Positions 1 to 64,000 of a stretch of DNA of 64,000 bases are shown here, piece by piece. A model generated the notes under the pieces. The model saw only the letters and a list, made by a program, of their open reading frames with translations. It ran no database searches and was not told where the DNA came from. The stretch spans positions 62,001-126,000 of the forward strand of contig NZ_FYEH01000008.1 of the NCBI RefSeq assembly GCF_900187945.1, read 5' to 3'. This DNA comes from Arboricoccus pini. Its GTDB lineage: Bacteria > Pseudomonadota > Alphaproteobacteria > Geminicoccales > Geminicoccaceae. Position 1 is the first letter of the stretch. Every line of letters begins with the position of its first letter. A program made the position numbers and the translations under genes.

Positions 1-603
1 GGAGGCCGGGAGGACGACACGGAGGAGTTGCTGCCGTCGCGTGTACATAAAGCAGCGCGCTACCTCCAGAAGACCCTGCGGTACGGCTCGCACGGCAGCG
101 CGGGTGTTGATGACCATGGGAATGAAGGCGGCGATGGCGATGATCGCGACCTTTAGGCCTTCATCAATGCCAAGGAGGATCATCAAGAGCGGCACCCAGC
201 CCAGCGTCGGCACCTGAGCGAAGGCGGTGATGAGCGGCGAGAGGTAATCGTCCAATATTGGTGACAGACCGATCGAGAAGCCGAGCGTCAGACCGATAAC
301 GGCGCCCAGCGCAAATCCTTCCACCACACGCTGGAGTGAGATTTCGATATGGCCAAGAAGCTCACCACTTTTGACCATGTCGACGAAACTCTGCCAGACC
401 ATGTCTGGCGGCGGCAGGATCTGCTGCGGCAACCAGTCACGCGAGGCGCTGACTTGCCAGAGCAGCAAGGCCAGGAGCGGTACGATGAATCCGGCAAGAG
501 CCGTCACGACAAGCCGCACCCAGCCGCGAGCGCGCGTCCGCGGCGCCTGGGTGCGAAAGGCGCCCAGGGCCGCCGTCATGGATATGTCGGTGACGATACG
601 CAC
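1..603 (-). CDS. ABC transporter permease, SsuC/TauC type (partial)
   Basis: Inner-membrane permease of a sulfonate/nitrate/taurine-type importer. The gene runs off the left edge, so about 200 N-terminal residues are visible. The first hydrophobic helix (VVTALAGFIVPLLALLLW) is followed by the family-typical periplasmic stretch with ILPPPDMVWQSF, then several membrane segments and the start of the cytoplasmic coupling loop (RAVPQGLLEVAR). It is the last visible gene of a leftward operon of monooxygenase, ATPase, binding protein and permease, and begins 3 bp after the binding-protein stop. I use the GTG at 603; an in-frame ATG at 579 is an alternative start. The substrate is inferred as an organosulfur compound from the LLM neighbour. 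Confidence 0.9.
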   Translation of the reverse strand, partial: MRIVTDISMTAALGAFRTQAPRTRARGWVRLVVTALAGFIVPLLALLLWQVSASRDWLPQQILPPPDMVWQSFVDMVKSGELLGHIEISLQRVVEGFALGAVIGLTLGFSIGLSPILDDYLSPLITAFAQVPTLGWVPLLMILLGIDEGLKVAIIAIAAFIPMVINTRAAVRAVPQGLLEVARCFMYTRRQQLLRVVLPAS

Positions 604-606
604 GCC

Positions 607-1680
607 TCAAGATCCGAGCGGCTTGCCGTCGGCGCCATAGCGTTGCCAGAAATTCTCGAGATGCTGCGCTTTTTGCGCCCTTTCGAGATAGCTAGTGTCG
701 ATCCATCCCGTCTGGTCGACCGGTCGGCGCAGCAGGCCATATTCGAGCGCGGCCGCTCCCTGCTCGGCATATTGCGACCGCATGAAATCGTCGAAGAGGG
801 GCGAATGGCGCCACGCAAGGCTTTCATCCGCGAAATAGGCCCGGTTGATATCGGCCGGAATCCCGGACGTGGTCCAGAGCTGAAAGAGCGCCTCGCGATT
901 GGCTTCCTCGGAAGACCAGCGCGCCGCGGCCACGACGGCGTCCACGACCGTCTGGGTCTCCTCGGGATGCGCTGCTACGAAGGCCTCGGTGACCAGGAAC
1001 GCGCCATTGCGGCCTAGTCGCGGATCATCACCTTTCGTCGTGTAGGCGATCCGCGCCACGCCCTGCTGCTCCAGTCGGATCAATTCCGTGTCGCCGAACG
1101 CCGCGTCGATCTCCTTGGCGGCCAGGGCCGCCGTGGCTGCCGCCGAGTCCATGTTGACGATCTTAAGGTCGCGCTCGCTCAGCCCCTTGGCTGCCAGGAC
1201 CTTGTCGACGGCCAACTGGTTGTTGGTGCCGCGTTGCAGCGCGACCCGACGCCCCTTGAGATCCTGGACGCCCTTGATGTCGGAAGAAGGTTGCACGGCC
1301 AGATAGACCGGCTTGTGCGCGCCGCTCGCCAGCAGGAGCTTCGTCCTCAGTCCGTTGGCCCGGCCGATGAGCGAGGGCAGATCGCCCTGATAGGCAAAGT
1401 CGAGCTGGCCATTGGCGATGGCCTCGTTGACCGCCGGTCCAGCACCTTTGAAGAAATACCACTCGATCTTGACGTCAGGCCGCTGGGCGAACGCCTTTTC
1501 GACATACTGGCCGGCACGTGCCGTCGCCACCGATGTCTGATCCGCATAAGGACGATTGCCGACCCCGATCGCGGCATAGCCGATACGGATGGTAAGCGGC
1601 GAAGCGGCCAAGGCGGGCGCGGCCAGAGCGAAGGCGATTGCCAGGGCCGCGATGCCTCGGCGCGTCAGGGGACGAATCAT
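607..1680 (-). CDS. ABC transporter substrate-binding protein, SsuA/NMT1-like
   Basis: Periplasmic binding protein of 357 residues for the adjacent SsuBC-like transporter. It has a clear Sec signal peptide (RRGIAALAIAFALAAPALA, residues 8-26) and then LTIRIGYAAIGVGNR, the usual first strand of the NMT1/SsuA fold. A core at about residues 72-108 contains VKIEWYFF and GAGPAVNEAIANGQLDFA. Nearly the same core occurs in the second binding protein at 6624-7694, so the two are paralogues. It lies 21 bp downstream of the ATPase gene in the same operon. The ligand is not determined by sequence; an aliphatic sulfonate or sulfone is inferred from the monooxygenase partner. Confidence 0.9.
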   Translation of the reverse strand: MIRPLTRRGIAALAIAFALAAPALAASPLTIRIGYAAIGVGNRPYADQTSVATARAGQYVEKAFAQRPDVKIEWYFFKGAGPAVNEAIANGQLDFAYQGDLPSLIGRANGLRTKLLLASGAHKPVYLAVQPSSDIKGVQDLKGRRVALQRGTNNQLAVDKVLAAKGLSERDLKIVNMDSAAATAALAAKEIDAAFGDTELIRLEQQGVARIAYTTKGDDPRLGRNGAFLVTEAFVAAHPEETQTVVDAVVAAARWSSEEANREALFQLWTTSGIPADINRAYFADESLAWRHSPLFDDFMRSQYAEQGAAALEYGLLRRPVDQTGWIDTSYLERAQKAQHLENFWQRYGADGKPLGS

Positions 1681-1701
1681 GTATCCTTGGGCCTTCCGAT
1701 G

Positions 1702-2520
1702 TCAGGCGAGTGCCGGCCGGGCTTCCAGTGGCCCTACCGGTTGGGTGGCAAGCGGCCGAGCGGATTCGCCCGATATCTCTTCAAGTGTTTCGAGAATGCG
1801 GGCGCGCTGCTGGACCAGACGGTCATCGGTGCGCCGGCGCGGCCGCGGCAGATCGATGTCGAAGACGTGCGCGACCCGGCCGGGTCGCGGCGCCATGACG
1901 ATCACGCGATCGCCCAGATAGACCGCTTCCTCGACGTCGTGGGTGACAAGAACGGTGGTGATTTGCTCGTCCTGCTGGATGCGCTGCAATTCGTCTTGGA
2001 GGTGGGCACGCGTCAGTGCATCCAGGGCGCCGAAAGGCTCGTCCAGCAAAAGGATCTCAGGACGGTTGACGAGGCCGCGCGCGATGGCGACACGCTGCGC
2101 CATGCCGCCGGAGAGCTGGTGCGGGTAGGCATTGCCAAAGGACGAGAGGCCGACGAGCGCCAGATGCTCGTCCACGGCGCGCCGCTTGGCCTCGCGGGCA
2201 AGTGGTGCGTTCTCGAGTGCCAGGGCCACGTTGCGAGCTGCCGTCAGCCAGGGGAAAAGCCGCGGCTCCTGAAAGACGATGCCGCGGTCGAGCGATGGTC
2301 CGCGGATCCGCTGGCCGTCGAGGCTGATACTGCCCTCGTAGCTGGTATCGAGGCCGGCGATCAGCCGCAGCAAAGTCGACTTGCCACAGCCCGATGCGCC
2401 AAGGACGGTGAGGAACTCGCCGGGTTCCACCTTGAGATCGACGCCGGCCAGCGCGGGCACGGCCCGGCCGTCGATGCTGAAGGTCTTCTCCACTCCTTTG
2501 ATGTCGAGCGTGGCGGCCAT
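1702..2520 (-). CDS. ABC transporter ATP-binding protein, SsuB/TauB type
   Basis: Cytoplasmic ATPase driving the sulfonate-type importer (272 residues from this start). Walker [10 protein letters not shown] is at residues 41-49, followed by the signature [14 protein letters not shown] and Walker [13 protein letters not shown] with the H-loop VTHDVEEA. The frame also opens with an ATG at 2547 that overlaps the monooxygenase stop by one base. I prefer the ATG at 2520 because it has a good AGGAG ribosome site eight bases upstream and gives the usual SsuB N-terminus. It sits between the LLM monooxygenase and the binding-protein gene. The C-terminal tail after residue 240 is poorly conserved and makes no recognisable extra domain. 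Confidence 0.92.
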
Positions 2521-2546
2521 TGCTGGCACTCCTGCGGCTGGATTCA

Positions 2547-3920
2547 TTACTCGGCCGCATGCTCGAATGCGCGTGCGGCAGGCGCCCAGCCGCCTATTGC
2601 CGGACGCGGCAGGCCGAGATTGTCCCGCAGGGTCGGCCCCTCATAGTCGGTCCGGAACAAGCCGCGTCGACGGAGCTCCGGCAAGACGAGCTCGACGAAA
2701 TCGACGAGGCCGCCCGGCAGATAAGGCGGCATGACGTTGAAGCCGTCGGCCCCCTCCCCCTCGAAGCGCTCCTGCAGTTGGTCGGCAATGTCGGCCGGCG
2801 TGCCGACGATCTGCCAATGGCCGCGCGCGCCGGCGATCTTGAGATAGAGCTGCCTGATCGTCAGGTTCTCGCGCCGGGCCAGATCGATCAAGAGCTGCTG
2901 GCGGCTCTTACCGCCTTCCGTCGGTGGCAGTTCGTCGGGCAGCGGCCCATCCAGGTCATGGCCGCGAAGGTCGAGGCCGCCCGTTGCCTGGAGCAGGGAC
3001 AGCCCGACCTCCGGATGGATGAGGTCCTGGAGCTGCTCGAACTTGTCATTGGCCTCCTGGCGCGTGCGGCCGACGACCGGGAACACGCCCGGCATGATCT
3101 TGAGATGGTCCCATTGGCGCCCGTAACCGGCCAATCGTCCCTTGACGTCCCGATAGAATGACTGCGCATCCGCCAAGGTCACCTGGGCGGTGAAGATCAC
3201 TTCAGCTGTAGCGGCGGCCAGATCCTTGCCGGGTTCGGAGGAACCGGCCTGCACCATGACGGGATGGCCTTGTGGCGACCTAGCGACGTTCAGGGGGCCG
3301 CGTACGCTGAAATGCCGGCCCTTATGGTGCAGGACATGGAGCTTTTCGGGCGAGAAGAAGACTCCGCTCTCCTTGTCGCGAACAAAGGCATCGTCGTCCC
3401 AGCTGTCCCAGAGCCCGCGCACCACGTCGGCGAATTCGCGCGCCCGCTCGTAGCGCTGGGCGTGCGGCGTGTAGCCGCCGCTGCCGAAATTCTCGGCCTC
3501 ATAAGGGCTGGTCGAGGTGACGAGATTCCAGCCGGCGCGACCGCCGGAGAGGTGGTCGAGGGAGGCGAACTTGCGCGCCACATGGTAGGGCTCGTTATAG
3601 GTCGTCGTCGCGGTGGCCACGAGCCCGACATGGCTCGTGACGGCTGCCAGCGACGATAGCAGCGTCAAGGGCTCGAACTGCGCCACGTAGCGCGTCGCGG
3701 TGCGGCTGAGGGCTGGCAGGTCTGCCTCGGTGCCGCGCGTACCGGCACCGTCCGCCAGGAATATCATGTCGAACTTGGCATGTTCCGCCACCTGCGCGAT
3801 TTCGCGGTAATGCGCGATCGACGAGCCTGCGTTTGCGGCTGCCTGGGGATGGCGCCAAGCTGCCACATGATGCCCGGTCGGATAGAGAAAGGCGCCGAGC
3901 TTCATCTGCTTCTTAGGCAT
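2547..3920 (-). CDS. LLM flavin-dependent monooxygenase, NtaA/SnaA/DszA family
   Basis: Bacterial-luciferase-like monooxygenase of 457 residues, using FMNH2 supplied by a separate reductase (none is visible in the window). Members oxidise sulfones, sulfonates, thioethers or aminopolycarboxylates. Family hallmarks seen: KLGAFLYPTGHHVAAWRHP at the N-terminus, [23 protein letters not shown] around residues 106-128, [10 protein letters not shown], and the C-terminal [23 protein letters not shown]. It is the first gene of a leftward operon with an SsuABC-like importer, which suggests that the imported organosulfur compound is oxidised on arrival. It is a close paralogue of the divergent gene at 4269-5639. 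The substrate is unknown. Confidence 0.92.
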   Translation of the reverse strand: MPKKQMKLGAFLYPTGHHVAAWRHPQAAANAGSSIAHYREIAQVAEHAKFDMIFLADGAGTRGTEADLPALSRTATRYVAQFEPLTLLSSLAAVTSHVGLVATATTTYNEPYHVARKFASLDHLSGGRAGWNLVTSTSPYEAENFGSGGYTPHAQRYERAREFADVVRGLWDSWDDDAFVRDKESGVFFSPEKLHVLHHKGRHFSVRGPLNVARSPQGHPVMVQAGSSEPGKDLAAATAEVIFTAQVTLADAQSFYRDVKGRLAGYGRQWDHLKIMPGVFPVVGRTRQEANDKFEQLQDLIHPEVGLSLLQATGGLDLRGHDLDGPLPDELPPTEGGKSRQQLLIDLARRENLTIRQLYLKIAGARGHWQIVGTPADIADQLQERFEGEGADGFNVMPPYLPGGLVDFVELVLPELRRRGLFRTDYEGPTLRDNLGLPRPAIGGWAPAARAFEHAAE

Positions 3921-4268
3921 GGGACCGTTCCGTCAGAGTGCTCAGTTGACGATAGATTCATAATTCTAATTGTCAATCGTCTTACTCGTCTTTCACGACG
4001 ATGGCCCATGCTCCACGGCACCGCGTCGGGAGACCTGCGCCGGGCCACGCCCGCCAGGGCCTGGAGAGCGGCGGCGATGGCCCCCGCCACGACACATCGC
4101 GCCTCGTCGCGACGGCATCATCACTTTCTCAAAACAGAAATTATATGTCTATTGACTCTATAGGGTTTATCGCATTAGCAAAATCATCATCGGGCCAAAG
4201 TCCAACAGTGGTTGGTCCAAAGTATTTGGGCACGACTGTCAATATAGCCAAGCCAGGAACAATCGATC
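3921..4268. promoter_or_regulatory. Divergent regulatory region between two organosulfur operons
   Basis: This 348-bp region has no gene and separates two divergent LLM monooxygenase genes. Two stretches are visibly AT-rich (about 3948-3990 and 4130-4260). The right half carries the imperfect palindrome CTATTGACTCTATAG (4149-4163). A weaker relative of it lies near the leftward start at 3950-3964 (ATTATGAATCTATCG on the minus strand). Promoters for both operons are expected here. No -35/-10 pair is clear enough to assign. Confidence 0.5.
4149..4163. promoter_or_regulatory. Operator-like 15-bp palindrome upstream of LLM gene
   Basis: CTATTGA-C-TCTATAG is a 7-1-7 inverted repeat with one mismatch, followed by GGGTTTAT, about 105 bp before the LLM start at 4269. 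The same arrangement, CTATCGA-G-TCAATAG followed by GGGTTAGT, lies at 25261-25275 in front of a truncated LLM gene. The shared core CTATYGASTCWATAG suggests the binding site of a common regulator. I cannot name the regulator. Confidence 0.45.
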
Positions 4269-5639
4269 ATGGCCGACACGAGAAAGCTGCGGCTAGGGGC
4301 ATTCGTCCCGGCGACAGGCCATCATCTGGCCGCCTGGCGACATCCCGACGCCGATGCTCGTGCCGGCGTGAGCTTCGCCCATTACCGCGACCTGGCCATT
4401 CAGGCGGAGCGCGCCAAGTTCGATCTGCTTTTCCTGGCCGACAGCGCTGGCCTGCGCGGCGACCAACCGGATGCCTTGAGCAGGCAGGGAAAGGTCGTGC
4501 ACTTTGAGCCGCTGACGCTTCTCTCGGCCCTCTCGGCCGTAACCGAGCGCATCGGCCTCGTCGCTACGGTCACGACGACCTACAACGAGCCCTATCATCT
4601 GGCGCGCAAATTCGCCTCTCTCGACCACCTGTCCGGGGGTCGCGCCGGCTGGAATCTCGTCACCTCCAGCAACGAGCATGAAGCGACCAATTTCAACCGG
4701 GAGCAGCATGTTCCGCATGCCCTGCGCTACGAGCGGGCGCGAGAATTCGCCGAGGTGGTGACCGGGCTTTGGGACAGCTGGGAGGATGACGCCTTTCTCC
4801 GCGACAAGGAGAGCGGCCTGTTCTTCGAGCCCGAAAAGCTGCACGTCCTGCACCACAAGGGCCAGCATTTCAGCGTACGCGGGCCGCTCAACGTCGCAAG
4901 GTCGCCCCAGGGCTGGCCGGTTATCGTTCAAGCCGGTGCTTCCGAACCGGGCAAGGAGCTGGCGGCCGAGACCGCCGAGGCGATCTTCGCCGCGCATCAG
5001 ACGACCGGGGAAGCGGTCGCGTTCTACGCCGATGTCAAAGGCCGTATGGCCAAGTATGGCCGGGAGCCCGATCATCTCAAGATCATGCCGGGCGTGTTTC
5101 CGGTCGTCGGCCGCACGCGCCAGGAGGCCAAGGACAAGTTCGAGCAGCTTCAGGACCTCATCCATCCCGAGGCGGGCTTGAACCTCCTCTCGATGCACCT
5201 GGGCGGCATCGATCTTTCGCACCTGGACGTCGACCAGCCGCTTCCGGATATCCTGCCGGAGACCAATGCCGGCAAAAGCCGCCAGAAGCTCGTGCAGGAA
5301 CTGGGACGCCGCGAAGGCCTGACCGTCCGACAGCTTTATCTGCGAATCGCCGGCGCGCGTGGGCACTGGCAGATCGTCGGTACGCCGTCCGACATTGTCG
5401 ATCTGCTTCAGGAACGCTTCGAAGCGCGAGGTGCCGATGGCTTCAACGTCATGCCGCCCTATTTGCCCGGCGGCCTCACGGATTTCATCGAGCTCGTCGT
5501 GCCCGAGCTACGGCGCCGGGGCCTCTTTCGCAGCGATTATGCGGGCCGGACCTTGCGCGAAAATCTAGGGCTGCCGCGCCCTGCTCACGGTGCTGCCGCC
5601 AGGCTCCGCCGGAGTGCCATTCATCATGCGGCCGAATGA
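4269..5639 (+). CDS. LLM flavin-dependent monooxygenase, NtaA/SnaA/DszA family
   Basis: Second flavin-dependent monooxygenase (456 residues), a near-copy of the divergent protein at 2547-3920. Stretches such as [18 protein letters not shown] and [16 protein letters not shown] are identical or almost so. The N-terminus [21 protein letters not shown] and the central [20 protein letters not shown] are diagnostic for the family. It probably oxidises an organosulfur compound with FMNH2 and O2. Its stop overlaps an upstream in-frame ATG of the TauD-type dioxygenase, so the two are co-transcribed and probably act on related substrates. Its start is supported by the clear N-terminal match to the paralogue. 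Confidence 0.92.
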
Positions 5640-5653
5640 CGGGAGAAGTCGAC

Positions 5654-6583
5654 ATGACGACCACCAAACGCAATGATCTGCGCTCGCTCACCCAAGCACC
5701 CTTTGAAATTCGCCCCGTGACCGGTCGGATCGGTGCCGAGATCGTCGGCGTCCGTCTGGGCGGCGATCTGGACGCGAATGCGGTGCAAGCACTGCGGGAC
5801 GCACTCTTGGCCCACAAAGTCGTCTTCCTGCGCGATCAGGGTCATCTGGACGAGGCTGGGCAGGAAGCGTTCGGCCGCCTTCTGGGCGAGCTCGTCCCGC
5901 ATCCGACGGTACCCTCGATCGCCGGCACTACCGGCGTTCTCGACATTGACAGCACCAACAGCCGCGCCAGTTCCTGGCACACGGATGTCACGTTCGTCGA
6001 CGGCTATCCCAAGATCTCGATCCTGCGTGGCGTCGTCGTACCCGAGGCGGGCGGCGACACGATCTGGGCCAATACCGCTGCCGCCTATGCCGAACTGCCG
6101 GAGCCGCTGCGCGATCTGGCCGACCGGCTTTGGGCGCTGCACACCAACGCCTACGACTATGCCGGGACCCACGACACCAGGTCAGCGGCCGGCCTCAAGA
6201 AACATCGCGAGGTTTTTACCCGTGTCGTTTACGAGACGGAGCATCCGGTGGTGCATGTTCATCCCGAGACCGGCGAGCGCTCGCTCATCCTCGGCCACTT
6301 CGTCCAACGCCTGATCGGCTTCAACGCATCTGACTCATCCCACTTGCTGGCCGTCCTGCAGGACCATGTGACCCGGCCGGAGAACACCGTCCGCTGGCGC
6401 TGGCGCCAGGGCGACGTCGCGATCTGGGACAACCGCGCCACCCAGCATCGTGCCGTCGACGATTACGGCGATACCCATCGCGTCGTTCGACGTGTGACCA
6501 TCGCGGGCGAGGTGCCGGTCAGCGTCGATGGGCGTCGAAGCAGGACGCTGACGACAACACCCGGGAATTCCGCCGCCGCTTAA
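5654..6583 (+). CDS. TauD/TfdA-family 2-oxoglutarate-dependent dioxygenase
   Basis: Non-haem Fe(II)/2-oxoglutarate dioxygenase of 309 residues, the family of taurine dioxygenase and alkylsulfatase AtsK, which release sulfite or sulfate from sulfonates and sulfate esters. The iron triad is visible: SWHTDVTF supplies His and Asp, and NRATQHRAV near the C-terminus supplies the second His. The following [12 protein letters not shown] contains the Arg that binds 2-oxoglutarate. I chose the ATG at 5654 because GGGAG lies just upstream. An in-frame ATG at 5636 overlaps the previous stop. Placement between an LLM monooxygenase and a sulfonate-type binding protein supports a role in desulfonation. Confidence 0.93.
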
Positions 6584-6623
6584 GAGATCCGCCCGGGCGG
6601 TCAGCCATGAAAGAGACAGCGCC

Positions 6624-7694
6624 ATGATCCTTCAACGCCGCATCCTGGCCGCCCTCCTGGTAGTCGTCTGTCTCGGCCTGGCTCATCCGGTGCGTGCCGA
6701 TGCGCTTACGGTCCGCATCGGCTTTGCCTCGATCGGCGAGGGCAACCGTCAGGCCGTGGGCGGCAGCGCGGTGGCGCTGGCCAATCTCGAGCCCTATGTC
6801 GCTGACGAATTCAAGAACGATCCCGGCGTCAAGATCGAATGGTATTTCTTCCGCGGTGCCGGGCCTGCCGTCAACGAGGCGATCGCCAACGGCCAGCTCG
6901 ACTTTGCCAGCCAGGGCGACCTGCCGGCGATCATCGGTCGCGCCAACGGATTGAAGACCAGGCTGATCATGGCCAACGGCGCCCACGCGCCGACCTATCT
7001 GGCGGTTCGGCCCGATTCCGACATCCAGCGGATCGAGGATCTTAAGGGCAGGAAGGTAGCGCTGCATTTCGGCACCAACAACCAGCTGGCCGTCGCCAAG
7101 GTGCTGGCGGCGCATGGCCTGACCGAGCGAAGCCTCAAGTTCATCAACATGGACGCCGCCACCGCGACGGCGGCACTCATCAGCGGCGACGTTGACGCCA
7201 GTTTCGACAATTATCCGCTCTTGGCATTGGCGGAGCGGGGCGACGCGCGCATCGCCTATTCGACCAAAGGCGAGGATCGGGCTTTCGGCCGGAACTCGCA
7301 CCTGCTCGTCACCGACGCGTTCGCAAGCGCTCATCCGGACATCACGGCCCGCCTCGTCAAGGCTATCTTGCGAGCGGCCTACTGGAGCAGCCAGGAGGAA
7401 AACCGGCAGCAATTATTGGCGATCTGGGCAAGGTCCGGCATTGCGGCCAAGGCCTATGGCGCCGATCTCGAGGGCGAGACGCTCAAATGGCGCAACAGCC
7501 CGATCATCGACGATTTCTTCAAGGAGCAGTACCGCGCCCAGGCCGTATCGGCCAAGGCGTTGGGTCTCGTGCGCCGGGATGTCGACATCAACGGCTGGTT
7601 CGATACGAGCTTCCTCGATCAGGGACTGAAGGATCTTGGTCTTGAGACCTTCTGGGACCGTCTTGACGTGAACGGCAAGCGGCTGGGGATGTAA
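6624..7694 (+). CDS. ABC transporter substrate-binding protein, SsuA/NMT1-like
   Basis: Periplasmic binding protein of 356 residues, a paralogue of the one at 607-1680. It has a signal peptide (RRILAALLVVVCLGLAHPVRA) followed by LTVRIGFASIGEGNRQ, and shares VKIEWYFF and GAGPAVNEAIANGQLDFA with its paralogue. It ends the rightward LLM-TauD-binding-protein operon. No ATPase or permease follows before the gene-free stretch from 7695, so it may deliver ligand to the transporter encoded by the leftward operon (1-2520). That sharing is an inference. Confidence 0.9.
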   Translation: MILQRRILAALLVVVCLGLAHPVRADALTVRIGFASIGEGNRQAVGGSAVALANLEPYVADEFKNDPGVKIEWYFFRGAGPAVNEAIANGQLDFASQGDLPAIIGRANGLKTRLIMANGAHAPTYLAVRPDSDIQRIEDLKGRKVALHFGTNNQLAVAKVLAAHGLTERSLKFINMDAATATAALISGDVDASFDNYPLLALAERGDARIAYSTKGEDRAFGRNSHLLVTDAFASAHPDITARLVKAILRAAYWSSQEENRQQLLAIWARSGIAAKAYGADLEGETLKWRNSPIIDDFFKEQYRAQAVSAKALGLVRRDVDINGWFDTSFLDQGLKDLGLETFWDRLDVNGKRLGM

Positions 7695-8165
7695 GCCGCG
7701 AACCAGCTCCCCTGCCCGCGCGTTTCAAGCCTGACCAGACCCCGCTTCGAGAACGGCGGCCCTCACTGAACTTGCCCGGTCACGCGACCGGCCGATATCT
7801 TCAAACCGTTCGAATTAGGGCCCTGTCAACCGTCGCACGCCTGCTAGGACCAGATCTGCGTGACGCGCGCGGCCCATCTCAGGCAAGACGGCGTGCCTCT
7901 CGGCGTCGAGGCCGTGTCGGAACGTCGCTGCCTTGCAGAACATGCGCGAATCCGCCTTAGGGCGGAGAGCATCTGGCAAATACCGAGCGCTTCGCCCGCA
8001 CGTCCTGGTGCTTGCCAGCGGCATGGCCGATCAAGGACCTTTCTTCTCTAAACTCGCCTGCGTCTCGCGAGCCGGTACGTCCGTGGCAGGATGAGACCAG
8101 GCTTCATGGACGGTTGCAGCCATTGCCGGTAGTCTGCCTCGCAGATATATCAAAAGGCCCTCCAC
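7695..8165. other. Gene-free stretch after the organosulfur operon
   Basis: About 470 bp without a convincing gene. Short frames exist on both strands. A minus-strand frame at 7815-8024 (containing AERHAVLPEMGRARHADLVLAGVRRLT) faintly recalls the N-terminal part of a serine recombinase but is too short and lacks the catalytic segment. No terminator hairpin with a T-run was found after the stop at 7694. Confidence 0.4.
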
Positions 8166-8735
8166 GTGTTGGTCTCGCGTCAGCATCGATTCATCTATCT
8201 TAAGACGCTAAAGGCTGCTGGGAGGTTAATCGAGGCGTTATTCCAGCCCTTTTGCATGGCGCCGGCGCTACGCAAAAAAAATCTCGCGTCAGGTCGACGA
8301 GACCGTAAGTGAATACGGAATTGTAGGCAGCCGAGTGCATGGCAAACACCTGAATTTTTACAACCACATGGCTGCTTCTGGTTCAAGCTTACGTCTGACG
8401 AGCAACAGGATCTCGTGAACGCCAGCTTCTCCCGGACGCGGGAGCACTTCACCGCCTGGGCGGCCGGCCCGAGGAATCACGTCCAGGATCGCCATATCTA
8501 CACAATAAATGGCGAACTCTGTGTCGATGCGGTCATTCGCTTCGAACAACGCGACAGCGACATTCGCAAAGTCGCCGATAGATGCGGGATCGCCGAATTT
8601 TTGGGGCCAATGCCCTCCTTCAAACGCGAATACCGGCAGCGACCCGAGCCGTTCATCGGCTATTATGACCGATCCACCGCCGACATCATCAGATCCGCCT
8701 TTGCCTGGGAGATGCGCACCTTCGAATACCGATAA
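8166..8735 (+). pseudogene. Decayed sulfotransferase-family gene
   Basis: Three pieces in different frames add up to a family-2 sulfotransferase-like protein. At 8166-8309 the frame reads QHRFIYLKTLKAAGRLIEALF, which resembles the 5'-phosphosulfate-binding start of sulfotransferases (Lys/Thr/Ala-Gly where HxPKTAGT is usual). At 8311-8415 another frame reads EYGIVGSRVHG...FYNHMAA, a typical internal motif. From about 8370 to 8735 a third frame carries SFSRTREHFTAWAAG, then DAVIRFEQRDSDIRKVADRCGI and the C-terminal YYDRSTADIIRSAFAWEM. The RNP/3'-phosphate-binding region is missing. A run of seven A (about 8274-8280) is near the first frame break. It is almost certainly non-functional. Confidence 0.7.
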
Positions 8736-8749
8736 CGGCCAGTCAGCAG

Positions 8750-9082
8750 TTATTCCGCCAGCCCAAGGGCCAGGAGCAAGGCGCTGTCGACGGCCCGTTG
8801 CGCGTCAGGGTCGAGCGCCCCGATCACGTCGCGCAGTCGTCTTACCGGCACCGCGATGATCTTGTCCGTCATGACGGCGGACGGAGCATCGAGGCCGTTT
8901 CGGGCGGTGGGCTCGACCATGGGGCGGAAATAACCGGCGCTTTCCAGCGACGTCGTCAGAGGAGCCACCAGGAAGCTTTGCGGATCGGCGTCGTTCAACA
9001 GGTCGCTCTGGACGACGATCGCGGGGCGCGGCTTGCCAAGCTCGCCCGCAAGCGCAACGATCACGACATCGCCGCGCTTCAC
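8750..9082 (-). CDS. MazF/PemK-family toxin (endoribonuclease)
   Basis: Type II toxin of 110 residues. It begins with MKRGDVVIVALAGELGKPRPAIVVQ, the classic first strands of the MazF/PemK/CcdB-like barrel, followed by FLVAPLTTS and AVMTDKIIAVPVRRL, which match the conserved substrate-groove strands. MazF proteins cleave mRNA at short motifs. Its ATG overlaps the stop of the upstream antitoxin by four bases (ATGA), the usual arrangement for translational coupling. Function is by family; the cleavage specificity cannot be predicted. Confidence 0.93.
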   Translation of the reverse strand: MKRGDVVIVALAGELGKPRPAIVVQSDLLNDADPQSFLVAPLTTSLESAGYFRPMVEPTARNGLDAPSAVMTDKIIAVPVRRLRDVIGALDPDAQRAVDSALLLALGLAE

Positions 9083-9297
9083 CGCCGATGATCGGCCAAG
9101 TCGGCCATCGCCTCGTCAGCCAGCGCTTCCAGGGCCGGGTCCGGCACCTCACCGGCGATCCTGAGCGCCTCGGCCCGCAGACGCTCGATCATGGCAGTGC
9201 GACGGAAATCGGGCACCCAGTGCTGTACCGATCGCAGGCCCTTATGCCGCATGCGATCGCGAAAACGCTGCTGCTTTTCCTCGTTGCTAAGCGCCAT
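9079..9297 (-). CDS. MazE-type antitoxin, DUF3018 family
   Basis: Small antitoxin of 72 residues. The N-terminus MALSNEEKQQRFRDRMRHKGLRSVQHWVPDFRR is charged and helical. It matches the DUF3018 family, which is commonly encoded just upstream of MazF toxins and contributes DNA binding. The C-terminal acidic tail (EVPDPALEALADEAMADLADHRR) is the likely toxin-binding segment. A strong ribosome site (GGAGGG) sits before the start. An inverted repeat between the ribosome site and a TATAGT box fits autoregulation by the toxin-antitoxin complex. Confidence 0.9.
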   Translation of the reverse strand: MALSNEEKQQRFRDRMRHKGLRSVQHWVPDFRRTAMIERLRAEALRIAGEVPDPALEALADEAMADLADHRR

Positions 9298-9310
9298 ATC
9301 GCCCTCCTTT

Positions 9311-9330
9311 GGTTATTCATAACCACTATA
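9311..9330 (-). promoter_or_regulatory. Promoter/operator of the toxin-antitoxin pair
   Basis: On the minus strand TATAGT (9330-9325) can serve as a -10 box. It is followed at once by the perfect inverted repeat GGTTAT-GA-ATAACC (9324-9311), which ends a few bases before the GGAGG ribosome site of the antitoxin gene. A palindrome placed at the transcription start is typical of autoregulated type II systems. The -35 is not clear (TTACAA, 19 bp upstream, is the best match). Confidence 0.5.
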
Positions 9331-9675
9331 CAGCCCTAAATCAATGAGATTGTAACGTTGCCATCGATAGTCGGGAGCGAGGCCGGTACGGTCTGCATCG
9401 AAGATGGAGACGGTGGCAACACTCATCTGGCGAATCGCCTTTATGCGCAAACCGACTTTTTATTTGAACCGACGACAAATCAGATTTTACTGATGCCAAA
9501 TTATGGAAGAAGAAATGAGTTATGCAATTATTTGCGTGAATTGACCGAACACGGCGAACCGACGCCCACAGCGATTGAGGCAGCGTGATTGGACCGGGCT
9601 GATGGCCAGGTTCCGCCTTCGTTGATTGTCGAGATTCCGGTTGGGTCGCGAGCGCAGAGACTCAGCTGAAGCTAC
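9331..9675. other. AT-rich stretch with one doubtful small frame
   Basis: About 345 bp between the toxin-antitoxin promoter and the end of the threonine-aldolase gene. A 76-codon rightward frame with a TTG start lies at 9358-9588 (core FLFEPTTNQILLMPNYGRRNELCNYLRELTEHGE). It has no ribosome site and I do not recognise it. The middle is poorer in GC than the flanking operons, which suggests transferred or decaying DNA. Confidence 0.35.
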
Positions 9676-10713
9676 TCAGAACCTTGCCACTTCGTGGATG
9701 TCAGCGATCAACTGGTCGACTCTTTGAGGATCGGCATCCCAGGCGAACATGAAGCGGGCGCCCCCACCGATGAAGGTGTAAAAACGCCAGCCACGCTCAC
9801 GAAGTCGATCGAGAATAGGCTTTGCTGCCTGCAGGAAGACGGAATTCGCCTCGACGCGGAAGAGCAGCTCGATGCCCGGCACGCTCTTTACACCCTCAGC
9901 CAGCCGGGTGGCGCAGGCGTTGCCATGCTGCGCATTTCTGAGCCAGGCGCCACTCTCGAGCAGACCCACCCAAGGTGCTGACAGGAAGCGCATCTTGGAG
10001 GCTAACTGGCCCGCCTGCTTGCAGCGGTAATCGAAATCCGCCGCGAGGGCCTTGTCGAAAAAGATGACCGCCTCGCCGACGGCCATGCCGTTCTTGGTCC
10101 CGCCAAAGCAGAGAACATCCACCCCGGCCTTCCAGCTCAGTTCAGCTGGTGTCACTGCCAGACTGGCGCAGGCATGGGCAAAGCGCGAGCCATCCATGTG
10201 CAATTTCAGTCCAAGCTCGCGGCACTGGGCGGCGATCGACTGGATCTCTTCGCAAGAGTAGACGATCCCGGTCTCCGTCGGTTGGGTGATCGTCACAGCA
10301 GACGGTTTGGGAAAGTGAATGTCGGAACGGCTGGTAGCCAGCGCCTTGATCAACTCAGGTGTCAGCTTGGACTCAGAGGCAGGTGCCGTGAGCAGCTTCG
10401 AGCCGTTGGAAAAGAATTCGGGCGCACCGCATTCATCGGTCTCGACATGGGCTGACGCTGTGCAGATGACGCTATGGAATGACTGGCAGAGTGCTGCCAG
10501 GGCCAGCGAGTTGGCAGCGGTGCCGTTAAAGACGAAGAAGACCTCGCAATCCCGTTCGAAAAGACTGCGAAACGAATTCGCAGCCTTCTCCGTCCACGCG
10601 TCATCACCATAGGCGGTAGCGCTGCCTTCATTGGCCATCGCCATTGCCGACCACGCCTCAGGACAGACGCCTGCATAGTTGTCACTGGCGAATTGCTGCG
10701 GTGAGCGGGTCAT
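9676..10713 (-). CDS. Low-specificity threonine aldolase family protein
   Basis: PLP-dependent aldolase of 345 residues, cleaving threonine or another beta-hydroxy amino acid to glycine and an aldehyde. The Schiff-base lysine is K207 in CFGGTKNG. HMDGSRFAHA (about 172-181) provides the conserved Asp and Arg for the cofactor. FASDNYAGVCPEAW at the N-terminus is typical. It is the last gene of the leftward hydantoin-type operon, 15 bp after the HyuA-like gene. This suggests that the released amino acid carries a beta-hydroxyl group, or that glycine is a product. Full length for the family. Confidence 0.9.
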   Translation of the reverse strand: MTRSPQQFASDNYAGVCPEAWSAMAMANEGSATAYGDDAWTEKAANSFRSLFERDCEVFFVFNGTAANSLALAALCQSFHSVICTASAHVETDECGAPEFFSNGSKLLTAPASESKLTPELIKALATSRSDIHFPKPSAVTITQPTETGIVYSCEEIQSIAAQCRELGLKLHMDGSRFAHACASLAVTPAELSWKAGVDVLCFGGTKNGMAVGEAVIFFDKALAADFDYRCKQAGQLASKMRFLSAPWVGLLESGAWLRNAQHGNACATRLAEGVKSVPGIELLFRVEANSVFLQAAKPILDRLRERGWRFYTFIGGGARFMFAWDADPQRVDQLIADIHEVARF

Positions 10714-10728
10714 GGCGCTCGATCCAAT

Positions 10729-12288
10729 CTATTTGCGCTGCTCGGAATGGGACGATCGATCCCGAAGGTCGCCGATGACGCGTACACGGACACGCAACGG
10801 CTCGCCCGGAACGTAGGACATCGGCGTATCTTCGATGTCGAGGACGGTCAGGCTATCTGCAGCCGCACCGGCCGCAATGGCCTGCTCGCGCGCCAGATCG
10901 AGCGTCTGGGCGATGGCATCGCTGCGCTGCACGCCGTGGAAGATGCGTTCACTCTCGCCACTGACCTGCGACATTGCCGCCCCCACCGCATTGGCAATGC
11001 CGGCATTCTCGACCTTGATCACCCGGGAGACTCCTGGAAGGCTGTCGGGGACAAGGAACGCACCACCGCCGACGGCCACGACCGGCAGATCTCCTGCGCT
11101 GGTCTTCATGCGGTCGACCAATTCGGCCAAGCGCACTGTAAGCCAATCTTGAACGCTGGCAATCAAGCCCGCCGGCAGGTCATCAAGACTATCTTGATCG
11201 CCAAGCTCGATCAGTCCGAGTTTGACCCCCACATCGGTCAGCGTGAGCGTGTCGCCACCGTTCGCCCGGGCCTTCGTGAGAAGCTCGTAGCCCACGCTGT
11301 CCGGGCCGACAGCCAGCGGTTGCTCGCGTATGACGGTCCCGCCACCCAAGGCAATGGCCACAACATCGGGCATGCGAAAGAAAGTACGCACGCCGCCAAT
11401 GTCGACCTGCGTGTTGGCTTGGCGCGGGAAGCCATCTTTCAATCTGCCGGCGTCCGTTGTCGTCCCGCCCACGTCCAGCACGATTGCGTCGGCCAGACCC
11501 GAGAGCAGGTGCGCACCGCGCATGCTGTTGGTCGGACCGGACGAGAAGCAGAGCACCGGCAGATGCTCGGCCACGGCCGCGCCGATCAGCGTGCCGTCGT
11601 TCTGCGTCAGATAGAGCGGACCGCTCAGTCTCGACTGGACGAGCGCCTGGTGAAACGCCGCCACGGTTTGTCGAGCCAAGCCTTGCAGCGCGCTGTTCAG
11701 AATCGTGGCGTTTTCACGCTCGATCAGGCCAATGCGGCCGAGTTCGCTGGATCGGGTAACGGTGACGTTCGGGGCCAGTTCGGCCAATATGGCGGCAGCG
11801 GCGTTTTCACAGTCGGCGATGAGCGGAGAAAAGACCGCCGTGATCGCTACCGCCTTGATGCCGCTGTCTCGGATGGTCGCGGCTACCCGCCTCATGCCCG
11901 CATGGTCGAAGGCCACGATCGGCCGGCCGTCGAACTCGTTGCCGCCGGCCAACATGAAAATTGGGCCTTTCACGACATCGACAAGGTCTGGTGGCCAGTC
12001 GGCGAAAGGCAGAATTGAGGCTGCGGCTGGCAGGCCGATCCGGATGACTGCTACCTTGGAGAGTCCCCGTCGCTCGATGACTGCGTTGGTGAAATGGGTC
12101 GTGCCGATCATCACGGCCTGCACGTCGTCTAGTGCTTTGACATCCGCCAGCACGTGGGACAAGGCTTTGGTCACGCCTGAGATCACGTCGGCCGTCGTCG
12201 GCGTCTTGATGGCCGCTCGGATCGTATTGCCATCCAAAAGAACGGCATCCGTGTTGGTGCCGCCTACATCCACCCCGATGCGCATCAT
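10729..12288 (-). CDS. Hydantoinase A/oxoprolinase-like protein (HyuA family)
   Basis: ATP-dependent ring-opening hydrolase subunit of the hydantoinase A/oxoprolinase family (519 residues). It has the N-terminal ASKHA-type phosphate loop MRIGVDVGGTNTDAVLLDG, a second VLDVGGTTTDAG motif near the middle, and VVAVGGGAFLVP toward the end. Usual HyuA proteins are about 690 residues and pair with HyuB. This is the short form that occurs beside DUF917 proteins and no HyuB is present. The reading frame extends upstream, but ATG at 12288 overlaps the DUF917 stop (ATGA), which fixes the start. Likely substrate class: hydantoin or a related cyclic imide. Confidence 0.88.
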   Translation of the reverse strand: MMRIGVDVGGTNTDAVLLDGNTIRAAIKTPTTADVISGVTKALSHVLADVKALDDVQAVMIGTTHFTNAVIERRGLSKVAVIRIGLPAAASILPFADWPPDLVDVVKGPIFMLAGGNEFDGRPIVAFDHAGMRRVAATIRDSGIKAVAITAVFSPLIADCENAAAAILAELAPNVTVTRSSELGRIGLIERENATILNSALQGLARQTVAAFHQALVQSRLSGPLYLTQNDGTLIGAAVAEHLPVLCFSSGPTNSMRGAHLLSGLADAIVLDVGGTTTDAGRLKDGFPRQANTQVDIGGVRTFFRMPDVVAIALGGGTVIREQPLAVGPDSVGYELLTKARANGGDTLTLTDVGVKLGLIELGDQDSLDDLPAGLIASVQDWLTVRLAELVDRMKTSAGDLPVVAVGGGAFLVPDSLPGVSRVIKVENAGIANAVGAAMSQVSGESERIFHGVQRSDAIAQTLDLAREQAIAAGAAADSLTVLDIEDTPMSYVPGEPLRVRVRVIGDLRDRSSHSEQRK

Positions 12289-13367
12289 CGGGCCAGCTCC
12301 TCGAAAGGACAAAAGTCGAAGTCGTAACCGAACGCGCGAGGGCCTACGACGCAAAGGCCCTCGGCACTCCGCATGATCGGATCGGCGGCCAGGGCAACGA
12401 CCACCACCCGCTGACCGTAGCGAATGACCTCGGCCCCGATCGCCTCGGCATTTTCCTCATCCAGCACCGAGACCAGATCAGGCACGCTGGCCATGAGACG
12501 ACCGTCTCGCCTTGCCACCGAGAATTCGTTCTGGAATTCGATGGTAAGCTCGTGCCCCTTGTCGTCGGCGCTGCCGGTTATCACCACCTGGCCGCGCACA
12601 AAGCCGCCTATCGTGCGTCGCGATACGTCCTTGACCGTACCGGTGAACAGGAGGGCTGCCCCAACCTTCTCGATCAGTGCTTTCACAGGATCGGACCCGG
12701 CTGTCCGCGCCGCCTCGATCGCCTGGCCTATGGCTATCGCTCGGGACACCGAGCCCAGGATCGCATGCGCTTTGACATCGGCCCCGCTGCGAGGCGCGGT
12801 GCAGGTCCCGGCTATGGACCCTAGTTCAACCACCACCTGGCGGCCGATCCGTTCGACACGGGTCGCGCACTCGGCCTTGACGATCAAAATCTCATTATCG
12901 CGAATATCCGCGATAGCGAACGGCGCTACCGGCAGACCACGTATGGCGAAACTCGCCATCTGCGCCTCGGGAAAGGCGCGTCCCATCGTGTCCGCATCGA
13001 TGACGGGTAGGCCCAGTTCCATGCCGACCAGCATGGCGAAGAAGGCATTCTCGCCACCGATCTCGATCGACATGACGGCATCGAAGGGGCGGCCCGTATG
13101 CGCTTCCATCAGCCTTACCGCGCGACAGATCGACTGCGGCTCCGGCAGGCGTTCCTTGGTCACCATAGGAGCGCCCATGATGCAAACGACCGCGACCCTG
13201 GCATCATCCGCCAGCTCATCAGCCGCCATCAGGCGGACACGCCGCCCGCGTCGATAATCCGATTGTGCGCAGAGCAATTCCAAATGGGGATGATTGCCGC
13301 CGCCCGTACCGAGGACACCAGCACCGATAGCCAGGGCCCGGAGCTCGTTCAGTTCGAGTTCACGCAT
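12285..13367 (-). CDS. DUF917 family protein (S-methyl-thiohydantoin desulfurase-like)
   Basis: DUF917 protein of 360 residues. The N-terminus LNELRALAIGAGVLGTGGGNHPHLELL is characteristic, as are IEIGGENAFFAMLVGMELGLPVIDADTMGRAFPE and the C-terminal VVGPRAFGYDFDF. The family name S-Me-THD comes from members found with thiohydantoin metabolism; its chemistry is poorly described. It precedes and overlaps the HyuA-like gene by four bases, and the pair probably forms a complex. Four genes of a PotABCD-like transporter in the same operon suggest that the substrate is imported. Confidence 0.9.
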   Translation of the reverse strand: MRELELNELRALAIGAGVLGTGGGNHPHLELLCAQSDYRRGRRVRLMAADELADDARVAVVCIMGAPMVTKERLPEPQSICRAVRLMEAHTGRPFDAVMSIEIGGENAFFAMLVGMELGLPVIDADTMGRAFPEAQMASFAIRGLPVAPFAIADIRDNEILIVKAECATRVERIGRQVVVELGSIAGTCTAPRSGADVKAHAILGSVSRAIAIGQAIEAARTAGSDPVKALIEKVGAALLFTGTVKDVSRRTIGGFVRGQVVITGSADDKGHELTIEFQNEFSVARRDGRLMASVPDLVSVLDEENAEAIGAEVIRYGQRVVVVALAADPIMRSAEGLCVVGPRAFGYDFDFCPFEELAR

Positions 13368-13387
13368 GAAAAAATTGCTCGGATAAG

Positions 13388-14470
13388 TTAGCCATCGACC
13401 ACCCAGGCCGATCGACTGGACCAGGAAAAGCCCGTCTTATGGCCCCGTTCCGGCGCCGGCAGAGCGGCACTTTGATGGGCCCTAATGCTGCGGCCGTTTG
13501 AGAGGCGACCCACAATCTGCAAAAGAGCGCCGGAGAACATGATTTCTTCGACCTCTGCTTCAATGCGGCAGTCGTGATCGGGTGGCGGAGTCTCGCCCGC
13601 GGCCACCGTCTCAGGCCGGATCACCAGCACGATCGGACAACCCTCCTCCCTGCCCTGCAGCCGACTTGCGTCGAGCGACATGGTCAAGGGCAGATGCGTC
13701 GCCTTCGCGCCCTGTCCAGCTGTGAGCGTGGCCTCGAACAGGTTCGCGTCGCCGACAAAATCGGCAACGAACCGCGTGGCTGGCCGACGATAGAGGTTTT
13801 CAGGCGTATCGAACTGTTCGAGCGCGCCGCCATTCATGACAGCGATACGATCAGAAAGCGTCAGGGCCTCTTCCTGGTCATGCGTCACGGCGACGAATGT
13901 AAGGCCGAGATTGCGATGAATCGTCTTGAGCTCGGCCTGCATCTGCTTGCGCAGCTTGAGATCAAGAGCCCCCAGCGGCTCGTCCAGGAGGAGAACGGCG
14001 GGCCGCACGATCAGCGCCCGCCCGAGGGCCACCCGTTGTGCCTGACCGCCCGAGATCTGGCCGATCCGGCGCTCGCCGAAGCCCATCAGATTGACGAGCT
14101 CGAGCATCGCCGCCACGCGGCTTGCTATCTCGCTCTTGGCGACCCCCCGCATTCGCAGACCAAAAGCCAGATTCTGCGCCACCGTTCGGTGTGGGAACAG
14201 GGCATAGTCTTGGAAGACCATGGCGGTATCGCGCTCGTACGGCTTCGCGCCGAGCACGGAATGGCCATCGATCAGAACATCGCCTGAACTGGGTGTGGCG
14301 AACCCCGAGATCATGCGCAAAAGCGTGGACTTGCCGCAGCCAGATGGACCCAGGATCGTGACGAACGAGCCTTTGGCGATCTGCATCGATATATTGCGGA
14401 CGGCAACCGAGTCTCCGTAGGTCTTGCTGACCTCGCGGAGTTCAACAGCGTTGGGCAGAGGTGTCGTCAT
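13388..14470 (-). CDS. ABC transporter ATP-binding protein, PotA-like
   Basis: ATPase of a polyamine/opine-type importer (360 residues). Walker A GPSGCGKST is at residues 41-49, followed by the signature ISGGQAQRVALGRAL, Walker B VLLLDEPLGALD and H-loop VTHDQEEA. A C-terminal TOBE-like region (after about residue 240) contains FVGDANLFEATL, typical of PotA. I use ATG 14470, just past the upstream permease stop; an in-frame ATG at 14506 would overlap that gene. The last 30 residues are Ser/Arg-rich and unusual for the family, which may mark a small 3' frameshift or divergence. Confidence 0.92.
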   Translation of the reverse strand: MTTPLPNAVELREVSKTYGDSVAVRNISMQIAKGSFVTILGPSGCGKSTLLRMISGFATPSSGDVLIDGHSVLGAKPYERDTAMVFQDYALFPHRTVAQNLAFGLRMRGVAKSEIASRVAAMLELVNLMGFGERRIGQISGGQAQRVALGRALIVRPAVLLLDEPLGALDLKLRKQMQAELKTIHRNLGLTFVAVTHDQEEALTLSDRIAVMNGGALEQFDTPENLYRRPATRFVADFVGDANLFEATLTAGQGAKATHLPLTMSLDASRLQGREEGCPIVLVIRPETVAAGETPPPDHDCRIEAEVEEIMFSGALLQIVGRLSNGRSIRAHQSAALPAPERGHKTGFSWSSRSAWVVDG

Positions 14471-14474
14471 CGGC

Positions 14475-15272
14475 TCAAGCCTGATTTTCGCGTCGGGTCT
14501 GGCCAAGGATCCAGATCTGAGCGCTGACGCTCAAAGCCAAGGTCACCAGGATCACCAAGGCGGAGAGTGCGTATATCTTGGGTGAGACGAACTGCCGGAG
14601 TGACGTCCAAAGGGCGATCGGCAACGTTTCCGTAAAGCCGGCCATGAACCAAGCCACGACGAACTCTCCAAAAGCGTCGGTGAACGCGAGGAGGAGGACG
14701 GCGACCACGGCCGGCCAGATCAGCGGCAGAACGATCTGGCGAAATGTGACGAATTCATCCGCGCCAAGATTCATGGCGGCTTCGATATAACTGCGCCGGA
14801 ATCCAAGAAATTGAGAGTAGAGCATCAGCGTCGCATAACTGGAGGTCATGGTCGTATGAGCAAGGACGATCGCGGGCTGACCGATGAGATCGGGTGCCGC
14901 GCGAAGGAGAATTGTCAGAGCCAAACCCAGGACGAGTTGCGGCAGGACCACGGGGCCCAGGACCAGACAGAGTACCAGCGATTTCATCCGCATGGGCCGC
15001 CAGGCCAGAACCATAGCCGCCGGCATGGCGAGCGCGGTCGAGAGGATGGCCGCGATCACCGCCAGCCGCAGGCTCGTCAAGAGCGAACCGACCAGCCGGC
15101 TATCGCTCAAACTGGACTTGAACCAGGCCATGGTCAGCGATTGGAGCGGCAGGCCTGGTATTGCCTTGGCATCGAACGCGAAGAGAACGATGACCGCTAT
15201 CGGTAGATAGAGAAAGATATAGACGAGCGCGGAATAGGCCGGCAGAGCCCAACCGAAGAGACCACGCCTCAT
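14475..15272 (-). CDS. ABC transporter permease, PotC-like
   Basis: Second inner-membrane permease of the PotABCD-like importer (265 residues, six predicted membrane helices). The N-terminal helix LPAYSALVYIFLYLPIAVIVLFAF has the family sequence. The coupling loop EAAMNLGADEFVTFRQIVLPLIWPAVV is the conserved EAA motif. The start ATG at 15272 overlaps the stop of the PotB-like gene (ATGA); a longer frame starting at 15305 is less likely. It works with the neighbouring ATPase and PotD-like binding protein. Confidence 0.92.
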   Translation of the reverse strand: MRRGLFGWALPAYSALVYIFLYLPIAVIVLFAFDAKAIPGLPLQSLTMAWFKSSLSDSRLVGSLLTSLRLAVIAAILSTALAMPAAMVLAWRPMRMKSLVLCLVLGPVVLPQLVLGLALTILLRAAPDLIGQPAIVLAHTTMTSSYATLMLYSQFLGFRRSYIEAAMNLGADEFVTFRQIVLPLIWPAVVAVLLLAFTDAFGEFVVAWFMAGFTETLPIALWTSLRQFVSPKIYALSALVILVTLALSVSAQIWILGQTRRENQA

Positions 15273-16162
15273 GATTCGGTCTCGCCGCTGGCTCGTCGGA
15301 TCCATTTCATCGACAACGCTAGCGTGGCCAGAACCAGCGCCAGGAGAATGACGGACATGGCAGCACCGCTCGGCCAGTCGAGACGACGCTGAAATTCATC
15401 TTGAATAACCTGTGAGAACATCAGCTGCTTGCCACCGCCAAGGAGGGCCGGCGTAACGAATTCGCCGAGACCGAAGACAAAACAGAAGACCGCGCCCACG
15501 ATGAGACCAGGGGCCGAGAGCGGCAGAATGACCTCCACGAAGGTTCGGACCGGACCGGCGTTTAGATCCATGGCGGCCTGCACCCAGCTGTCATGGATGT
15601 TGCGGATGGCGGCATAGAGCGGCAGCACGTAGAGTGGCAGATAGGCGTAGACGAGACCAATTATGGTCGACACCGGTGAATAAAGCAGAAAGCTGAACGG
15701 CTGGTGGATGAGCCCCAGGGCCATCAAGGATTGATTGATGAGACCGTGTTCGCCAAGCAGCAGCCGCCAGGCGCCTACGCGCATGACGATGCTGATCCAA
15801 AATGGCGCGATCACGGCCACGAGGAGAAGGCCGCGCCAGCGCCCGGCTTTCTTGGCGATCAGATAGGCCAGTGGGTAAGCCAGGATCGCGCAGGCGACCG
15901 TGACGAAGATCGCGGTTTCAACCGAAAGCAGTAGAGATCGCCATATAGCCGGCCGGGCAAAGATCGTTACGTAATTGTCAAAAGTAAAAGATGGTATCAG
16001 CCTATATTTCTCGGTCCGCCAAAAACTCAGACCAAGCATCAGGCCGACCGGAAGGAGAAAAAAGATCAGCTGCCAAAGAAGGAGCGGCAAGAGTCCTGCC
16101 GCCGGCAAAAGCACTGTGAGCCGCCGGTTGCTATGAGGAGCTTTGCGCAGTCCGCTCATCAC
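15269..16162 (-). CDS. ABC transporter permease, PotB-like
   Basis: First permease of the importer (297 residues). A positively charged N-terminus is followed by LLPAAGLLPLLLWQLIFFLLPVGLMLGLSFW as first membrane helix. The EAA loop AAMDLNAGPVRTFVEVILPLSAPGLIVGAVFCFVFGLGEFVTP is clearly conserved. It overlaps the racemase stop by four bases and the next permease by four bases, so the four genes are translationally coupled. Confidence 0.92.
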   Translation of the reverse strand: MMSGLRKAPHSNRRLTVLLPAAGLLPLLLWQLIFFLLPVGLMLGLSFWRTEKYRLIPSFTFDNYVTIFARPAIWRSLLLSVETAIFVTVACAILAYPLAYLIAKKAGRWRGLLLVAVIAPFWISIVMRVGAWRLLLGEHGLINQSLMALGLIHQPFSFLLYSPVSTIIGLVYAYLPLYVLPLYAAIRNIHDSWVQAAMDLNAGPVRTFVEVILPLSAPGLIVGAVFCFVFGLGEFVTPALLGGGKQLMFSQVIQDEFQRRLDWPSGAAMSVILLALVLATLALSMKWIRRASGETES

Positions 16163-16890
16163 GCGAAATCGTATTCGTCACGTGCAAAGGCCGGGCTTGG
16201 ATAGGCCAGTTTGGACGGGCTGAGACCAGCCGACACCATGGCGACAGCCATATGCAAGGCTACCTTGCCCGGATCGATCACGGGTATCGACAGGCCGAAA
16301 TGAGCGCGCAGCCTTGCCTCCACGGCCTCCGCCATGTCCAGACCCGTGCCCGTACAGCCCATGACGAAGGCTTCGGCGCCATCCCGCTCCACGGCCTCGA
16401 TCGCCTGAGCGACAATATGCTCGAGCGCCCGCTCATCCAACTCCAGCACGCTTGCTCCGGCAGCGCGCACGGAAGCCAGGAGATCCGTCATCCCATAACG
16501 CGCCACAACGCGACGGATCAGCGGAAAGAGCGTGATTTCCGTGATGAAAACCGTGAAGCGGTTGGCCAGCATCGCCGCCATGTGCAGGGAAGCTTCGCCC
16601 TCCCCGACGATCGGGATCGAAACGAGCTCGCGCGCTCCAGCCAGGCCTGGATCGGTGAAACAGGCGATGGTGCAGGCATCGACACCGTCCGTCTCGGCCT
16701 CGCGGGCAAGCCGCATGACCTCAGGAGCCGCCAGAGCCGAGTCGAACTCGGCCTCAATGGACGCCGTGCCACGCTTTAGCGGCACGGCGGAAACTGTCGT
16801 TCCCGGTGGGGCAAACGACCGATATTCGGCCAATGCCTTGCCGACCAGTTCCGGCGAATCCAGAACCGGGACAATCACGCGAATGTGCAT
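16159..16890 (-). CDS. Aspartate/glutamate/hydantoin racemase family protein
   Basis: Cofactor-independent two-cysteine racemase of 243 residues, closest in layout to hydantoin racemases. The two catalytic cysteines are C77 in CTIACFTDPGL and C179 in FVMGCTGTGLDMAE. The protein would interconvert the enantiomers of a 5-substituted hydantoin, so that a stereospecific hydrolase can use both. The operon with a HyuA-like/DUF917 pair supports the hydantoin assignment over amino-acid racemase. Eleven bases separate it from the upstream binding-protein gene. Confidence 0.88.
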   Translation of the reverse strand: MHIRVIVPVLDSPELVGKALAEYRSFAPPGTTVSAVPLKRGTASIEAEFDSALAAPEVMRLAREAETDGVDACTIACFTDPGLAGARELVSIPIVGEGEASLHMAAMLANRFTVFITEITLFPLIRRVVARYGMTDLLASVRAAGASVLELDERALEHIVAQAIEAVERDGAEAFVMGCTGTGLDMAEAVEARLRAHFGLSIPVIDPGKVALHMAVAMVSAGLSPSKLAYPSPAFARDEYDFA

Positions 16891-16901
16891 CTCGTCCCGC
16901 C

Positions 16902-18029
16902 TCAGCCCATCTTGAACGCTTGCCAGGCATCAGCCCAGGCGGTTTCGTCGACGGGCGCCTGACTCATCTGACAATTGGCGACCCACTCTTCCATCATATC
17001 GAGACCCAACGTCCTGACCTGATCGGCGGTGAGGAGATCTTTGACCTTGGAGTTGGTAACGGCAAACTTGTCGGCTCCCCAGGCCATTTGCTTCATGGCC
17101 TTCGCGCTCGTCATGTAATCGATATAGGCCAGCGCCGACGCCAGATGCTCGGTTCCCCGGACAATCTGCAGCGTCTCCATCCACATGGCGCCGCCCTGCT
17201 TGGGGATCACCAGATCGACGTTCGCACCATTCAAGCGCGCCGTCGTGCGGACATTGTCGCTGGACGAGCCCCATACGAGCCACGCCTCACGATTCGCAAG
17301 GTCGGATTTGACCGTGCCCATATCAGCCTGAAGTGCACGCATATTTGGCCGGAAGGCCGCCATCCGCTCCATTATCCTATCGAGGTCGGCACCGACTGCC
17401 TCCTCGGGCTTGGCAAGGCCGGCCCACTTGCCGGTCATCCAAAGATAGAGTTCAGGCCAGTCGATGATCTCGACCCGCTCCTTGAGAGATTTATCCCAGG
17501 CGAGACCCGCATCGGCCGCTGCGGCGGCTGAGATTTTGTCAGGCCAGAACACGTATCCATTCACGCCAAAGCGCGTCGGAATGCTGTAGACCTTACCGTC
17601 CACTACCGTTTCCGGCCGATTGCGGAAACTCGGCAGCGTGTCGCCCAGAGAACTGAGCTTCGTCGTGTCGATAGGCAACGTTAGCCCGGCGGCGGCGAAT
17701 TTCTCGGTCCAGACGGCGTCGGGGTTGATCACATCGAACTTGACCGTGCCTGCCTGGACGAGGCTCAGCTGGGCGCCATTGCTCTCGGCCTGCTTGATAT
17801 TAAGCTCGACCCCGGTCAGTTCGGTGAAGCCACGCATCAGCTCAGGATCGTCGTAGCCGGCCCAGGCCAAAACGTTCAACGGGCCGGTAAGTTTGGTCTC
17901 GCCAGCATAGGCTGCTTTGGTGAGGTCGACCTGCGAGGCAATGGTCGCGAACATGGCTGCCTGCGCACCAAATCGCAGAACGTCGCGGCGGCTCGAAGAA
18001 GAGCGGTTTCGCGGGCAAGACCTGAACAT
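16902..18029 (-). CDS. ABC transporter substrate-binding protein, PotD-like (Tat signal)
   Basis: Periplasmic binding protein of the spermidine/putrescine-binding (PotD) fold, 375 residues, first gene of the leftward hydantoin-type operon. The N-terminus carries a twin-arginine signal (SSSRRDVLRFGAQAAMFATIA), followed by the mature LNVLAWAGYDDPELMRGFTELTGVEL. The open frame runs up to 18221, but the ATG at 18029 lies right before the Tat signal and after a GGGAATGG ribosome site. The ligand is unknown. A hydantoin or amino-acid derivative is inferred from the operon. Confidence 0.9.
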   Translation of the reverse strand: MFRSCPRNRSSSSRRDVLRFGAQAAMFATIASQVDLTKAAYAGETKLTGPLNVLAWAGYDDPELMRGFTELTGVELNIKQAESNGAQLSLVQAGTVKFDVINPDAVWTEKFAAAGLTLPIDTTKLSSLGDTLPSFRNRPETVVDGKVYSIPTRFGVNGYVFWPDKISAAAAADAGLAWDKSLKERVEIIDWPELYLWMTGKWAGLAKPEEAVGADLDRIMERMAAFRPNMRALQADMGTVKSDLANREAWLVWGSSSDNVRTTARLNGANVDLVIPKQGGAMWMETLQIVRGTEHLASALAYIDYMTSAKAMKQMAWGADKFAVTNSKVKDLLTADQVRTLGLDMMEEWVANCQMSQAPVDETAWADAWQAFKMG

Positions 18030-18205
18030 GCAACCATTCCCATTCGCAGCGAATGCAACTATCATTGCGGAGCACGGCGGATCTATAAGCCACCGCGCGT
18101 CGGATCGCCTATAGTGACTGCCGTCACCAGTCCGATCGGGAAACCGGGGCTTTCTTGCTGCCTGTGGCGTCAACTTTATTTGACACGGGTCGGGATGACG
18201 CCTGA

Positions 18206-19228
18206 ATGAGCAGCCAGGCATATTTGTCGCAAATGCCTGCCGGCTTCGGCAACGGCATGGCGCGTGTCCTTGCCTGTATCGGCCATGATGATTTCTATGA
18301 GACGGTGATCAATGCGGTCGCGCCGTTGATCCCTTGCGATTTTTGGATCATGGCCCGCTATGAGACGGCGGCAAAACCTCGCATCATCTCAGAATCGGGC
18401 ATGGCGCCGGGTGCCAAGTCCGCCTACACGAAGACGCTCTGGCATTTGGACCCACTGATGCGGACGGTGCCCAACGATGCTCGCCGCGCCGTCAGCCTGA
18501 GGACCCTTTGCGCCAATCTGCCCCTTGATGGGGCTTATGCGCGCTATCTCGATCTGGACCTTCGCATTGCCGACGAGCTCGCTCTTCTCCTGCCGTTGAA
18601 TGAACAGAGTTTCCTGGCTCTCTGCCTGGACCGCCAGAGCGGGACCTTCGCGCCAGAAGAGCTGTGGCTGGCCTCCGAGCTGCTCGAAATCCTGTTGGAA
18701 ATGCATCGCCAGCATGTGATCCGCCTCCTGGAACGCGAAGTCGCGGCGATGACCAGTCAACCGGGCGACCCACATAGCGAATTCCTCGTCCTTACCGGCG
18801 AGGGCGCCATCTTGCACCAGTCGCCTGGTTGGTCGACCGCCGTCCGCCAGGCCTTTGAGACGGAGACATTGCCCACATCCTTGCCGCGCGGGGACGGATA
18901 TGTCCTGCCGGCAAAGGCCGGTTGGCACGTGCTTCAGGCACCTCTCGACGGGTCCAGCGTCATTCGGGATGGAGCGCGTCTTTTCGTCCTTCGGCGCACG
19001 TTGGAGGATCTTCAAGTCCGTTTCAACCGACTGGTCCATCGCTACCGCTTGACGGCCCGACAAAGACAGATCGTCCAGCTTTGCTACGAAGGACATCACA
19101 ACGCCTCGATCGCGCGCCGCCTGGGCATATCGATAGGTGGCGTTAAAAATCACAAAATGCGAATCTACGACAAGCTCGACATCACAAGTGAACGCGAATT
19201 GTTGTCGACGATCCTGACGAGCCATTAG
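18206..19228 (+). CDS. LuxR-family transcriptional regulator
   Basis: Regulator of 340 residues with a C-terminal LuxR/FixJ-type helix-turn-helix (YRLTARQRQIVQLCYEGHHNASIARRLGISIGGVKNHKMRIYDKLDI, about residues 280-325). The N-terminal 200 residues form no response-regulator receiver (no phospho-acceptor Asp pattern). They may be a sensor domain of GAF-like or unknown type. It is transcribed divergently from the hydantoin-type operon with 176 bp between the starts, so it is the likely regulator of that operon, possibly responding to the transported compound. Confidence 0.87.
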   Translation: MSSQAYLSQMPAGFGNGMARVLACIGHDDFYETVINAVAPLIPCDFWIMARYETAAKPRIISESGMAPGAKSAYTKTLWHLDPLMRTVPNDARRAVSLRTLCANLPLDGAYARYLDLDLRIADELALLLPLNEQSFLALCLDRQSGTFAPEELWLASELLEILLEMHRQHVIRLLEREVAAMTSQPGDPHSEFLVLTGEGAILHQSPGWSTAVRQAFETETLPTSLPRGDGYVLPAKAGWHVLQAPLDGSSVIRDGARLFVLRRTLEDLQVRFNRLVHRYRLTARQRQIVQLCYEGHHNASIARRLGISIGGVKNHKMRIYDKLDITSERELLSTILTSH

Positions 19229-20209
19229 CCAGGCCTCTTTTCAATCGCGATCGCCATCTCTGCTCGTCATGCGGGCGCAGGCAACACCGACGGCAGCCGC
19301 GAGGCCTGCCGAGCAGGAGCTAGTATTCCAAGTTCGCCAATACCGCCGGCACTACGGCCGAGAACGACCCAGACGAGCAGTGCCAGTCGGAAGACAACCT
19401 ATATCGAATAACGCCGAGGTGGCGCGAAGCGCGAACTCATCGGTGATCAGCTTTGCCTTGGCGGTGATCGCGGCGGCTCCTTGTGCGAGTTCTTCGAAGG
19501 CGGTTGCCCCGCTCTCGAGCGCTGGCCACTCGGTCGAGTTCATCGACCGCGGCCAGCACTACGTGCTCGGCGGCGACACTGACGGCGTGGAAATTCGTGG
19601 TGCCGCTGCCAGTCACGCGTTGCCCGACCCCATCCCGGTCGTCCAACCACCTCACCCCGTCTCGGCTCGTCGGGATGATCAGCGAGACGTCTTCTCCGAT
19701 TGGCATCGCAGCATGCACCACAACCCATTCCGCGTAAAAGGTGCCGGTGCTGTAGAGCTTACTTTCGTCAAGCCGGAAATTGTCTCCGTCGGGCTTGAGT
19801 ACGGTTTTGAAGTTCGCATCGCCGTCATTCCTGCTGCGGTCGAGCTCCGTGGTGGCGAGCCCAAAAATGTTGCCGGCAAGCACTGCCGGACGCCACTGAT
19901 CGCGCTGCCCGCCTCAAGAGCCGATGACGAAGCGCTCCACGAGAGTGAAGTGATTGCGGAATATATGCGCGACTTCGAAGGTCACGAAAGCCGCGCCCGA
20001 CGCGGTAAGATTGTTGAGCAGCGCGCAAATGGTCTAGTTGACGATCAGTGGTCAGTTCAGGTCCTTAGCGATTTCCAAATCCTTGCGCGCTGCGCCGAGC
20101 AGGAGGAGGCGATATTGATGTGAAGCGCCTCGCCCTGGGGAGAGAGCTGTGTCGAGAACCCGATCGTCTCCTCAAGCCGCGTCTCTGGATCGAAGCGAAC
20201 TCAGGCTGC
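19229..20209 (-). pseudogene. Decayed DszC/SfnB-like flavin monooxygenase (acyl-CoA dehydrogenase fold)
   Basis: Minus-strand remains of a DszC/SfnB-type sulfur-acquisition monooxygenase. From about 20030 to 19915 one frame reads CALLNNLTASGAAFVTFEVAHIF and HFTLVERFVIGS, then a stop. A shift leads into a second frame at 19883-19437 with VLAGNIFGLATTELD, SKLYSTGTFYAEWVVVHAAM and VGQRVTGSGTTNFHAVSVAAEHVV, all close to DszC/SfnB motifs. The C-terminal half is absent and the rest down to 19229 is not coding. It follows the LLM gene at 20210-21607 in the same direction, as expected for a sulfur-oxidation operon. The 284-codon rightward frame here is only its antisense. Confidence 0.72.
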
Positions 20210-21607
20210 TTACCGCGCGAGACTGTACGCCTCCACTTCGAGCCTCGTAGGTGGTGAAGGCAAGGAGATTCCGCTCGGGAAAACCGCGCTCGGACGAGCC
20301 AGCCCAAGATGATCGCGTAATGTCGCTCCTTTATACTCGCGGCGAAAGATGCCACGCCTTCGCAGGATCGGTATGACGTGATCGACGAAGGCTTCGATAC
20401 CCGACGGTTCGACATCGGGCATCAGATTGAAGCCGTCGACAGCACCGGCCTCGAACCATTCGGCAATCGTCGCTGCAAGTTGCTCGGGATCGCCGATCAC
20501 CAGCCGATGCCACGATTGGATTCGATCGAGAAGTTGACGGACGGTCAGCCGTTCGCGACGTGCCAGATTGAGAACGATGTCGCGCGCACCTTGAGAATTA
20601 CGCGACAGTTGCGACTTGTCGAACAGCCAAGGTGGCAGCTCTCGGTCCCAGGCAAGTTCATGGACATCGACACCGAGCTGCCAGGCGAAAATGGCGAGCC
20701 GGCGATCGCCTGCGAGTTCGTTGAGTTCGAAGGCGCGCCTGCGGGCTTCGGTTTCCGTGCCGCCCAGAATAAACGATAACCCGGGCATGATGCGCACCGC
20801 ATCCGCCGGCCTGCCGTGCCTTGAGGTCCGCTCACGCAGATCGCGCGCATAAGCCAGAGCATCGGGAAGCGTCGCCTGCGAGGTAAAGACGGCATCAGCA
20901 TGCCGGGCGGCAAGTTCCAGGCCGCCCTCTGAGCCACCGGCCTGGAACAGAACGGGTTGGCCCTGTGGCGAGCGCGGCAGATTGAGAGGCCCCGCGACCT
21001 TGAAATAGGCCCCATGATGATCAATGGCGCGAATACGCCTTGGCGCGGTAAAGACCCCCGATCCCTGATCGGCGACCATCGCGTCGTCGTCCCAGCTATC
21101 CCAGAGTGCCCGCACGACTTCGACGAATTCGTCGGCGCGAGCGTAGCGTTCCTCGCGCGGTGGCTGTGGCCTGGCGCCATAATTGGCGCTAGCGCGATGT
21201 TCGGCAGTCGTCACGATATTCCAGGCCGCTCTACCGCCACTCAGGTGATCGAGCGATGCTATTCGCCGAGCGACATTGTAAGGCTCCTCGAACGATGTGG
21301 AGACTGTCGCAACCAAGCCGACGTGACTGGTCTGCGATGCCAGGGTTGAGAGCAGGACGATGGGATCCAATGCCAGCGGCGGCTGGTCGATCTTACCGTT
21401 GTCGTCGATCGCGAGATGGAGATTGTCGGCCAGAAAGATGGCATCCAGAGTGCCGCGCTCGGCCACCTGTACAAGTTGCTGCCATTGAGACGGCTTCATG
21501 AAGCCCACGGGATCGGTATAGGGCGCGCGCCAGGCGGCTGGATGCATGCCGTCGGAAAGCACGTTCAGGCCCAGATGGAGCTCTCGTCGTTCCATGCGGT
21601 TCACCAT
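20210..21607 (-). CDS. LLM flavin-dependent monooxygenase, NtaA/SnaA/DszA family
   Basis: Third LLM monooxygenase (465 residues). Family motifs include LHLGLNVLSDGMHPAAWRAP at the start, [33 protein letters not shown] around residues 104-136, GVYFKVAGPLNLPRSPQG-like GAYFKVAGPLNLPRSPQG, and AVDGFNLMPDVEPSGIEAFVDHVIPILRRRG. It belongs to a subgroup different from the 2547/4269 pair (different N-terminus, no PTGHH). It sits 16 bp after a MetQ-like binding protein, so the imported compound is probably a thioether, sulfoxide or sulfone related to methionine. Flavin reductase is not in the operon. Confidence 0.92.
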   Translation of the reverse strand: MVNRMERRELHLGLNVLSDGMHPAAWRAPYTDPVGFMKPSQWQQLVQVAERGTLDAIFLADNLHLAIDDNGKIDQPPLALDPIVLLSTLASQTSHVGLVATVSTSFEEPYNVARRIASLDHLSGGRAAWNIVTTAEHRASANYGARPQPPREERYARADEFVEVVRALWDSWDDDAMVADQGSGVFTAPRRIRAIDHHGAYFKVAGPLNLPRSPQGQPVLFQAGGSEGGLELAARHADAVFTSQATLPDALAYARDLRERTSRHGRPADAVRIMPGLSFILGGTETEARRRAFELNELAGDRRLAIFAWQLGVDVHELAWDRELPPWLFDKSQLSRNSQGARDIVLNLARRERLTVRQLLDRIQSWHRLVIGDPEQLAATIAEWFEAGAVDGFNLMPDVEPSGIEAFVDHVIPILRRRGIFRREYKGATLRDHLGLARPSAVFPSGISLPSPPTRLEVEAYSLAR

Positions 21608-21622
21608 GTCATGCAGCGATCT

Positions 21623-22570
21623 CTAGAGACCGGCATTGGTGGAGGTCGACGGGCTGTCCGTCGTCGGCAAGACGATCGGCTTTGTGCGCGGATCGTTAAA
21701 GATGAAGGTCTGAAGCTTCGGATCCTCGAAAGCCTTGATCAGGTTTTTGATGTTCTCGGTATCTCGATAGCGACTGCCGATCGTCAGAACCGAGGCGAAC
21801 TGATCCGGCGATTTCGGGCTATAGATCAGCTTCTCGGGCGCAATGCCGGAAGCAAGAAAGCTTTCCGCATAGCCGATCACGGCGTCGAGAGAGGTCAGTC
21901 CGCGCGGTTGCGCGCCAAGGTCAAGAAGTGTCCAGGAGAAATTCCGTGGGTTCTCGCTGATGTCGTCGAGGCCTGCCGTCCAGGGTTCGACACCGGGGCG
22001 AAGCTTGATCAGACCGGCGTTCTCCAAAAGCCAGAGCGCTTGTGCTTCGTTGGCGGGATCGGCCGGGATCGAGATCCTGGCACCCTGGGGAAGGGATTGC
22101 AGATCGTGATATTTCTCGGACCAGACCCCGAAGATCCAGTGAAAGATCGGGCCCGTGCCCGGTTCTTCCTGAAAGGCAGGGTTGGCCGCCATGACCTGCC
22201 CCAGCCAGTAACGGTGCTGGAAGATGGTACCGGCGATCTTGCCGTCGGAAACGGCTCTGTTGATCTGCGTGCTGTCGCTGAGCGAAACCCCCCTCACCTT
22301 CACGCCATGAGCGGGTCCGAGCGTGCTGCTGACATATTCGAGGATCGCCTGTTCCGCCGGATTGCTTTCCAGATAGGCGACATCAAGGACGCTGCCGGGC
22401 TCCGGGATCGTTGAGGCCTCACCGGCGTAACGAAACGACGCGAGGCCCGCACCGATCACAGCCACGAGCACGATGAGGCCCGTCACCCACGGCCAGCGAC
22501 GGCGGCGTTTGATTGTGAAGCTCTGACCGGTCGTCTGGTCGGCGGACGGCCGGTGATTCTGGCTGTTCAT
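21623..22570 (-). CDS. MetQ/NlpA-like ABC substrate-binding protein
   Basis: Binding protein of 315 residues for the adjacent MetNI-like transporter. The first 20 residues are hydrophilic (MNSQNHRPSADQTTGQSFTI), then RRRRWPWVTGLIVLVAVIGAGLASF forms a membrane anchor. The mature part shows the NlpA pattern ILEYVSSTLGPAHGVKVRGVSLSDSTQINRAVSDG and ARISIPADPANEAQALWLLENAGLIKLR. No lipobox cysteine is present, so it is probably held by the uncleaved helix, unusual for the family. The frame extends to 22657; ATG at 22570 is chosen because it begins just before the anchor and clears the permease stop. Confidence 0.88.
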   Translation of the reverse strand: MNSQNHRPSADQTTGQSFTIKRRRRWPWVTGLIVLVAVIGAGLASFRYAGEASTIPEPGSVLDVAYLESNPAEQAILEYVSSTLGPAHGVKVRGVSLSDSTQINRAVSDGKIAGTIFQHRYWLGQVMAANPAFQEEPGTGPIFHWIFGVWSEKYHDLQSLPQGARISIPADPANEAQALWLLENAGLIKLRPGVEPWTAGLDDISENPRNFSWTLLDLGAQPRGLTSLDAVIGYAESFLASGIAPEKLIYSPKSPDQFASVLTIGSRYRDTENIKNLIKAFEDPKLQTFIFNDPRTKPIVLPTTDSPSTSTNAGL

Positions 22571-22622
22571 GGAAAAGTCTTTCGCGATGGTTTTTCGATC
22601 GGAACCGACCGGATGGATTTGC

Positions 22623-23330
22623 TCAGCGTCGTCTGGCGCGGCGGACGCAATAGTCACCGACGGCCTGCACGACTGCGACCGTCGCTATCAGGATCAGCAT
22701 GGTGGCGATCATGACAGTGTGGTCAAACCTCTGGTATCCGTAGGTAACGGCGACGTAGCCAATGCCTCCGGCGCCAATCGTTCCGGCGATTGCCGAGTAT
22801 TCGATCATTGCAATCGTATTGACTGTCATGCTGCCGATAATAGCTGGCCAAGCTTCAGCAATCTGCGCATGAGCTATCACCTGCAAGTCAGATCCGCCGG
22901 AAGCCCGAGCCAGATCCGTTATCGCCGGTGGCACCTCTCGCAATGCGTTCTCTACAAGCCTTGCGAAGAACGGCGTGCCCGCGACGACCATGGGGACAAT
23001 CGCCGCTGGAATGCCAATTGTCGTGCCGGTGATCAGCAAGGTGAAGGGGATGATCGCCGCCATGAGCACGAGGAAGGGCAAGGACCGACCCAGGCTGATG
23101 ACGGCGTTGAGGGCCGCATGCAAACGCGGCCGAGGAAAGAGTCCGCCTGGGCTGGTATTATGGGCGATTACGCCCAGAGGCAGCCCCAGCGCAAAGACGA
23201 TGATCATCACGACCCCGACCATCACAACTGTCTCGCCGAATGCTGGAACCAGTAGTTCAGGGAGTTTCGACCAGGGCGTCCCGGGCAGCGTCGTTGCTGC
23301 TTCCCGGCCGAACGTCTCGGCGGCGCTCAT
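22623..23330 (-). CDS. MetI-like ABC transporter permease
   Basis: Permease of the methionine-uptake type (235 residues, five membrane helices). VVMVGVVMIIVFALGLPLGVI is the first helix; the EAA-like loop ENALREVPPAITDLARASGGSDLQVIAHAQIAEAWPAI is conserved; and MIEYSAIAGTIGAGGIGYVAVTYGYQRF is the typical MetI C-terminal segment. It overlaps metN-like by four bases. With a monooxygenase in the operon it more likely imports a methionine analogue or another organosulfur compound than methionine itself. Confidence 0.92.
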   Translation of the reverse strand: MSAAETFGREAATTLPGTPWSKLPELLVPAFGETVVMVGVVMIIVFALGLPLGVIAHNTSPGGLFPRPRLHAALNAVISLGRSLPFLVLMAAIIPFTLLITGTTIGIPAAIVPMVVAGTPFFARLVENALREVPPAITDLARASGGSDLQVIAHAQIAEAWPAIIGSMTVNTIAMIEYSAIAGTIGAGGIGYVAVTYGYQRFDHTVMIATMLILIATVAVVQAVGDYCVRRARRR

Positions 23331-24364
23331 ACCTCAATCCTTTCGCCGACCTTCTCCCGCCCGCCTTTCGACGGCGAGGCGACGAGGTAGCCCTGAAGTC
23401 CCTGCTCGCTCAGGAAGCGACGAATATTCGCTTCGGGAAGATTGGCAGGCAGGCTGATCGTCGCATGACCTACCTGATGTCGCCGAATCGTTTCGATCGA
23501 GGCGGTCAGCAAGTGGACCTCTGCTCCCAGCGCCCGATTTATGGCAGCCAGCCAGGTTGGAGCGACGTGATCGCTCCCGTAGACCACCCGCCAGACCTGG
23601 CCGCCTCCGTCGATCGAATCGTCCTCCCCGCTCGGGGATGGAAGAAGCAGGTTGCCGAGCTGCGATTCCGGATCGACGAGCAGATCAAGGAGCGGGCCGC
23701 TCTCGATGATCCTTCCGTGCGACAAGCGCGCCACGCGATCTGCAATCTTGCGGACCATCTGCATGTCGTGGGTAATCATGAGGATCGTCAGGCCGAGATC
23801 CTGCCGAAGCTCTCGCAGCAGGGCGATGACCGATTCGACATTGTCGGGGTCGAGGCCGGATGTCGCCTCGTCGGCAAGGAGCACGGACGGTCGCAGAGCC
23901 AGGGCGCGAGCAATGCCGACTCTCTGGCGTTGACCGCCAGAGAGTTGATGGGGATAACGATGCGCATGCTGCGCCAGACCAACGCGCTCCAGCAGTTCGA
24001 GCACCCGCGCGTCCCGTTCTTCCCGAACCACACCCATATACTCAAGCGGCAGGGCGATGTTCTCGGCGGCCGTACGCCTGCTTAGCATGTGCGACGCCTG
24101 GAAAATCGTCCCGATCGATCGCCGGGCGACACGCAGTTCGGCCGCGCGCAGGCCGGTTAACTCGACCCCGTCGACAACGATAGATCCCGAACTGGGTCGT
24201 CCAAGCAGATTGATGCAGCGGGCGAGCGTACTTTTACCAGCCCCACTGGGGCCGACTACGGCGAGAATTTCCCCGCGCTCGACAGAAAGATTGATGGCAT
24301 CGAGGACAATCGAATGCCGATCACCGTCCGAAAAGTTTTTGGAAAGATTGGTGATGGTAATCAT
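23327..24364 (-). CDS. MetN-like ABC transporter ATP-binding protein
   Basis: ATPase of 345 residues. Walker A GPSGAGKST is at about residues 38-46, followed by the signature LSGGQRQRVGIARAL, Walker B VLLADEATSGLDPD and H-loop ITHDMQM. The C-terminal domain from about residue 260 (LGAEVHLLTASIETIRRHQVGHATISLP) is the NIL domain, which in MetN binds methionine and inhibits transport from inside. Its presence marks the protein as MetN type. It is the first gene of the leftward operon MetN-MetI-MetQ-LLM. Confidence 0.93.
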   Translation of the reverse strand: MITITNLSKNFSDGDRHSIVLDAINLSVERGEILAVVGPSGAGKSTLARCINLLGRPSSGSIVVDGVELTGLRAAELRVARRSIGTIFQASHMLSRRTAAENIALPLEYMGVVREERDARVLELLERVGLAQHAHRYPHQLSGGQRQRVGIARALALRPSVLLADEATSGLDPDNVESVIALLRELRQDLGLTILMITHDMQMVRKIADRVARLSHGRIIESGPLLDLLVDPESQLGNLLLPSPSGEDDSIDGGGQVWRVVYGSDHVAPTWLAAINRALGAEVHLLTASIETIRRHQVGHATISLPANLPEANIRRFLSEQGLQGYLVASPSKGGREKVGERIEV

Positions 24365-25258
24365 TTATGTATCCGTGACGATTCGCGCAAGAATCGTGGC
24401 TGTAATCACCACCTAGCCGATGTGCCGGCGACCCTTGTGGGATGTCGCTGGTTTCGGCTCGACAACAGGCACCGGTCGGCACCGCATGCACTGCCGTTCG
24501 ACATCGGATAGTGAAATCCGGCGCTGGATGTCGGTCTGCCAGCCTAGGATGCGTGCTAGAACAACAATATTCGTATTGATGCATAACGACGAGTTCGCGC
24601 TCGTATCTCTGGATATCGTTGTGTAAAATTCTCACCATTATATTCAAACCGATGAGATATCTGTCGAAAAAGTTGAACATCGGTATCTTGATAGATATAA
24701 TAAACGAGAATTACCGATAATATAACTCTTCTCAATCAAGATTGGATACTCCGGCGTCACTGTAAGTACGTCCACAAGGACATGCGGATCAATGATTTCG
24801 TCTCTCTGACCGGCCTAACGTCCGCCATACAAACAGCGGACGGGCTGTCGTGTGGTTTTTTAAGAAAGACACACGTTATATGGACAGTTTCAATGATAGG
24901 TAAGACTCAAGCTCTCAAGGCAATCAATATTACGATGTATTTTATGCCGTTCTTTCGCGAATGAGGCATCTTTTTATGGTTTTCGGTTCAAGACACTTCG
25001 TGATTGCTACGTGGCGTCGGGCTAGCGAATAGTATGTCCGAATTTTCCGTAGTTACATTCCGATAATTGGCCGGCAGGTCATTGGTCCTCCCCTGATGTG
25101 CCGTTGGGCGGTCGAGCGATCGATGCTGATCCACATGGGCTCTTAGGGTTGATGGGCCTGCCTATGTTGATGCGAGCGCCGTCTCTTAAAAAAAAACGCG
25201 CAGCTTTGTCGCGTACGCGTCTGAATTTCCTCGTTCCACGGAGATATTTCCCTTGGTT
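24365..25258. other. AT-rich non-coding stretch upstream of the MetNIQ-like operon
   Basis: About 890 bp without a recognisable gene, clearly poorer in GC than the operons, especially 24550-25010. It must hold the leftward promoter for the MetN-like gene. No SAM riboswitch consensus or clear -35/-10 pair was found. The segment 24762-24798 (GTAAGTACGT, then TGCGGATCAATGATTT) recurs in shortened form at 27039-27063. Confidence 0.4.
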
Positions 25259-25260
25259 GT

Positions 25261-25275
25261 CTATCGAGTCAATAG
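25261..25275. promoter_or_regulatory. Operator-like palindrome before the truncated LLM gene
   Basis: CTATCGA-G-TCAATAG is a 7-1-7 inverted repeat with one mismatch, followed by GGGTTAGT. It is the counterpart of the site at 4149-4163 (CTATTGA-C-TCTATAG followed by GGGTTTAT). It lies about 56 bp before the ATG of the truncated LLM gene, so the regulatory site outlived the gene it served. Confidence 0.45.
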
Positions 25276-25330
25276 GGTTAGTGGCGCAACGTGGGCATCA
25301 TCGTTTCCCGGCGGTTATGTGGAGGGTTTC

Positions 25331-25661
25331 ATGTCCCGACAGATTCATTTCAACGCGTTCGACATGAACTGCGTGGGTCACCAGTCGCCGGGGCTGTGGG
25401 CGCATCCGCGCGACCGGTCCTGGACATACAAGGACCTGGACTATTGGCAGGGTCTGGCGCGCACGCTGGAGCGGGGCATCTTTGACGGCATCTTCATCGC
25501 CGACGTGATCGGCTATTACGATGTCTATAAGGGCAGTAATTACCACGCCATCCAGCAGGCGGCGCAAATTCCGGTCAACGATCCCTTGCAACTGGCGGCA
25601 CCGATCGCGCTCGCGACCGAGCATCTGGGCATCGGCATCACCGCGTCGACCTCCTTTGAGC
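25331..25661 (+). pseudogene. Truncated LLM monooxygenase (N-terminal fragment)
   Basis: About 110 codons of a fourth NtaA/SnaA/DszA-type monooxygenase: QIHFNAFDMNCVGHQSPGLW, then ARTLERGIFDGIFIADVIGYYDVY, and LAAPIALATEHLGIGITASTSFE. Immediately after TSFE the homology stops. The frame stays open to 25867 but its sequence is no longer family-like, and the FMN-binding barrel is missing. About 330 more residues would be expected. Probably inactivated by a deletion that fused it to unrelated DNA before the convergent LysR gene. Confidence 0.8.
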
Positions 25662-25799
25662 CTTCGAGGCGATTCATCCCTATAAGGCTACCGGCCTGGG
25701 TATTGGGCGACGTGCTCGGCGGCGTTCCGCGCATCGCTTGGCAAGTGTTCCAGCCACTTCGATGCTTACATCGACGACGCGGACTGATCAGACACGGCC

Positions 25800-26738
25800 C
25801 TATGGGCGTCCACGTTCGGTCAGGAGACGCGCCCGCCAAAGCCCGGCATCCACCATTTGTGCAATGACGTCGGCCATAACCTCGGCGACCGCCTCGCTGC
25901 CTCGAGGGTTCATCGTCCGTTGCGACACGACGACCGATAAGCGCCAAGACGGTGTGGGGTCGTGGATGGAAATGGCCACCATCTCACCGCGTGCCAGTTC
26001 GTCCCCGAAAGCGAAATGCGGCATGACCGCTAGCGCCAAACGTTCGCGGACCATACGGGCGATGGCTGGCAAGCTATCGCAAGCCATGGCCTTGGGGCTG
26101 ACGTCGTGACGAGCGGCAAACCGCTCGATCACGGTGCGCATGACGTTCGGCGCGCCAGGCAAAACGATTGGCAGGTCGAACATCTCACGAAATGTAACGC
26201 TAGCTTTCCTCACCAGGGGATGGTCGGGGGGAACGAAGAGCATCAGGTCCTCGGCCATCATCTCGGTCCAGGCTACATGCTCGAACGCCTTGTGGTCGTA
26301 GAGCAACGCCACGTCGAGGCGCCCCATCGTGATGAAATCGTCGATATAGCCTGTCATCGCTTCGACGATGTGAAGCGTGATGTTCGGCTGGCGCACGGCC
26401 ATCGCCTTTATCAGCGGCAACGAAAGCCCGCGACAAGCCGAGGTCGGTAGTCCCACTGACACTCGGCCGGACGGGGTCAGGGACTGAGAGCGTATAACCT
26501 CGCGCGTACGTTCAACTTCCTGCAAAATGCGGCGAGCATGATCGTATAATTGAAGCCCGATCTCGGTCGGCGTCACGCCCCGAGCATGACGTACAAGCAA
26601 ATCGACACCCAACTCACCCTCGAGATTGCGCATCTGTTGACTGAGCGAAGGCTGGGCAATGCGCAGAACTTCCGCCGCGCGCGAGAGATTGCCGCACTCC
26701 GCGATCTGAATGAAATATTTGAGTTGACGCAAATCCAT
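25800..26738 (-). CDS. LysR-family transcriptional regulator
   Basis: LysR-type regulator of 312 residues. The N-terminal winged helix is MDLRQLKYFIQIAECGNLSRAAEVLRIAQPSLSQQMRNLEGELGVDLLVRHARG. The rest is a periplasmic-binding-like effector domain (GRVSVGLPTSACRGLSLPLIKAM, then DVALLYD). The subgroup resembles Nac/cytosine-type regulators that act in nitrogen metabolism. I start at the ATG of MDLRQLKYF (26738); a frame to 26780 adds 14 unlikely residues. It is divergent from the cyclase/amidase/transport operon beginning at 27303 and is its likely activator. Confidence 0.92.
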   Translation of the reverse strand: MDLRQLKYFIQIAECGNLSRAAEVLRIAQPSLSQQMRNLEGELGVDLLVRHARGVTPTEIGLQLYDHARRILQEVERTREVIRSQSLTPSGRVSVGLPTSACRGLSLPLIKAMAVRQPNITLHIVEAMTGYIDDFITMGRLDVALLYDHKAFEHVAWTEMMAEDLMLFVPPDHPLVRKASVTFREMFDLPIVLPGAPNVMRTVIERFAARHDVSPKAMACDSLPAIARMVRERLALAVMPHFAFGDELARGEMVAISIHDPTPSWRLSVVVSQRTMNPRGSEAVAEVMADVIAQMVDAGLWRARLLTERGRP

Positions 26739-27302
26739 GGCCGCCACCTTTCGGTCGCATGTCTGCCGTAGGGCGCCCAAATGTCAAACGGCTAAAATTT
26801 AGACTATATGCACAAACTATGGCCATACTGTTCTATAATATCATTACATATCAATTATATAGTCGGCAAAACGGTCTATAAGATATGCCTATATTTTATA
26901 GCGATAGGTTTTGCAAATACCGCCGATCGGAAAATCGTCTTTGACGATAACTCTCCAGCATCACTAGCTTGGCGTCGAACATCGATGCACTGGCATCGTC
27001 ACGAGGTCGTCGAAGCAGAATGATACGCGCGAGGAGACGTAAGTACGTGCGGATCAACGACTTAGCTTTAGCCGATCCCTAGCGCCGATCGGCTTGAGCG
27101 ATCTTGACGGTGCCAAGGCATAAGCCGTCTCGGGCGCATAAGCCCTAGCGCAGTTCGATGTTTACACATCAGCACACCTACCGCATCTCCGGCCCGGCCT
27201 GATCGGGTCGAGACGTCTCGTCAACTAAAGCTTCCGGCGTCACCAGCTCGCCGGCGTTCAAGATTTCCCCCGGATTCTCCACGACTTTCCAAGGATTGAG
27301 CT
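26739..27302. promoter_or_regulatory. Divergent promoter region, LysR gene and amide-catabolic operon
   Basis: About 560 bp with no gene. 26790-26930 is strongly AT-rich, with several CTATA/TATAG elements (for example TCTATAATATC and ATTATATAG), suitable for LysR-type binding and promoters. The second part returns to average GC. A ribosome site (AAGGA) precedes the cyclase ATG. A degenerate copy of the 24762-24798 sequence lies at 27039-27063. Confidence 0.45.
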
Positions 27303-27998
27303 ATGTCCCGTGTCGTCGATTTGAGCTTGCTGATCGAGGACAACATGCCGGCGCACAAGCTGTTTCAACGCCCGGTCCTCACTACCCATCTGACCCACGA
27401 GAGTTCCAAGGCGCTCAATCTCGGCGTGCCGGGCGATGCCATGACTTTCCAGACCAATTTTATTTCCATGCTGGACCATGTGGGGACTCACGTCGATGCC
27501 TTTCGCCATGTGAAGCCGACGGGCGCATCCATTGATGAAATGCCGCTCGAGATGTTCATGGGCAAGGCCGTGTGTTTCGATTTGCGGCACATCCCGGACC
27601 TGGGTGAGATCAACGTCGCCGACATGGAAGCAGCGGAGGCGAAAGCAGGCGTCAAGGTGGACGGTCATATCGTCCTTCTCTGCACCGGCTTCCATGCTCG
27701 CAACTATCCCAAGCCCGACTCGGTTTGGAAGAATCCGTTGCTTACCGTCGAGGCAACGCGATGGCTCTATGACCGTGGCTCGATGATGCAGGGCGTGGAG
27801 GGACCTTCCACCGACAAGCCCAGCGACAATATTTTTGCACAGCACCGGCTTTGCCGTGAGCTCGGGATGAGCCATTGGGAATGGCTCGTTAATCTCGAGG
27901 AACTAATTGGCCTCGGCGAGTTCCAGTTCTTCGGTGTCCCCCTCAAATTCAAGGGTGGCTCCGGCTCGCCGGTACGTGCCTTCGCGCTTGTCAACTGA
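27303..27998 (+). CDS. Cyclase family protein (kynurenine formamidase-like hydrolase)
   Basis: Metal-dependent amidohydrolase of the cyclase/KynB superfamily, 231 residues. The diagnostic HxGTHxD motif is DHVGTHVDAFRH with H59, H63, D65 and H69, which bind the metal ions. Related enzymes open or hydrolyse N-formyl groups, isatin or cyclic amides. It is the first gene of an operon that also encodes an amidase, a PotABCD-like importer, an amidohydrolase and a creatininase-type enzyme. It therefore probably catalyses one hydrolytic step in breakdown of a nitrogenous ring compound. Confidence 0.9.
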   Translation: MSRVVDLSLLIEDNMPAHKLFQRPVLTTHLTHESSKALNLGVPGDAMTFQTNFISMLDHVGTHVDAFRHVKPTGASIDEMPLEMFMGKAVCFDLRHIPDLGEINVADMEAAEAKAGVKVDGHIVLLCTGFHARNYPKPDSVWKNPLLTVEATRWLYDRGSMMQGVEGPSTDKPSDNIFAQHRLCRELGMSHWEWLVNLEELIGLGEFQFFGVPLKFKGGSGSPVRAFALVN

Positions 27999-28055
27999 TG
28001 AGTCCATGCCGCGCGGCAGCACGACCCGGCACTGTTCTTTATTGAAAACGCCGCC

Positions 28056-29468
28056 ATGAGTGCCTCTTTCACGCGTATGAGCGCCCGAGAGCTTCACAGC
28101 CTCATCGTTCATCGGGAGATCTCGCCCGTCGAGGTCACGCGAGCTGCTCTTGATGCCGCGTTTGCGACTCAAGGGAGCCTCAACGCCTTCTTCTTGATCT
28201 TCGAGGAGGAGGCGATGGAGGCTGCCCGCGTCGCCGAGGGCGCGGTGATGCAGGGCCAAGATCTCGGCGTTTTGCACGGTATCCCCTTTTCCGCCAAGGA
28301 CCTCATGGCGGTGAAGGGCGCGCGCTATTCCTCTGGGTCACGAGCGATGGCGGATAATATCGCCGTCGTCGACGCCCCGGCGGTCGAACGAGCGAAGGCG
28401 GCTGGTGCTATTCTGATCGGCAAAACCACGACGAGCGAGTTCGGCTGCAAGCCGGTCGGCGACAGTCCACTTACCGGCATCACACGTAATCCCTGGAATC
28501 TCGACAAGACGCCAGGGGGATCTAGTGCTGGCGCTGCGGCCTCGGTTGCGGCCTTTGTCACGCCGTTCGCGCTTGGCACGGATGGCGGCGGTTCGATCCG
28601 CATTCCTTGCTCTTTTTCCGGCCTCGCCGGGATCAAAGGCCAGTTTGGACGCGTGCCTGTCTGGCCGACCTCGGCTACGCCAACTCTGGCCCATGTGGGT
28701 CCCATCGCCCGTGATATCGCAGATGCCGCGCGGGTATTCGCCAGTATTGCCGGCTACGACCCACGCGATCCCTTCAGCGTGGCAGGACCGGTGCCCGAGG
28801 TGGAGGCCGCGGTCGGCGCCCCCATCAGGGGCATGCGCGTTGCCTGGAGTCCGACGCTTGGATACGCGCGGCCCGATCCCGAGGTTCTTCGCATCACCGA
28901 GGCGGCGGCACGGCGATTGAGCGATCTCGGCGCAAGGGTCGAGGAGGTGGACGCTATCTTCGCGGCGGATCCTGCCGATATGTGGATCGCCGAATTCTAT
29001 GCCGGAGTTGGCACGCGCCTGCGCTCTGTCGTCGAACAGCGGCGCGACCTTCTCGATCCCTCTGTTGCCGATGTCCTCGATCTCGCTCTCGGGCAGGAAA
29101 TGCGCCGATACTACGAGACTGTCTTCGACCGCTACGCCTTGCGCGACGAGATGCGTTGCTTCTTCGAGCGCTACGATGCGCTCATTTCGCCGGTGCTGCC
29201 GGTGACGTCCCTGGAAGCGGGCAGCGACATGCCTGCCCATCTCACAGACCGCAATCTCGTGAGCTGGGTCTTCTACACCTATCCTTTCAATCTGACCGGC
29301 CATCCGGCCGCCTCCGTCTGCGCCGGAGTCGATGCCAACGGCATGCCCGTGGGCCTGCAGATTGTCACCCGCGCCTTGGCGGAGGCTGATCTTGTGAGGC
29401 TCGCTTCCGCCGTGGAACGGCTCAGACCTGAAGGCCCCCTCACTCCACCCTTGTTTGCCGGGACGTAG
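28056..29468 (+). CDS. Amidase signature family protein
   Basis: Amidase of 470 residues with the full Ser-cisSer-Lys machinery: K81 in FSAKDLMAVKG, the Ser pair S156-S157 in TPGGSSAGAAASVAAF, and nucleophile S180 in GTDGGGSIRIPCSF. It hydrolyses an amide to acid plus ammonia. It is more like catabolic amidases and allophanate-hydrolase-type enzymes than GatA (no GatBC nearby). It lies 57 bp after the cyclase gene. Confidence 0.92.
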   Translation: MSASFTRMSARELHSLIVHREISPVEVTRAALDAAFATQGSLNAFFLIFEEEAMEAARVAEGAVMQGQDLGVLHGIPFSAKDLMAVKGARYSSGSRAMADNIAVVDAPAVERAKAAGAILIGKTTTSEFGCKPVGDSPLTGITRNPWNLDKTPGGSSAGAAASVAAFVTPFALGTDGGGSIRIPCSFSGLAGIKGQFGRVPVWPTSATPTLAHVGPIARDIADAARVFASIAGYDPRDPFSVAGPVPEVEAAVGAPIRGMRVAWSPTLGYARPDPEVLRITEAAARRLSDLGARVEEVDAIFAADPADMWIAEFYAGVGTRLRSVVEQRRDLLDPSVADVLDLALGQEMRRYYETVFDRYALRDEMRCFFERYDALISPVLPVTSLEAGSDMPAHLTDRNLVSWVFYTYPFNLTGHPAASVCAGVDANGMPVGLQIVTRALAEADLVRLASAVERLRPEGPLTPPLFAGT

Positions 29469-29508
29469 CGGCGGTGGCCCAACCAAACCCAATGATGGAA
29501 CGTTCCCG

Positions 29509-30669
29509 ATGACCGACTTCGATGGAAAGTTCACGGATTTCCGTGCTTTGCTTCACCCCTTCAATCGTCGCCGCTTCCTCCAGGGCGCCGGCACGGCTGC
29601 TGGCGCGGCGGCCATCGGCATCTCGACGACGAGCGCGCCCGCCCATGCCGACGATAAGGTACTCAACCTCCTGAGCTGGCCTGGCCATGGCGATCCGGCC
29701 TTCGTAAAGCCTTTCGAAGACAAATACGGCTGCAAGGTCGTTGCGAAAGAGTATGTCGGCGGTGAGCCGATGCTGGCGCTGATGAATCAATCACCTCCAG
29801 GATCGTTCGACGTCGTCCTGGCGGATGCCGAATACATCCATATGCTTCAGGAAAGCAATTTTATAGATAAGCTGGACCCATCCGACTATCCACTCAAGGA
29901 TTATTGGCCGGAATTCCAGCATTTTCCTCTGCACTGGGTTGGAAACGATCTTTATTCGGTGATGATCAGGTTCGGCTATCTTGGCATAGCCTATCGCACC
30001 GATATGGTGAGTGACTCGGACGTTCAATCCTACAAGGCACTTTGGGACGACAAGCTCAAGGGCAAGGTTGGGTTTTTCGACTGGTACTTGCCCACGATGG
30101 GCTGCCTTAGCCTCTACAACGGCAACAAGTCGCCCTACGACATTCCGAGCGATGCTTTCGACAAGCTGAAAGATACCTTGTTTTCCTTGCATCCGCAGGC
30201 CTCGGGCTTCTACTCGATGGCCGACCAGTTCTCGATGCTGACGAATGGGACGGCCGCGGTAATCCCCGGGATCGGCGATTGGGTGGTTCTGTTGCTGCAA
30301 AAGAGCGGTGTGCCGATCTCGGCCACCGTTCCCCGGGAAGGCGGCATCCAGTGGACCGAATCGATGTCGATCGTGTCCTCGTCGACCAAGAAAGATCTGG
30401 CCAAGGCATTCATCCAATATGCCTCTTCACCCGAAGGTCAGGCGCGCTCGGCGATCCTTCCGGCCTATTGGGCCTCAATTCCCAACAAAAAAGGCTGGGA
30501 CGTTCTCAACAAAGAACATCCCGACGACGCGAAGGCGCTGCGCCTCACCTATGACGCGCGCAATGTCATGGACGAGTATAAAGACGGCAAGATCGCAATT
30601 CGTCAGACGCCGATCCAGCAGTCGATTGAGGATTGGAACGACGCCTGGTCTGAATTCAAGTCGATGTGA
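29509..30669 (+). CDS. ABC transporter substrate-binding protein, PotD-like (Tat signal)
   Basis: Periplasmic binding protein of 386 residues with a twin-arginine signal (FNRRRFLQGAGTAAGAAAIGIS, about residues 18-39) cut after SAPAHA. The mature part starts KVLNLLSWPGHGDPAFVKPFEDKYG and has the PotD family pattern. The upstream in-frame start at 29455 would overlap the amidase, so ATG 29509 is preferred. It is first of the four importer genes in the operon; the ligand is likely a cationic or zwitterionic nitrogen compound. Confidence 0.9.
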   Translation: MTDFDGKFTDFRALLHPFNRRRFLQGAGTAAGAAAIGISTTSAPAHADDKVLNLLSWPGHGDPAFVKPFEDKYGCKVVAKEYVGGEPMLALMNQSPPGSFDVVLADAEYIHMLQESNFIDKLDPSDYPLKDYWPEFQHFPLHWVGNDLYSVMIRFGYLGIAYRTDMVSDSDVQSYKALWDDKLKGKVGFFDWYLPTMGCLSLYNGNKSPYDIPSDAFDKLKDTLFSLHPQASGFYSMADQFSMLTNGTAAVIPGIGDWVVLLLQKSGVPISATVPREGGIQWTESMSIVSSSTKKDLAKAFIQYASSPEGQARSAILPAYWASIPNKKGWDVLNKEHPDDAKALRLTYDARNVMDEYKDGKIAIRQTPIQQSIEDWNDAWSEFKSM

Positions 30670-30756
30670 CTCGTGGTGCCGATGCGATACTCTTCGCATC
30701 GGCGCGACGACCTGATCGCTCCCCAATTCCCAAGTCATTCCCCGTTTCAAGTCGCC

Positions 30757-31671
30757 ATGGCCACCTCATCCCCAGATTCATCCGCATCGATCCGTCCGCC
30801 GACGAGACGATTGCCATCCGCCAAGGGGAGCCGGCGGTTTGTGGCGTTTTGGGCAATACCGCCGATTCTATGGCAGTTCGCCTTTTTCGTCGTGCCGCTA
30901 GGCTTTCTTGTAGCGATGACATTCTGGTCGGTGCGGAGCTTTCGGCTGACTCCGGACATGACGTTGGCCAACTGGATGTTCATCCTTAAGGCCGGCTTCT
31001 TTCGCAGCGCCTATATCTATACCTTCAAGCTTGCCCTGCTGACGGCCTTGATCGCCAGCCTGTCCGCCTTTCCAGCGGCCTATACCTTAGCCTTCCGCCT
31101 CCAGCCGCGAACCCGACGATTCCTGATCTTCATGCTGGTGGTCCCGTTTTTTACCTCCTATCCCGTACGCATCTATTCAACGCAGATCTTCTTCAGCCCG
31201 GAGGGCATCATCAATGCGATGATCGCACCTCTCGGCCTGGGCCCGGTCTCGGTTCTCGATACCCCGACCGGAACCGTCGTCGGCTATCTCGTCCTTACCC
31301 TGCCGCTCGTTTTACTGTTGCAGACCTTCGCCTTGATGAACACGCCACGAGATCTGATCGAGGCGGCGCATAATCTCGGCTGTGGCCGTTTCCGGACGAT
31401 CTTGACGGTGATCGTCCCTACAGCGCGTGTCGGTCTCGTTCTCGCCGCTACTTTCGCCTTCGTCCTTTCCTTTGGCGACTATGTAGCGCCACTCTATCTC
31501 GGTGGTTCGAACCCTCCCACCCTGTCGATCTTGATCGCCGATCAAGTCAAGTCGGGCAACAATTGGCCACGCGCCTCAGTGGTAGCTGTCACGATGATTT
31601 TGACGCTGATCGTAGTGATGACGGCAATGCTGGCGCTTGCCTATGGCGGCCGCAAGAAAGGCCGCGGATGA
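30757..31671 (+). CDS. ABC transporter permease, PotB-like
   Basis: Permease of 304 residues from this ATG. A Ser/Arg-rich leader is followed by VAFWAIPPILWQFAFFVVPLGFLVAMTFW as first membrane helix. The EAA loop LIEAAHNLGCGRFRTILTVIVPTARVGLVLAATFAFVLSFGDYVAP is well conserved. In-frame GTG 30673 and ATG 30682 lie closer to the binding-protein stop and cannot be excluded as starts. Its stop overlaps the next permease by four bases. Confidence 0.9.
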   Translation: MATSSPDSSASIRPPTRRLPSAKGSRRFVAFWAIPPILWQFAFFVVPLGFLVAMTFWSVRSFRLTPDMTLANWMFILKAGFFRSAYIYTFKLALLTALIASLSAFPAAYTLAFRLQPRTRRFLIFMLVVPFFTSYPVRIYSTQIFFSPEGIINAMIAPLGLGPVSVLDTPTGTVVGYLVLTLPLVLLLQTFALMNTPRDLIEAAHNLGCGRFRTILTVIVPTARVGLVLAATFAFVLSFGDYVAPLYLGGSNPPTLSILIADQVKSGNNWPRASVVAVTMILTLIVVMTAMLALAYGGRKKGRG

Positions 31672-32471
31672 ACGCCCACCACCTGAGACGTGGAGCGCTA
31701 TTCCTTTGGACTGCGCTTCTCCTGGCCTTCATCTTCGCTCCGATCGTCTCGACGATCATCTTCTCCTTCAATGCCGATCGCTTCCCCAGTCTGCCCTGGG
31801 CTGGCTTCAGTGTCCGCTGGTACGAGGCTGTTTTTGCCGACGCCACGATCCTGCGCGGACTGATCAACAGCTTGATCGTTGCTGGCGCCACCGCAATTGT
31901 CGCGAGCTTCCTTGGCTTTGCCGCGGCTTACGTCGACTACCGGTATCGCTTCCTCGGCAAGGTGGTCTATACGGCCCTCATCGCCCTGCCACCAGCCGTG
32001 CCCGTGGTCATCCTCGGTATCGCCATGCTGACATTCGAGGGGCGCTTGGGCTTATCGGGCACTCTGACCGGCGTGGCGGTCGGCCATATCGTGCTGGCCG
32101 TTCCCTTCGCGATGGCGCTTGTCCGCATGCGTCTTGCTGACCTTGATCCGGATATTGAGCGCGCCGCCTGGAATCTTGGGGCTACGCCCTGGGCCGCCGT
32201 GAGCGGAGTCGTCATCCCGTTCTGCCTTCCGGCGATCCTGGCTTCGATTTTCCTCACCGCCGCAGTGTCCTTCGACGAATTCATGATTGCCTGGTTTGTC
32301 TCCGGCGTGAACGAGACATTGCCGGTCCGCGTTCTGGCCATGCTGCAAGGACAGGTGTCGCCGAAGATCAATGCTATCGGCGCCATCGTCTTCGTGGTCT
32401 CGATGAGTTTGGTCGTCATCGCCCAGGTCCTCATCGGCAATCGCGCCGACCGCAGCAGCAAAAGAACCTGA
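31668..32471 (+). CDS. ABC transporter permease, PotC-like
   Basis: Second permease (267 residues). It has LFLWTALLLAFIFAPIVSTIIFSFNADRFP at the N-terminus and the EAA loop IERAAWNLGATPWAAVSGVVIPFCLPAILASIFLTAAVSFDEFMIAWF. ATG 31668 overlaps the preceding stop (ATGA), which fixes the start although the open frame extends further upstream. It completes the membrane part of the importer with the gene at 30757. Confidence 0.92.
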   Translation: MNAHHLRRGALFLWTALLLAFIFAPIVSTIIFSFNADRFPSLPWAGFSVRWYEAVFADATILRGLINSLIVAGATAIVASFLGFAAAYVDYRYRFLGKVVYTALIALPPAVPVVILGIAMLTFEGRLGLSGTLTGVAVGHIVLAVPFAMALVRMRLADLDPDIERAAWNLGATPWAAVSGVVIPFCLPAILASIFLTAAVSFDEFMIAWFVSGVNETLPVRVLAMLQGQVSPKINAIGAIVFVVSMSLVVIAQVLIGNRADRSSKRT

Positions 32472-32474
32472 ACC

Positions 32475-33575
32475 ATGACGAATACACTCACGATGCTTGA
32501 GATCGACCGCGTCGCCAAGCGTTACGGCGATTCGCTGGCGGTGGCCGATGTCTCGTTTACCATCTCCAAGGGAGAGTTTATCGCCCTCATGGGCCCCTCG
32601 GGCTGCGGTAAGACGACCACACTGCGCATGATTGCCGGCCTCGATGAACCGACCGGAGGCGAAATTCGCCTGTGGGGACGACGTCTTAACGAGGATGCAC
32701 CTTGGAAGCGCAACGCACCGTTGGTCTGGCAAAACTATGCCCTGTTCCCGTTCCTTTCGGTCCGTAAGAACATCGAGTTCGGCCTCAAGCAACGCGGAAT
32801 GCCGATCCGGCAGCGTCGAGAAAAAGCCTTTGAATGGATGGAGCGCTTGGGGATCGCTGCCTACGCAGATCGCGGCATCGATCAGCTCTCCGGAGGGCAA
32901 CGCCAGCGGGTAGCTTTGGCGCGTGCCCTAGCGTTGGAACCTGAGATGTTGCTTCTGGATGAGCCGCTTTCCGCGCTCGATCCGCACCTGCGCGTTCGCA
33001 TGCAGTCGGAACTGGTTCGTCTGCATCGCGACCTCGGGATCACGTTCGTATGCGTGACGCATAGTCATTCGGAGGCCTTCGCCATGGCTAACCGGGTAGT
33101 CCTTATGAACGAAGGTCAGGTCCAGCAGATAGGCACACCGCGCGAAATTCACCGTCGCGCCGCCAACCGCTTCGTCGCCGAATTTGTGGGCGGCAATAAT
33201 CTGTTGTCTGGGACCGCCGTCGACGCGGGCAACGGCCTGATGCGGGTCGACGGTCCATTCGGCAGTACCCTTGCCCGGGCCCCAACCGATCGCGTGCTCC
33301 AGACAGGAGCAGAGGTGACGCTGGTGATAGCCGCCGATTGCATCGACATGCTCCCTGCTCGCTCAGGTACAGGTAACGAGATCGAGGCGCGTGTTCTGAC
33401 GTTGGAATTCATCGGTTCGGCTGTCACCGTCTTTCTTGAAACGCTGGGGGGCGCCGAGTTGCGGATCCAGCGTCCACTGCACGAGATCGAGAACAGTCCG
33501 CTCAGTCCGCTAAGTCCGGGTCAGACCGTGATCGCCCGCTGGTCGGAAGACGAAGGCTATTTCCTTCCGGCCTGA
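32475..33575 (+). CDS. ABC transporter ATP-binding protein, PotA-like
   Basis: ATPase of 366 residues. Walker A GPSGCGKTT is at about residues 38-46, signature LSGGQRQRVALARAL at about 136-150, Walker B MLLLDEPLSALDPHLR, and H-loop VTHSHSEA in place of the usual THDQ. The C-terminal TOBE domain begins around FVGGNNLLSGTAV. It follows the PotC-like gene by 3 bp. The energy source of the importer for this operon. Confidence 0.93.
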   Translation: MTNTLTMLEIDRVAKRYGDSLAVADVSFTISKGEFIALMGPSGCGKTTTLRMIAGLDEPTGGEIRLWGRRLNEDAPWKRNAPLVWQNYALFPFLSVRKNIEFGLKQRGMPIRQRREKAFEWMERLGIAAYADRGIDQLSGGQRQRVALARALALEPEMLLLDEPLSALDPHLRVRMQSELVRLHRDLGITFVCVTHSHSEAFAMANRVVLMNEGQVQQIGTPREIHRRAANRFVAEFVGGNNLLSGTAVDAGNGLMRVDGPFGSTLARAPTDRVLQTGAEVTLVIAADCIDMLPARSGTGNEIEARVLTLEFIGSAVTVFLETLGGAELRIQRPLHEIENSPLSPLSPGQTVIARWSEDEGYFLPA

Positions 33576-33607
33576 TCCCATTTCCGCTCAACTCATGGAG
33601 TGAGACG

Positions 33608-35134
33608 ATGCCAACTTTCATCCGGGGCGCCACCATCCTTGCCATGGGCGGCCGCCATCAAAGTACGCCGTTCACCGGCGACATCCTCATCGTCGGCGAT
33701 CGCATCGAGGCCATTGGTGCTAACCTTCCTGTGCCAGAGGGTGCAACTCTCATCGAGGGGGCGGGCAAGCTTGTTATGCCGGGCCTGATCAACGCCCATC
33801 TGCATTCGGGTGAGGCCTTGTTCAAGGGTCGCTACGACAACCTCCCGCTTGAACTATGGATGCTTTATTCCTACCCGATCCTCGGGGCGAAAGCGCTCGC
33901 GGAAAGGATGATCTATCTTCGCTCGATGGTCGTCGCGATCGAGTCGCTCAAGACGGGCGTCACGTCGCTGACCGACGATATTTTCGAAGCGCCACGTCAG
34001 TCCTTCAGCCAATTGGGCGCGGCAGTCCAAGCCTACGATGATGCTGGCATTCGCGCGACCGTCTCGGGCCACGTGATGGATCGGGATTTTCTCGATTCGA
34101 TCCCATTCTCGCGTGAATACGTGCCAACCGACCTTCAGGCGGAGGTCGCTAAGCTGACGCCACCAACCACCGAAGAATATCTCGACTTCGCCAGGGAGGC
34201 ATATGCAGCCTTCCATGGCCGTTCCGGTCGTATTCGTTTCATGCTCGCACCCTCCGCTCCCCAACGGTGCACCGTCGAACTGATGCAGGCGGTCAACGAA
34301 CTCGCCCTGGAATGGAAGGTGCCGTTCCACACCCATATCGTCGAGACCAAGGTGCAGGGCGTCACCGGGCCAGCCCTCTACGGCAAGACATTGATGCGCT
34401 ACATGGCCGATCTCGGCCTCATGCATCCCGGCACGACGATTGCGCATTCCGTCTGGGTGACCCCCGACGACATCGCTTTGATGGGCGAGGCAGGAGTCTC
34501 CATCGTCCATAACATCATCTCGAATCAAAAGCTGGGCTCCGGCATTGCGCCAGTTCGCGACCTTCTCGATGCTGGCGTCAACGTCGCTCTGGGCTCGGAC
34601 GGAATCTGCTCCAACGACACGCCGCGCATGTTCGACGTCATGCATGCCTGTGGCCTGATCCACAAGGTCACGACCCCTGACTACAAGAAATGGCTGAGTG
34701 CTGCAGAGGTGCTCCACGCCTGCACACTTGCCGGCGCCCGCAGCGCGTTGATCGATCGCGAGGTCGGCTCTCTCGAGGTGGGCAAAAAGGCGGACCTCCT
34801 CGTTCTCGACCTCAACACGGTGAGCTTCACGCCACGCAACGACATCCTCAACCATCTCGTTTATTGCGAGAACGGCTCATCAATCGAAAAGGTGATGGTA
34901 AACGGCGAGATCGTCGTCGAAAATGGTCGACTGACGAAAATCGACGAAGCAGCGCTTTTAGCGGAGCTCCAGGCGGCAATGCCAAGCTTCAACGCCTACC
35001 ATGCAGGCGTTGAGCGGGCGAACAAGGCATTCGAGCCGCATTTCGATGCCGTCTACCGGCGCTGCAATCAGACGGACCTCGGGATCCATCGTCTTATTGG
35101 TGCCAGCGACATATGGCCGGCGAAGGCAAGCTAG
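33608..35134 (+). CDS. Amidohydrolase, cytosine-deaminase/chlorohydrolase (AtzA/TrzA-like) family
   Basis: Metal-dependent deaminase or hydrolase of 508 residues. Metal ligands visible: H64 and H66 in GLINAHLHSGE, a His in FHTHIVETK, a His in IAHSVWVTPDD, and the Asp in ALGSDGICSNDTPRMFD. This is the subtype III pattern of the AtzA/TrzN/guanine-deaminase group. Substrates are usually ring amines or halides (triazines, pyrimidines, purines). It lies between the importer and creatininase genes with an own GGAG ribosome site. The specific substrate cannot be told. Confidence 0.9.
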   Translation: MPTFIRGATILAMGGRHQSTPFTGDILIVGDRIEAIGANLPVPEGATLIEGAGKLVMPGLINAHLHSGEALFKGRYDNLPLELWMLYSYPILGAKALAERMIYLRSMVVAIESLKTGVTSLTDDIFEAPRQSFSQLGAAVQAYDDAGIRATVSGHVMDRDFLDSIPFSREYVPTDLQAEVAKLTPPTTEEYLDFAREAYAAFHGRSGRIRFMLAPSAPQRCTVELMQAVNELALEWKVPFHTHIVETKVQGVTGPALYGKTLMRYMADLGLMHPGTTIAHSVWVTPDDIALMGEAGVSIVHNIISNQKLGSGIAPVRDLLDAGVNVALGSDGICSNDTPRMFDVMHACGLIHKVTTPDYKKWLSAAEVLHACTLAGARSALIDREVGSLEVGKKADLLVLDLNTVSFTPRNDILNHLVYCENGSSIEKVMVNGEIVVENGRLTKIDEAALLAELQAAMPSFNAYHAGVERANKAFEPHFDAVYRRCNQTDLGIHRLIGASDIWPAKAS

Positions 35135-35135
35135 G

Positions 35136-35924
35136 ATGCCCGCCCGGTCTCTCCTGGCCGATCTTACCTGGTATGACTTCGTCGATTGCGTCAAGTCCGA
35201 CCCGATCATCATTCTACCCGTCGGCTCGGTCGAGCAGCATGGACCGCATCTGCCGCTTTCAACCGACACGCTCTTGCCACAAGCGCTGGCTGAGGCCGTC
35301 GCCGAGCGAATGGGCGGCCTTGTGGCGCCGCCCATCGCCTATGGCTACAAATCGCAGCCGAAGACGGGGGGTGGCAATCACTTCCCAGGCACGGTCAGTC
35401 TCGATGGCGAGGTCCTGGTCGGCCTCGTGCGAAACGTCATCAACGAGCTGGCGCGTCACGGGCTGCGCAAGATCGTCTTGTTCGACGGGCATATGGAAAA
35501 TCAGTGGTTTCTCGTTGAAGCTGCCGATCTTTCCCTTCGCGATCAGAAGATGTTCAGAAATACTGATCTGCGAATAGTCAAATTAGGCTATTGGGATTTC
35601 ATTAGCAAAACAACGGAAGAACTGTTGTTTCCCGATGGATCTCCTAGTTGGGAACTGGAACACGCGGCAGTCATGGAAACCTCCTTGATGCTGCACATCC
35701 GGCCCGATCTTGTGCGTAGGGAACTCATCCCCAACGATCCACCCGCGAAATTTCCACCCTTCGACATTTACCCTTTCGATACACGCCCCATCCCGGCCAC
35801 CGGCGTATTGTCGCCTGCGGCGTCGGCGTCGGCAGAAAAAGGCGCGGCCGTCTGGACTCAGGTGGTGGCGGACATCACCGAGGCTCTCAGCAAGGCATTC
35901 GACAAGCAAACGTCGAATGTGTGA
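35136..35924 (+). CDS. Creatininase family protein
   Basis: Creatininase-type cyclic amidohydrolase of 262 residues. The zinc/manganese motif SVEQHGPHLPLSTDT gives E33, H35 and D44, and FDGHMENQWF and the SPSWELEHAAVMETS segment supply the remaining ligands, all typical. The family opens creatinine to creatine or hydrolyses related lactams and formamides (for example FAPy deformylase). I start at ATG 35136, one base after the upstream stop; the open frame from 35001 overlaps the amidohydrolase. It is the last gene of the operon and acts, by inference, on the same imported ring compound. Confidence 0.9.
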   Translation: MPARSLLADLTWYDFVDCVKSDPIIILPVGSVEQHGPHLPLSTDTLLPQALAEAVAERMGGLVAPPIAYGYKSQPKTGGGNHFPGTVSLDGEVLVGLVRNVINELARHGLRKIVLFDGHMENQWFLVEAADLSLRDQKMFRNTDLRIVKLGYWDFISKTTEELLFPDGSPSWELEHAAVMETSLMLHIRPDLVRRELIPNDPPAKFPPFDIYPFDTRPIPATGVLSPAASASAEKGAAVWTQVVADITEALSKAFDKQTSNV

Positions 35925-35995
35925 CCAGCGGCCCGAACTCGTCGAGGTGCTCCGTTTGGTTGATGAGCTGGTACAGGTACTCTGAGAGACTGGCC

Positions 35996-36820
35996 TCAGG
36001 CCAGGAGGTAGCGCTCCACCGCCTGGGCAAAGCCCGACTCTTCGTTCGATCCCGTGACCGCCTGTGCCTTGGCGCGCACCGTCTCATTCGCATTGCCCAT
36101 GGCGATGGCGAAGCCCGAGCGCTCAAACATCGCAACGTCGTTGGCTGAATCGCCGATCGTCGCGATTTCGGTTGCGTCGATGCGCAGGAGGGTCGCTAGA
36201 CGATCGACGACGGTCCCCTTGGTGGCGTTCGGATGGGTGATATCGAGATAATAGACCTGCGAGCGGCTGGCAGCGATCCGTGCCCCGAACGCCGCCTGCA
36301 TACGGGCCTCCAGCTCGGCCAGGGCCGGGTGATCGTCACTCACTCCCACCATCTTGATGGCCGCTCCCAGGAGAGCATCGTCGAATTCTTCGACGATGCG
36401 TGGGGGATAACCGATGGTGAAGGTCTCGTGATCCACTCTCGGTCCCTCGGGATCGCGCACGACCCAATGCTCGGCCGTAAAGAGCCAGACGCTGACCCCC
36501 GCATCATCGAAGGCCGCGAGTGCCGCCTTCGCTTCCGCCAGGCCGATGCGCCGTTCCTCGATCACCTTGAAGTCCGGCTGGGTGAAGAGCCCGCCATTGA
36601 AGCCTGAGACCGGCAGCTCGATCCTTAGCGGTTTGATAAGCATGGCCAGCCCCTGCGGCGGCCGGGCACTGGTCACGGTAAACCCGATTCCGTGCTCCCC
36701 AAGCCGTCTGACCGCATCGATGTTGGCCTGGCTCAACACCTTGTCACGTGTCACCAGCGTGCCGTCCACATCCGAGAGGAGAAGACGGATCGGGCGTACG
36801 GGCATGATGCTCTCAGGCAT
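35996..36820 (-). CDS. HAD-superfamily phosphatase, Cof type
   Basis: Hydrolase of 274 residues of the Cof-type IIB HAD group, dephosphorylating sugar phosphates or related small molecules. Motif I is LLLSDVDGTLV with the nucleophile Asp, motif II is FTVTSARPP, motif III is the Lys in HPNATKGTVVDRL, and motif IV is IATIGDSANDVAMFE. The upstream part of the open frame (to 37006) overlaps the epimerase gene. ATG 36820 has an AGGAAG ribosome site. It converges with the creatininase operon; the 71-bp gap shows no T-tailed hairpin. Confidence 0.92.
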   Translation of the reverse strand: MPESIMPVRPIRLLLSDVDGTLVTRDKVLSQANIDAVRRLGEHGIGFTVTSARPPQGLAMLIKPLRIELPVSGFNGGLFTQPDFKVIEERRIGLAEAKAALAAFDDAGVSVWLFTAEHWVVRDPEGPRVDHETFTIGYPPRIVEEFDDALLGAAIKMVGVSDDHPALAELEARMQAAFGARIAASRSQVYYLDITHPNATKGTVVDRLATLLRIDATEIATIGDSANDVAMFERSGFAIAMGNANETVRAKAQAVTGSNEESGFAQAVERYLLA

Positions 36821-36870
36821 GCGGCTTCCTTTAATAGATGAAGACGGTCTGTTGCTCGAACTTATATCGC

Positions 36871-37740
36871 TCAAGCCGCTTCGATCGAAGCCGACCAGGA
36901 CATCTGGCGGCTCTCGCCGGGGGGAATGAGCCAAAGACCGGGCTTGGCCGTGAACGGTCCATCGAAGTCGACCGGGCTGGCAAAGCCGTGCCAGGGCTCG
37001 ATGCAAAGAAAATCAGCACCCGGCTTCATCCAGAGTCCGAGTTCCGGCGCATTGTCCCAGGCGACGCGCAAGGCGGGAGCACCCGGTGCCTCGAAGCGCA
37101 CGCTCTGGCTCTTGACCGCCGGCAGGACCAATGCGTCCCGCGCGAAAATCTCCTCGCGCAATGAAAGAACCCGGCCTTCGATCGGCGAGGGCCTGTCCAC
37201 CTTGCCGAGGAGCCCGTCGACAATGCCGGCGAGCGGCCCGTTCTCCTCCTGCTCGAAGACGAGGCGGTGCTGGTCCTTGGCTAGGCCCGACAGCAGGGGC
37301 CAGGAAAAGGCGGGATGCGCACCTAGTGAGGCCGGCAGGACGTCCGGGCCGGTATTCGTCGCCACATAGACCGCCGTGAACGTGGTGCCCTCCAGGCGGT
37401 AGCTTGCCTCGAGCCTGAAAGCGAAGGGGAACTGTTTGCGGGTCGCCTCGCTGTCTTCCAGGATAAGCGTGCAACTCGCCTCGTCCTGTGTCTTGAGGGC
37501 GAAGGGCAGGTCACGGGCAAAGCCATGCTGCTTCATCGGGTAGTCCCGGCCATCCACCTGTAGCCGATCATCCTTCAAGCGACCGACGATGGGGAAAAGC
37601 AGGGGCGCGTGCCGTGGCCAGGCCGGCCCCGCCTGCCAGAGAAACTCCCTGCCCGCCTGGTCGCTAAGCGAACAGGGCTCGGCCCCGTGAAGCTTGATCG
37701 CGGCCGCGATCAAGCCGTTTCCGATATCGATGCGATCCAA
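36871..37740 (-). CDS. Aldose 1-epimerase family protein
   Basis: Galactose-mutarotase-like protein of 289 residues, interconverting anomers of a sugar. Family features: GLIAAAIKLHGAEPCSLSD, then PAWPRHAPLLFPIVGRL, AHPAFSWPL with the catalytic His, and FLCIEPWHGFASP with the conserved Glu near the C-terminus. It belongs to the LacX/YeaD-like branch rather than GalM (shorter, no GalM-specific loop). It precedes the HAD phosphatase in the same direction by 50 bp and may be co-transcribed. Confidence 0.9.
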   Translation of the reverse strand: MDRIDIGNGLIAAAIKLHGAEPCSLSDQAGREFLWQAGPAWPRHAPLLFPIVGRLKDDRLQVDGRDYPMKQHGFARDLPFALKTQDEASCTLILEDSEATRKQFPFAFRLEASYRLEGTTFTAVYVATNTGPDVLPASLGAHPAFSWPLLSGLAKDQHRLVFEQEENGPLAGIVDGLLGKVDRPSPIEGRVLSLREEIFARDALVLPAVKSQSVRFEAPGAPALRVAWDNAPELGLWMKPGADFLCIEPWHGFASPVDFDGPFTAKPGLWLIPPGESRQMSWSASIEAA

Positions 37741-37824
37741 AAAAGCGATCCTTCAGCTTGTGGCGTGCCCGCGAGGGTAGAGTAGAGCGCTTTGCCGAGT
37801 CTGGGGAAGCGCCTGCGGCGGATT

Positions 37825-39171
37825 CTATGAGCCAGGGGCGCCGCTCACGCGCCAGATCGTGTTGCCAAGATCGTCCGCCACCAGGAGGGCGCCCTTGCCA
37901 TCCAGCGCCACACCGACCGGCCGGCCGCGCGCATTTTCGCCGGCATCCAGAAACCCCGTAAGCAAATCTTTGGGGAATCCGGCGGGCTTGCCGGCGACGA
38001 ACGGCACGAAAATGACCTTGTAACCGCTCTTGGGCGAGCGGTTCCATGAGCCGTGCTGGGCCACGAACAGACCCTGGCGCCAGTCTTGCGGCAAGCTACT
38101 GGCCTGCGCGAAAGCGATTCCCAGCGAGGCGGTATGCGGACCTAGGGCATAATCGGGTGCGATGGCCTTGGCCACCAGGTCCGGGCGCTGCGGGCTGACG
38201 CGTTCATCCACATGCTGGCCGTAATAGCTGTAGGGCCAGCCATAAAAGGCCCCTTCCTGCACGGAGGTGACATAGTCGGGCACGAGATCGCTGCCGATCT
38301 CGTCGCGCTCGTTGACGGCTGCCCAGAGCTTGCCCGTCTCTGGCTCGAAGGCCATACCGTTGGGATTGCGCAGACCGGTCGCAAAAGGCCGCATCGATCC
38401 GTTCGATGGATCGATTTCCCAGATCATCGCCCTGTCCTTCTCACTATCGATCCCGTTTTCGCCGACATTGCTGTTGGAGCCAACGGTTACATAGAGATGC
38501 TCGCCGTCGGGCGAGACGATGACGTTCTTCGTCCAGTGGTGGTTGATGCCGGCCGGCAGATCGACAACCTTGATGCCCCCTCCCTCGATGCGGGTGGCCC
38601 CAGGCTGATAGCTGAAGCGCATCAGTGCATCGGCGTTGGCTACATAGAAGTCGTTGCCGATGAGGGCCATGCCGAAGGGCGAACGCAGGTTAGCCAGGAA
38701 CACCTCGCGCTGATCGGCCGTACCGTCGCCGTCTGTGTCGCGCAGCAGCGTGATCCGGTCTGCACTTGGATCGCCCGCCCCAGCCCGCGACATGATCATG
38801 CCCGCAGCCCAACTCTTCAGGCTGAAGGGTTTCTTTTCCGCCGCTTTGGGTTTGTTCGATTCGGCGACCAGGACGTCGCCGTTCGGCAATGTGAACAGCC
38901 AGCGCGGATGATCGAGGTCGCGGGCGTAGGCCCGGACGTCGAGCCCCTTGGCCACGGCGGGCGCCTGCCCCTCGGTCCAGCCCACGGCTGGAGCAATGTT
39001 GATCGTTGGCACCAAGGTCTTGTTAGGGGCCGGCAGCTGTGGCGACGGACCGGTGCCGGCGGCGACGTCAAGGCTGGCATTCTCGGGGAAGAAGACGATC
39101 TTGATGCCCAGCCCCGCCACCGCCAGCACAACCATCGCCCCTGTCAGCATAAGCTTCGTGCCGCGTCCCAT
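37825..39171 (-). CDS. PQQ-dependent sugar dehydrogenase-like protein (sorbosone dehydrogenase family)
   Basis: Six-bladed beta-propeller of the soluble glucose/sorbosone dehydrogenase family, 448 residues. An N-terminal membrane anchor ([23 protein letters not shown]) would place it on the periplasmic face. Typical motifs are [19 protein letters not shown], then [74 protein letters not shown] and [23 protein letters not shown]. No PQQ synthesis genes are in the window, and many members have unproven substrates. It lies upstream of the epimerase in the same direction. Confidence 0.9.
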
Positions 39172-39241
39172 CGACCTTGTCCTCGCGCTTGGGCTTATGG
39201 ATCAATGGAATGAGCGAGCGAGGCGATGGTTGCGGTAAAGC

Positions 39242-40192
39242 CTATGCCACGCCGGTCAAAAGATCGGTATCGGCGACGCTCAGCTTAAGTTCGACCGCCT
39301 TGGCAAAGCTCGCCAGTTGCTCCCTCGAAGTGGCACTGGCAATGGGGGCGGTCACGCCGTCCTGAGCCATGAGCCACGCCAGCGCCACCTCGGCTGGCTT
39401 CGCATCATGCTCCAGTGCCACCTTGTCCAGGGCGTCAATGATACGAAATCCATGGTCGTTCAGATACTTGCCAACGGCGGTGCCGCGTTTGCGTCCCGTG
39501 AGGTCTCCCTCAGCCCGGTATTTGCCCGTCAAAAAGCCCGAGGCAAGGCTGTAATAGGGAATTACACCCAGGTTCTCGCGTATCGCGAGTTCGCGTGGCC
39601 CAGATTCGTAACCCTCGCGATCGTAGAGATTATATTCTGGCTGCAGGGTCTGATAGGCCGGGAGGCCGTGGGTGCGGGAGGCCTCGAAAGCGGCAGTGAG
39701 CAGACCCGCATCATAATTGGACGCGCCGATAGCGCGGATCTTACCAGCTTCCAAAAGTCGCTGGTAGGCGCCAAGTGTCTCCTCGTGCGGCGTCTCCGGG
39801 TCGGGCCAGTGGGACTGGTAGAGGTCAATATAGTCGACCTGCAAGCGTCGTAGCGAGTCCTCGACCGCCTCGGTGATCCAGCGGCAGGAAAGGCCCTTGT
39901 GCCCTTCCTTCTTCATATCTCCCCCAACCTTGGTGAAGATCAAAACTTTTTCCCGTTTGCCGGGGTTCGCGTTCAGCCAGCGACCGATGATCGTTTCCGA
40001 TTCGCCACCCTTGTTGCCCTCCGCCCAGATGGAATAGACGTCGGCCGTGTCGATGGCGTTGAACCCCAGGTCGACGAACTGGTCGAGGAGATCGAACGAG
40101 GTTTTCTCATCGACCGTCCAGCCGAAGACGTTACCGCCGAAGACGATGGGTGCAATCTGCAGTCCCGTCAGGCCGAGTGCACGAAATTCCAT
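39242..40192 (-). CDS. Aldo/keto reductase
   Basis: NADPH-dependent oxidoreductase of 316 residues. The catalytic tetrad is recognisable: Asp and Tyr in AIDTADVYSIWAEG, Lys in KVLIFTKVGGD, and His in YIDLYQSHWPDPETP. The coenzyme-binding end is APIASATSREQLASF. It is most like the YajO/Tas-type branch. Located 70 bp upstream of the dehydrogenase gene on the same strand, it may be part of a sugar-metabolism unit. The substrate is unknown. Confidence 0.92.
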   Translation of the reverse strand: MEFRALGLTGLQIAPIVFGGNVFGWTVDEKTSFDLLDQFVDLGFNAIDTADVYSIWAEGNKGGESETIIGRWLNANPGKREKVLIFTKVGGDMKKEGHKGLSCRWITEAVEDSLRRLQVDYIDLYQSHWPDPETPHEETLGAYQRLLEAGKIRAIGASNYDAGLLTAAFEASRTHGLPAYQTLQPEYNLYDREGYESGPRELAIRENLGVIPYYSLASGFLTGKYRAEGDLTGRKRGTAVGKYLNDHGFRIIDALDKVALEHDAKPAEVALAWLMAQDGVTAPIASATSREQLASFAKAVELKLSVADTDLLTGVA

Positions 40193-40463
40193 GGAATCCT
40201 ACCTCGAATCTATCAGTACGGGATGTAACCCAGTACTCAAATTTGAAAACGGGAGACGACGCTTCCGCTTCTCATTAATCAAGCAAGGAGAAAGCAAGGA
40301 TGTCCATGCACGAAGATGCTAACGGCATCGCGTAATACGCGTAGTTATAGAAAATTAATCTACTTTATATGGTTGCTCCCAAAGTCTGTACGATTTGGCA
40401 TGGATCGATGCAGTTTTATTTCGCGCTAATGGTCTGTCGCCGCGTCGATTGAAATCCGCCGCG

Positions 40464-41234
40464 TCACGCGGCGGTAAAACAGTTATCGACGAACAGATGC
40501 GTGCCGTTGATGAAGCGGGCTTTGTCGGAGAGGAGGAAAAGTGCGGCGTCCGCCACCTCGCCCGGTTCGCACATGCGTCCCTGCTGGACGGCCATCGTGC
40601 TCTCCGACACGTCGACGCCCAGCCTTTCCAAAGCCTCCACCTCCCGCATGCCGTGCGGCGTTCGGATGAAGCCCGGGCAGACAGCGTTGCAGCGAATATT
40701 GCGATCGCGGAATTCCACCGCGATGGCACGCGAGAACATGTGTACCGCCCCCTTGGTCGTCCCGTAGAGGACTTCCATGGGGGTCGCGGCGACGGCGGAG
40801 ATCGAGGAGGTATTGACGATGGCACCGCCTCCTCTCGCCAGCATGCCCGGCAGCACGGCCTTAGTCATCAGGAACATCGAGCGGACATTGACGTCCATCA
40901 ACCAGTCATAGTCCGCCTCGCTGGTGTCGAGAAACGGCTTCACGACGATCGTGCCCGCGTGATTGAAGAGGAGCGTAGGCGCGCCGAAGGTGTCCGTTGC
41001 CACCTTCACCGCCTGCTCGATCTCGGCTCCCTTGGCAACGTCGGCGGCAGCAAAGACGGCCTCACCTCCCTGGGCGACGATATCGGCCGCCAGCGCCTTC
41101 CCCAGATCGATCTGCCTGTCCACGATCGTTACCCTGGCGCCGGCCGCGGCCAGCTTGCGCGAGGCCTCGGCCCCGCACCCACCTGCCCCGCCGGAAACCA
41201 GCGCGCTCGCTCCGGCGAAGATCCTCTCCGACAT
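40464..41234 (-). CDS. Short-chain dehydrogenase/reductase (SDR)
   Basis: Classical SDR of 256 residues. The cofactor loop is SGGAGGCGAEAS, where TGGxxGIG is normal (the third Gly is kept, Ile replaced by Cys). NHAG, VNTSSISA and the catalytic YGTTK are present, with C-terminal LLSDKARFINGTHLFVDNCFTA. The open frame begins at 41354, but ATG 41234 gives the standard N-terminus and avoids overlap with the permease gene. It lies 16 bp downstream of the amino-acid permease and is likely co-transcribed with it. Confidence 0.92.
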   Translation of the reverse strand: MSERIFAGASALVSGGAGGCGAEASRKLAAAGARVTIVDRQIDLGKALAADIVAQGGEAVFAAADVAKGAEIEQAVKVATDTFGAPTLLFNHAGTIVVKPFLDTSEADYDWLMDVNVRSMFLMTKAVLPGMLARGGGAIVNTSSISAVAATPMEVLYGTTKGAVHMFSRAIAVEFRDRNIRCNAVCPGFIRTPHGMREVEALERLGVDVSESTMAVQQGRMCEPGEVADAALFLLSDKARFINGTHLFVDNCFTAA

Positions 41235-41250
41235 GTGCCTTCTCCGATGG

Positions 41251-42798
41251 TCAACGTTCGCCGACGGCGCTCTCGGCCGCCTCGATTTCCGCCCGCCTCC
41301 TGCTGATCGCATCGCCGATGGGCGGCCCTTTGAAACGGCGGCGCTCAAAGCCAAACCAGACGATCGCCGTCAGGATCAGGAAGCCCACGGTGATCCAGAA
41401 GGCAGCATCGTTGGGCGGCTGGATGCCGATCAGGAAGATGAGCACCATCGAGGCGATGACGAGGAGAGCAACCAGCCTATAGAGGCCTCCAATGTTCCAG
41501 GGGCCCATCTTGCTCCAGCGACCGCCGAAATGGATGAGACCCAGGACGATCGGCACGGCGAAGGAGAGAAAGAGGAAGATGACCGTGACCGAGACGATCG
41601 TCGTGTAGAGAGGCGTGTAGCTCGTAAAGAGCACAGCCAGGGCCGCGCCGGTCCAGATCGCATTGACGGGCGTGCGAAAGTGCGGGCTCACGTGGCGTAG
41701 CTTGCTCGAAAACGGCAGGCCGCCATCGCGCGCGAAGGCGAAGATCATGCGTGAGACCGAGGTTACAGTCGCCAGGCCACAGAGGAATTGCGCCGCGAAG
41801 ATGACGATATAGAGGAAGACCTTGATGCCGGATGGCAGAACTTGGTCGGCTGTCCAGAAGAAGACGTTCCAACCCTGGGCCGCGGCGGCCCCCATGTCGG
41901 GAATGGCAATGACGATGGCGGAGAGGAAGATCCAGCCCATGAGCCCCGACCAGAAGACGGAGCGGACCATCGAGCGCGGCACGCTGAGTGCGGCGTTGCG
42001 GGTCTCCTCGGAGGTATGCGCCGAGGCATCGTATCCGGTGATCGTATAGATCGGTAGCAGCAGGCCGAGGAGAAAGAGAAAGAAGGTGCTGTTTGTCTGC
42101 GGCCAGATGCCACCGCCCACATCGCCGCTGAAATTACTGAACGTCCAAAGCCGCGAGAAATCGTGACTGGGGGCGTATGCGAAGAACGCAACCGCGATCG
42201 CGGCCGAACCGAACAGGATCAGATAGCCCGAGAAATCGGTGAGGATGCTCGTCAGCTTGATGCCGCGATGATTGATGACGGCCTGGAGGGCCGTGATGAT
42301 CACCATGAACGTCAGTTGCTCACCATAGGTACCGGTGAACCCGATGACTGGGCCGAAGACTCCGAGGAAGAACGTCCAGGTGCCCACATTGATGGCACCC
42401 AGCACGGTCACGAGACCAAGAAGGTTGAGCCAGGCTGTCACCCAGCCAATGCCACGATTACCCAGGATCGAGCCCCAGTGATAGAGGCCGCCGGCGGTCG
42501 GATAGGCCGAGGCGATCTGCGCCATGGCGATCGCGAAGACGCCCGAGACCAGGCAGCCCAGCGGCCAGCCAATGCCGATCGCAGCACCACCGACGCCGCT
42601 TATACCCTGGGCCAGCGAGTTGATACCGCCTGAGAGGATGCAGATAATCGAGAAGCTGACCGCGAAGTTCGAAAAACCGCTAAGGCGGCGTTCGAGCTCC
42701 TGGGCATAGCCCATGCCGTGCAGATGCTCGACATCCGCGCGGTGTTCATCTTCCGTGTAACCCCCCGGCACAGATTTGCCGGTCGCTTTCGTTTGCAT
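41251..42798 (-). CDS. Amino acid permease, APC superfamily (GabP/Bat1-like)
   Basis: Twelve-helix cytoplasmic-membrane transporter of 515 residues. The N-terminal motif LERRLSGFSNFAVSFSIICILSGGINSLAQGI with MGYAQEL before it is typical for the eukaryotic-like APC family that moves GABA, choline or other amino compounds. Conserved ITGYDASAHTSEETRNAALSVPRSMVRSVFWSG follows. Its neighbour is an SDR, which would suit oxidation or reduction of the imported compound. The specific amino compound cannot be assigned. Confidence 0.9.
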   Translation of the reverse strand: MQTKATGKSVPGGYTEDEHRADVEHLHGMGYAQELERRLSGFSNFAVSFSIICILSGGINSLAQGISGVGGAAIGIGWPLGCLVSGVFAIAMAQIASAYPTAGGLYHWGSILGNRGIGWVTAWLNLLGLVTVLGAINVGTWTFFLGVFGPVIGFTGTYGEQLTFMVIITALQAVINHRGIKLTSILTDFSGYLILFGSAAIAVAFFAYAPSHDFSRLWTFSNFSGDVGGGIWPQTNSTFFLFLLGLLLPIYTITGYDASAHTSEETRNAALSVPRSMVRSVFWSGLMGWIFLSAIVIAIPDMGAAAAQGWNVFFWTADQVLPSGIKVFLYIVIFAAQFLCGLATVTSVSRMIFAFARDGGLPFSSKLRHVSPHFRTPVNAIWTGAALAVLFTSYTPLYTTIVSVTVIFLFLSFAVPIVLGLIHFGGRWSKMGPWNIGGLYRLVALLVIASMVLIFLIGIQPPNDAAFWITVGFLILTAIVWFGFERRRFKGPPIGDAISRRRAEIEAAESAVGER

Positions 42799-43427
42799 GC
42801 ACGACTCCCGTCTCTTGATGGAGGGAGGCCCGGCCCGGGCAGTCCTTGGCGACGTTTCTTGCGCCAGCCACCGTTCTCATCCGGCAGGCTGGCGTTGGCA
42901 GGAAGGGTTCACACACATCCCCGGAGCCAGCGTTTTGTGCCGGCAGCCTTGCCCTGGCGACGATGGTAGAGGTCATCGCAGGTGAAAGGCCAGCCCTTCC
43001 TTACGCCGGTCGGCGTTCTTTACGTTGGAGGGACGATTCCAGCCTCCCAGGGCAGCATCCTTCACGAGGTTTGAACGATGCCTCTCTCGCCGATTGACCC
43101 GTTGTAAGGGCCGATTCTGCCAACTCATAGAGCTCGGCTGGGACCTTGTCGCTGGCCGCCCGTATAGGCCTCAGGTGTTAGACGTTGTAGCGGATCGATC
43201 CGAAGTGTCGCTTGCGCTCGATGTCGCTTCACGGGCCTTTCGGCTCGGCGCGAAAGTCTAGAGTTCAAAACAGGGCAGCCCCGCCGCGCGCTTCAGCTTG
43301 CAGGCATGCTCGCAAGCCGGAGAGACGACAGCACCGCGCGTATCGATCCGTCGGATCGGCTCACTCAACCCATGAGTCGCCGGATTCGCGACAAAGGCCA
43401 GGACCTAGCTCTGCTTGCCGCTCCGGC
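42799..43427. other. Gene-free stretch between permease promoter and ada
   Basis: About 630 bp without recognisable coding content on either strand; the frames present are short and have no family features. It must contain the promoter of the leftward permease-SDR unit. No terminator with a T-tail was seen for the Ada gene that ends at 43428. Confidence 0.4.
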
Positions 43428-44519
43428 TCATTCGTCAGCCTTGCTCGTCCCGTGATCCGATGCCTTCCGCTCGCGTGCTAAAAGCTCCTTCTTACGCTCA
43501 ACTCCCCAGCGATAACCCGAAGGATCGCCATCGCTGCGCACCACCCGATGGCAAGGAATGGCAAGTGCTATACGGTTCGTGGCACAGGCCCGGGCGACGG
43601 CGCGAACGGCGCGCGGCATGCCGATGGCCTGGGCGATCTCGGCATAGCTTGCCGTCTTCCCCAGTGGAATCGCCCGCAGCTGCTGCCAGACACGCTCCTG
43701 GAAGGCCGTGCCGCGTACATCCAGGGGCAAAGCCAGATCCCCTAGCGGATTTTCCGCGAAGGCGAGGACGGCGGCAATCATGGCCTCGAAGCCGGGCTCA
43801 CCGCCGACGAGCTCGGCCCTTGGGAACTGGTCCTGCAAATCCTTGATGAGGCTGTCGGGCGAATCGCCAAGCAGAATGGCGCAAACCCCCTTCAAGCTGC
43901 AGGCGACGAGCACGGCGCCGAGCGAGCTCTGGCCGATGGCGAAACGAATGAGGGCTGCCTCACCGCCCTGTCGGAATGCACTTGGTGTCATACCCAGCAT
44001 CGCATCGGTGTTCTCGTAGAAACGACCGCTGGAATTGAAGCCCGCGGCGTAAAGCGCAGCCGTGATGCTACCCGAGTCGGCCAGGTGGTGCCGCAGGGCG
44101 CGCGCCCGTACGGCGGCGCCATAGGCCCGGGGCGTCAGTCCAGTCGCGGCCTTGAAGAGGCGATGGAAATGATAGGGACTGAAGCCGGCCTCTCGCGCCA
44201 GCGTCGTCAGGTCCGGCAGATCCTCGGCGCTCTCCAACCGGCGACAAGCGGCGGCGATGACGTCGGCATGGCCGCGGGCGGCCGGGGCGGCCATCGGCTG
44301 GCAGCGCCGACATGGCCGATAGCCGGCTGCCAATGCTTCCTCGGGCGTGGCGAAGAACGCCGTGTTCTCGGCCTTCGGGCGGCGTGCGGGACAGCTTGGC
44401 CGGCAAAAGACGCCGGTCGTTCGCACGGCATAGACAAAACGGCCATCGAAGCCGGCATCGCGCATGTCGACTGCATGCGACCAGGCCGCTGTCTCATCTT
44501 TTTCCACGCGTTCCACCAT
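43428..44519 (-). CDS. ada: Bifunctional Ada: DNA methyl-repair protein and AraC-type regulator
   Basis: Adaptive-response protein of 363 residues. The N-terminal Ada domain holds the zinc cysteines in GVFCRPSCPARRP and YRPCRRCQP; the first is the methylphosphotriester acceptor. A central AraC-type helix-turn-helix follows (ADLTTLAREAGFSPYHFHRLFKAATGLTPRAYG). The C-terminal O6-alkylguanine transferase has IPCHRVVRSDGDPSGYRWG with the acceptor Cys. Methylation of the N-terminal Cys turns it into an activator of its own gene in relatives. ATG 44519 with GGAGGAG is chosen over 44549. Confidence 0.95.
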   Translation of the reverse strand: MVERVEKDETAAWSHAVDMRDAGFDGRFVYAVRTTGVFCRPSCPARRPKAENTAFFATPEEALAAGYRPCRRCQPMAAPAARGHADVIAAACRRLESAEDLPDLTTLAREAGFSPYHFHRLFKAATGLTPRAYGAAVRARALRHHLADSGSITAALYAAGFNSSGRFYENTDAMLGMTPSAFRQGGEAALIRFAIGQSSLGAVLVACSLKGVCAILLGDSPDSLIKDLQDQFPRAELVGGEPGFEAMIAAVLAFAENPLGDLALPLDVRGTAFQERVWQQLRAIPLGKTASYAEIAQAIGMPRAVRAVARACATNRIALAIPCHRVVRSDGDPSGYRWGVERKKELLARERKASDHGTSKADE

Positions 44520-45021
44520 CGACTGCTCCTCCGTTCGTCCAGCCCCCATCTAGCGCGAGCGCCTCGGCATCTCACTCCGCAGCTTGCTTTCGAAGCCCTA
44601 GCACGCATCCGCCTGCAATTGCATTTCGGCGCCGGGCTCGGTATAGGGGCGCTGCCCGTTTCGAGCGGGCTACATCTGCTGGTTGGGGAGGACGCCTTGC
44701 AAGACGACGCCCTCTTCCAATTGGGGATGGGCTCAGTTCTGCTGAATGCCTCCCAAACGGAAGAAACATCTGGCCACCGCCAAAGCGGCTGCGCCATGCG
44801 ATATGCCCTTGAAGGCATGATGAGGTTCGCCCGATGGGAACGCGCAGTCCTCCCTGTGCCGACCACGCCCGCTCGGGAAAGACCGACGTGAAGACGAGGC
44901 TGGCCTGACTGCTTATCGTTCGGCCAAAACGTCCAGCCAGAACAGCCGGCGGGCGATCAGTCCATCTCCACTCAATAGACGCGGGAAAGCGGGGCCGGCT
45001 TAGCCTCGCTGCCAGATCCAT
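44520..45021. other. Intergenic region between ada and the spermidine genes
   Basis: About 500 bp between divergent genes. Minus-strand frames here (to 45243) have no recognisable family. The region should hold the ada promoter and the promoter of the rightward nspC-like operon. No ribosome site is evident before the ATG at 45022 and no speF-type RNA element was recognised. Confidence 0.4.
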
Positions 45022-46116
45022 ATGCAGACACCCTTCTATCTCATCGACAAGACCGCCTTGCTGCGCAACCTCGAGCGCATCCAGGAGGTGCGCAGGCTCT
45101 CCGGCGCCAAGGCTCTCCTGGCGCTCAAATGCTTCGCGACCTGGTCGGTCTTCGATCTCATGCGCGTCTATATGGATGGCACTACGTCTTCCTCGCTCTA
45201 CGAGGTTAAGCTGGGGCGGGAAAAATTCGGCGGCGAGACGCACGCCTATAGCGTGGCCTACGGCGCCGACGAAATCGACGAGGTGGTCGCCAATGCCGAC
45301 AAGATCATTTTCAATTCGGTCGGCCAGTTCAAGCGCTTCGCGCCGCGGGCGGCCGGCTTGTCCTGCGGCCTCAGGCTCAATCCGGGCGTGAGCTCATCCA
45401 GCTTCGACCTCGCCGATCCCGCCCGGCCGTTCAGTCGCCTTGGCGAAAGCGACGTCGACATTATCATGCCCATTATGGAGCAGATCGGCGGCTTCATGAT
45501 CCACAATAATTGCGAGAACGCCGATTTCGCCCTCTTCGACCGGCTGCTCGCGGACATCGAGGTGAAATTCGGCCGCCTTTTGGAGCGCGTCAGCTGGGTG
45601 AGCCTGGGTGGCGGAATCCATTTCACCGGTGACGGCTATCCGATCGCGAATTTCGCCCAGCGTCTGAGGGGCTTTGGTGAGCGCTACGGTGTCCAGGTCT
45701 ATCTGGAGCCGGGCGAGGCCGCCATCACCCGCAGCACGACGCTCGAAGTGAGCGTTCTCGACACGCTTAAGAACGGCAAGGACCTGGCGATCGTAGACAG
45801 CTCGATCGAGGCGCACATGCTCGATCTCCTCATCTACCGGCAAAGCGCCAAGATTGCCCCCGATGCCGGAACGTACGGCTACATGGTCTGCGGCAAGTCC
45901 TGCCTGGCGGGGGACATTTTCGGCGAGTTTCATTTTCCAGCGCCGCTGAAAATCGGCGACCGACTCTCCATCCAGGACGCCGCTGGTTACACGATGGTCA
46001 AAAAGAACTGGTTCAACGGTGTCCGCATGCCGGCCATCGCCATCCGCGAACTGGACGGCACGATCCGTCAGGTCCGCGATTTTACCTATGACGACTATGT
46101 ATCGAGCCTTTCCTGA
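45022..46116 (+). CDS. nspC: Carboxy(nor)spermidine decarboxylase
   Basis: PLP-dependent decarboxylase of the alanine-racemase fold, 364 residues, making spermidine (or norspermidine) from its carboxy form. The N-terminus TPFYLIDKTALLRNLERI and KALLALKCFATWSVFDLM with the PLP lysine K36 are typical. WVSLGGGIHF and YLEPGEAAITRSTTLEVSV form the phosphate and substrate sites. GKSCLAGDIFGEF holds the conserved Cys-Asp motif. The following gene encodes the matching synthase, so the pair forms the SAM-decarboxylase-independent route to spermidine common in Alphaproteobacteria. Confidence 0.95.
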   Translation: MQTPFYLIDKTALLRNLERIQEVRRLSGAKALLALKCFATWSVFDLMRVYMDGTTSSSLYEVKLGREKFGGETHAYSVAYGADEIDEVVANADKIIFNSVGQFKRFAPRAAGLSCGLRLNPGVSSSSFDLADPARPFSRLGESDVDIIMPIMEQIGGFMIHNNCENADFALFDRLLADIEVKFGRLLERVSWVSLGGGIHFTGDGYPIANFAQRLRGFGERYGVQVYLEPGEAAITRSTTLEVSVLDTLKNGKDLAIVDSSIEAHMLDLLIYRQSAKIAPDAGTYGYMVCGKSCLAGDIFGEFHFPAPLKIGDRLSIQDAAGYTMVKKNWFNGVRMPAIAIRELDGTIRQVRDFTYDDYVSSLS

Positions 46117-46158
46117 AGGCTTTCGCTTGAATGCCAACCTCGAAGTCTGGCGCATGAC

Positions 46159-47370
46159 ATGAAAAAGAACCTGCTTATCATCGGCGCTGGCGGCGTGGCC
46201 CAGGTCGTGGCCCACAAATGCGCTCAGCACAATGACCTGATGGGCGACATCAACATCGCCTCGCGTACGCTGCGCAAATGCGAGGACATCATCGCCTCGA
46301 TCGGCCAAAAGGGCAGCATGAAGGTGCCGGGCGTGTTGAAGGGCCATGCCCTGGACGCCCAGAATGTTGGCGCGACCATCGAGCTCATTCGTGCAACGAA
46401 GAGCCAGATCGTCGTCAATGTCGGACCGGCCTTCGTCAACATGGCAGTCCTCTCGGCGTGCCTGGCCACCGGTGCTGCCTATGTCGATACGGCAATCCAC
46501 GAAGACCCGCTCAAGATCTGCGAGACGCCTCCCTGGTATGCGAACTATGAGTGGAAGCGCCGGGACGAATGCGAGAAGGCCGGCCTGACGGCTATTCTCG
46601 GTGCTGGTTTCGATCCCGGTGTCGTCAACGCCTATGCGGCCCTCGCCAAGGCCGAGTATTTCGACCGTATCGATTCGATCGACATCATCGACATCAATGC
46701 CGGTGACCATGGCCGCTACTTTGCGACCAATTTCGATCCCGAGATCAATTTCCGCGAATTCACGGGTCAGGTCTGGTCCTGGCAGAATAACCAGTGGACC
46801 TCGAACAAGATGTTCGAGGTCAAGAAGGAGTGGGACATGCCGGTCGTCGGGCCGCGCACGACCTACATGACCGGTCATGACGAGATCCACTCGCTCTCGC
46901 AGAATCTGGGTGTACCCAATATCCGCTTTTGGATGAGCTTCAGCGAGCGCTACGTCACGGTCTTCACCGTTTTAAAGAACCTGGGCCTCTTGTCCGAGCA
47001 GCCGATCAAGACAGCCGAAGGCCTGGAGGTTGTCCCACTCAAGGTCGTAAAGGCCGTTCTGCCCGATCCGTCTTCGCTGGCGCCCGATTACACAGGCAAG
47101 ACCTGCATTGGCGACCTTGTGAAGGGGGTCAAGGACGGCAAGGAGCGCGAAATCCTCTTCTACAACGTCTCCGACCACAAGGCGGCCTACGAAGAAGTCG
47201 GCAGCCAGGGAATCTCCTACACGGCGGGCGTACCGGCAGCGGCCACGGCCATGCTGATCGCCACGGGCGAATGGGACGTGCGGCGCATGGCCAATATCGA
47301 GGATCTGCCGCCCCGCCCCTTCCTCGACCTACTGGACAAGATCGGCCTGCCTACCCAGATCCGCGAGTAA
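46159..47370 (+). CDS. Carboxy(nor)spermidine synthase (saccharopine dehydrogenase-like)
   Basis: NADPH-dependent reductive condensation of aspartate semialdehyde with putrescine (or diaminopropane) to carboxyspermidine; 403 residues. It has the Rossmann start LLIIGAGGVAQVVAHKCAQH, IASRTLRKCEDI, VVNVGPAFVNMAVLSACLATGAAYVDTAI and AILGAGFDPGVVNAYAALA, all characteristic of the CANSDH/CASDH family. It follows the decarboxylase gene by 42 bp. The putrescine precursor could come from the arginine or ornithine decarboxylase encoded at 52807. Converges with the guanidine carboxylase gene with only 7 bp between them. Confidence 0.93.
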   Translation: MKKNLLIIGAGGVAQVVAHKCAQHNDLMGDINIASRTLRKCEDIIASIGQKGSMKVPGVLKGHALDAQNVGATIELIRATKSQIVVNVGPAFVNMAVLSACLATGAAYVDTAIHEDPLKICETPPWYANYEWKRRDECEKAGLTAILGAGFDPGVVNAYAALAKAEYFDRIDSIDIIDINAGDHGRYFATNFDPEINFREFTGQVWSWQNNQWTSNKMFEVKKEWDMPVVGPRTTYMTGHDEIHSLSQNLGVPNIRFWMSFSERYVTVFTVLKNLGLLSEQPIKTAEGLEVVPLKVVKAVLPDPSSLAPDYTGKTCIGDLVKGVKDGKEREILFYNVSDHKAAYEEVGSQGISYTAGVPAAATAMLIATGEWDVRRMANIEDLPPRPFLDLLDKIGLPTQIRE

Positions 47371-47377
47371 GCGGCAC

Positions 47378-50300
47378 CTAGCGCCCGCTGGGCTCGACCA
47401 GTGCCAGGATGTCGCCGCCCCGCACGACTTGGCCCGGTCGAACCCGGATTTCCTTGAGAATGCCGGTCGTAGTCGCCGGGATCGGCACTTCCATCTTCAT
47501 GGCCTCCAGGACGATGACGACATCACCGGCCCTGACAGGCTGGCCGGGCTCGGCGACGATCCGCCAAACGCTTCCCGGCATTGAGCTCATCAAGGGCTCG
47601 TGGCCCTCGGGCACGTCCCCTTCAGGACGTGGGCCGGCGGCGGTCTCGTCGACATAGGCCGCAATCCCGGCCTCCTGCCATCGGCGCCGTTCGGCCGCGA
47701 ATGCGGCCTCGCGTCCAGTTTGGAAGGCGGCGATCGAGGACGCTTCGTCTTTTAGCATCCGGGCATGCTGGCCATAGTCCAGCACCGTCTCCTCGATCTC
47801 GATCGGATAGGCGCCGTGCGGGAATGCCGCGCGCGCCTCGAGCAGTTCCTGCTCGCTTACCAGGTGGAAGCGCACCTGGTCGAAGAAGCGCAGCAGCCAG
47901 GGATGGCCGGGCTTGAAGACAGGCGTTGTCCGCCAGCTGTTCCACATCTGGATGGTACGGCCAAAGAGCTGATAGCCGCCTGGCCCCTCCATCCCGTAGA
48001 TGCACATATAGGCGCCGCCGATGCCCACCGCGTTCTCGGGTGTCCATGGGCGGGCCGGATTGTACTTGGTCGTCACCAGTCGGTGACGCGGGTCGAGAGG
48101 TGTTGCCACGGGCGCGCCCAGATAGACGTCGCCCAGGCCCATCACCAAGTAGCTCGCATTGAGGATGATGCGCTGCACGGCCGCCTCGTCCTCGAGGCCG
48201 TTAATGCGCCGGATGAACTCGATGTTCGAGGGACACCAAGGCGCATCCGGCCGCACCAGTTCCTGGTAGCGACGCATGGCCAGGACGACCTGACTGTCAT
48301 TCCAGGACAGCGGCAAATGGACAATACGCGAGGGGACGCGCATCGCATCGACGGCAGGCAGGCCGTCCTCCAACTCGACAAGCACGGCCAATAGACGCTC
48401 GCGCGCGAGCAAGGCTGGATCGTAGTGGATCTGCAACGACCTGATTCCGGGCGTCAGGTCGATGATGCCCTGGAGACGGCACCCCACCAGAGCCTCCATC
48501 AAAAGCTGGACCCTGAGCCGAAGCGCCAGATCGAGTGTCATCGCTCCGTACTCGACCAGGAGATTGGCATCCCCCTGCCGGCGATAGGCCACGGGAACGG
48601 GTGCATCCGCGGCCTTAGCCAGAATGGCGCTGCCGGCGGCCGGCACACGCAGGGGCAGCGGGCCGCCGATCGGGTCGGCGCCTGCCGTTGGCACGAAGCG
48701 AACACGATCGCCTGGACGCAGCTGGCCCAGCTTCCAGAGATCAGCTTGTGCGACGACACCCGGGCAGACGAAGCCGCCGAGACTGGGGCCATCTGGTCCG
48801 AGGATGATCGGCATATCGCCCGTAAAGTCGATGGCGCCGATCGCATAGGCATTATCGTGCAGGTTGGAGGGATGCAGACCCGCCTCCCCGCCATCCTGGC
48901 GCGCGAATTCGGGTTTGGGCCCAATCAGCCGCACACCCGTCCTGGCGCTGTTGAAATGGACTTCGTAGGTGGCGCTGAAGAGAGTGGCGACATCGTCCTC
49001 AGTGAAGAAATCCGGGGCACCGTGCGGCCCATAAACAGTCTGGAGCTGCCACTCATGGGAAAGCGCCGGCAAGTCGACGGGAGCCGGCGCGCCTGATTGG
49101 CGGGCCTCGTCGCCATAGGCCAGCATGTCGCCGGCGCGAAGCGCGCCCGTCGCATGGCCGCCAAAGCCGCCAAGCGTAAAGGTCGCGGCCGAGCCCAGCA
49201 GGGATGCTGCCTCGAAAGCTCCCCGCACCGCCAGATAGCCACGCAAGCCGGGACCGTCGATGGCGCCCACCGCCAGGATCTGACCGGCTCGCACCGCTAC
49301 GGGTCGGCCCATGGGTACCGGCTCGTCGTCGAGGCGAGCCGCCATGGCGGCACCGGCCAGACCGATCAGGGCGTCGGCATGGAAACGGAGCGTCGGGCCG
49401 GAGGCCGTCACCTCCAGGGCCAGGCTTTCCTCCGCATTGCCGACGATGCGATTAGCCAGCCGATGCGCCTTTGAATCCATCGGCCCCGATGGGGGGACGC
49501 CCACATGCCAAAAGCCCAGACGACCCGGCAATTCCTGCAGGCTCGACATTGCCCCGGGTGTCAGGACTTCGACGCGCCTTGAGCAGAAGGCAAAGCCTTG
49601 CAGCGTCGAGGTCGTCATGCTGGCGGTCGCGAAGACGGAACTGGCGGCGATGGCGCGAAGATAATCCAGGTTGGTCTCGATGCCCTGGATGCGCGTCTGC
49701 GCCAGGGCGGCGCGGAGCCCCTCCAGGGCGCATTGCCGGTCCGGGCCGGCAACGATGATCTTGGCCAGCAGAGGATCGTAGAACGTCGACACTTCCGTGC
49801 CTGTCTCGATCCATCCATCGACGCGAGCACCATCGGGGAAGACGAGCTCGGTCAGTCGCCCGGCAGAGGGTTGGAAATCCTTGAGCGGCGATTCGGCATA
49901 AAGCCTGGCCTCGATCGCCGCCCCTTGCGGGCGACGTGTCGCCAGGTCGTCCAGGACATTCTCGCCGGCCGCCTGCCTGACCATGCAGGCGACGAGATCG
50001 ACGCCGAAGACGGCCTCGGTCACCGGATGCTCGACCTGAAGGCGGGTGTTCACCTCGAGAAAGAAGAAATCGCCACGCTCGGCATCGAAGATGAACTCGA
50101 CCGTGCCCGCCGATTCGTAGGCGACACCTCGCGCGAGCTTGACGGCGGCCGCGTGCAGCCCCTCGCGCGTGGCTTCGGATAAGCCGGGTGCAGGTGTCTC
50201 CTCGACGACCTTCTGGTTGCGTCGCTGCAGCGAGCAGTCCCGTTCGCCCAATGCCAGGACGCCGCCTTTGCCGTCGCCGAAGATCTGCACCTCGACATGC

Positions 50301-50920
50301 CGGGCGGCGGCGACGAAGCGCTCCAGGTACACGCGCGCGTCACCGAAGCTGGCGCCGGCCGTTCGTTGCACGGCCGCGAACGACTCGGCCAGGGCGGAGG
50401 CATCGCGGCAAAGGCGCATGCCGATGCCGCCGCCGCCAGCGGTACTCTTGAGCATCAAGGGGTAGCCGATGGTCTCTGCGGCCCCGAGTGCTGCATCGAG
50501 ATCGTCGAGCAGTGCCGAGCCCGGCAGGAGCGGCACGCCACTCTCGCTAGCCAGTCGCCTCGCCTCGTGCTTCAGGCCGAAGGAACGCAGATGCTCGGGC
50601 CGGGGCCCTATGAAGGCGATCCCCTCATCAGCCAGGCGCAAGGCGAATTCGGCGCTCTCGCTGAGAAAGCCGTAGCCCGGATGAACCGCCTCGGCACCCG
50701 TTTGCCTGCAGGCGGCAATCACCGCCTCGATATTGAGGTAGGTATCGAGCGCGCTGTTGCCCGGCAGGATCACCCGCTCATCGGCCAAGCGCACGGGCAG
50801 CGTGAAGCGATCTGCCTCCGAGGCGATGGCGACACTGCGCACGCCCAACTGGCGCAGCGTCCTTTGGATCCGGGCCGCGATCTCGCCCCGGTTGGCGATC
50901 AGCACCTTCCTGAACATCAA
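47378..50920 (-). CDS. Guanidine/urea carboxylase (biotin-dependent)
   Basis: Large biotin carboxylase of 1180 residues: biotin-carboxylase domains (about 1-450, starting FRKVLIANRGEIAARI, with GGGGIGMRLC-type ATP loop), then carboxyltransferase parts homologous to KipA/PxpC (about 480-780) and KipI/PxpB (about 800-1090). A C-terminal biotinyl domain has EAMKMEVPI with biotin lysine K1142. Annotated families call this urea carboxylase. The two DUF1989 partners and the guanidine-I riboswitch leader indicate that it carboxylates guanidine. No allophanate hydrolase is found in the window. The start overlaps the DUF1989 gene upstream by four bases. Confidence 0.9.
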   Translation of the reverse strand: MMFRKVLIANRGEIAARIQRTLRQLGVRSVAIASEADRFTLPVRLADERVILPGNSALDTYLNIEAVIAACRQTGAEAVHPGYGFLSESAEFALRLADEGIAFIGPRPEHLRSFGLKHEARRLASESGVPLLPGSALLDDLDAALGAAETIGYPLMLKSTAGGGGIGMRLCRDASALAESFAAVQRTAGASFGDARVYLERFVAAARHVEVQIFGDGKGGVLALGERDCSLQRRNQKVVEETPAPGLSEATREGLHAAAVKLARGVAYESAGTVEFIFDAERGDFFFLEVNTRLQVEHPVTEAVFGVDLVACMVRQAAGENVLDDLATRRPQGAAIEARLYAESPLKDFQPSAGRLTELVFPDGARVDGWIETGTEVSTFYDPLLAKIIVAGPDRQCALEGLRAALAQTRIQGIETNLDYLRAIAASSVFATASMTTSTLQGFAFCSRRVEVLTPGAMSSLQELPGRLGFWHVGVPPSGPMDSKAHRLANRIVGNAEESLALEVTASGPTLRFHADALIGLAGAAMAARLDDEPVPMGRPVAVRAGQILAVGAIDGPGLRGYLAVRGAFEAASLLGSAATFTLGGFGGHATGALRAGDMLAYGDEARQSGAPAPVDLPALSHEWQLQTVYGPHGAPDFFTEDDVATLFSATYEVHFNSARTGVRLIGPKPEFARQDGGEAGLHPSNLHDNAYAIGAIDFTGDMPIILGPDGPSLGGFVCPGVVAQADLWKLGQLRPGDRVRFVPTAGADPIGGPLPLRVPAAGSAILAKAADAPVPVAYRRQGDANLLVEYGAMTLDLALRLRVQLLMEALVGCRLQGIIDLTPGIRSLQIHYDPALLARERLLAVLVELEDGLPAVDAMRVPSRIVHLPLSWNDSQVVLAMRRYQELVRPDAPWCPSNIEFIRRINGLEDEAAVQRIILNASYLVMGLGDVYLGAPVATPLDPRHRLVTTKYNPARPWTPENAVGIGGAYMCIYGMEGPGGYQLFGRTIQMWNSWRTTPVFKPGHPWLLRFFDQVRFHLVSEQELLEARAAFPHGAYPIEIEETVLDYGQHARMLKDEASSIAAFQTGREAAFAAERRRWQEAGIAAYVDETAAGPRPEGDVPEGHEPLMSSMPGSVWRIVAEPGQPVRAGDVVIVLEAMKMEVPIPATTTGILKEIRVRPGQVVRGGDILALVEPSGR

Positions 50921-51546
50921 GCGGGTCCGTCGAAGATCAAGACCTCGATCGGCGTCGGGTCGAAGCCATTGCAGGGATTATTGATCTGCGGGCAATTGGA
51001 GATGACGCAAAGGACGTCCATGCGCGCGATCATGTCGACATAGCCGCCCGGGGCCGAGATGCCGTCGTCGATCACGAGGTCGCCATTCTGCGAGATAGGC
51101 ACGTTCATGAAGAAATTGATGTTGGGAACGATGTCGCGCTTGCTCATGCCGTAGCGCGACACTTCGAGCAGGAAATTCTCGCGGCAGGCATGCTCAAAGC
51201 GCGTGTGGTGGCCAAAGCGGACCGTATTGCTCTCGCAGGAGCAGGCGCCGGCCGAGGTGTCGTGTCGACCGCATGTGTCGGCGACGATCTCCAGCATGAC
51301 GCGCCCCTCGTTTGAGACGATCTTGCTGCCGAGGCCCAGATAGGCGGCCTTCTGCTGTCGGATCGTGTCTTGCGCGCTGTAGCGCTCGGCATGGTCGCCC
51401 GCGTTGTAGAACAGCGTGTCGACCGCCTGCTGGCCCTTGGAATCGACAAGGCGGAGCCTCTGGCCCGCCCGCACGATCCCCGACCAGGGTTTGCGGGCGG
51501 GAACGGTCACGTGCAGGACTGGTGATGGATTGGCGGCCATGATCAT
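50917..51546 (-). CDS. DUF1989 protein, carboxyguanidine deiminase subunit (UAAP1-like)
   Basis: Protein of 209 residues of the urea-carboxylase-associated family 1 (DUF1989). Typical stretches: WSGIVRAGQRLRLVDSKGQQAVDTLFYNA, then ADTCGRHDTSAGACSCESNTVRFGH, HACRENFLLEVSRYGM and CNCPQINNPCNGFDPTPIEVLIF-like end (ISNCPQINNPCNGF). Cysteines and histidines here are candidates for a metal site. Known work assigns DUF1989 pairs beside guanidine carboxylase as carboxyguanidine deiminase CgdAB, releasing ammonia to give allophanate. It overlaps both neighbours by four bases, so the three genes are translationally coupled. Confidence 0.9.
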   Translation of the reverse strand: MIMAANPSPVLHVTVPARKPWSGIVRAGQRLRLVDSKGQQAVDTLFYNAGDHAERYSAQDTIRQQKAAYLGLGSKIVSNEGRVMLEIVADTCGRHDTSAGACSCESNTVRFGHHTRFEHACRENFLLEVSRYGMSKRDIVPNINFFMNVPISQNGDLVIDDGISAPGGYVDMIARMDVLCVISNCPQINNPCNGFDPTPIEVLIFDGPA

Positions 51547-52376
51547 GCTCCCTGCAGGGCCAGATAGTCATCGAGATTATCGAAGCCGCGCCTGGCCTCC
51601 TGCGTGGCTGTCCGGCAGAGGTCGTCCGCGCTGACGGGCGGCGCCTTGAAGCGGATCAGACCAAGATCGCCCGGCGCGTAGGACGGGGCCGGGTCCATCG
51701 GATGTGGGCAGGCGGATACGGCAACGATCAGGTCCATCTCAGCGCGAAGATCGACAAAGTCGCCCGGGCGCCGCCCGGCCTCGTTCCAGCCGATCTCGCC
51801 ATGCGCGCCGACGACCGTCGGCGCGAAGAAAGTGACGACGGGCGCGATGTCGGCTCTGCCAAGGCCATGCTTGCCGGCCGCCAGGACGAGATTGTCACGT
51901 GTGTTGCGATGGCTGGGATCATCGCCGTAGCGCTCCTTGATGGAAGCGGCCGTCGAGCCGCCGACCAGGACGTCGTGGTGCCCGCTCGTGTCCTCGATGA
52001 TCGAGAGAATGACCCGTCCCATGTCGGAGAAGAGTACGCGTCCCTTGCGCAGCTCCGTGGTCCACTGGACCTTGATCGTATCGGCGTGGTTCAGCCTTTC
52101 CGAGGGGTCCTTGGCATTCCAGGCCAGGAGACTGGCAGCGCCCTTGCCGTCCTTGTTGACGAGCCTGAGCCCCTGGCCACGTGCCAAGAGCAATGTCGTA
52201 TACCAGCCGCCCGGGAGCGTCGATGCCGTGATGACGTCACTCTCAGCGATGCTGGCGGCGTTCAGTGCCGTTGGGGCGGGCCAGACCGTCGGCGCTATGG
52301 TCGTGCCCGTATGCTTGAGTTCCTCATAACGGCGACGATAGCCCTCGATCCGGGCTGCGCGCTCGGCCTCGCTCAT
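51543..52376 (-). CDS. DUF1989 protein, carboxyguanidine deiminase subunit (UAAP2-like)
   Basis: First gene of the guanidine operon, 277 residues of the urea-carboxylase-associated family 2 (DUF1989). Typical stretches: TLPGGWYTTLLLARGQGLRLVNKDGKGAASLLAWNAKDPSERLNHADTIKVQW, then LFSDMGRVILSIIEDTSGHHDVLVGGST and RNTRDNLVLAAGKHGLGRADI. The open frame runs to 52682, but ATG 52376 has a strong AGGAGG site and the correct N-terminus; the rest is the riboswitch leader. It is expected to form a heteromer with the protein at 50917. Confidence 0.9.
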   Translation of the reverse strand: MSEAERAARIEGYRRRYEELKHTGTTIAPTVWPAPTALNAASIAESDVITASTLPGGWYTTLLLARGQGLRLVNKDGKGAASLLAWNAKDPSERLNHADTIKVQWTTELRKGRVLFSDMGRVILSIIEDTSGHHDVLVGGSTAASIKERYGDDPSHRNTRDNLVLAAGKHGLGRADIAPVVTFFAPTVVGAHGEIGWNEAGRRPGDFVDLRAEMDLIVAVSACPHPMDPAPSYAPGDLGLIRFKAPPVSADDLCRTATQEARRGFDNLDDYLALQGA

Positions 52377-52517
52377 GGCGCCATTCCTCCTGTCGGGAAG
52401 CGCGCAAGAACAAGGCCGCGCCCGGTTCGACACGCGCTCGTTTCGGGTCTGGGGTAGCGGGCGGAATGTGCTGCCATCGGTGATCATCGCTCCATGGGCG
52501 CGCAAAGGCTGCGCGGT

Positions 52518-52525
52518 CCGACAGG
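52518..52525 (-). promoter_or_regulatory. Predicted anti-Shine-Dalgarno segment of the riboswitch
   Basis: CCTGTCGG in the RNA is exactly complementary to CCGACAGG at 52396-52389, whose last bases are the first half of the AGGAGG ribosome site of the DUF1989 gene at 52376. Its first four bases (CCTG) are also the end of the 3' strand of the predicted aptamer P1 helix. The two pairings therefore exclude each other. Confidence 0.55.
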
Positions 52526-52664
52526 TCGAGATCTCCCGGGCTTTTATCCCGCCGTGTACCGCGCTGATGGTCCTACAAGCCTGCAGGCAGCGCGGCGGGT
52601 GGCTCTTGGACCGTGCACTCACTGCAAGCGTGAGCAGGAACCCTAGCCATCCATGTCTCACCTG
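52522..52664 (-). ncRNA. Guanidine-I (ykkC) riboswitch
   Basis: RNA element in the 5' leader of the carboxylase operon. In transcript order it has GGCTAGGGTTCC (52648-52637), a hairpin (TGCTCACGCTTGCAGTGAGTGCA), GGTCCAAGAG, a second hairpin region, and ACACGGCGGGATAAAAGC followed by CCGGGAGA (to 52532). These match the ykkC consensus closely. Predicted P1 is CAGGTGAGA (52664-52656) with TCTCGACCTG (52531-52522), one bulged G. The adjacent genes are guanidine carboxylase and carboxyguanidine deiminase, which supports guanidine-I over the ppGpp or PRPP ykkC subtypes. About 145 bases separate it from the start codon. Confidence 0.9.
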
Positions 52665-52806
52665 GAGGGAAGCACGGAGCATAGCGCCATGGCAAGGGGG
52701 AGCGCCTCCCGCATTTGCAGGCTGGGTCCGCCTGACCTACTGCTGTGGCACGAGATCGCGCCGGGCGCAGGTCTTTATTTATTCTCAAGCGGGAGTTGTT
52801 CACCGG
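52665..52806. promoter_or_regulatory. Divergent promoter region, guanidine operon and decarboxylase gene
   Basis: About 140 bp between the riboswitch and the rightward decarboxylase start. It should carry both promoters. An AT-rich spot (GTCTTTATTTATTCTCAAG, 52771-52789) lies just before the decarboxylase gene, and a small inverted repeat GGGAG-CGC-CTCCC lies near 52698-52710. No ykkC element faces the decarboxylase. Confidence 0.4.
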
Positions 52807-55122
52807 ATGCTTGGCAAGATCACGGCCGAACAGGAATTCCGCGTCTTGATCATCGACGAGAAACTGGCGCAGCCCGCCAGCTATGGCGGCAGGGCCATTC
52901 GTGCTCTGGCCGAGGAGTTACGACGCCAGGGCATCGGCGTCATCGAGGCCCTGAGCTACGAGGATGGCCAGGCGGCCTTCATGGCGGATGCGTCCTTGGA
53001 CGCAATTCTGATCGACTGGACGAGCGGCGATGTCGACAATGAGGCTGTCGAGCACGCGGCCGACGCTCTCTTGCGCACCATTCGCCGGCGCAACGCCTAT
53101 ATCCCGATCATCCTCTTGGCCGACCGAGAGGCGACGGAAACCCTTGACGTCGACATCATGTTGAAGGCGGATGAATATGTCTTCACGCTCGAGGATACGA
53201 CCTCGTTCATTGCCGGTCGCGTCCTGGCGGCGATCAAACGCTACACCGCCAACCTCCTGCCGCCCTTCAACAAGGCTCTCTTTGCCTACCTAGAGACAGC
53301 GGAATATTCATGGGCGGCCCCGGGCCACCAGGGCGGCATCGCCTTCACCAAAAGCCCGGCCGGCCGCGTCTTCTACGATTTCTTCGGCGAAAATCTCTTT
53401 CGCACCGACAGTGGCATCGAACGCGGTTCGCTGGGCTCCCTCCTCGATCATTCGGGCCCGATCGGCGAGGGCGAGGAATATGCGGCCCGCATTTTCGGCG
53501 CCCATCGCTCCTATTCCGGGTTGACGGGGACCTCGGGCTCGAATCGCGCCATCATGGGCTCGGTCATTGGCGAGAACCGGTTCGCGATCTGCGACCGCAA
53601 CTGCCATAAATCGATCGAACAGGGCCTCATCCTGGCGGGCGGCGTTCCCCTCTTCCTGGTTCCGACCCGCAACCATTACGGCATCATCGGCCCGATTCTA
53701 CCCGACCAGCTCGACCCTGGCCGGATCCGCGAACGGCTGGAAGCGCATCCCCTACGCGGGCACGCTAAATCGCTGCGGCCCACCTACGCCGTGCTGACCA
53801 ACTCCACCTATGACGGCATCTGCTACGATGCCAGTCGGGCACAGGATCTGCTCGACAAGAGCACGGACACGATCCATTTCGACGAGGCTTGGTTCGCCTA
53901 TGCGCGCTTCCATCCGCTCTATGTGAACCGCTTCGCCATGCGCGGATCGCCCGAGGACCATCCGGCCAACGGCCCGACCGTCTTTGCCACGCACTCGACC
54001 CACAAACTGCTGGCGGCTCTCTCGCAAGCCTCCTACATCCACGTTCGCGAGGGCCGCCGCCGGGTCGAGCACAGCGTCTTCAATGAAAGCTACATGGCGC
54101 AGCAGACGACCTCGCCGCTCTACGCGTTGCTGGCCTCTAACGAGATCGGCGCGGCGATGATGGACGGCCCGGGCGGCCGGTCGCTGACCGACGACGTCAT
54201 CCGCGAGTCGATCGCCTTCCGTCAGGCCCTGGCCCGGGCACATCGGGAGTACGCGCAGCGCGGCGACTGGTTCTTCTGGCCCTGGAACGCACCAGCAATT
54301 CTGGACCGGGAAACCGGCGGCAGCGTGCCCTTCGCCGATGCCGACCCCGTAATATTGGCACGCGATCCGGCGGCCTGGATCCTCGGCAAGGACGAGGCCT
54401 GGCACGGCTTTGGCGATATTCCCGATGGCTGGGCCATGCTCGATCCGATCAAGGTCGGCATCGTCTGCCCGGGCATCGACGATGCCGGTGAGATGCTGGA
54501 GCGGGGCATCCCCGCCGCCGTGCTCAACGCCTATCTGCACCATAACGGCATCATCCCGTCGCGCACGACGGATTTCATGATCCTCTGCCTGTTCTCGATG
54601 GGGGTCACGAAGGGCAAATGGGGCACGCTCATCAGCGTACTCTTGGACTTCAAGCAGGATTACGACGAGAATCGCCGGCTCGTCGAATGCCTGCCCAACC
54701 TGGTGGCCGTCGACCGGCGAAAATATGGTCGCCTTGGCCTGAAGGACCTGGCCGACATGATGTTCGAACAGATGAAGGTCAGCCGCATGGAGCAATGGCA
54801 GGCGAAAGCCTTCGGCACGCTGCCAATCCCTGTCATGCCGCCCAGGTTGGCGGCAGGGCTCCTGAACGAGGGCGAAGCCGAGCTCCTGCCGCTGGACCAG
54901 CTTACCGACCGTGTGGCGGGAGTGGGCATCATTCCCTATCCGCCGGGCATTCCAATCATCATGCCGGGCGAAAGCTTCGGTCCCGCCGATGGGCCATGGC
55001 TCTCCTACATGCGCGCCCTACAGGATTGGCGCATAGCCTTCCCGGGCTTCGGCAAGGAGGTCGAGGGCTCGGTCGTCAAGGACGACGTCTACCATGTCTG
55101 GTGCCTCAAGCAGCGGCCCTGA
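52807..55122 (+). CDS. Orn/Lys/Arg decarboxylase (class III PLP, with N-terminal wing)
   Basis: PLP-dependent amino-acid decarboxylase of 771 residues. The flavodoxin-like wing domain starts RVLIIDEKLAQPASYGGRAIRALAEEL. The core has WAAPGHQGGIAF, FGAHRSYSGLTGTSGSNRAIMGSV, HFDEAWFAYARFHPLY, and the cofactor lysine K400 in FATHSTHKLLAALSQAS. A C-terminal domain ends near VYHVWCLKQRP. Product is agmatine, cadaverine or putrescine; substrate choice is not readable by eye. The open frame extends to 52375, but ATG 52807 with GGGAG upstream gives the correct domain start. Divergent from the guanidine operon. Confidence 0.92.
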   Translation: MLGKITAEQEFRVLIIDEKLAQPASYGGRAIRALAEELRRQGIGVIEALSYEDGQAAFMADASLDAILIDWTSGDVDNEAVEHAADALLRTIRRRNAYIPIILLADREATETLDVDIMLKADEYVFTLEDTTSFIAGRVLAAIKRYTANLLPPFNKALFAYLETAEYSWAAPGHQGGIAFTKSPAGRVFYDFFGENLFRTDSGIERGSLGSLLDHSGPIGEGEEYAARIFGAHRSYSGLTGTSGSNRAIMGSVIGENRFAICDRNCHKSIEQGLILAGGVPLFLVPTRNHYGIIGPILPDQLDPGRIRERLEAHPLRGHAKSLRPTYAVLTNSTYDGICYDASRAQDLLDKSTDTIHFDEAWFAYARFHPLYVNRFAMRGSPEDHPANGPTVFATHSTHKLLAALSQASYIHVREGRRRVEHSVFNESYMAQQTTSPLYALLASNEIGAAMMDGPGGRSLTDDVIRESIAFRQALARAHREYAQRGDWFFWPWNAPAILDRETGGSVPFADADPVILARDPAAWILGKDEAWHGFGDIPDGWAMLDPIKVGIVCPGIDDAGEMLERGIPAAVLNAYLHHNGIIPSRTTDFMILCLFSMGVTKGKWGTLISVLLDFKQDYDENRRLVECLPNLVAVDRRKYGRLGLKDLADMMFEQMKVSRMEQWQAKAFGTLPIPVMPPRLAAGLLNEGEAELLPLDQLTDRVAGVGIIPYPPGIPIIMPGESFGPADGPWLSYMRALQDWRIAFPGFGKEVEGSVVKDDVYHVWCLKQRP

Positions 55123-55256
55123 TCGCCGAGCGGCCAGCAAAAGGGTGACGGGTGGGGCCGGCGATCCCTTGCCCTTCGCCTCCCTGCCGCCGCTAACGGC
55201 CGAAGAGCTCACCTTGCATCTTTGCGCCGTGACCTAGACCCTGGCCGAGGAGACGA

Positions 55257-56393
55257 TCAGGCTCCAAGGCTCGCCAATAGCCCGGCCATCAGACGGCCAC
55301 GCGTGGCCAGCGTCGCGGTTTCGATGCGCTCGTGCAGGGTATGGATTCCATCGCCATGCACGCCCAGCCCGTCCAGCGTCGGAATCCCCATCGCACCCGT
55401 GAAATTACCGTCGGAGCCCCCGCCCGCACTTTCCGCCGCTAGCTCGATGCCGAGCTGACGGGCGAGGCTGGTGGCGACAGCAAAGAGAGCCTGCGTGCCG
55501 GCATCCGGCTCCCAGACCGGCCGGGTCACCCCCCGCCTGACGGTGAACGGCACTTCGCCTGTCTCGCCCGACAGGGCCAGCATCCTTTCCACACCATGAT
55601 CCAGGTCGTGCTGACGCTTGGCCATACTGAGCGCCTGGGCGCGACAGAGGCTGGCAACACAATTGACCCATTGGCCACCTTGCACCACGCCGACCGAAAA
55701 GGTGCAGTCTTCGCTCGTCATCGCCTCGATCTCGAGCGTACGCCGCGCCATTTCGCGAATGGCGGATCGGCCGGCCTTGAGTGCGGCGCCGGCGTGGCTG
55801 GGCACCCCCTTGGCTTCGAGGTCGAAGCGGGCGATGGCGTAGCGGCCGGTGATCACGCGATGGATCGCGCGGGCGGGCTCCGGAACCAGGACGAAGGCGT
55901 GCCGGGCGGCTTCGGCCTCGATGAGATCGCGGGTCGAGGGACTGCCCACTTCCTCGTCGGAGGTAAAGAGCACCGTGATCGGCAAGGGTGTGGCGATCCC
56001 GGCCCGCGCCAGCTGACGGATGGCCTCCAAGGTCAGATAGTTGCCGCCCTTCATGTCGCAGATACCGGGTCCGTGGCAGTAGGCACCAGCCTCCTTGAAC
56101 GGGAGCGCAGCCAACGTGCCCACCGGGTGAACCGTGTCCAGATGGCCAAGCACGAGAATGCCCGGCCGGGCCGGGCCGGTGTGCGGCAGACGCGCGCGAA
56201 CGCAATCGCCGTAGCCCATGCGACCCGGGATGCGCTCGATCGTGGCCCCCATCAAGGCGAGGTCGCGGCTGGCCAGATCCATCATCCTGCCGACGGCCGT
56301 CGCGTCATGGGTCGGGCTCTCGCATTCGACCCAGGGCCGGAGCCCGGCCAGCATCGCGCCGGCGTCGAAAGGAAGGGCGTTGAAGTCGGTCAT
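55257..56393 (-). CDS. M20-family metallopeptidase (CPG2/ArgE-like)
   Basis: Two-zinc peptidase or deacylase of 378 residues. Metal ligands: LGHLDTVHP (His, Asp), GPGICDMKGG (bridging Asp), FTSDEEVGSPS (catalytic and metal Glu), and the C-terminal GVHGDGIHTLHE. It contains the dimerisation domain in the middle (GVPSHAGAALKAGRSAI). It is closest to carboxypeptidase G2 / glutamate carboxypeptidase type, removing a C-terminal or N-acyl group. It is the last gene of the leftward LLM-M20-M20 unit, 12 bp after the second M20 gene. Confidence 0.9.
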   Translation of the reverse strand: MTDFNALPFDAGAMLAGLRPWVECESPTHDATAVGRMMDLASRDLALMGATIERIPGRMGYGDCVRARLPHTGPARPGILVLGHLDTVHPVGTLAALPFKEAGAYCHGPGICDMKGGNYLTLEAIRQLARAGIATPLPITVLFTSDEEVGSPSTRDLIEAEAARHAFVLVPEPARAIHRVITGRYAIARFDLEAKGVPSHAGAALKAGRSAIREMARRTLEIEAMTSEDCTFSVGVVQGGQWVNCVASLCRAQALSMAKRQHDLDHGVERMLALSGETGEVPFTVRRGVTRPVWEPDAGTQALFAVATSLARQLGIELAAESAGGGSDGNFTGAMGIPTLDGLGVHGDGIHTLHERIETATLATRGRLMAGLLASLGA

Positions 56394-56405
56394 GCAATGA
56401 AATCC

Positions 56406-57566
56406 TCAGACAGCGAGCCGGCGTTCGACGATCCGGGCCAGCATCGAGGCCCCGACCGGCAAGATCGTATCGTCAAACATGTAGCCTTGATTATGAACGG
56501 GCACGTCGTGGCCTTGGCCCAGGAAGAAATAGCTGCCCGGCACGGCGTGCAGCATATCGGCGAAATCCTCGCTGCCCGTATGCGGCTTGGGCTCGAGCAA
56601 AAGATTGTCCTCGCCCACGATCTCGCGCGCCACGTCGATCACATGCGAGGTCGGCTGCTCGGCGTTTTGGAGGACGGAGAAGATGTCCCGGATGTCGACA
56701 TCGATCTCGACTCCAAAGGCCTGCGCAATACCGGCTGCCAGCTCGCGCATGCGCGCCTGGATCTGCAGGCGTAAGTCCGCATCGAAGATTCGCACCGTAC
56801 CGGCCATCCGGGCCTCGTTCGGGATGACGTTGTAGGCGGCGCCGGCATGGATCTGGGTGATCGAGAGCACGGCCATCTGCATGGGATCGGCGTTGCGGCT
56901 GACGATCGTCTGCAAGGCCTGGCCCAGTGCCATCGCGACGATGACCGGATCGTTGGCGGCGTGCGGCCTTGCACCATGCCCCCCCTTGCCTGTGATCACG
57001 ATATCGAAGAAATCGGCCCCCGCCATCGCCGGCCCGGCAAACGCCGCGATCTTGCCGGCCGGCAGGTCCGGTGCGTTGTGCAGCCCAAAGATCTCGTCGC
57101 AGGGAAAACGCTCAAAAAGGCCGTCCTTGAGCATTGCCCGCGCTCCGCCCAGCCCTTCTTCGGCCGGCTGAAAGATGAAGACCGCCGTACCGGCGAAATT
57201 CCGGGTCTCTGCCAGGTAGCGAGCAGCACCCATGAGCATAGTTGTATGGCCGTCATGGCCGCAGGCATGCATGCGACCCGGCGTCCTGGAGGCGAAGGGC
57301 AGGTTCGTGTGCTCCTCGATGGGCAACGCATCCATATCGGCACGCAGGCCCACGCGCGGTCCGTCGCCCTGCCTGCCCTTGAGAATGCCGACGACGCCTG
57401 TGCCGCCGATTTGACGATGCACCTCGATGCCGAGCGCTTCGAGATAGGCGGCGACGATGCCGGATGTTCGTACTTCCTCAAATCCCAGCTCGGGATGGGC
57501 ATGAAGATCGTGCCTTATCGCCATGAGCTCATGGTGGAAGCCGTTGATGCGCTCAAGTAGGGGCAT
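56406..57566 (-). CDS. M20-family N-acyl amino acid hydrolase (HipO/YxeP-like)
   Basis: Aminoacylase or hippurate-hydrolase type enzyme of 386 residues. Typical motifs: RHDLHAHPELGFEEVRTS, then MHACGHDGHTTMLMGAARYLAE with Cys/His metal ligands, FQPAEEGLGGARAML, TGKGGHGARPH and TGSEDFADML. In Bacillus similar enzymes (YxeP, YtnL) deacetylate N-acetyl-cysteine derivatives together with an LLM monooxygenase. The same pairing here, with the LLM gene directly upstream, suggests that role by analogy. Confidence 0.9.
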   Translation of the reverse strand: MPLLERINGFHHELMAIRHDLHAHPELGFEEVRTSGIVAAYLEALGIEVHRQIGGTGVVGILKGRQGDGPRVGLRADMDALPIEEHTNLPFASRTPGRMHACGHDGHTTMLMGAARYLAETRNFAGTAVFIFQPAEEGLGGARAMLKDGLFERFPCDEIFGLHNAPDLPAGKIAAFAGPAMAGADFFDIVITGKGGHGARPHAANDPVIVAMALGQALQTIVSRNADPMQMAVLSITQIHAGAAYNVIPNEARMAGTVRIFDADLRLQIQARMRELAAGIAQAFGVEIDVDIRDIFSVLQNAEQPTSHVIDVAREIVGEDNLLLEPKPHTGSEDFADMLHAVPGSYFFLGQGHDVPVHNQGYMFDDTILPVGASMLARIVERRLAV

Positions 57567-57596
57567 GAAGTGAGACTCCTCCTCTGGTCAGCCGCG

Positions 57597-58916
57597 CTAG
57601 TCGCGAAGCGTCTCGCGCAAGGTCTTCCCGGCATAGGCCGTGCGCAAGAGGCCGCGTCGCTGCAACTCGGGCGTCAGCGCCCGGGCAAAATCCTCGAACA
57701 TGCCAGGAAAGGTCGTGGGCGTAACAACGAAGCCGTCGCAGGCCTCGGAATCGAAGAGATCCTGCATCTGATCGGCAACGTCCTGGGCTGTGCCGCATAA
57801 TTGCGGCGCCATGCAGCTCGTACCGTAGCGCTGGGCAGCCTCGCGCAGCGTCAGGCCCTTTTCGGCCTGCATGCCTTGCATCAGGATGTCGAAACTGCCG
57901 CGCACCTGCACGTCCTCGGCCAGGACCGCCAAAGGCTTGTCGAGCGGCATGCCCTTAAGATCGATGCCGATGTGACATGAAGTGATGGCGAGCGCCAATT
58001 CGGGGTCGACCAAACTGTCGAGCAGCGCTCGCTTTTCCTCGGCCATGGCGCGCGTCTCGCCCAGGATGATGTCGAGCGATGGCAGGATTGCACAGTGCCT
58101 GGGATCGCGCCCATGGGCTGCCATGCGCGCATGCATGTCCTGACGGAAGGCCTGCATGTCGCTTTTCTGAAACTGGAAGGTGAAGATCATCTCGGCGAAG
58201 CGGGCGGCGAAGGCGCGGCCGCGGGGCGAGGAGCCCGCTTGCATGATCACGGGATGGCCCTGGGGGCTGCGCGGTGTGGGCAGCGGCCCGCGCGTTTTGA
58301 CATAGCGGCCCGCATAGTTCGTGGCGTGTACCTTCGTGGGATCGGCAAAACGCCCATTCACCTTGTCGAGAATGAGCGCGTCCGCCTCCCAGCTCTGCCA
58401 GAGCTTCATGCAGGCCTCAACTGTTTCCTCCGCCCGCCCGTAGCGCGTATCGCGATCACCGATGCGCTCAAGGCCGAAATTCTGCGCCTCTTTGTCGTTG
58501 GCCGAAGTAACGACGTTCCAGGCTACCCGGCCGCCGCTCAGATGATCGAGCGAGCTCAGCATGCGAGCCAGTTGGAAGGGATGATAGAAGGAAGTGGAGA
58601 GCGTTATGCCAAGGCCCAGCCGGCTGGTCGCCCGCGCCATGAAGGGCAGCACCATCAAGGGATCGAGAAGATTGATCTGTCCGCCTTTGCCCAGCATGGT
58701 CGTGAAATCGCCGCCATAGGTCTCGAAGATGCCGGCGAAATCTTCGAAGAAACAGGCATCGAAGCAGGCGGCCTCCAGCACGCGCGCGACATGCTCGTAG
58801 CGTTCGGGGCGGAGTATGTCGTCGAGAGGTGCCATCGGATGCCGCCAGGCACCGTGGTGATGAAAAGTCGGCCCCGTCTTCAGGAAAGCCACAAGATGCA
58901 TCTGGCGCCGCTTCAT
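57597..58916 (-). CDS. LLM flavin-dependent monooxygenase, NtaA/YxeK-like
   Basis: Fifth LLM gene of the window (fourth complete), 439 residues. N-terminus QMHLVAFLKTGPTFHHHGAWRHP, central [36 protein letters not shown] and C-terminal EACDGFVVTPTTFPGMFEDFARALTPELQRRG fit the NtaA/SnaA family. It leads a unit with two M20 hydrolases, as in S-alkylcysteine salvage loci, where the LLM enzyme oxidatively cleaves an N-acetyl-S-alkylcysteine. Not close to the other LLM proteins here. No flavin reductase or acetyltransferase is seen in the operon. Confidence 0.92.
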   Translation of the reverse strand: MKRRQMHLVAFLKTGPTFHHHGAWRHPMAPLDDILRPERYEHVARVLEAACFDACFFEDFAGIFETYGGDFTTMLGKGGQINLLDPLMVLPFMARATSRLGLGITLSTSFYHPFQLARMLSSLDHLSGGRVAWNVVTSANDKEAQNFGLERIGDRDTRYGRAEETVEACMKLWQSWEADALILDKVNGRFADPTKVHATNYAGRYVKTRGPLPTPRSPQGHPVIMQAGSSPRGRAFAARFAEMIFTFQFQKSDMQAFRQDMHARMAAHGRDPRHCAILPSLDIILGETRAMAEEKRALLDSLVDPELALAITSCHIGIDLKGMPLDKPLAVLAEDVQVRGSFDILMQGMQAEKGLTLREAAQRYGTSCMAPQLCGTAQDVADQMQDLFDSEACDGFVVTPTTFPGMFEDFARALTPELQRRGLLRTAYAGKTLRETLRD

Positions 58917-59176
58917 CGATCCCCGCCCCTGGCACGATCTTCATCCTCGGGCGAAGGCACGAGCAAGAACTACGCCGTTGTGATCACGGGCAAGTGCGCC
59001 TGTTCGCCGGCGGCCATGATTGCAAAATGTCAGGCCAGTTGATCGTTCAGATGGCGCGCGAAGAAGCACGCTCGGAACGGCAAGCTTCCAGATCGTGCAG
59101 CGAAATTTTTTGTCGCCCCCACGAAAGGGGCGGATCGTCTCTGTTGCTTCCGTTCCGGGCAGCGAGTCCGGCTGGC

Positions 59177-61138
59177 CTAAATCGTGATGCCGTATTCTTT
59201 TGCCTTGCGATAGAGCGTGCTTCGGGAAATGCCCAACAGGCGGGCCAGCCGGGTGATCGGCAGCCCGGCGTGCTGGCGTAGCGTTGCTTCGATCCTCTCG
59301 CGTTCGAGGGCGTGAAGATCGAGGCCATCTCCCGCGGCAGCGTTCTGGGCGCGCTGACTGGGCAAGTCGATATCCTGGATGTCGACGTCGGGCGACGACC
59401 TGGTCAGGAGGAGGCTATGTACGACGTTGCGCAGTTCCCGCACGTTGCCCGGCCAGTCATAGGACTCGAAGGCGGCCAGAACGGCAGGCCCAAAATGCGA
59501 AGGCTCGACGCCATGCTCGCGGGCGAGACAGCAGTTGAAATGACGGGCCAAAAGGGCGACATCGCCAACGCGCTCGCGCAGCGGCGGCACGGTGATCGTC
59601 GTCGTGCTGATCCGGTAATAGAGATCACGGCGAAAGCGTCCAGCCTCGACCTCATCGGGTAAATGCCGATTGGTCACGGCGATCAACCTGACATCGACAC
59701 GGCGGGGTTGATGGTCGCCCAGCCGATAGACCACCCCCTCTTCGAGGGCCCTTAGGAGATAGGGCTGGAGATCGAGCGGCAGTTCGCCGATCTCGTCCAG
59801 GCAGAGCGTGCCGCCATGGGCAAGCTCGAAGCGTCCGGCGCGGCCTTCCAGGGCCGCGCCGGTGAACGCACCCTTCACATAGCCGAAAAGCTCGCTAGCC
59901 AGCATCTCGCGCGTAAAGGCGCCACAATTGACGACCACGAACGGCCGCTGGCCCGGAGCGTGGGCACCGTGCACCGCGCGGGCCACGAGTTCCTTCCCCA
60001 CCCCAGTCTCCCCTTGGATCAGAACCGCCGCCCTATGGCGGGCCAGTCGCTCGGCCTTGCTCTTCATGGCAACGATTGCCGGGCTCTCGCCGATTATGGC
60101 AGCAAAGCTCTCGCGCGCAGCGTCGCCCTCATGGAGGCGGGTGTCCTTCGTGGGTACTGATCGCTTTGCCTGCGGCACAGCAATCAGCGCTCCCATGAGT
60201 TGATCGCCCACATGCAAGACGCGCAACCAGTCGGGTCGCACATCGGCGGGCAGGTGGCGCATCCAATCGGCATGCTCCAGCGTGGCGTCATCGCGAAGGA
60301 GGCGGGTGCCTGGACTGAGATCAATCGCGTTGAGCCGTGGCTCGCCGGGTTCGCCGAAGCCACGCACATGCACGATACGACCGCGCCGATCCAGGACGAC
60401 GAGGTCGTCGCTCCAGCCGCGCACCTCGTCGAGGCAGGCCTCGAGCAGACGAAGGCGATCGCGTTCGTCCTGCGCTTCCAGCGCACGCTCGATCTGGCGG
60501 GCAATGGCGATGGCGAGCGCCATGTTCTGACGCTGGAAGGTGGCCTGGGGGCCGGAGATATCCACCACGCCCAGGATGCTTCCGTCGATCGGGTCCTGTA
60601 CCGGGGCACCGGCGCAGCTCCAGGACTTGATGCCTTCACGGAAATGCTCGGCCGCATGGACGAGAACCGGTTGGCGCGTAGCGAGGGCCGTGCCGATACC
60701 GTTGGTACCAGCACAATCCTCGCTCCAATTGCCGCCCGCTTCGAGCTGGATGTCCCGACCCTTCTCGATGACACGGCGATCGCCTGCCTGGTCGAGAACG
60801 ATGCCCTTGGGGCAGGTGAGCAGCATCATGGCGGACGTGCCGGTCATCATGTCGGCCGCCTGCGCCAGGACCGGGCTCGCCGCGGCCAGCAGATTACGGT
60901 TGGCGACGCGGACACGCCAGAAATCGTCGTCTCGCACGCTGGCGGGCGTACCACCGCCTCGCGCATCGACTCCGACGGCAAAGCTGCGGCGCCAGGAATC
61001 GGCGACGACCGCACGGATCCTTGGGGCGTCCCGGCCGGCTAAAAAGTCCTCCCAGGCGTGCATGGTTGCCCGCTCATCCAAAGGATTGAGGGCGCGCGAC
61101 ATACCCGAGGCGACGATCGCTTCCGGCGCGTTAGGCAT
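59177..61138 (-). CDS. Sigma-54-dependent activator, AcoR/MimR-like
   Basis: Enhancer-binding protein of 653 residues. N-terminal GAF-type sensor (ending region [23 protein letters not shown]). The AAA+ domain has Walker A GETGVGKE, the sigma-54 contact GAFTGA, Walker [18 protein letters not shown] and R-finger region. A C-terminal Fis-type helix-turn-helix ends [31 protein letters not shown] site precedes the start. Proteins of this type activate propane or acetone monooxygenase (mim/prm) operons and acetoin operons. Its position beside the GroEL and DUF59 genes of such an operon makes it the likely regulator of that operon. Confidence 0.93.
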
Positions 61139-61262
61139 CTCAGCCTCCCTTGGGCGAACTGCTCTATCCGGCAGTCATTAACCCGCTGTGAAATGTCTAT
61201 TGCGTCGAGTAAGATATAGAATAGTGCCAATCTAACTGCAGCAAAAAAATGCGGGCTGCTGC

Positions 61263-61291
61263 GCGCACGACGGTCCGGGACCGTCGTGCGC
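61263..61291 (-). terminator. Hairpin terminator after the GroEL gene
   Basis: A perfect inverted repeat of 14-bp arms (GCGCACGACGGTCC and its complement) around a single central base, 26 bp after the GroEL stop. In the transcript it would close with a short loop. On the minus strand a run of seven T follows about 13 bases later (61249-61243). It likely ends the monooxygenase-operon transcript before the regulator gene. Confidence 0.65.
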
Positions 61292-61316
61292 CTCGACACG
61301 GCCGTGGCGGCGGAGC

Positions 61317-62945
61317 TCACTGCCGGCCGAGCTTCTCCGCACCGCCACCCAGCGCCGCGCCGACCGTCGTGTCGACGTCCTCAGGCAGATCGACGACGAG
61401 CGTGTGCGTGTTCAAGATCAGGGCCGCGATCGAGGCTGCATTGCGCAACGCCGTCGTCGCCACGGGTGCCGGATCGAGGATGCCGCTTTCAACCATGTCG
61501 ACGAGACGGCCCGTGCGGGCATCGAACCCCGTTCCCGGCGCAGCACCCGACACACGCTCGACGATGACGTCACCCTCGAATCCGGCATTGGTGGCGATGC
61601 GGTGAAGTGGTGCCGACAAGGCACGCTGCAGCGTGAGCACACCAATGGCGAGGCTCCCCTCACCCACATCGTCCAATGTTCGTGCTGCCTGAACATAAGC
61701 GGTGCCCCCGCCAGGTAGGATGCCACCTGCCATCGCCGCGCGGGCTGCCGCATGCGCGTCGTCCAAAAGCTGCACACGTCTCTTTTGCTCCGCTGGAGTC
61801 GCCCCGCCTACCTTGAGCGTGGCTGTCCCCCCGGTAAGTCGCGCCAACCGCTCCTCCAGCTTGTCGCGTTCGATATTCGGAGGTGCCAGTTCGATCTGGC
61901 GCTGGACCTGCTTACGTCGCGCCACCATGGCCGAGCTTGTCCCGCCGCCATTGATGATCGCCGTCTCATTCTGGCTGACGATGACACGCATCGCCTCCCC
62001 GAGATCATTTAGCGCCAGCGTTTCCAGCCTGGCGCCAAGATCGCGGGCCAGGACGCGCCCGCCTGTAAGGATCGCCAGATCCTCCATGGTAGCCTGGCGC
62101 CAGTGGCCGAATTCGGGTGGATGGACCGCCACCACCGGACGGTCGCCAAATCGCGCCTTCGCAAGCAGGCTTACCATAACCTCGGGGCTAATGTCCTCGG
62201 CGATGATCAAAAGCGGCCGCTTCGCCTCTACCACCTTGGCCAGTAGCGGCTCGATCTCTTCGGGATGCTCGAGCTTCCTGTCGGTCAAAAGAATCAGCGG
62301 CCGCTCCAGCACCGCCACCATCCGCTCCATGTCGGTGACCATGTGATGCGAATGATAGCCACGATCGAAGGACATGCCCTCGACCACCTCGAGTTCGGTC
62401 TTGAGCTTATTGCCGAAATCGACCCGCACTATGCCCTCCGGCCCGACGCGCTCCAATGCCTCGGCGACGAGGCCGCCAAGCTCGGCGTCGCCGGCCGATA
62501 TGGTGGCGACGGCATCGAGCTGGCCGCGGCCGCCAATCGGTCGCGCCATGGCCTCCAGCGTCGCGATCAGCCTTCCGGCGGCCAGCTCGATGCCATCCAC
62601 AAGATCGACTGCCGCCACGCCGCGCTCCAAGGTCCCCAGGCCCTCGCGGACCAAGGCATCGGCCAGGACCGTGGCTGTCGTCGTCCCGTCGCCCACCAAA
62701 TCATTGGTCTGCTTGGCGACCTCCCGGGCAACGCGCACGCCCAGATTCTCGAAGCGACAGGGCAATTCGATCTCATCGGCAATGCTGACCCCGTCGCGCG
62801 AGACGATCGGCGTGCCGACAGGCCGATCGATGATGACATTCATGCCCTTGGGGCCGAGCGTGCCGCCCACGGCGAGCGCCAATTTGGCAACGCCACGCGC
62901 CAGTGCCTGACGCGCCTCGGCATCGTGCAGCATGATCTTGGCCAT
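61317..62945 (-). CDS. GroEL-like chaperonin of the monooxygenase operon (MimG-type)
   Basis: 60-kDa chaperonin of 542 residues. It has the ATP-site motifs LALAVGGTLGPKGMNVIID, then DGVSIADEIELP and GDGTTTATVLADALV, and VGGATPAEQKRRVQLLDDAHAAARAAMAGGILPGGGTAYV. It is clearly divergent from housekeeping GroEL: it lacks the Gly-Met-rich tail, has no groES partner, and differs at many otherwise constant positions (LALAVGGTLGPKG where VTLGPKGRNV is usual). Such proteins are needed to assemble the propane/acetone monooxygenase hydroxylase. It lies 59 bp after the DUF59 gene. Confidence 0.93.
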   Translation of the reverse strand: MAKIMLHDAEARQALARGVAKLALAVGGTLGPKGMNVIIDRPVGTPIVSRDGVSIADEIELPCRFENLGVRVAREVAKQTNDLVGDGTTTATVLADALVREGLGTLERGVAAVDLVDGIELAAGRLIATLEAMARPIGGRGQLDAVATISAGDAELGGLVAEALERVGPEGIVRVDFGNKLKTELEVVEGMSFDRGYHSHHMVTDMERMVAVLERPLILLTDRKLEHPEEIEPLLAKVVEAKRPLLIIAEDISPEVMVSLLAKARFGDRPVVAVHPPEFGHWRQATMEDLAILTGGRVLARDLGARLETLALNDLGEAMRVIVSQNETAIINGGGTSSAMVARRKQVQRQIELAPPNIERDKLEERLARLTGGTATLKVGGATPAEQKRRVQLLDDAHAAARAAMAGGILPGGGTAYVQAARTLDDVGEGSLAIGVLTLQRALSAPLHRIATNAGFEGDVIVERVSGAAPGTGFDARTGRLVDMVESGILDPAPVATTALRNAASIAALILNTHTLVVDLPEDVDTTVGAALGGGAEKLGRQ

Positions 62946-63004
62946 TGGTTAGTCTCCCATTCTTTCTTGGCCACCGGGACAAGATCAGGACCGGTGGCGA
63001 CGCT

Positions 63005-63799
63005 TTAGCGGGGGGCGGCCTGACAAGCCGCCCGGCGCACGAAATGGTGCAGCGTGGGCTGGCCCAGATGATCGCGATCGAGGCTGTCATCCTCGTCATA
63101 ACGCGCCGCCAGCAGCCCCCGGCAAAGCGCACCATTAGAGGCCAAGTTCAGATCAGTGCTGCGCAGGCGCGATCTGTGCGCAGCGAAATGCGCGGCCGTT
63201 ACGGGAAGGCCGGATTCGGTAACGAAGGCATTCGGCGCACCTCCGCCTATGATTGGGCGAAGTTTCAGATAGCGCGATCGAGCATGCCGGAACGGGAGAG
63301 CCAGATCCGTCATGCCGGTAAGCTCGCTTGTGGTCATCGCCGCCAGCCGCTCGTCGTCGAGCCCCAGATCCAGCAAGAGTTCGATGAGCTTGTGCTGGCG
63401 GGATGCAAATGCCTTCTTCCGGAACACCAGCCGCAGCGCCTCGAGATCCTGGCCCTCCGCCTCCCCGAAGGTGGCCTTGAAATCGGCACCGGCAGCGAGG
63501 CCCTGATTGATCACCTCTCCATGCATGTGGTCGTCGAGACGGACATGCACCCGCGTGGCCCGGGCGACCGAGGCCGCCTTGCGGATGTCGTCGACCATCA
63601 GGAAGGCGAAATTCGCCGCACACCAATAGGTGGGCAGGCGGAAATGGACATGCACCGCCTCGGCTTCATCGACCTCCACCTTGTCGACGAAGCCGAGCTC
63701 AGTCACGGGCTCGTCCAGTTCGGGATCGGTCACCAGGGCTAGGCGCGCCCAGACCTCGCGCAAGCGCCGATCGGAATCGCTCCGCATGCAAGCCATCAT
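63005..63799 (-). CDS. DUF59/MIP18-family protein of the monooxygenase operon
   Basis: Protein of 264 residues. The N-terminal half is a DUF59 (MIP18/PaaD-like) domain: LREVWARLALVTDPELDEPVTELGFVDKVEVDEAEAVHVHFRLPTYWCAANFAFLMVDDIRKAA, a fold linked to iron-sulfur or iron-centre assembly. The rest is a charged C-terminal extension found in the versions encoded in propane monooxygenase operons. The start ATG overlaps the amidohydrolase stop by four bases. An inner ATG at 63787 is possible. It probably helps mature the diiron hydroxylase together with the GroEL-like protein. Confidence 0.9.
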   Translation of the reverse strand: MMACMRSDSDRRLREVWARLALVTDPELDEPVTELGFVDKVEVDEAEAVHVHFRLPTYWCAANFAFLMVDDIRKAASVARATRVHVRLDDHMHGEVINQGLAAGADFKATFGEAEGQDLEALRLVFRKKAFASRQHKLIELLLDLGLDDERLAAMTTSELTGMTDLALPFRHARSRYLKLRPIIGGGAPNAFVTESGLPVTAAHFAAHRSRLRSTDLNLASNGALCRGLLAARYDEDDSLDRDHLGQPTLHHFVRRAACQAAPR

Positions 63800-63997
63800 T
63801 CAGCAGTCACCGCGAGCGCGACATCGGCGTCCCGGATCTTCCGCATCTGGCTCTCGACGTCGATGCCGTAGAGTCTGGCCGCGTTGAGGCCAAAAATCTT
63901 GTTCTTGGACGTTCTTGATGTCCGCCGGGCTGCCATCCCAAAGATGCACGTGCCCGTCGATGATGAAAAACTCGTCGCCTTTCGCATTCTTGCACAT
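63796..63997 (-). pseudogene. Amidohydrolase of the monooxygenase operon, internally deleted
   Basis: Only the ends of an amidohydrolase are left. From ATG 63997 the frame reads MCKNAKGDEFFIIDGHVHLWDGSPADIKNV, the normal N-terminus with the metal motif HVHLW. After about 30 codons it shifts frame and a second frame gives IFGLNAARLYGIDVESQMRKIRDADVALAV, the normal C-terminus, ending at 63796. About 300 residues between are missing. The short repeat CAAGAAC occurs twice at the junction (about 63901-63925), consistent with a deletion by slippage or recombination. Family members are part of mim/prm operons. The start of the operon lies past the right edge. Confidence 0.75.
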
Positions 63998-64000
63998 TGA

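Follow-up and report, generated by a model that had tools for sequence, protein, structure and literature searches.

A complete guanidine-I riboswitch lies upstream of UAAP1 in Arboricoccus pini and probably turns on the UAAP1-UAAP2-guanidine carboxylase operon when guanidinium binds. The riboswitch is genuine but ordinary, one more member of a well-studied class. It was found in a window of 64,000 nt (the whole stretch of DNA analysed, from contig NZ_FYEH01000008.1), and all positions below are counted from the first letter of this window. The aptamer, its operon, and the flanking genes are as follows.

52531–52657, minus strand: Guanidine-I (ykkC subtype 1) riboswitch aptamer (Rfam RF00442, 78.3 bits, full-length model)
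51543–52376, minus strand: UAAP1 (urea amidolyase associated protein 1), operon gene 1 (TIGR03425)
50917–51546, minus strand: UAAP2, operon gene 2 (TIGR03424)
47378–50920, minus strand: urea-carboxylase family enzyme, predicted guanidine carboxylase (TIGR02712; Asp 698)
45022–47370, plus strand: carboxynorspermidine decarboxylase and synthase, one flank of the operon
52375–55122 (frame), plus strand: arginine/lysine-type decarboxylase, divergent, other flank of the operon

A covariance-model search bore out the aptamer class proposed in the first-pass annotation of this DNA. RF00442 (Guanidine-I) matched the minus strand at 52657–52531 with 78.3 bits (gathering score 63; E value of 3e-12), and the match spans model positions 1–107 of 107, i.e., a complete aptamer. 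RF00442 was the sole Rfam family at E up to 1 between 52300 and 52760; the PRPP/ppGpp (subtype 2) family gave no match in this interval at that limit. An Rfam search of the genome showed a single copy of the Guanidine-I aptamer. The short strings named in the annotation were all where it had placed them, and GGGAGA at 52537–52532 is followed by TCTCGACCTG at 52531–52522, both on the minus strand. A degenerate guanidine-II element, as in Rhodopseudomonas and Bradyrhizobium, was sought in the leader and was not found. Guanidine-I riboswitches are usually ON switches (PMC12186494). By analogy with this experimentally established class, the ligand would be guanidinium and its binding would increase expression.

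Directly downstream of the aptamer and on the same (minus) strand are UAAP1, UAAP2, and the guanidine-type carboxylase, which agrees with the earlier reading of a guanidine-degradation operon under aptamer control. UAAP1 matched NCBIfam TIGR03425 with 279.5 bits (cut-off 206) and is the probable carboxyguanidine deaminase subunit. UAAP2 matched TIGR03424 with 333.6 bits (cut-off 285), and the urea-carboxylase family enzyme scored 1741 bits with TIGR02712, above the curated NCBIfam cut-off. The diagnostic Asp/Asn site of the carboxylase is presumably position 1330 of the Kluyveromyces urea amidolyase. In an alignment to the solved structure of that enzyme (5i8i), carboxylase residue 698 is an Asp opposite Asn1330. 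Asp marks guanidine carboxylases (PMC12186494), and we predict from the sequence that the product of 47378–50920 is one. There is also a strong match to allophanate hydrolase elsewhere in the genome; therefore, a complete guanidine-degradation pathway is plausible. The operon sits among polyamine genes (45022–55122).

The UAAP1 start at 52376 is supported by relatives that align from residues 1–5. A start farther upstream, at 52485, was discarded because its SD is poorly spaced and homologues start at 52376. An in-frame extension of UAAP1 (51543–52682, minus strand, a 379-aa ATG frame) passes through the aptamer, and a naive gene caller could bury the riboswitch in a false UAAP1 N-terminus.

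The elements considered for communication between the aptamer and the ribosome site are as follows.

52518–52525, minus strand: CCTGTCGG, proposed anti-SD strand, exact complement of 52396–52389
52389–52396, minus strand: CCGACAGG, proposed partner of the anti-SD strand, overlapping 3 nt of the SD
52386–52391, minus strand: AGGAGG, ribosome site (SD) of the first gene, 9 nt before the ATG at 52376
52656–52664, minus strand: 5' strand of the proposed helix P1 (P0-like), complementary to 52531–52522 with one bulge, its transcription putative
52350–52424, minus strand: stable local hairpin enclosing the SD and AUG and pairing with early coding sequence, predicted at −41.8 kcal/mol
52671–52689, minus strand: sigma-54-like half-sites TGGCGC...GTGCT, GG-N13-GC, with a spacing 3 nt too long

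The first-pass annotation had proposed that a closing helix, 52664–52656 with 52531–52522, holds CCTG when guanidine is bound, and that CCTGTCGG otherwise masks the ribosome site by pairing with CCGACAGG. We consider this exchange improbable, and the switch probably lies in strands other than the P1/CCTGTCGG pair. The closing helix can be drawn with 9 bp and a bulge, but its complementarity is not significant (p of 0.09–0.12), and the published guanidine-I fold lacks an enclosing P1-type helix, the enclosing P0 belonging instead to the PRPP relative (PMC6031431). CCTGTCGG and CCGACAGG are indeed exactly complementary over 8 bp, but an excess far above chance was not confirmed. In favor of the pairing, an 8-nt complement to the 20-nt SD region had p = 0.013 against dinucleotide shuffles for the whole leader, and p = 0.002 within its first 21 nt. 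Among 185 real SD-bearing control genes, 5.4% show at least 8 consecutive complementary nt at the SD, and 0.5% have such a run at the far 5' end (first 25 nt) of the leader. The pairing covers 3 nt (AGG) alone of the 6-nt SD, the SD duplex energy of the window leader gave p = 0.07–0.08, and by this measure no SD-sequestering strand of this leader was significant. The 8-nt complementarity is slightly unusual and was chosen post hoc.

Nearest-neighbour folding, which modelled neither ligand nor kinetics, also came out against the exchange; it weakens the proposal but does not disprove it. In full-length ensembles (aptamer, leader, and early coding sequence), the CCTGTCGG:CCGACAGG helix had a probability of 0.000 whether the RNA was free or aptamer-constrained, and forcing it cost about 19 kcal/mol and 11 kcal/mol, respectively. 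The SD/AUG hairpin at 52350–52424 outcompetes it as soon as coding sequence is part of the RNA. In the leader by itself, with aptamer and coding sequence both left off, the helix is the MFE structure (probability 0.93), and so the two strands are, as modelled, able to pair on their own. However, when the RNA ended before the coding sequence, the helix reached 0.02–0.99 with the aptamer forced (3' ends 52385–52377) and stayed at 0.000 with the aptamer free at all 3' ends tried. In these models, the helix is therefore missing from the ligand-free state to which it had been assigned, and truncated RNA pairs these strands only with a folded aptamer, which reverses the proposed direction. Some room for the exchange comes from the P0-like helix, which with the aptamer fixed had an ensemble probability of 0.005–0.72 depending on the chosen ends, reaching 0.2–0.7 for some 3' ends.

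We compared 42 guanidine-I leaders, that of the window included, collected by family, class, and protein searches. A sigma-54 promoter, called at a score of 10 or more of 12 within 60 nt upstream of the aptamer, is present in 28 of the 42 leaders, among which related genomes recur so that the events are not independent, versus 3 of 1963 control segments. The motif, TGGCAC-N5-TTGC, lies directly 5' of the aptamers (leaders L002-L014, L017, L018, L020, L022-L025, L027, L029-L032, L048, and L073). Its -12 element is mostly 9–15 nt before the aptamer, and therefore the transcript would start at the aptamer edge. A phylum search added five alphaproteobacterial leaders with the promoter in the same place (L118, L121, L125, L126, and L129); most leaders from outside Alphaproteobacteria were without it. 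None of 34 guanidine-II elements had a sigma-54 promoter upstream. The finding suggests that these operons are under combined control by nitrogen status and guanidine; if confirmed, such control fits guanidine as a nitrogen source. A literature search, with most subscription literature outside its scope, found no paper with both 'guanidine riboswitch' and 'sigma54.' An enclosing helix looked significant in 6 of the 42 leaders and was discarded, as in most of these six its 5' strand falls within promoter sequence.

The same leaders show complementarity around the SD. Complementarity between the SD region (strand D) and a leader strand upstream of it (C) has a Fisher p of 4e-11 against shuffles across the 42 leaders, or 2e-8 in a second estimate, and strand C is in turn complementary to a strand (B) just after the aptamer (p of 5e-15 across the 42). 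In a covariation set of 13 Rhizobiales-type leaders, with the three strands cut out by eye, B-C was 91.5% paired and C-D 84.6% paired, percentages that lean upward as the blocks were picked for pairing. The double changes are the stronger part: four pairs changed on both sides in B-C (covariation score reached by 3 of 500 shuffles), and six pairs and 18 cells in C-D (0 of 500). We infer that B-C pairing corresponds to ON and C-D pairing to OFF. The three-strand set, in which B and the SD compete for the anti-SD strand C, is probably the translational platform of Rhizobiales-type guanidine-I riboswitches (seen in L006, L007, L009, L015, L018, L021, L023, L038, L048, L065, L073, and L118). As leads, these two by-products, on sigma-54 promoters and on the platform of three strands, outrank the window riboswitch itself.

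These relatives also bear on the exchange between P1 and the anti-SD helix. In most alphaproteobacterial relatives, transcription would begin at the aptamer edge, and therefore no 5' strand is available there for a P1-type helix. Their anti-SD strand is placed elsewhere as well, in most of the 42 leaders at +30 to +49 after the aptamer (about +37). Searches of species genomes and plasmids turned up no close relative of the window leader, and so the comparison points against the exchange without being decisive. There is a slim prospect that loss of a sigma-54 start and gain of 5' sequence gave this leader a P0 helix of the PRPP type, with an anti-SD strand coupled to it; if true, the acquisition would be a convergent use of P0 as a platform within ykkC RNAs.

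Several other arrangements were seen in the wider searches. Family and order searches yielded five aptamers in 31 genomes, the other four outside the window's genus; where the downstream gene was read, these precede an ABC-transporter-type gene, not UAAP1. In L038 (2099–2473), L048 (2106–2470), and L073 (2124–2461), a guanidine-I aptamer is followed by a short open frame that has a ribosome site, and then by a guanidine-II element directly 5' of the UAAP gene, placing two guanidine riboswitch classes in series. L071 has both classes about 2 kb apart. In L015, L021, and L026, it is a short open frame, and not the large gene downstream, that follows the ribosome site closest to the aptamer (region 80–220 nt after the aptamer). 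This frame is arginine-rich by eye in L015 and L021 and is possibly a leader peptide in all three.

The biological sense of the earlier proposal, a guanidine ON switch, was right, but its P1/anti-SD platform is unsupported, and output at translation is plausible in view of its relatives. Our preferred reading is that of an ordinary guanidine-I switch in which the 154-nt leader (63–136 nt in relatives) is predicted to dismantle P3 by pairing with it when the RNA is ligand-free; guanidine would stabilise P3 and alter leader folding around the SD/AUG hairpin. In the ligand-free model, the free MFE structure does dismantle P3 and is 17 kcal/mol below the aptamer-constrained fold. The match GCCCGG:CCGGGC, a candidate P3 competitor in the window, had p of 0.18, and a general P3-competitor strand downstream was not significant across the 42 leaders (Fisher p of 0.07). 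Less firmly than ligand and direction, we would place the output at translation initiation, because relatives keep SD-complementary strands and because there is no good intrinsic terminator. Weighing against our reading, the leader is longer than those of relatives, its own SD duplex energy is not significant, and modelled SD accessibility was 0.53 in the free and aptamer-constrained ensembles alike.

Action at transcription instead, where the long leader would terminate through Rho or at a weak intrinsic site and guanidine would permit read-through, is rather unlikely. Studied guanidine-I cases usually do act on transcription (PMC12186494), and the leader has C-rich, G-poor stretches (24 C and 14 G within 60 nt, some 30–90 nt after the aptamer). 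However, this excess is modest and was counted in this leader alone, a terminator scan returned a single weak terminator-like site (5 T of 8) and none that was strong, and short-leader relatives show anti-SD designs. It is improbable that the aptamer was kept while regulation decayed or was rewired, the sigma-54 promoter lost and the leader no longer switching. Such a history would account for the window half-sites, which occupy the place of the relatives' intact promoter (no properly spaced GG-N10-GC match was found in the 110 nt upstream of the aptamer), and for the lack of a recognisable platform of the relatives' kind, as the window leader does not show the B/C/D arrangement. Against decay, the aptamer is complete with its conserved core intact at 78 bits, the operon reading frames are open, and the genome has rpoN; another promoter may simply serve.

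The window riboswitch can be set beside three known systems. With PRPP/ppGpp riboswitches (ykkC subtype 2), it shares the overall fold. The PRPP aptamer couples an enclosing P0 helix to its platform, and the P1 proposed here would correspond to that P0; unlike those RNAs, the window element matches the guanidine-I family and has guanidine genes, and its P0-like pairing is not significant. With Rhizobiales-type leaders (L006, L009, L018, L021, L023, L048, L118, and others), it shares the aptamer and guanidine uptake or degradation genes, and a translational ON switch is likely in both. However, in most of those leaders the aptamer edge carries a sigma-54 promoter, and the anti-anti-SD, anti-SD, and SD strands covary; the window has neither feature. 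It differs from the Guanidine-I model (RF00442) in a long P2 loop, the aptamer having 127 nt versus 107 model positions, and in the leader of 154 nt that follows without a recognisable strong terminator. Nevertheless, it resembles that class in its complete aptamer, including the conserved ACACGG...GGGAUAAAAGCCCGGGAGA core, and in its placement upstream of guanidine carboxylase pathway genes.
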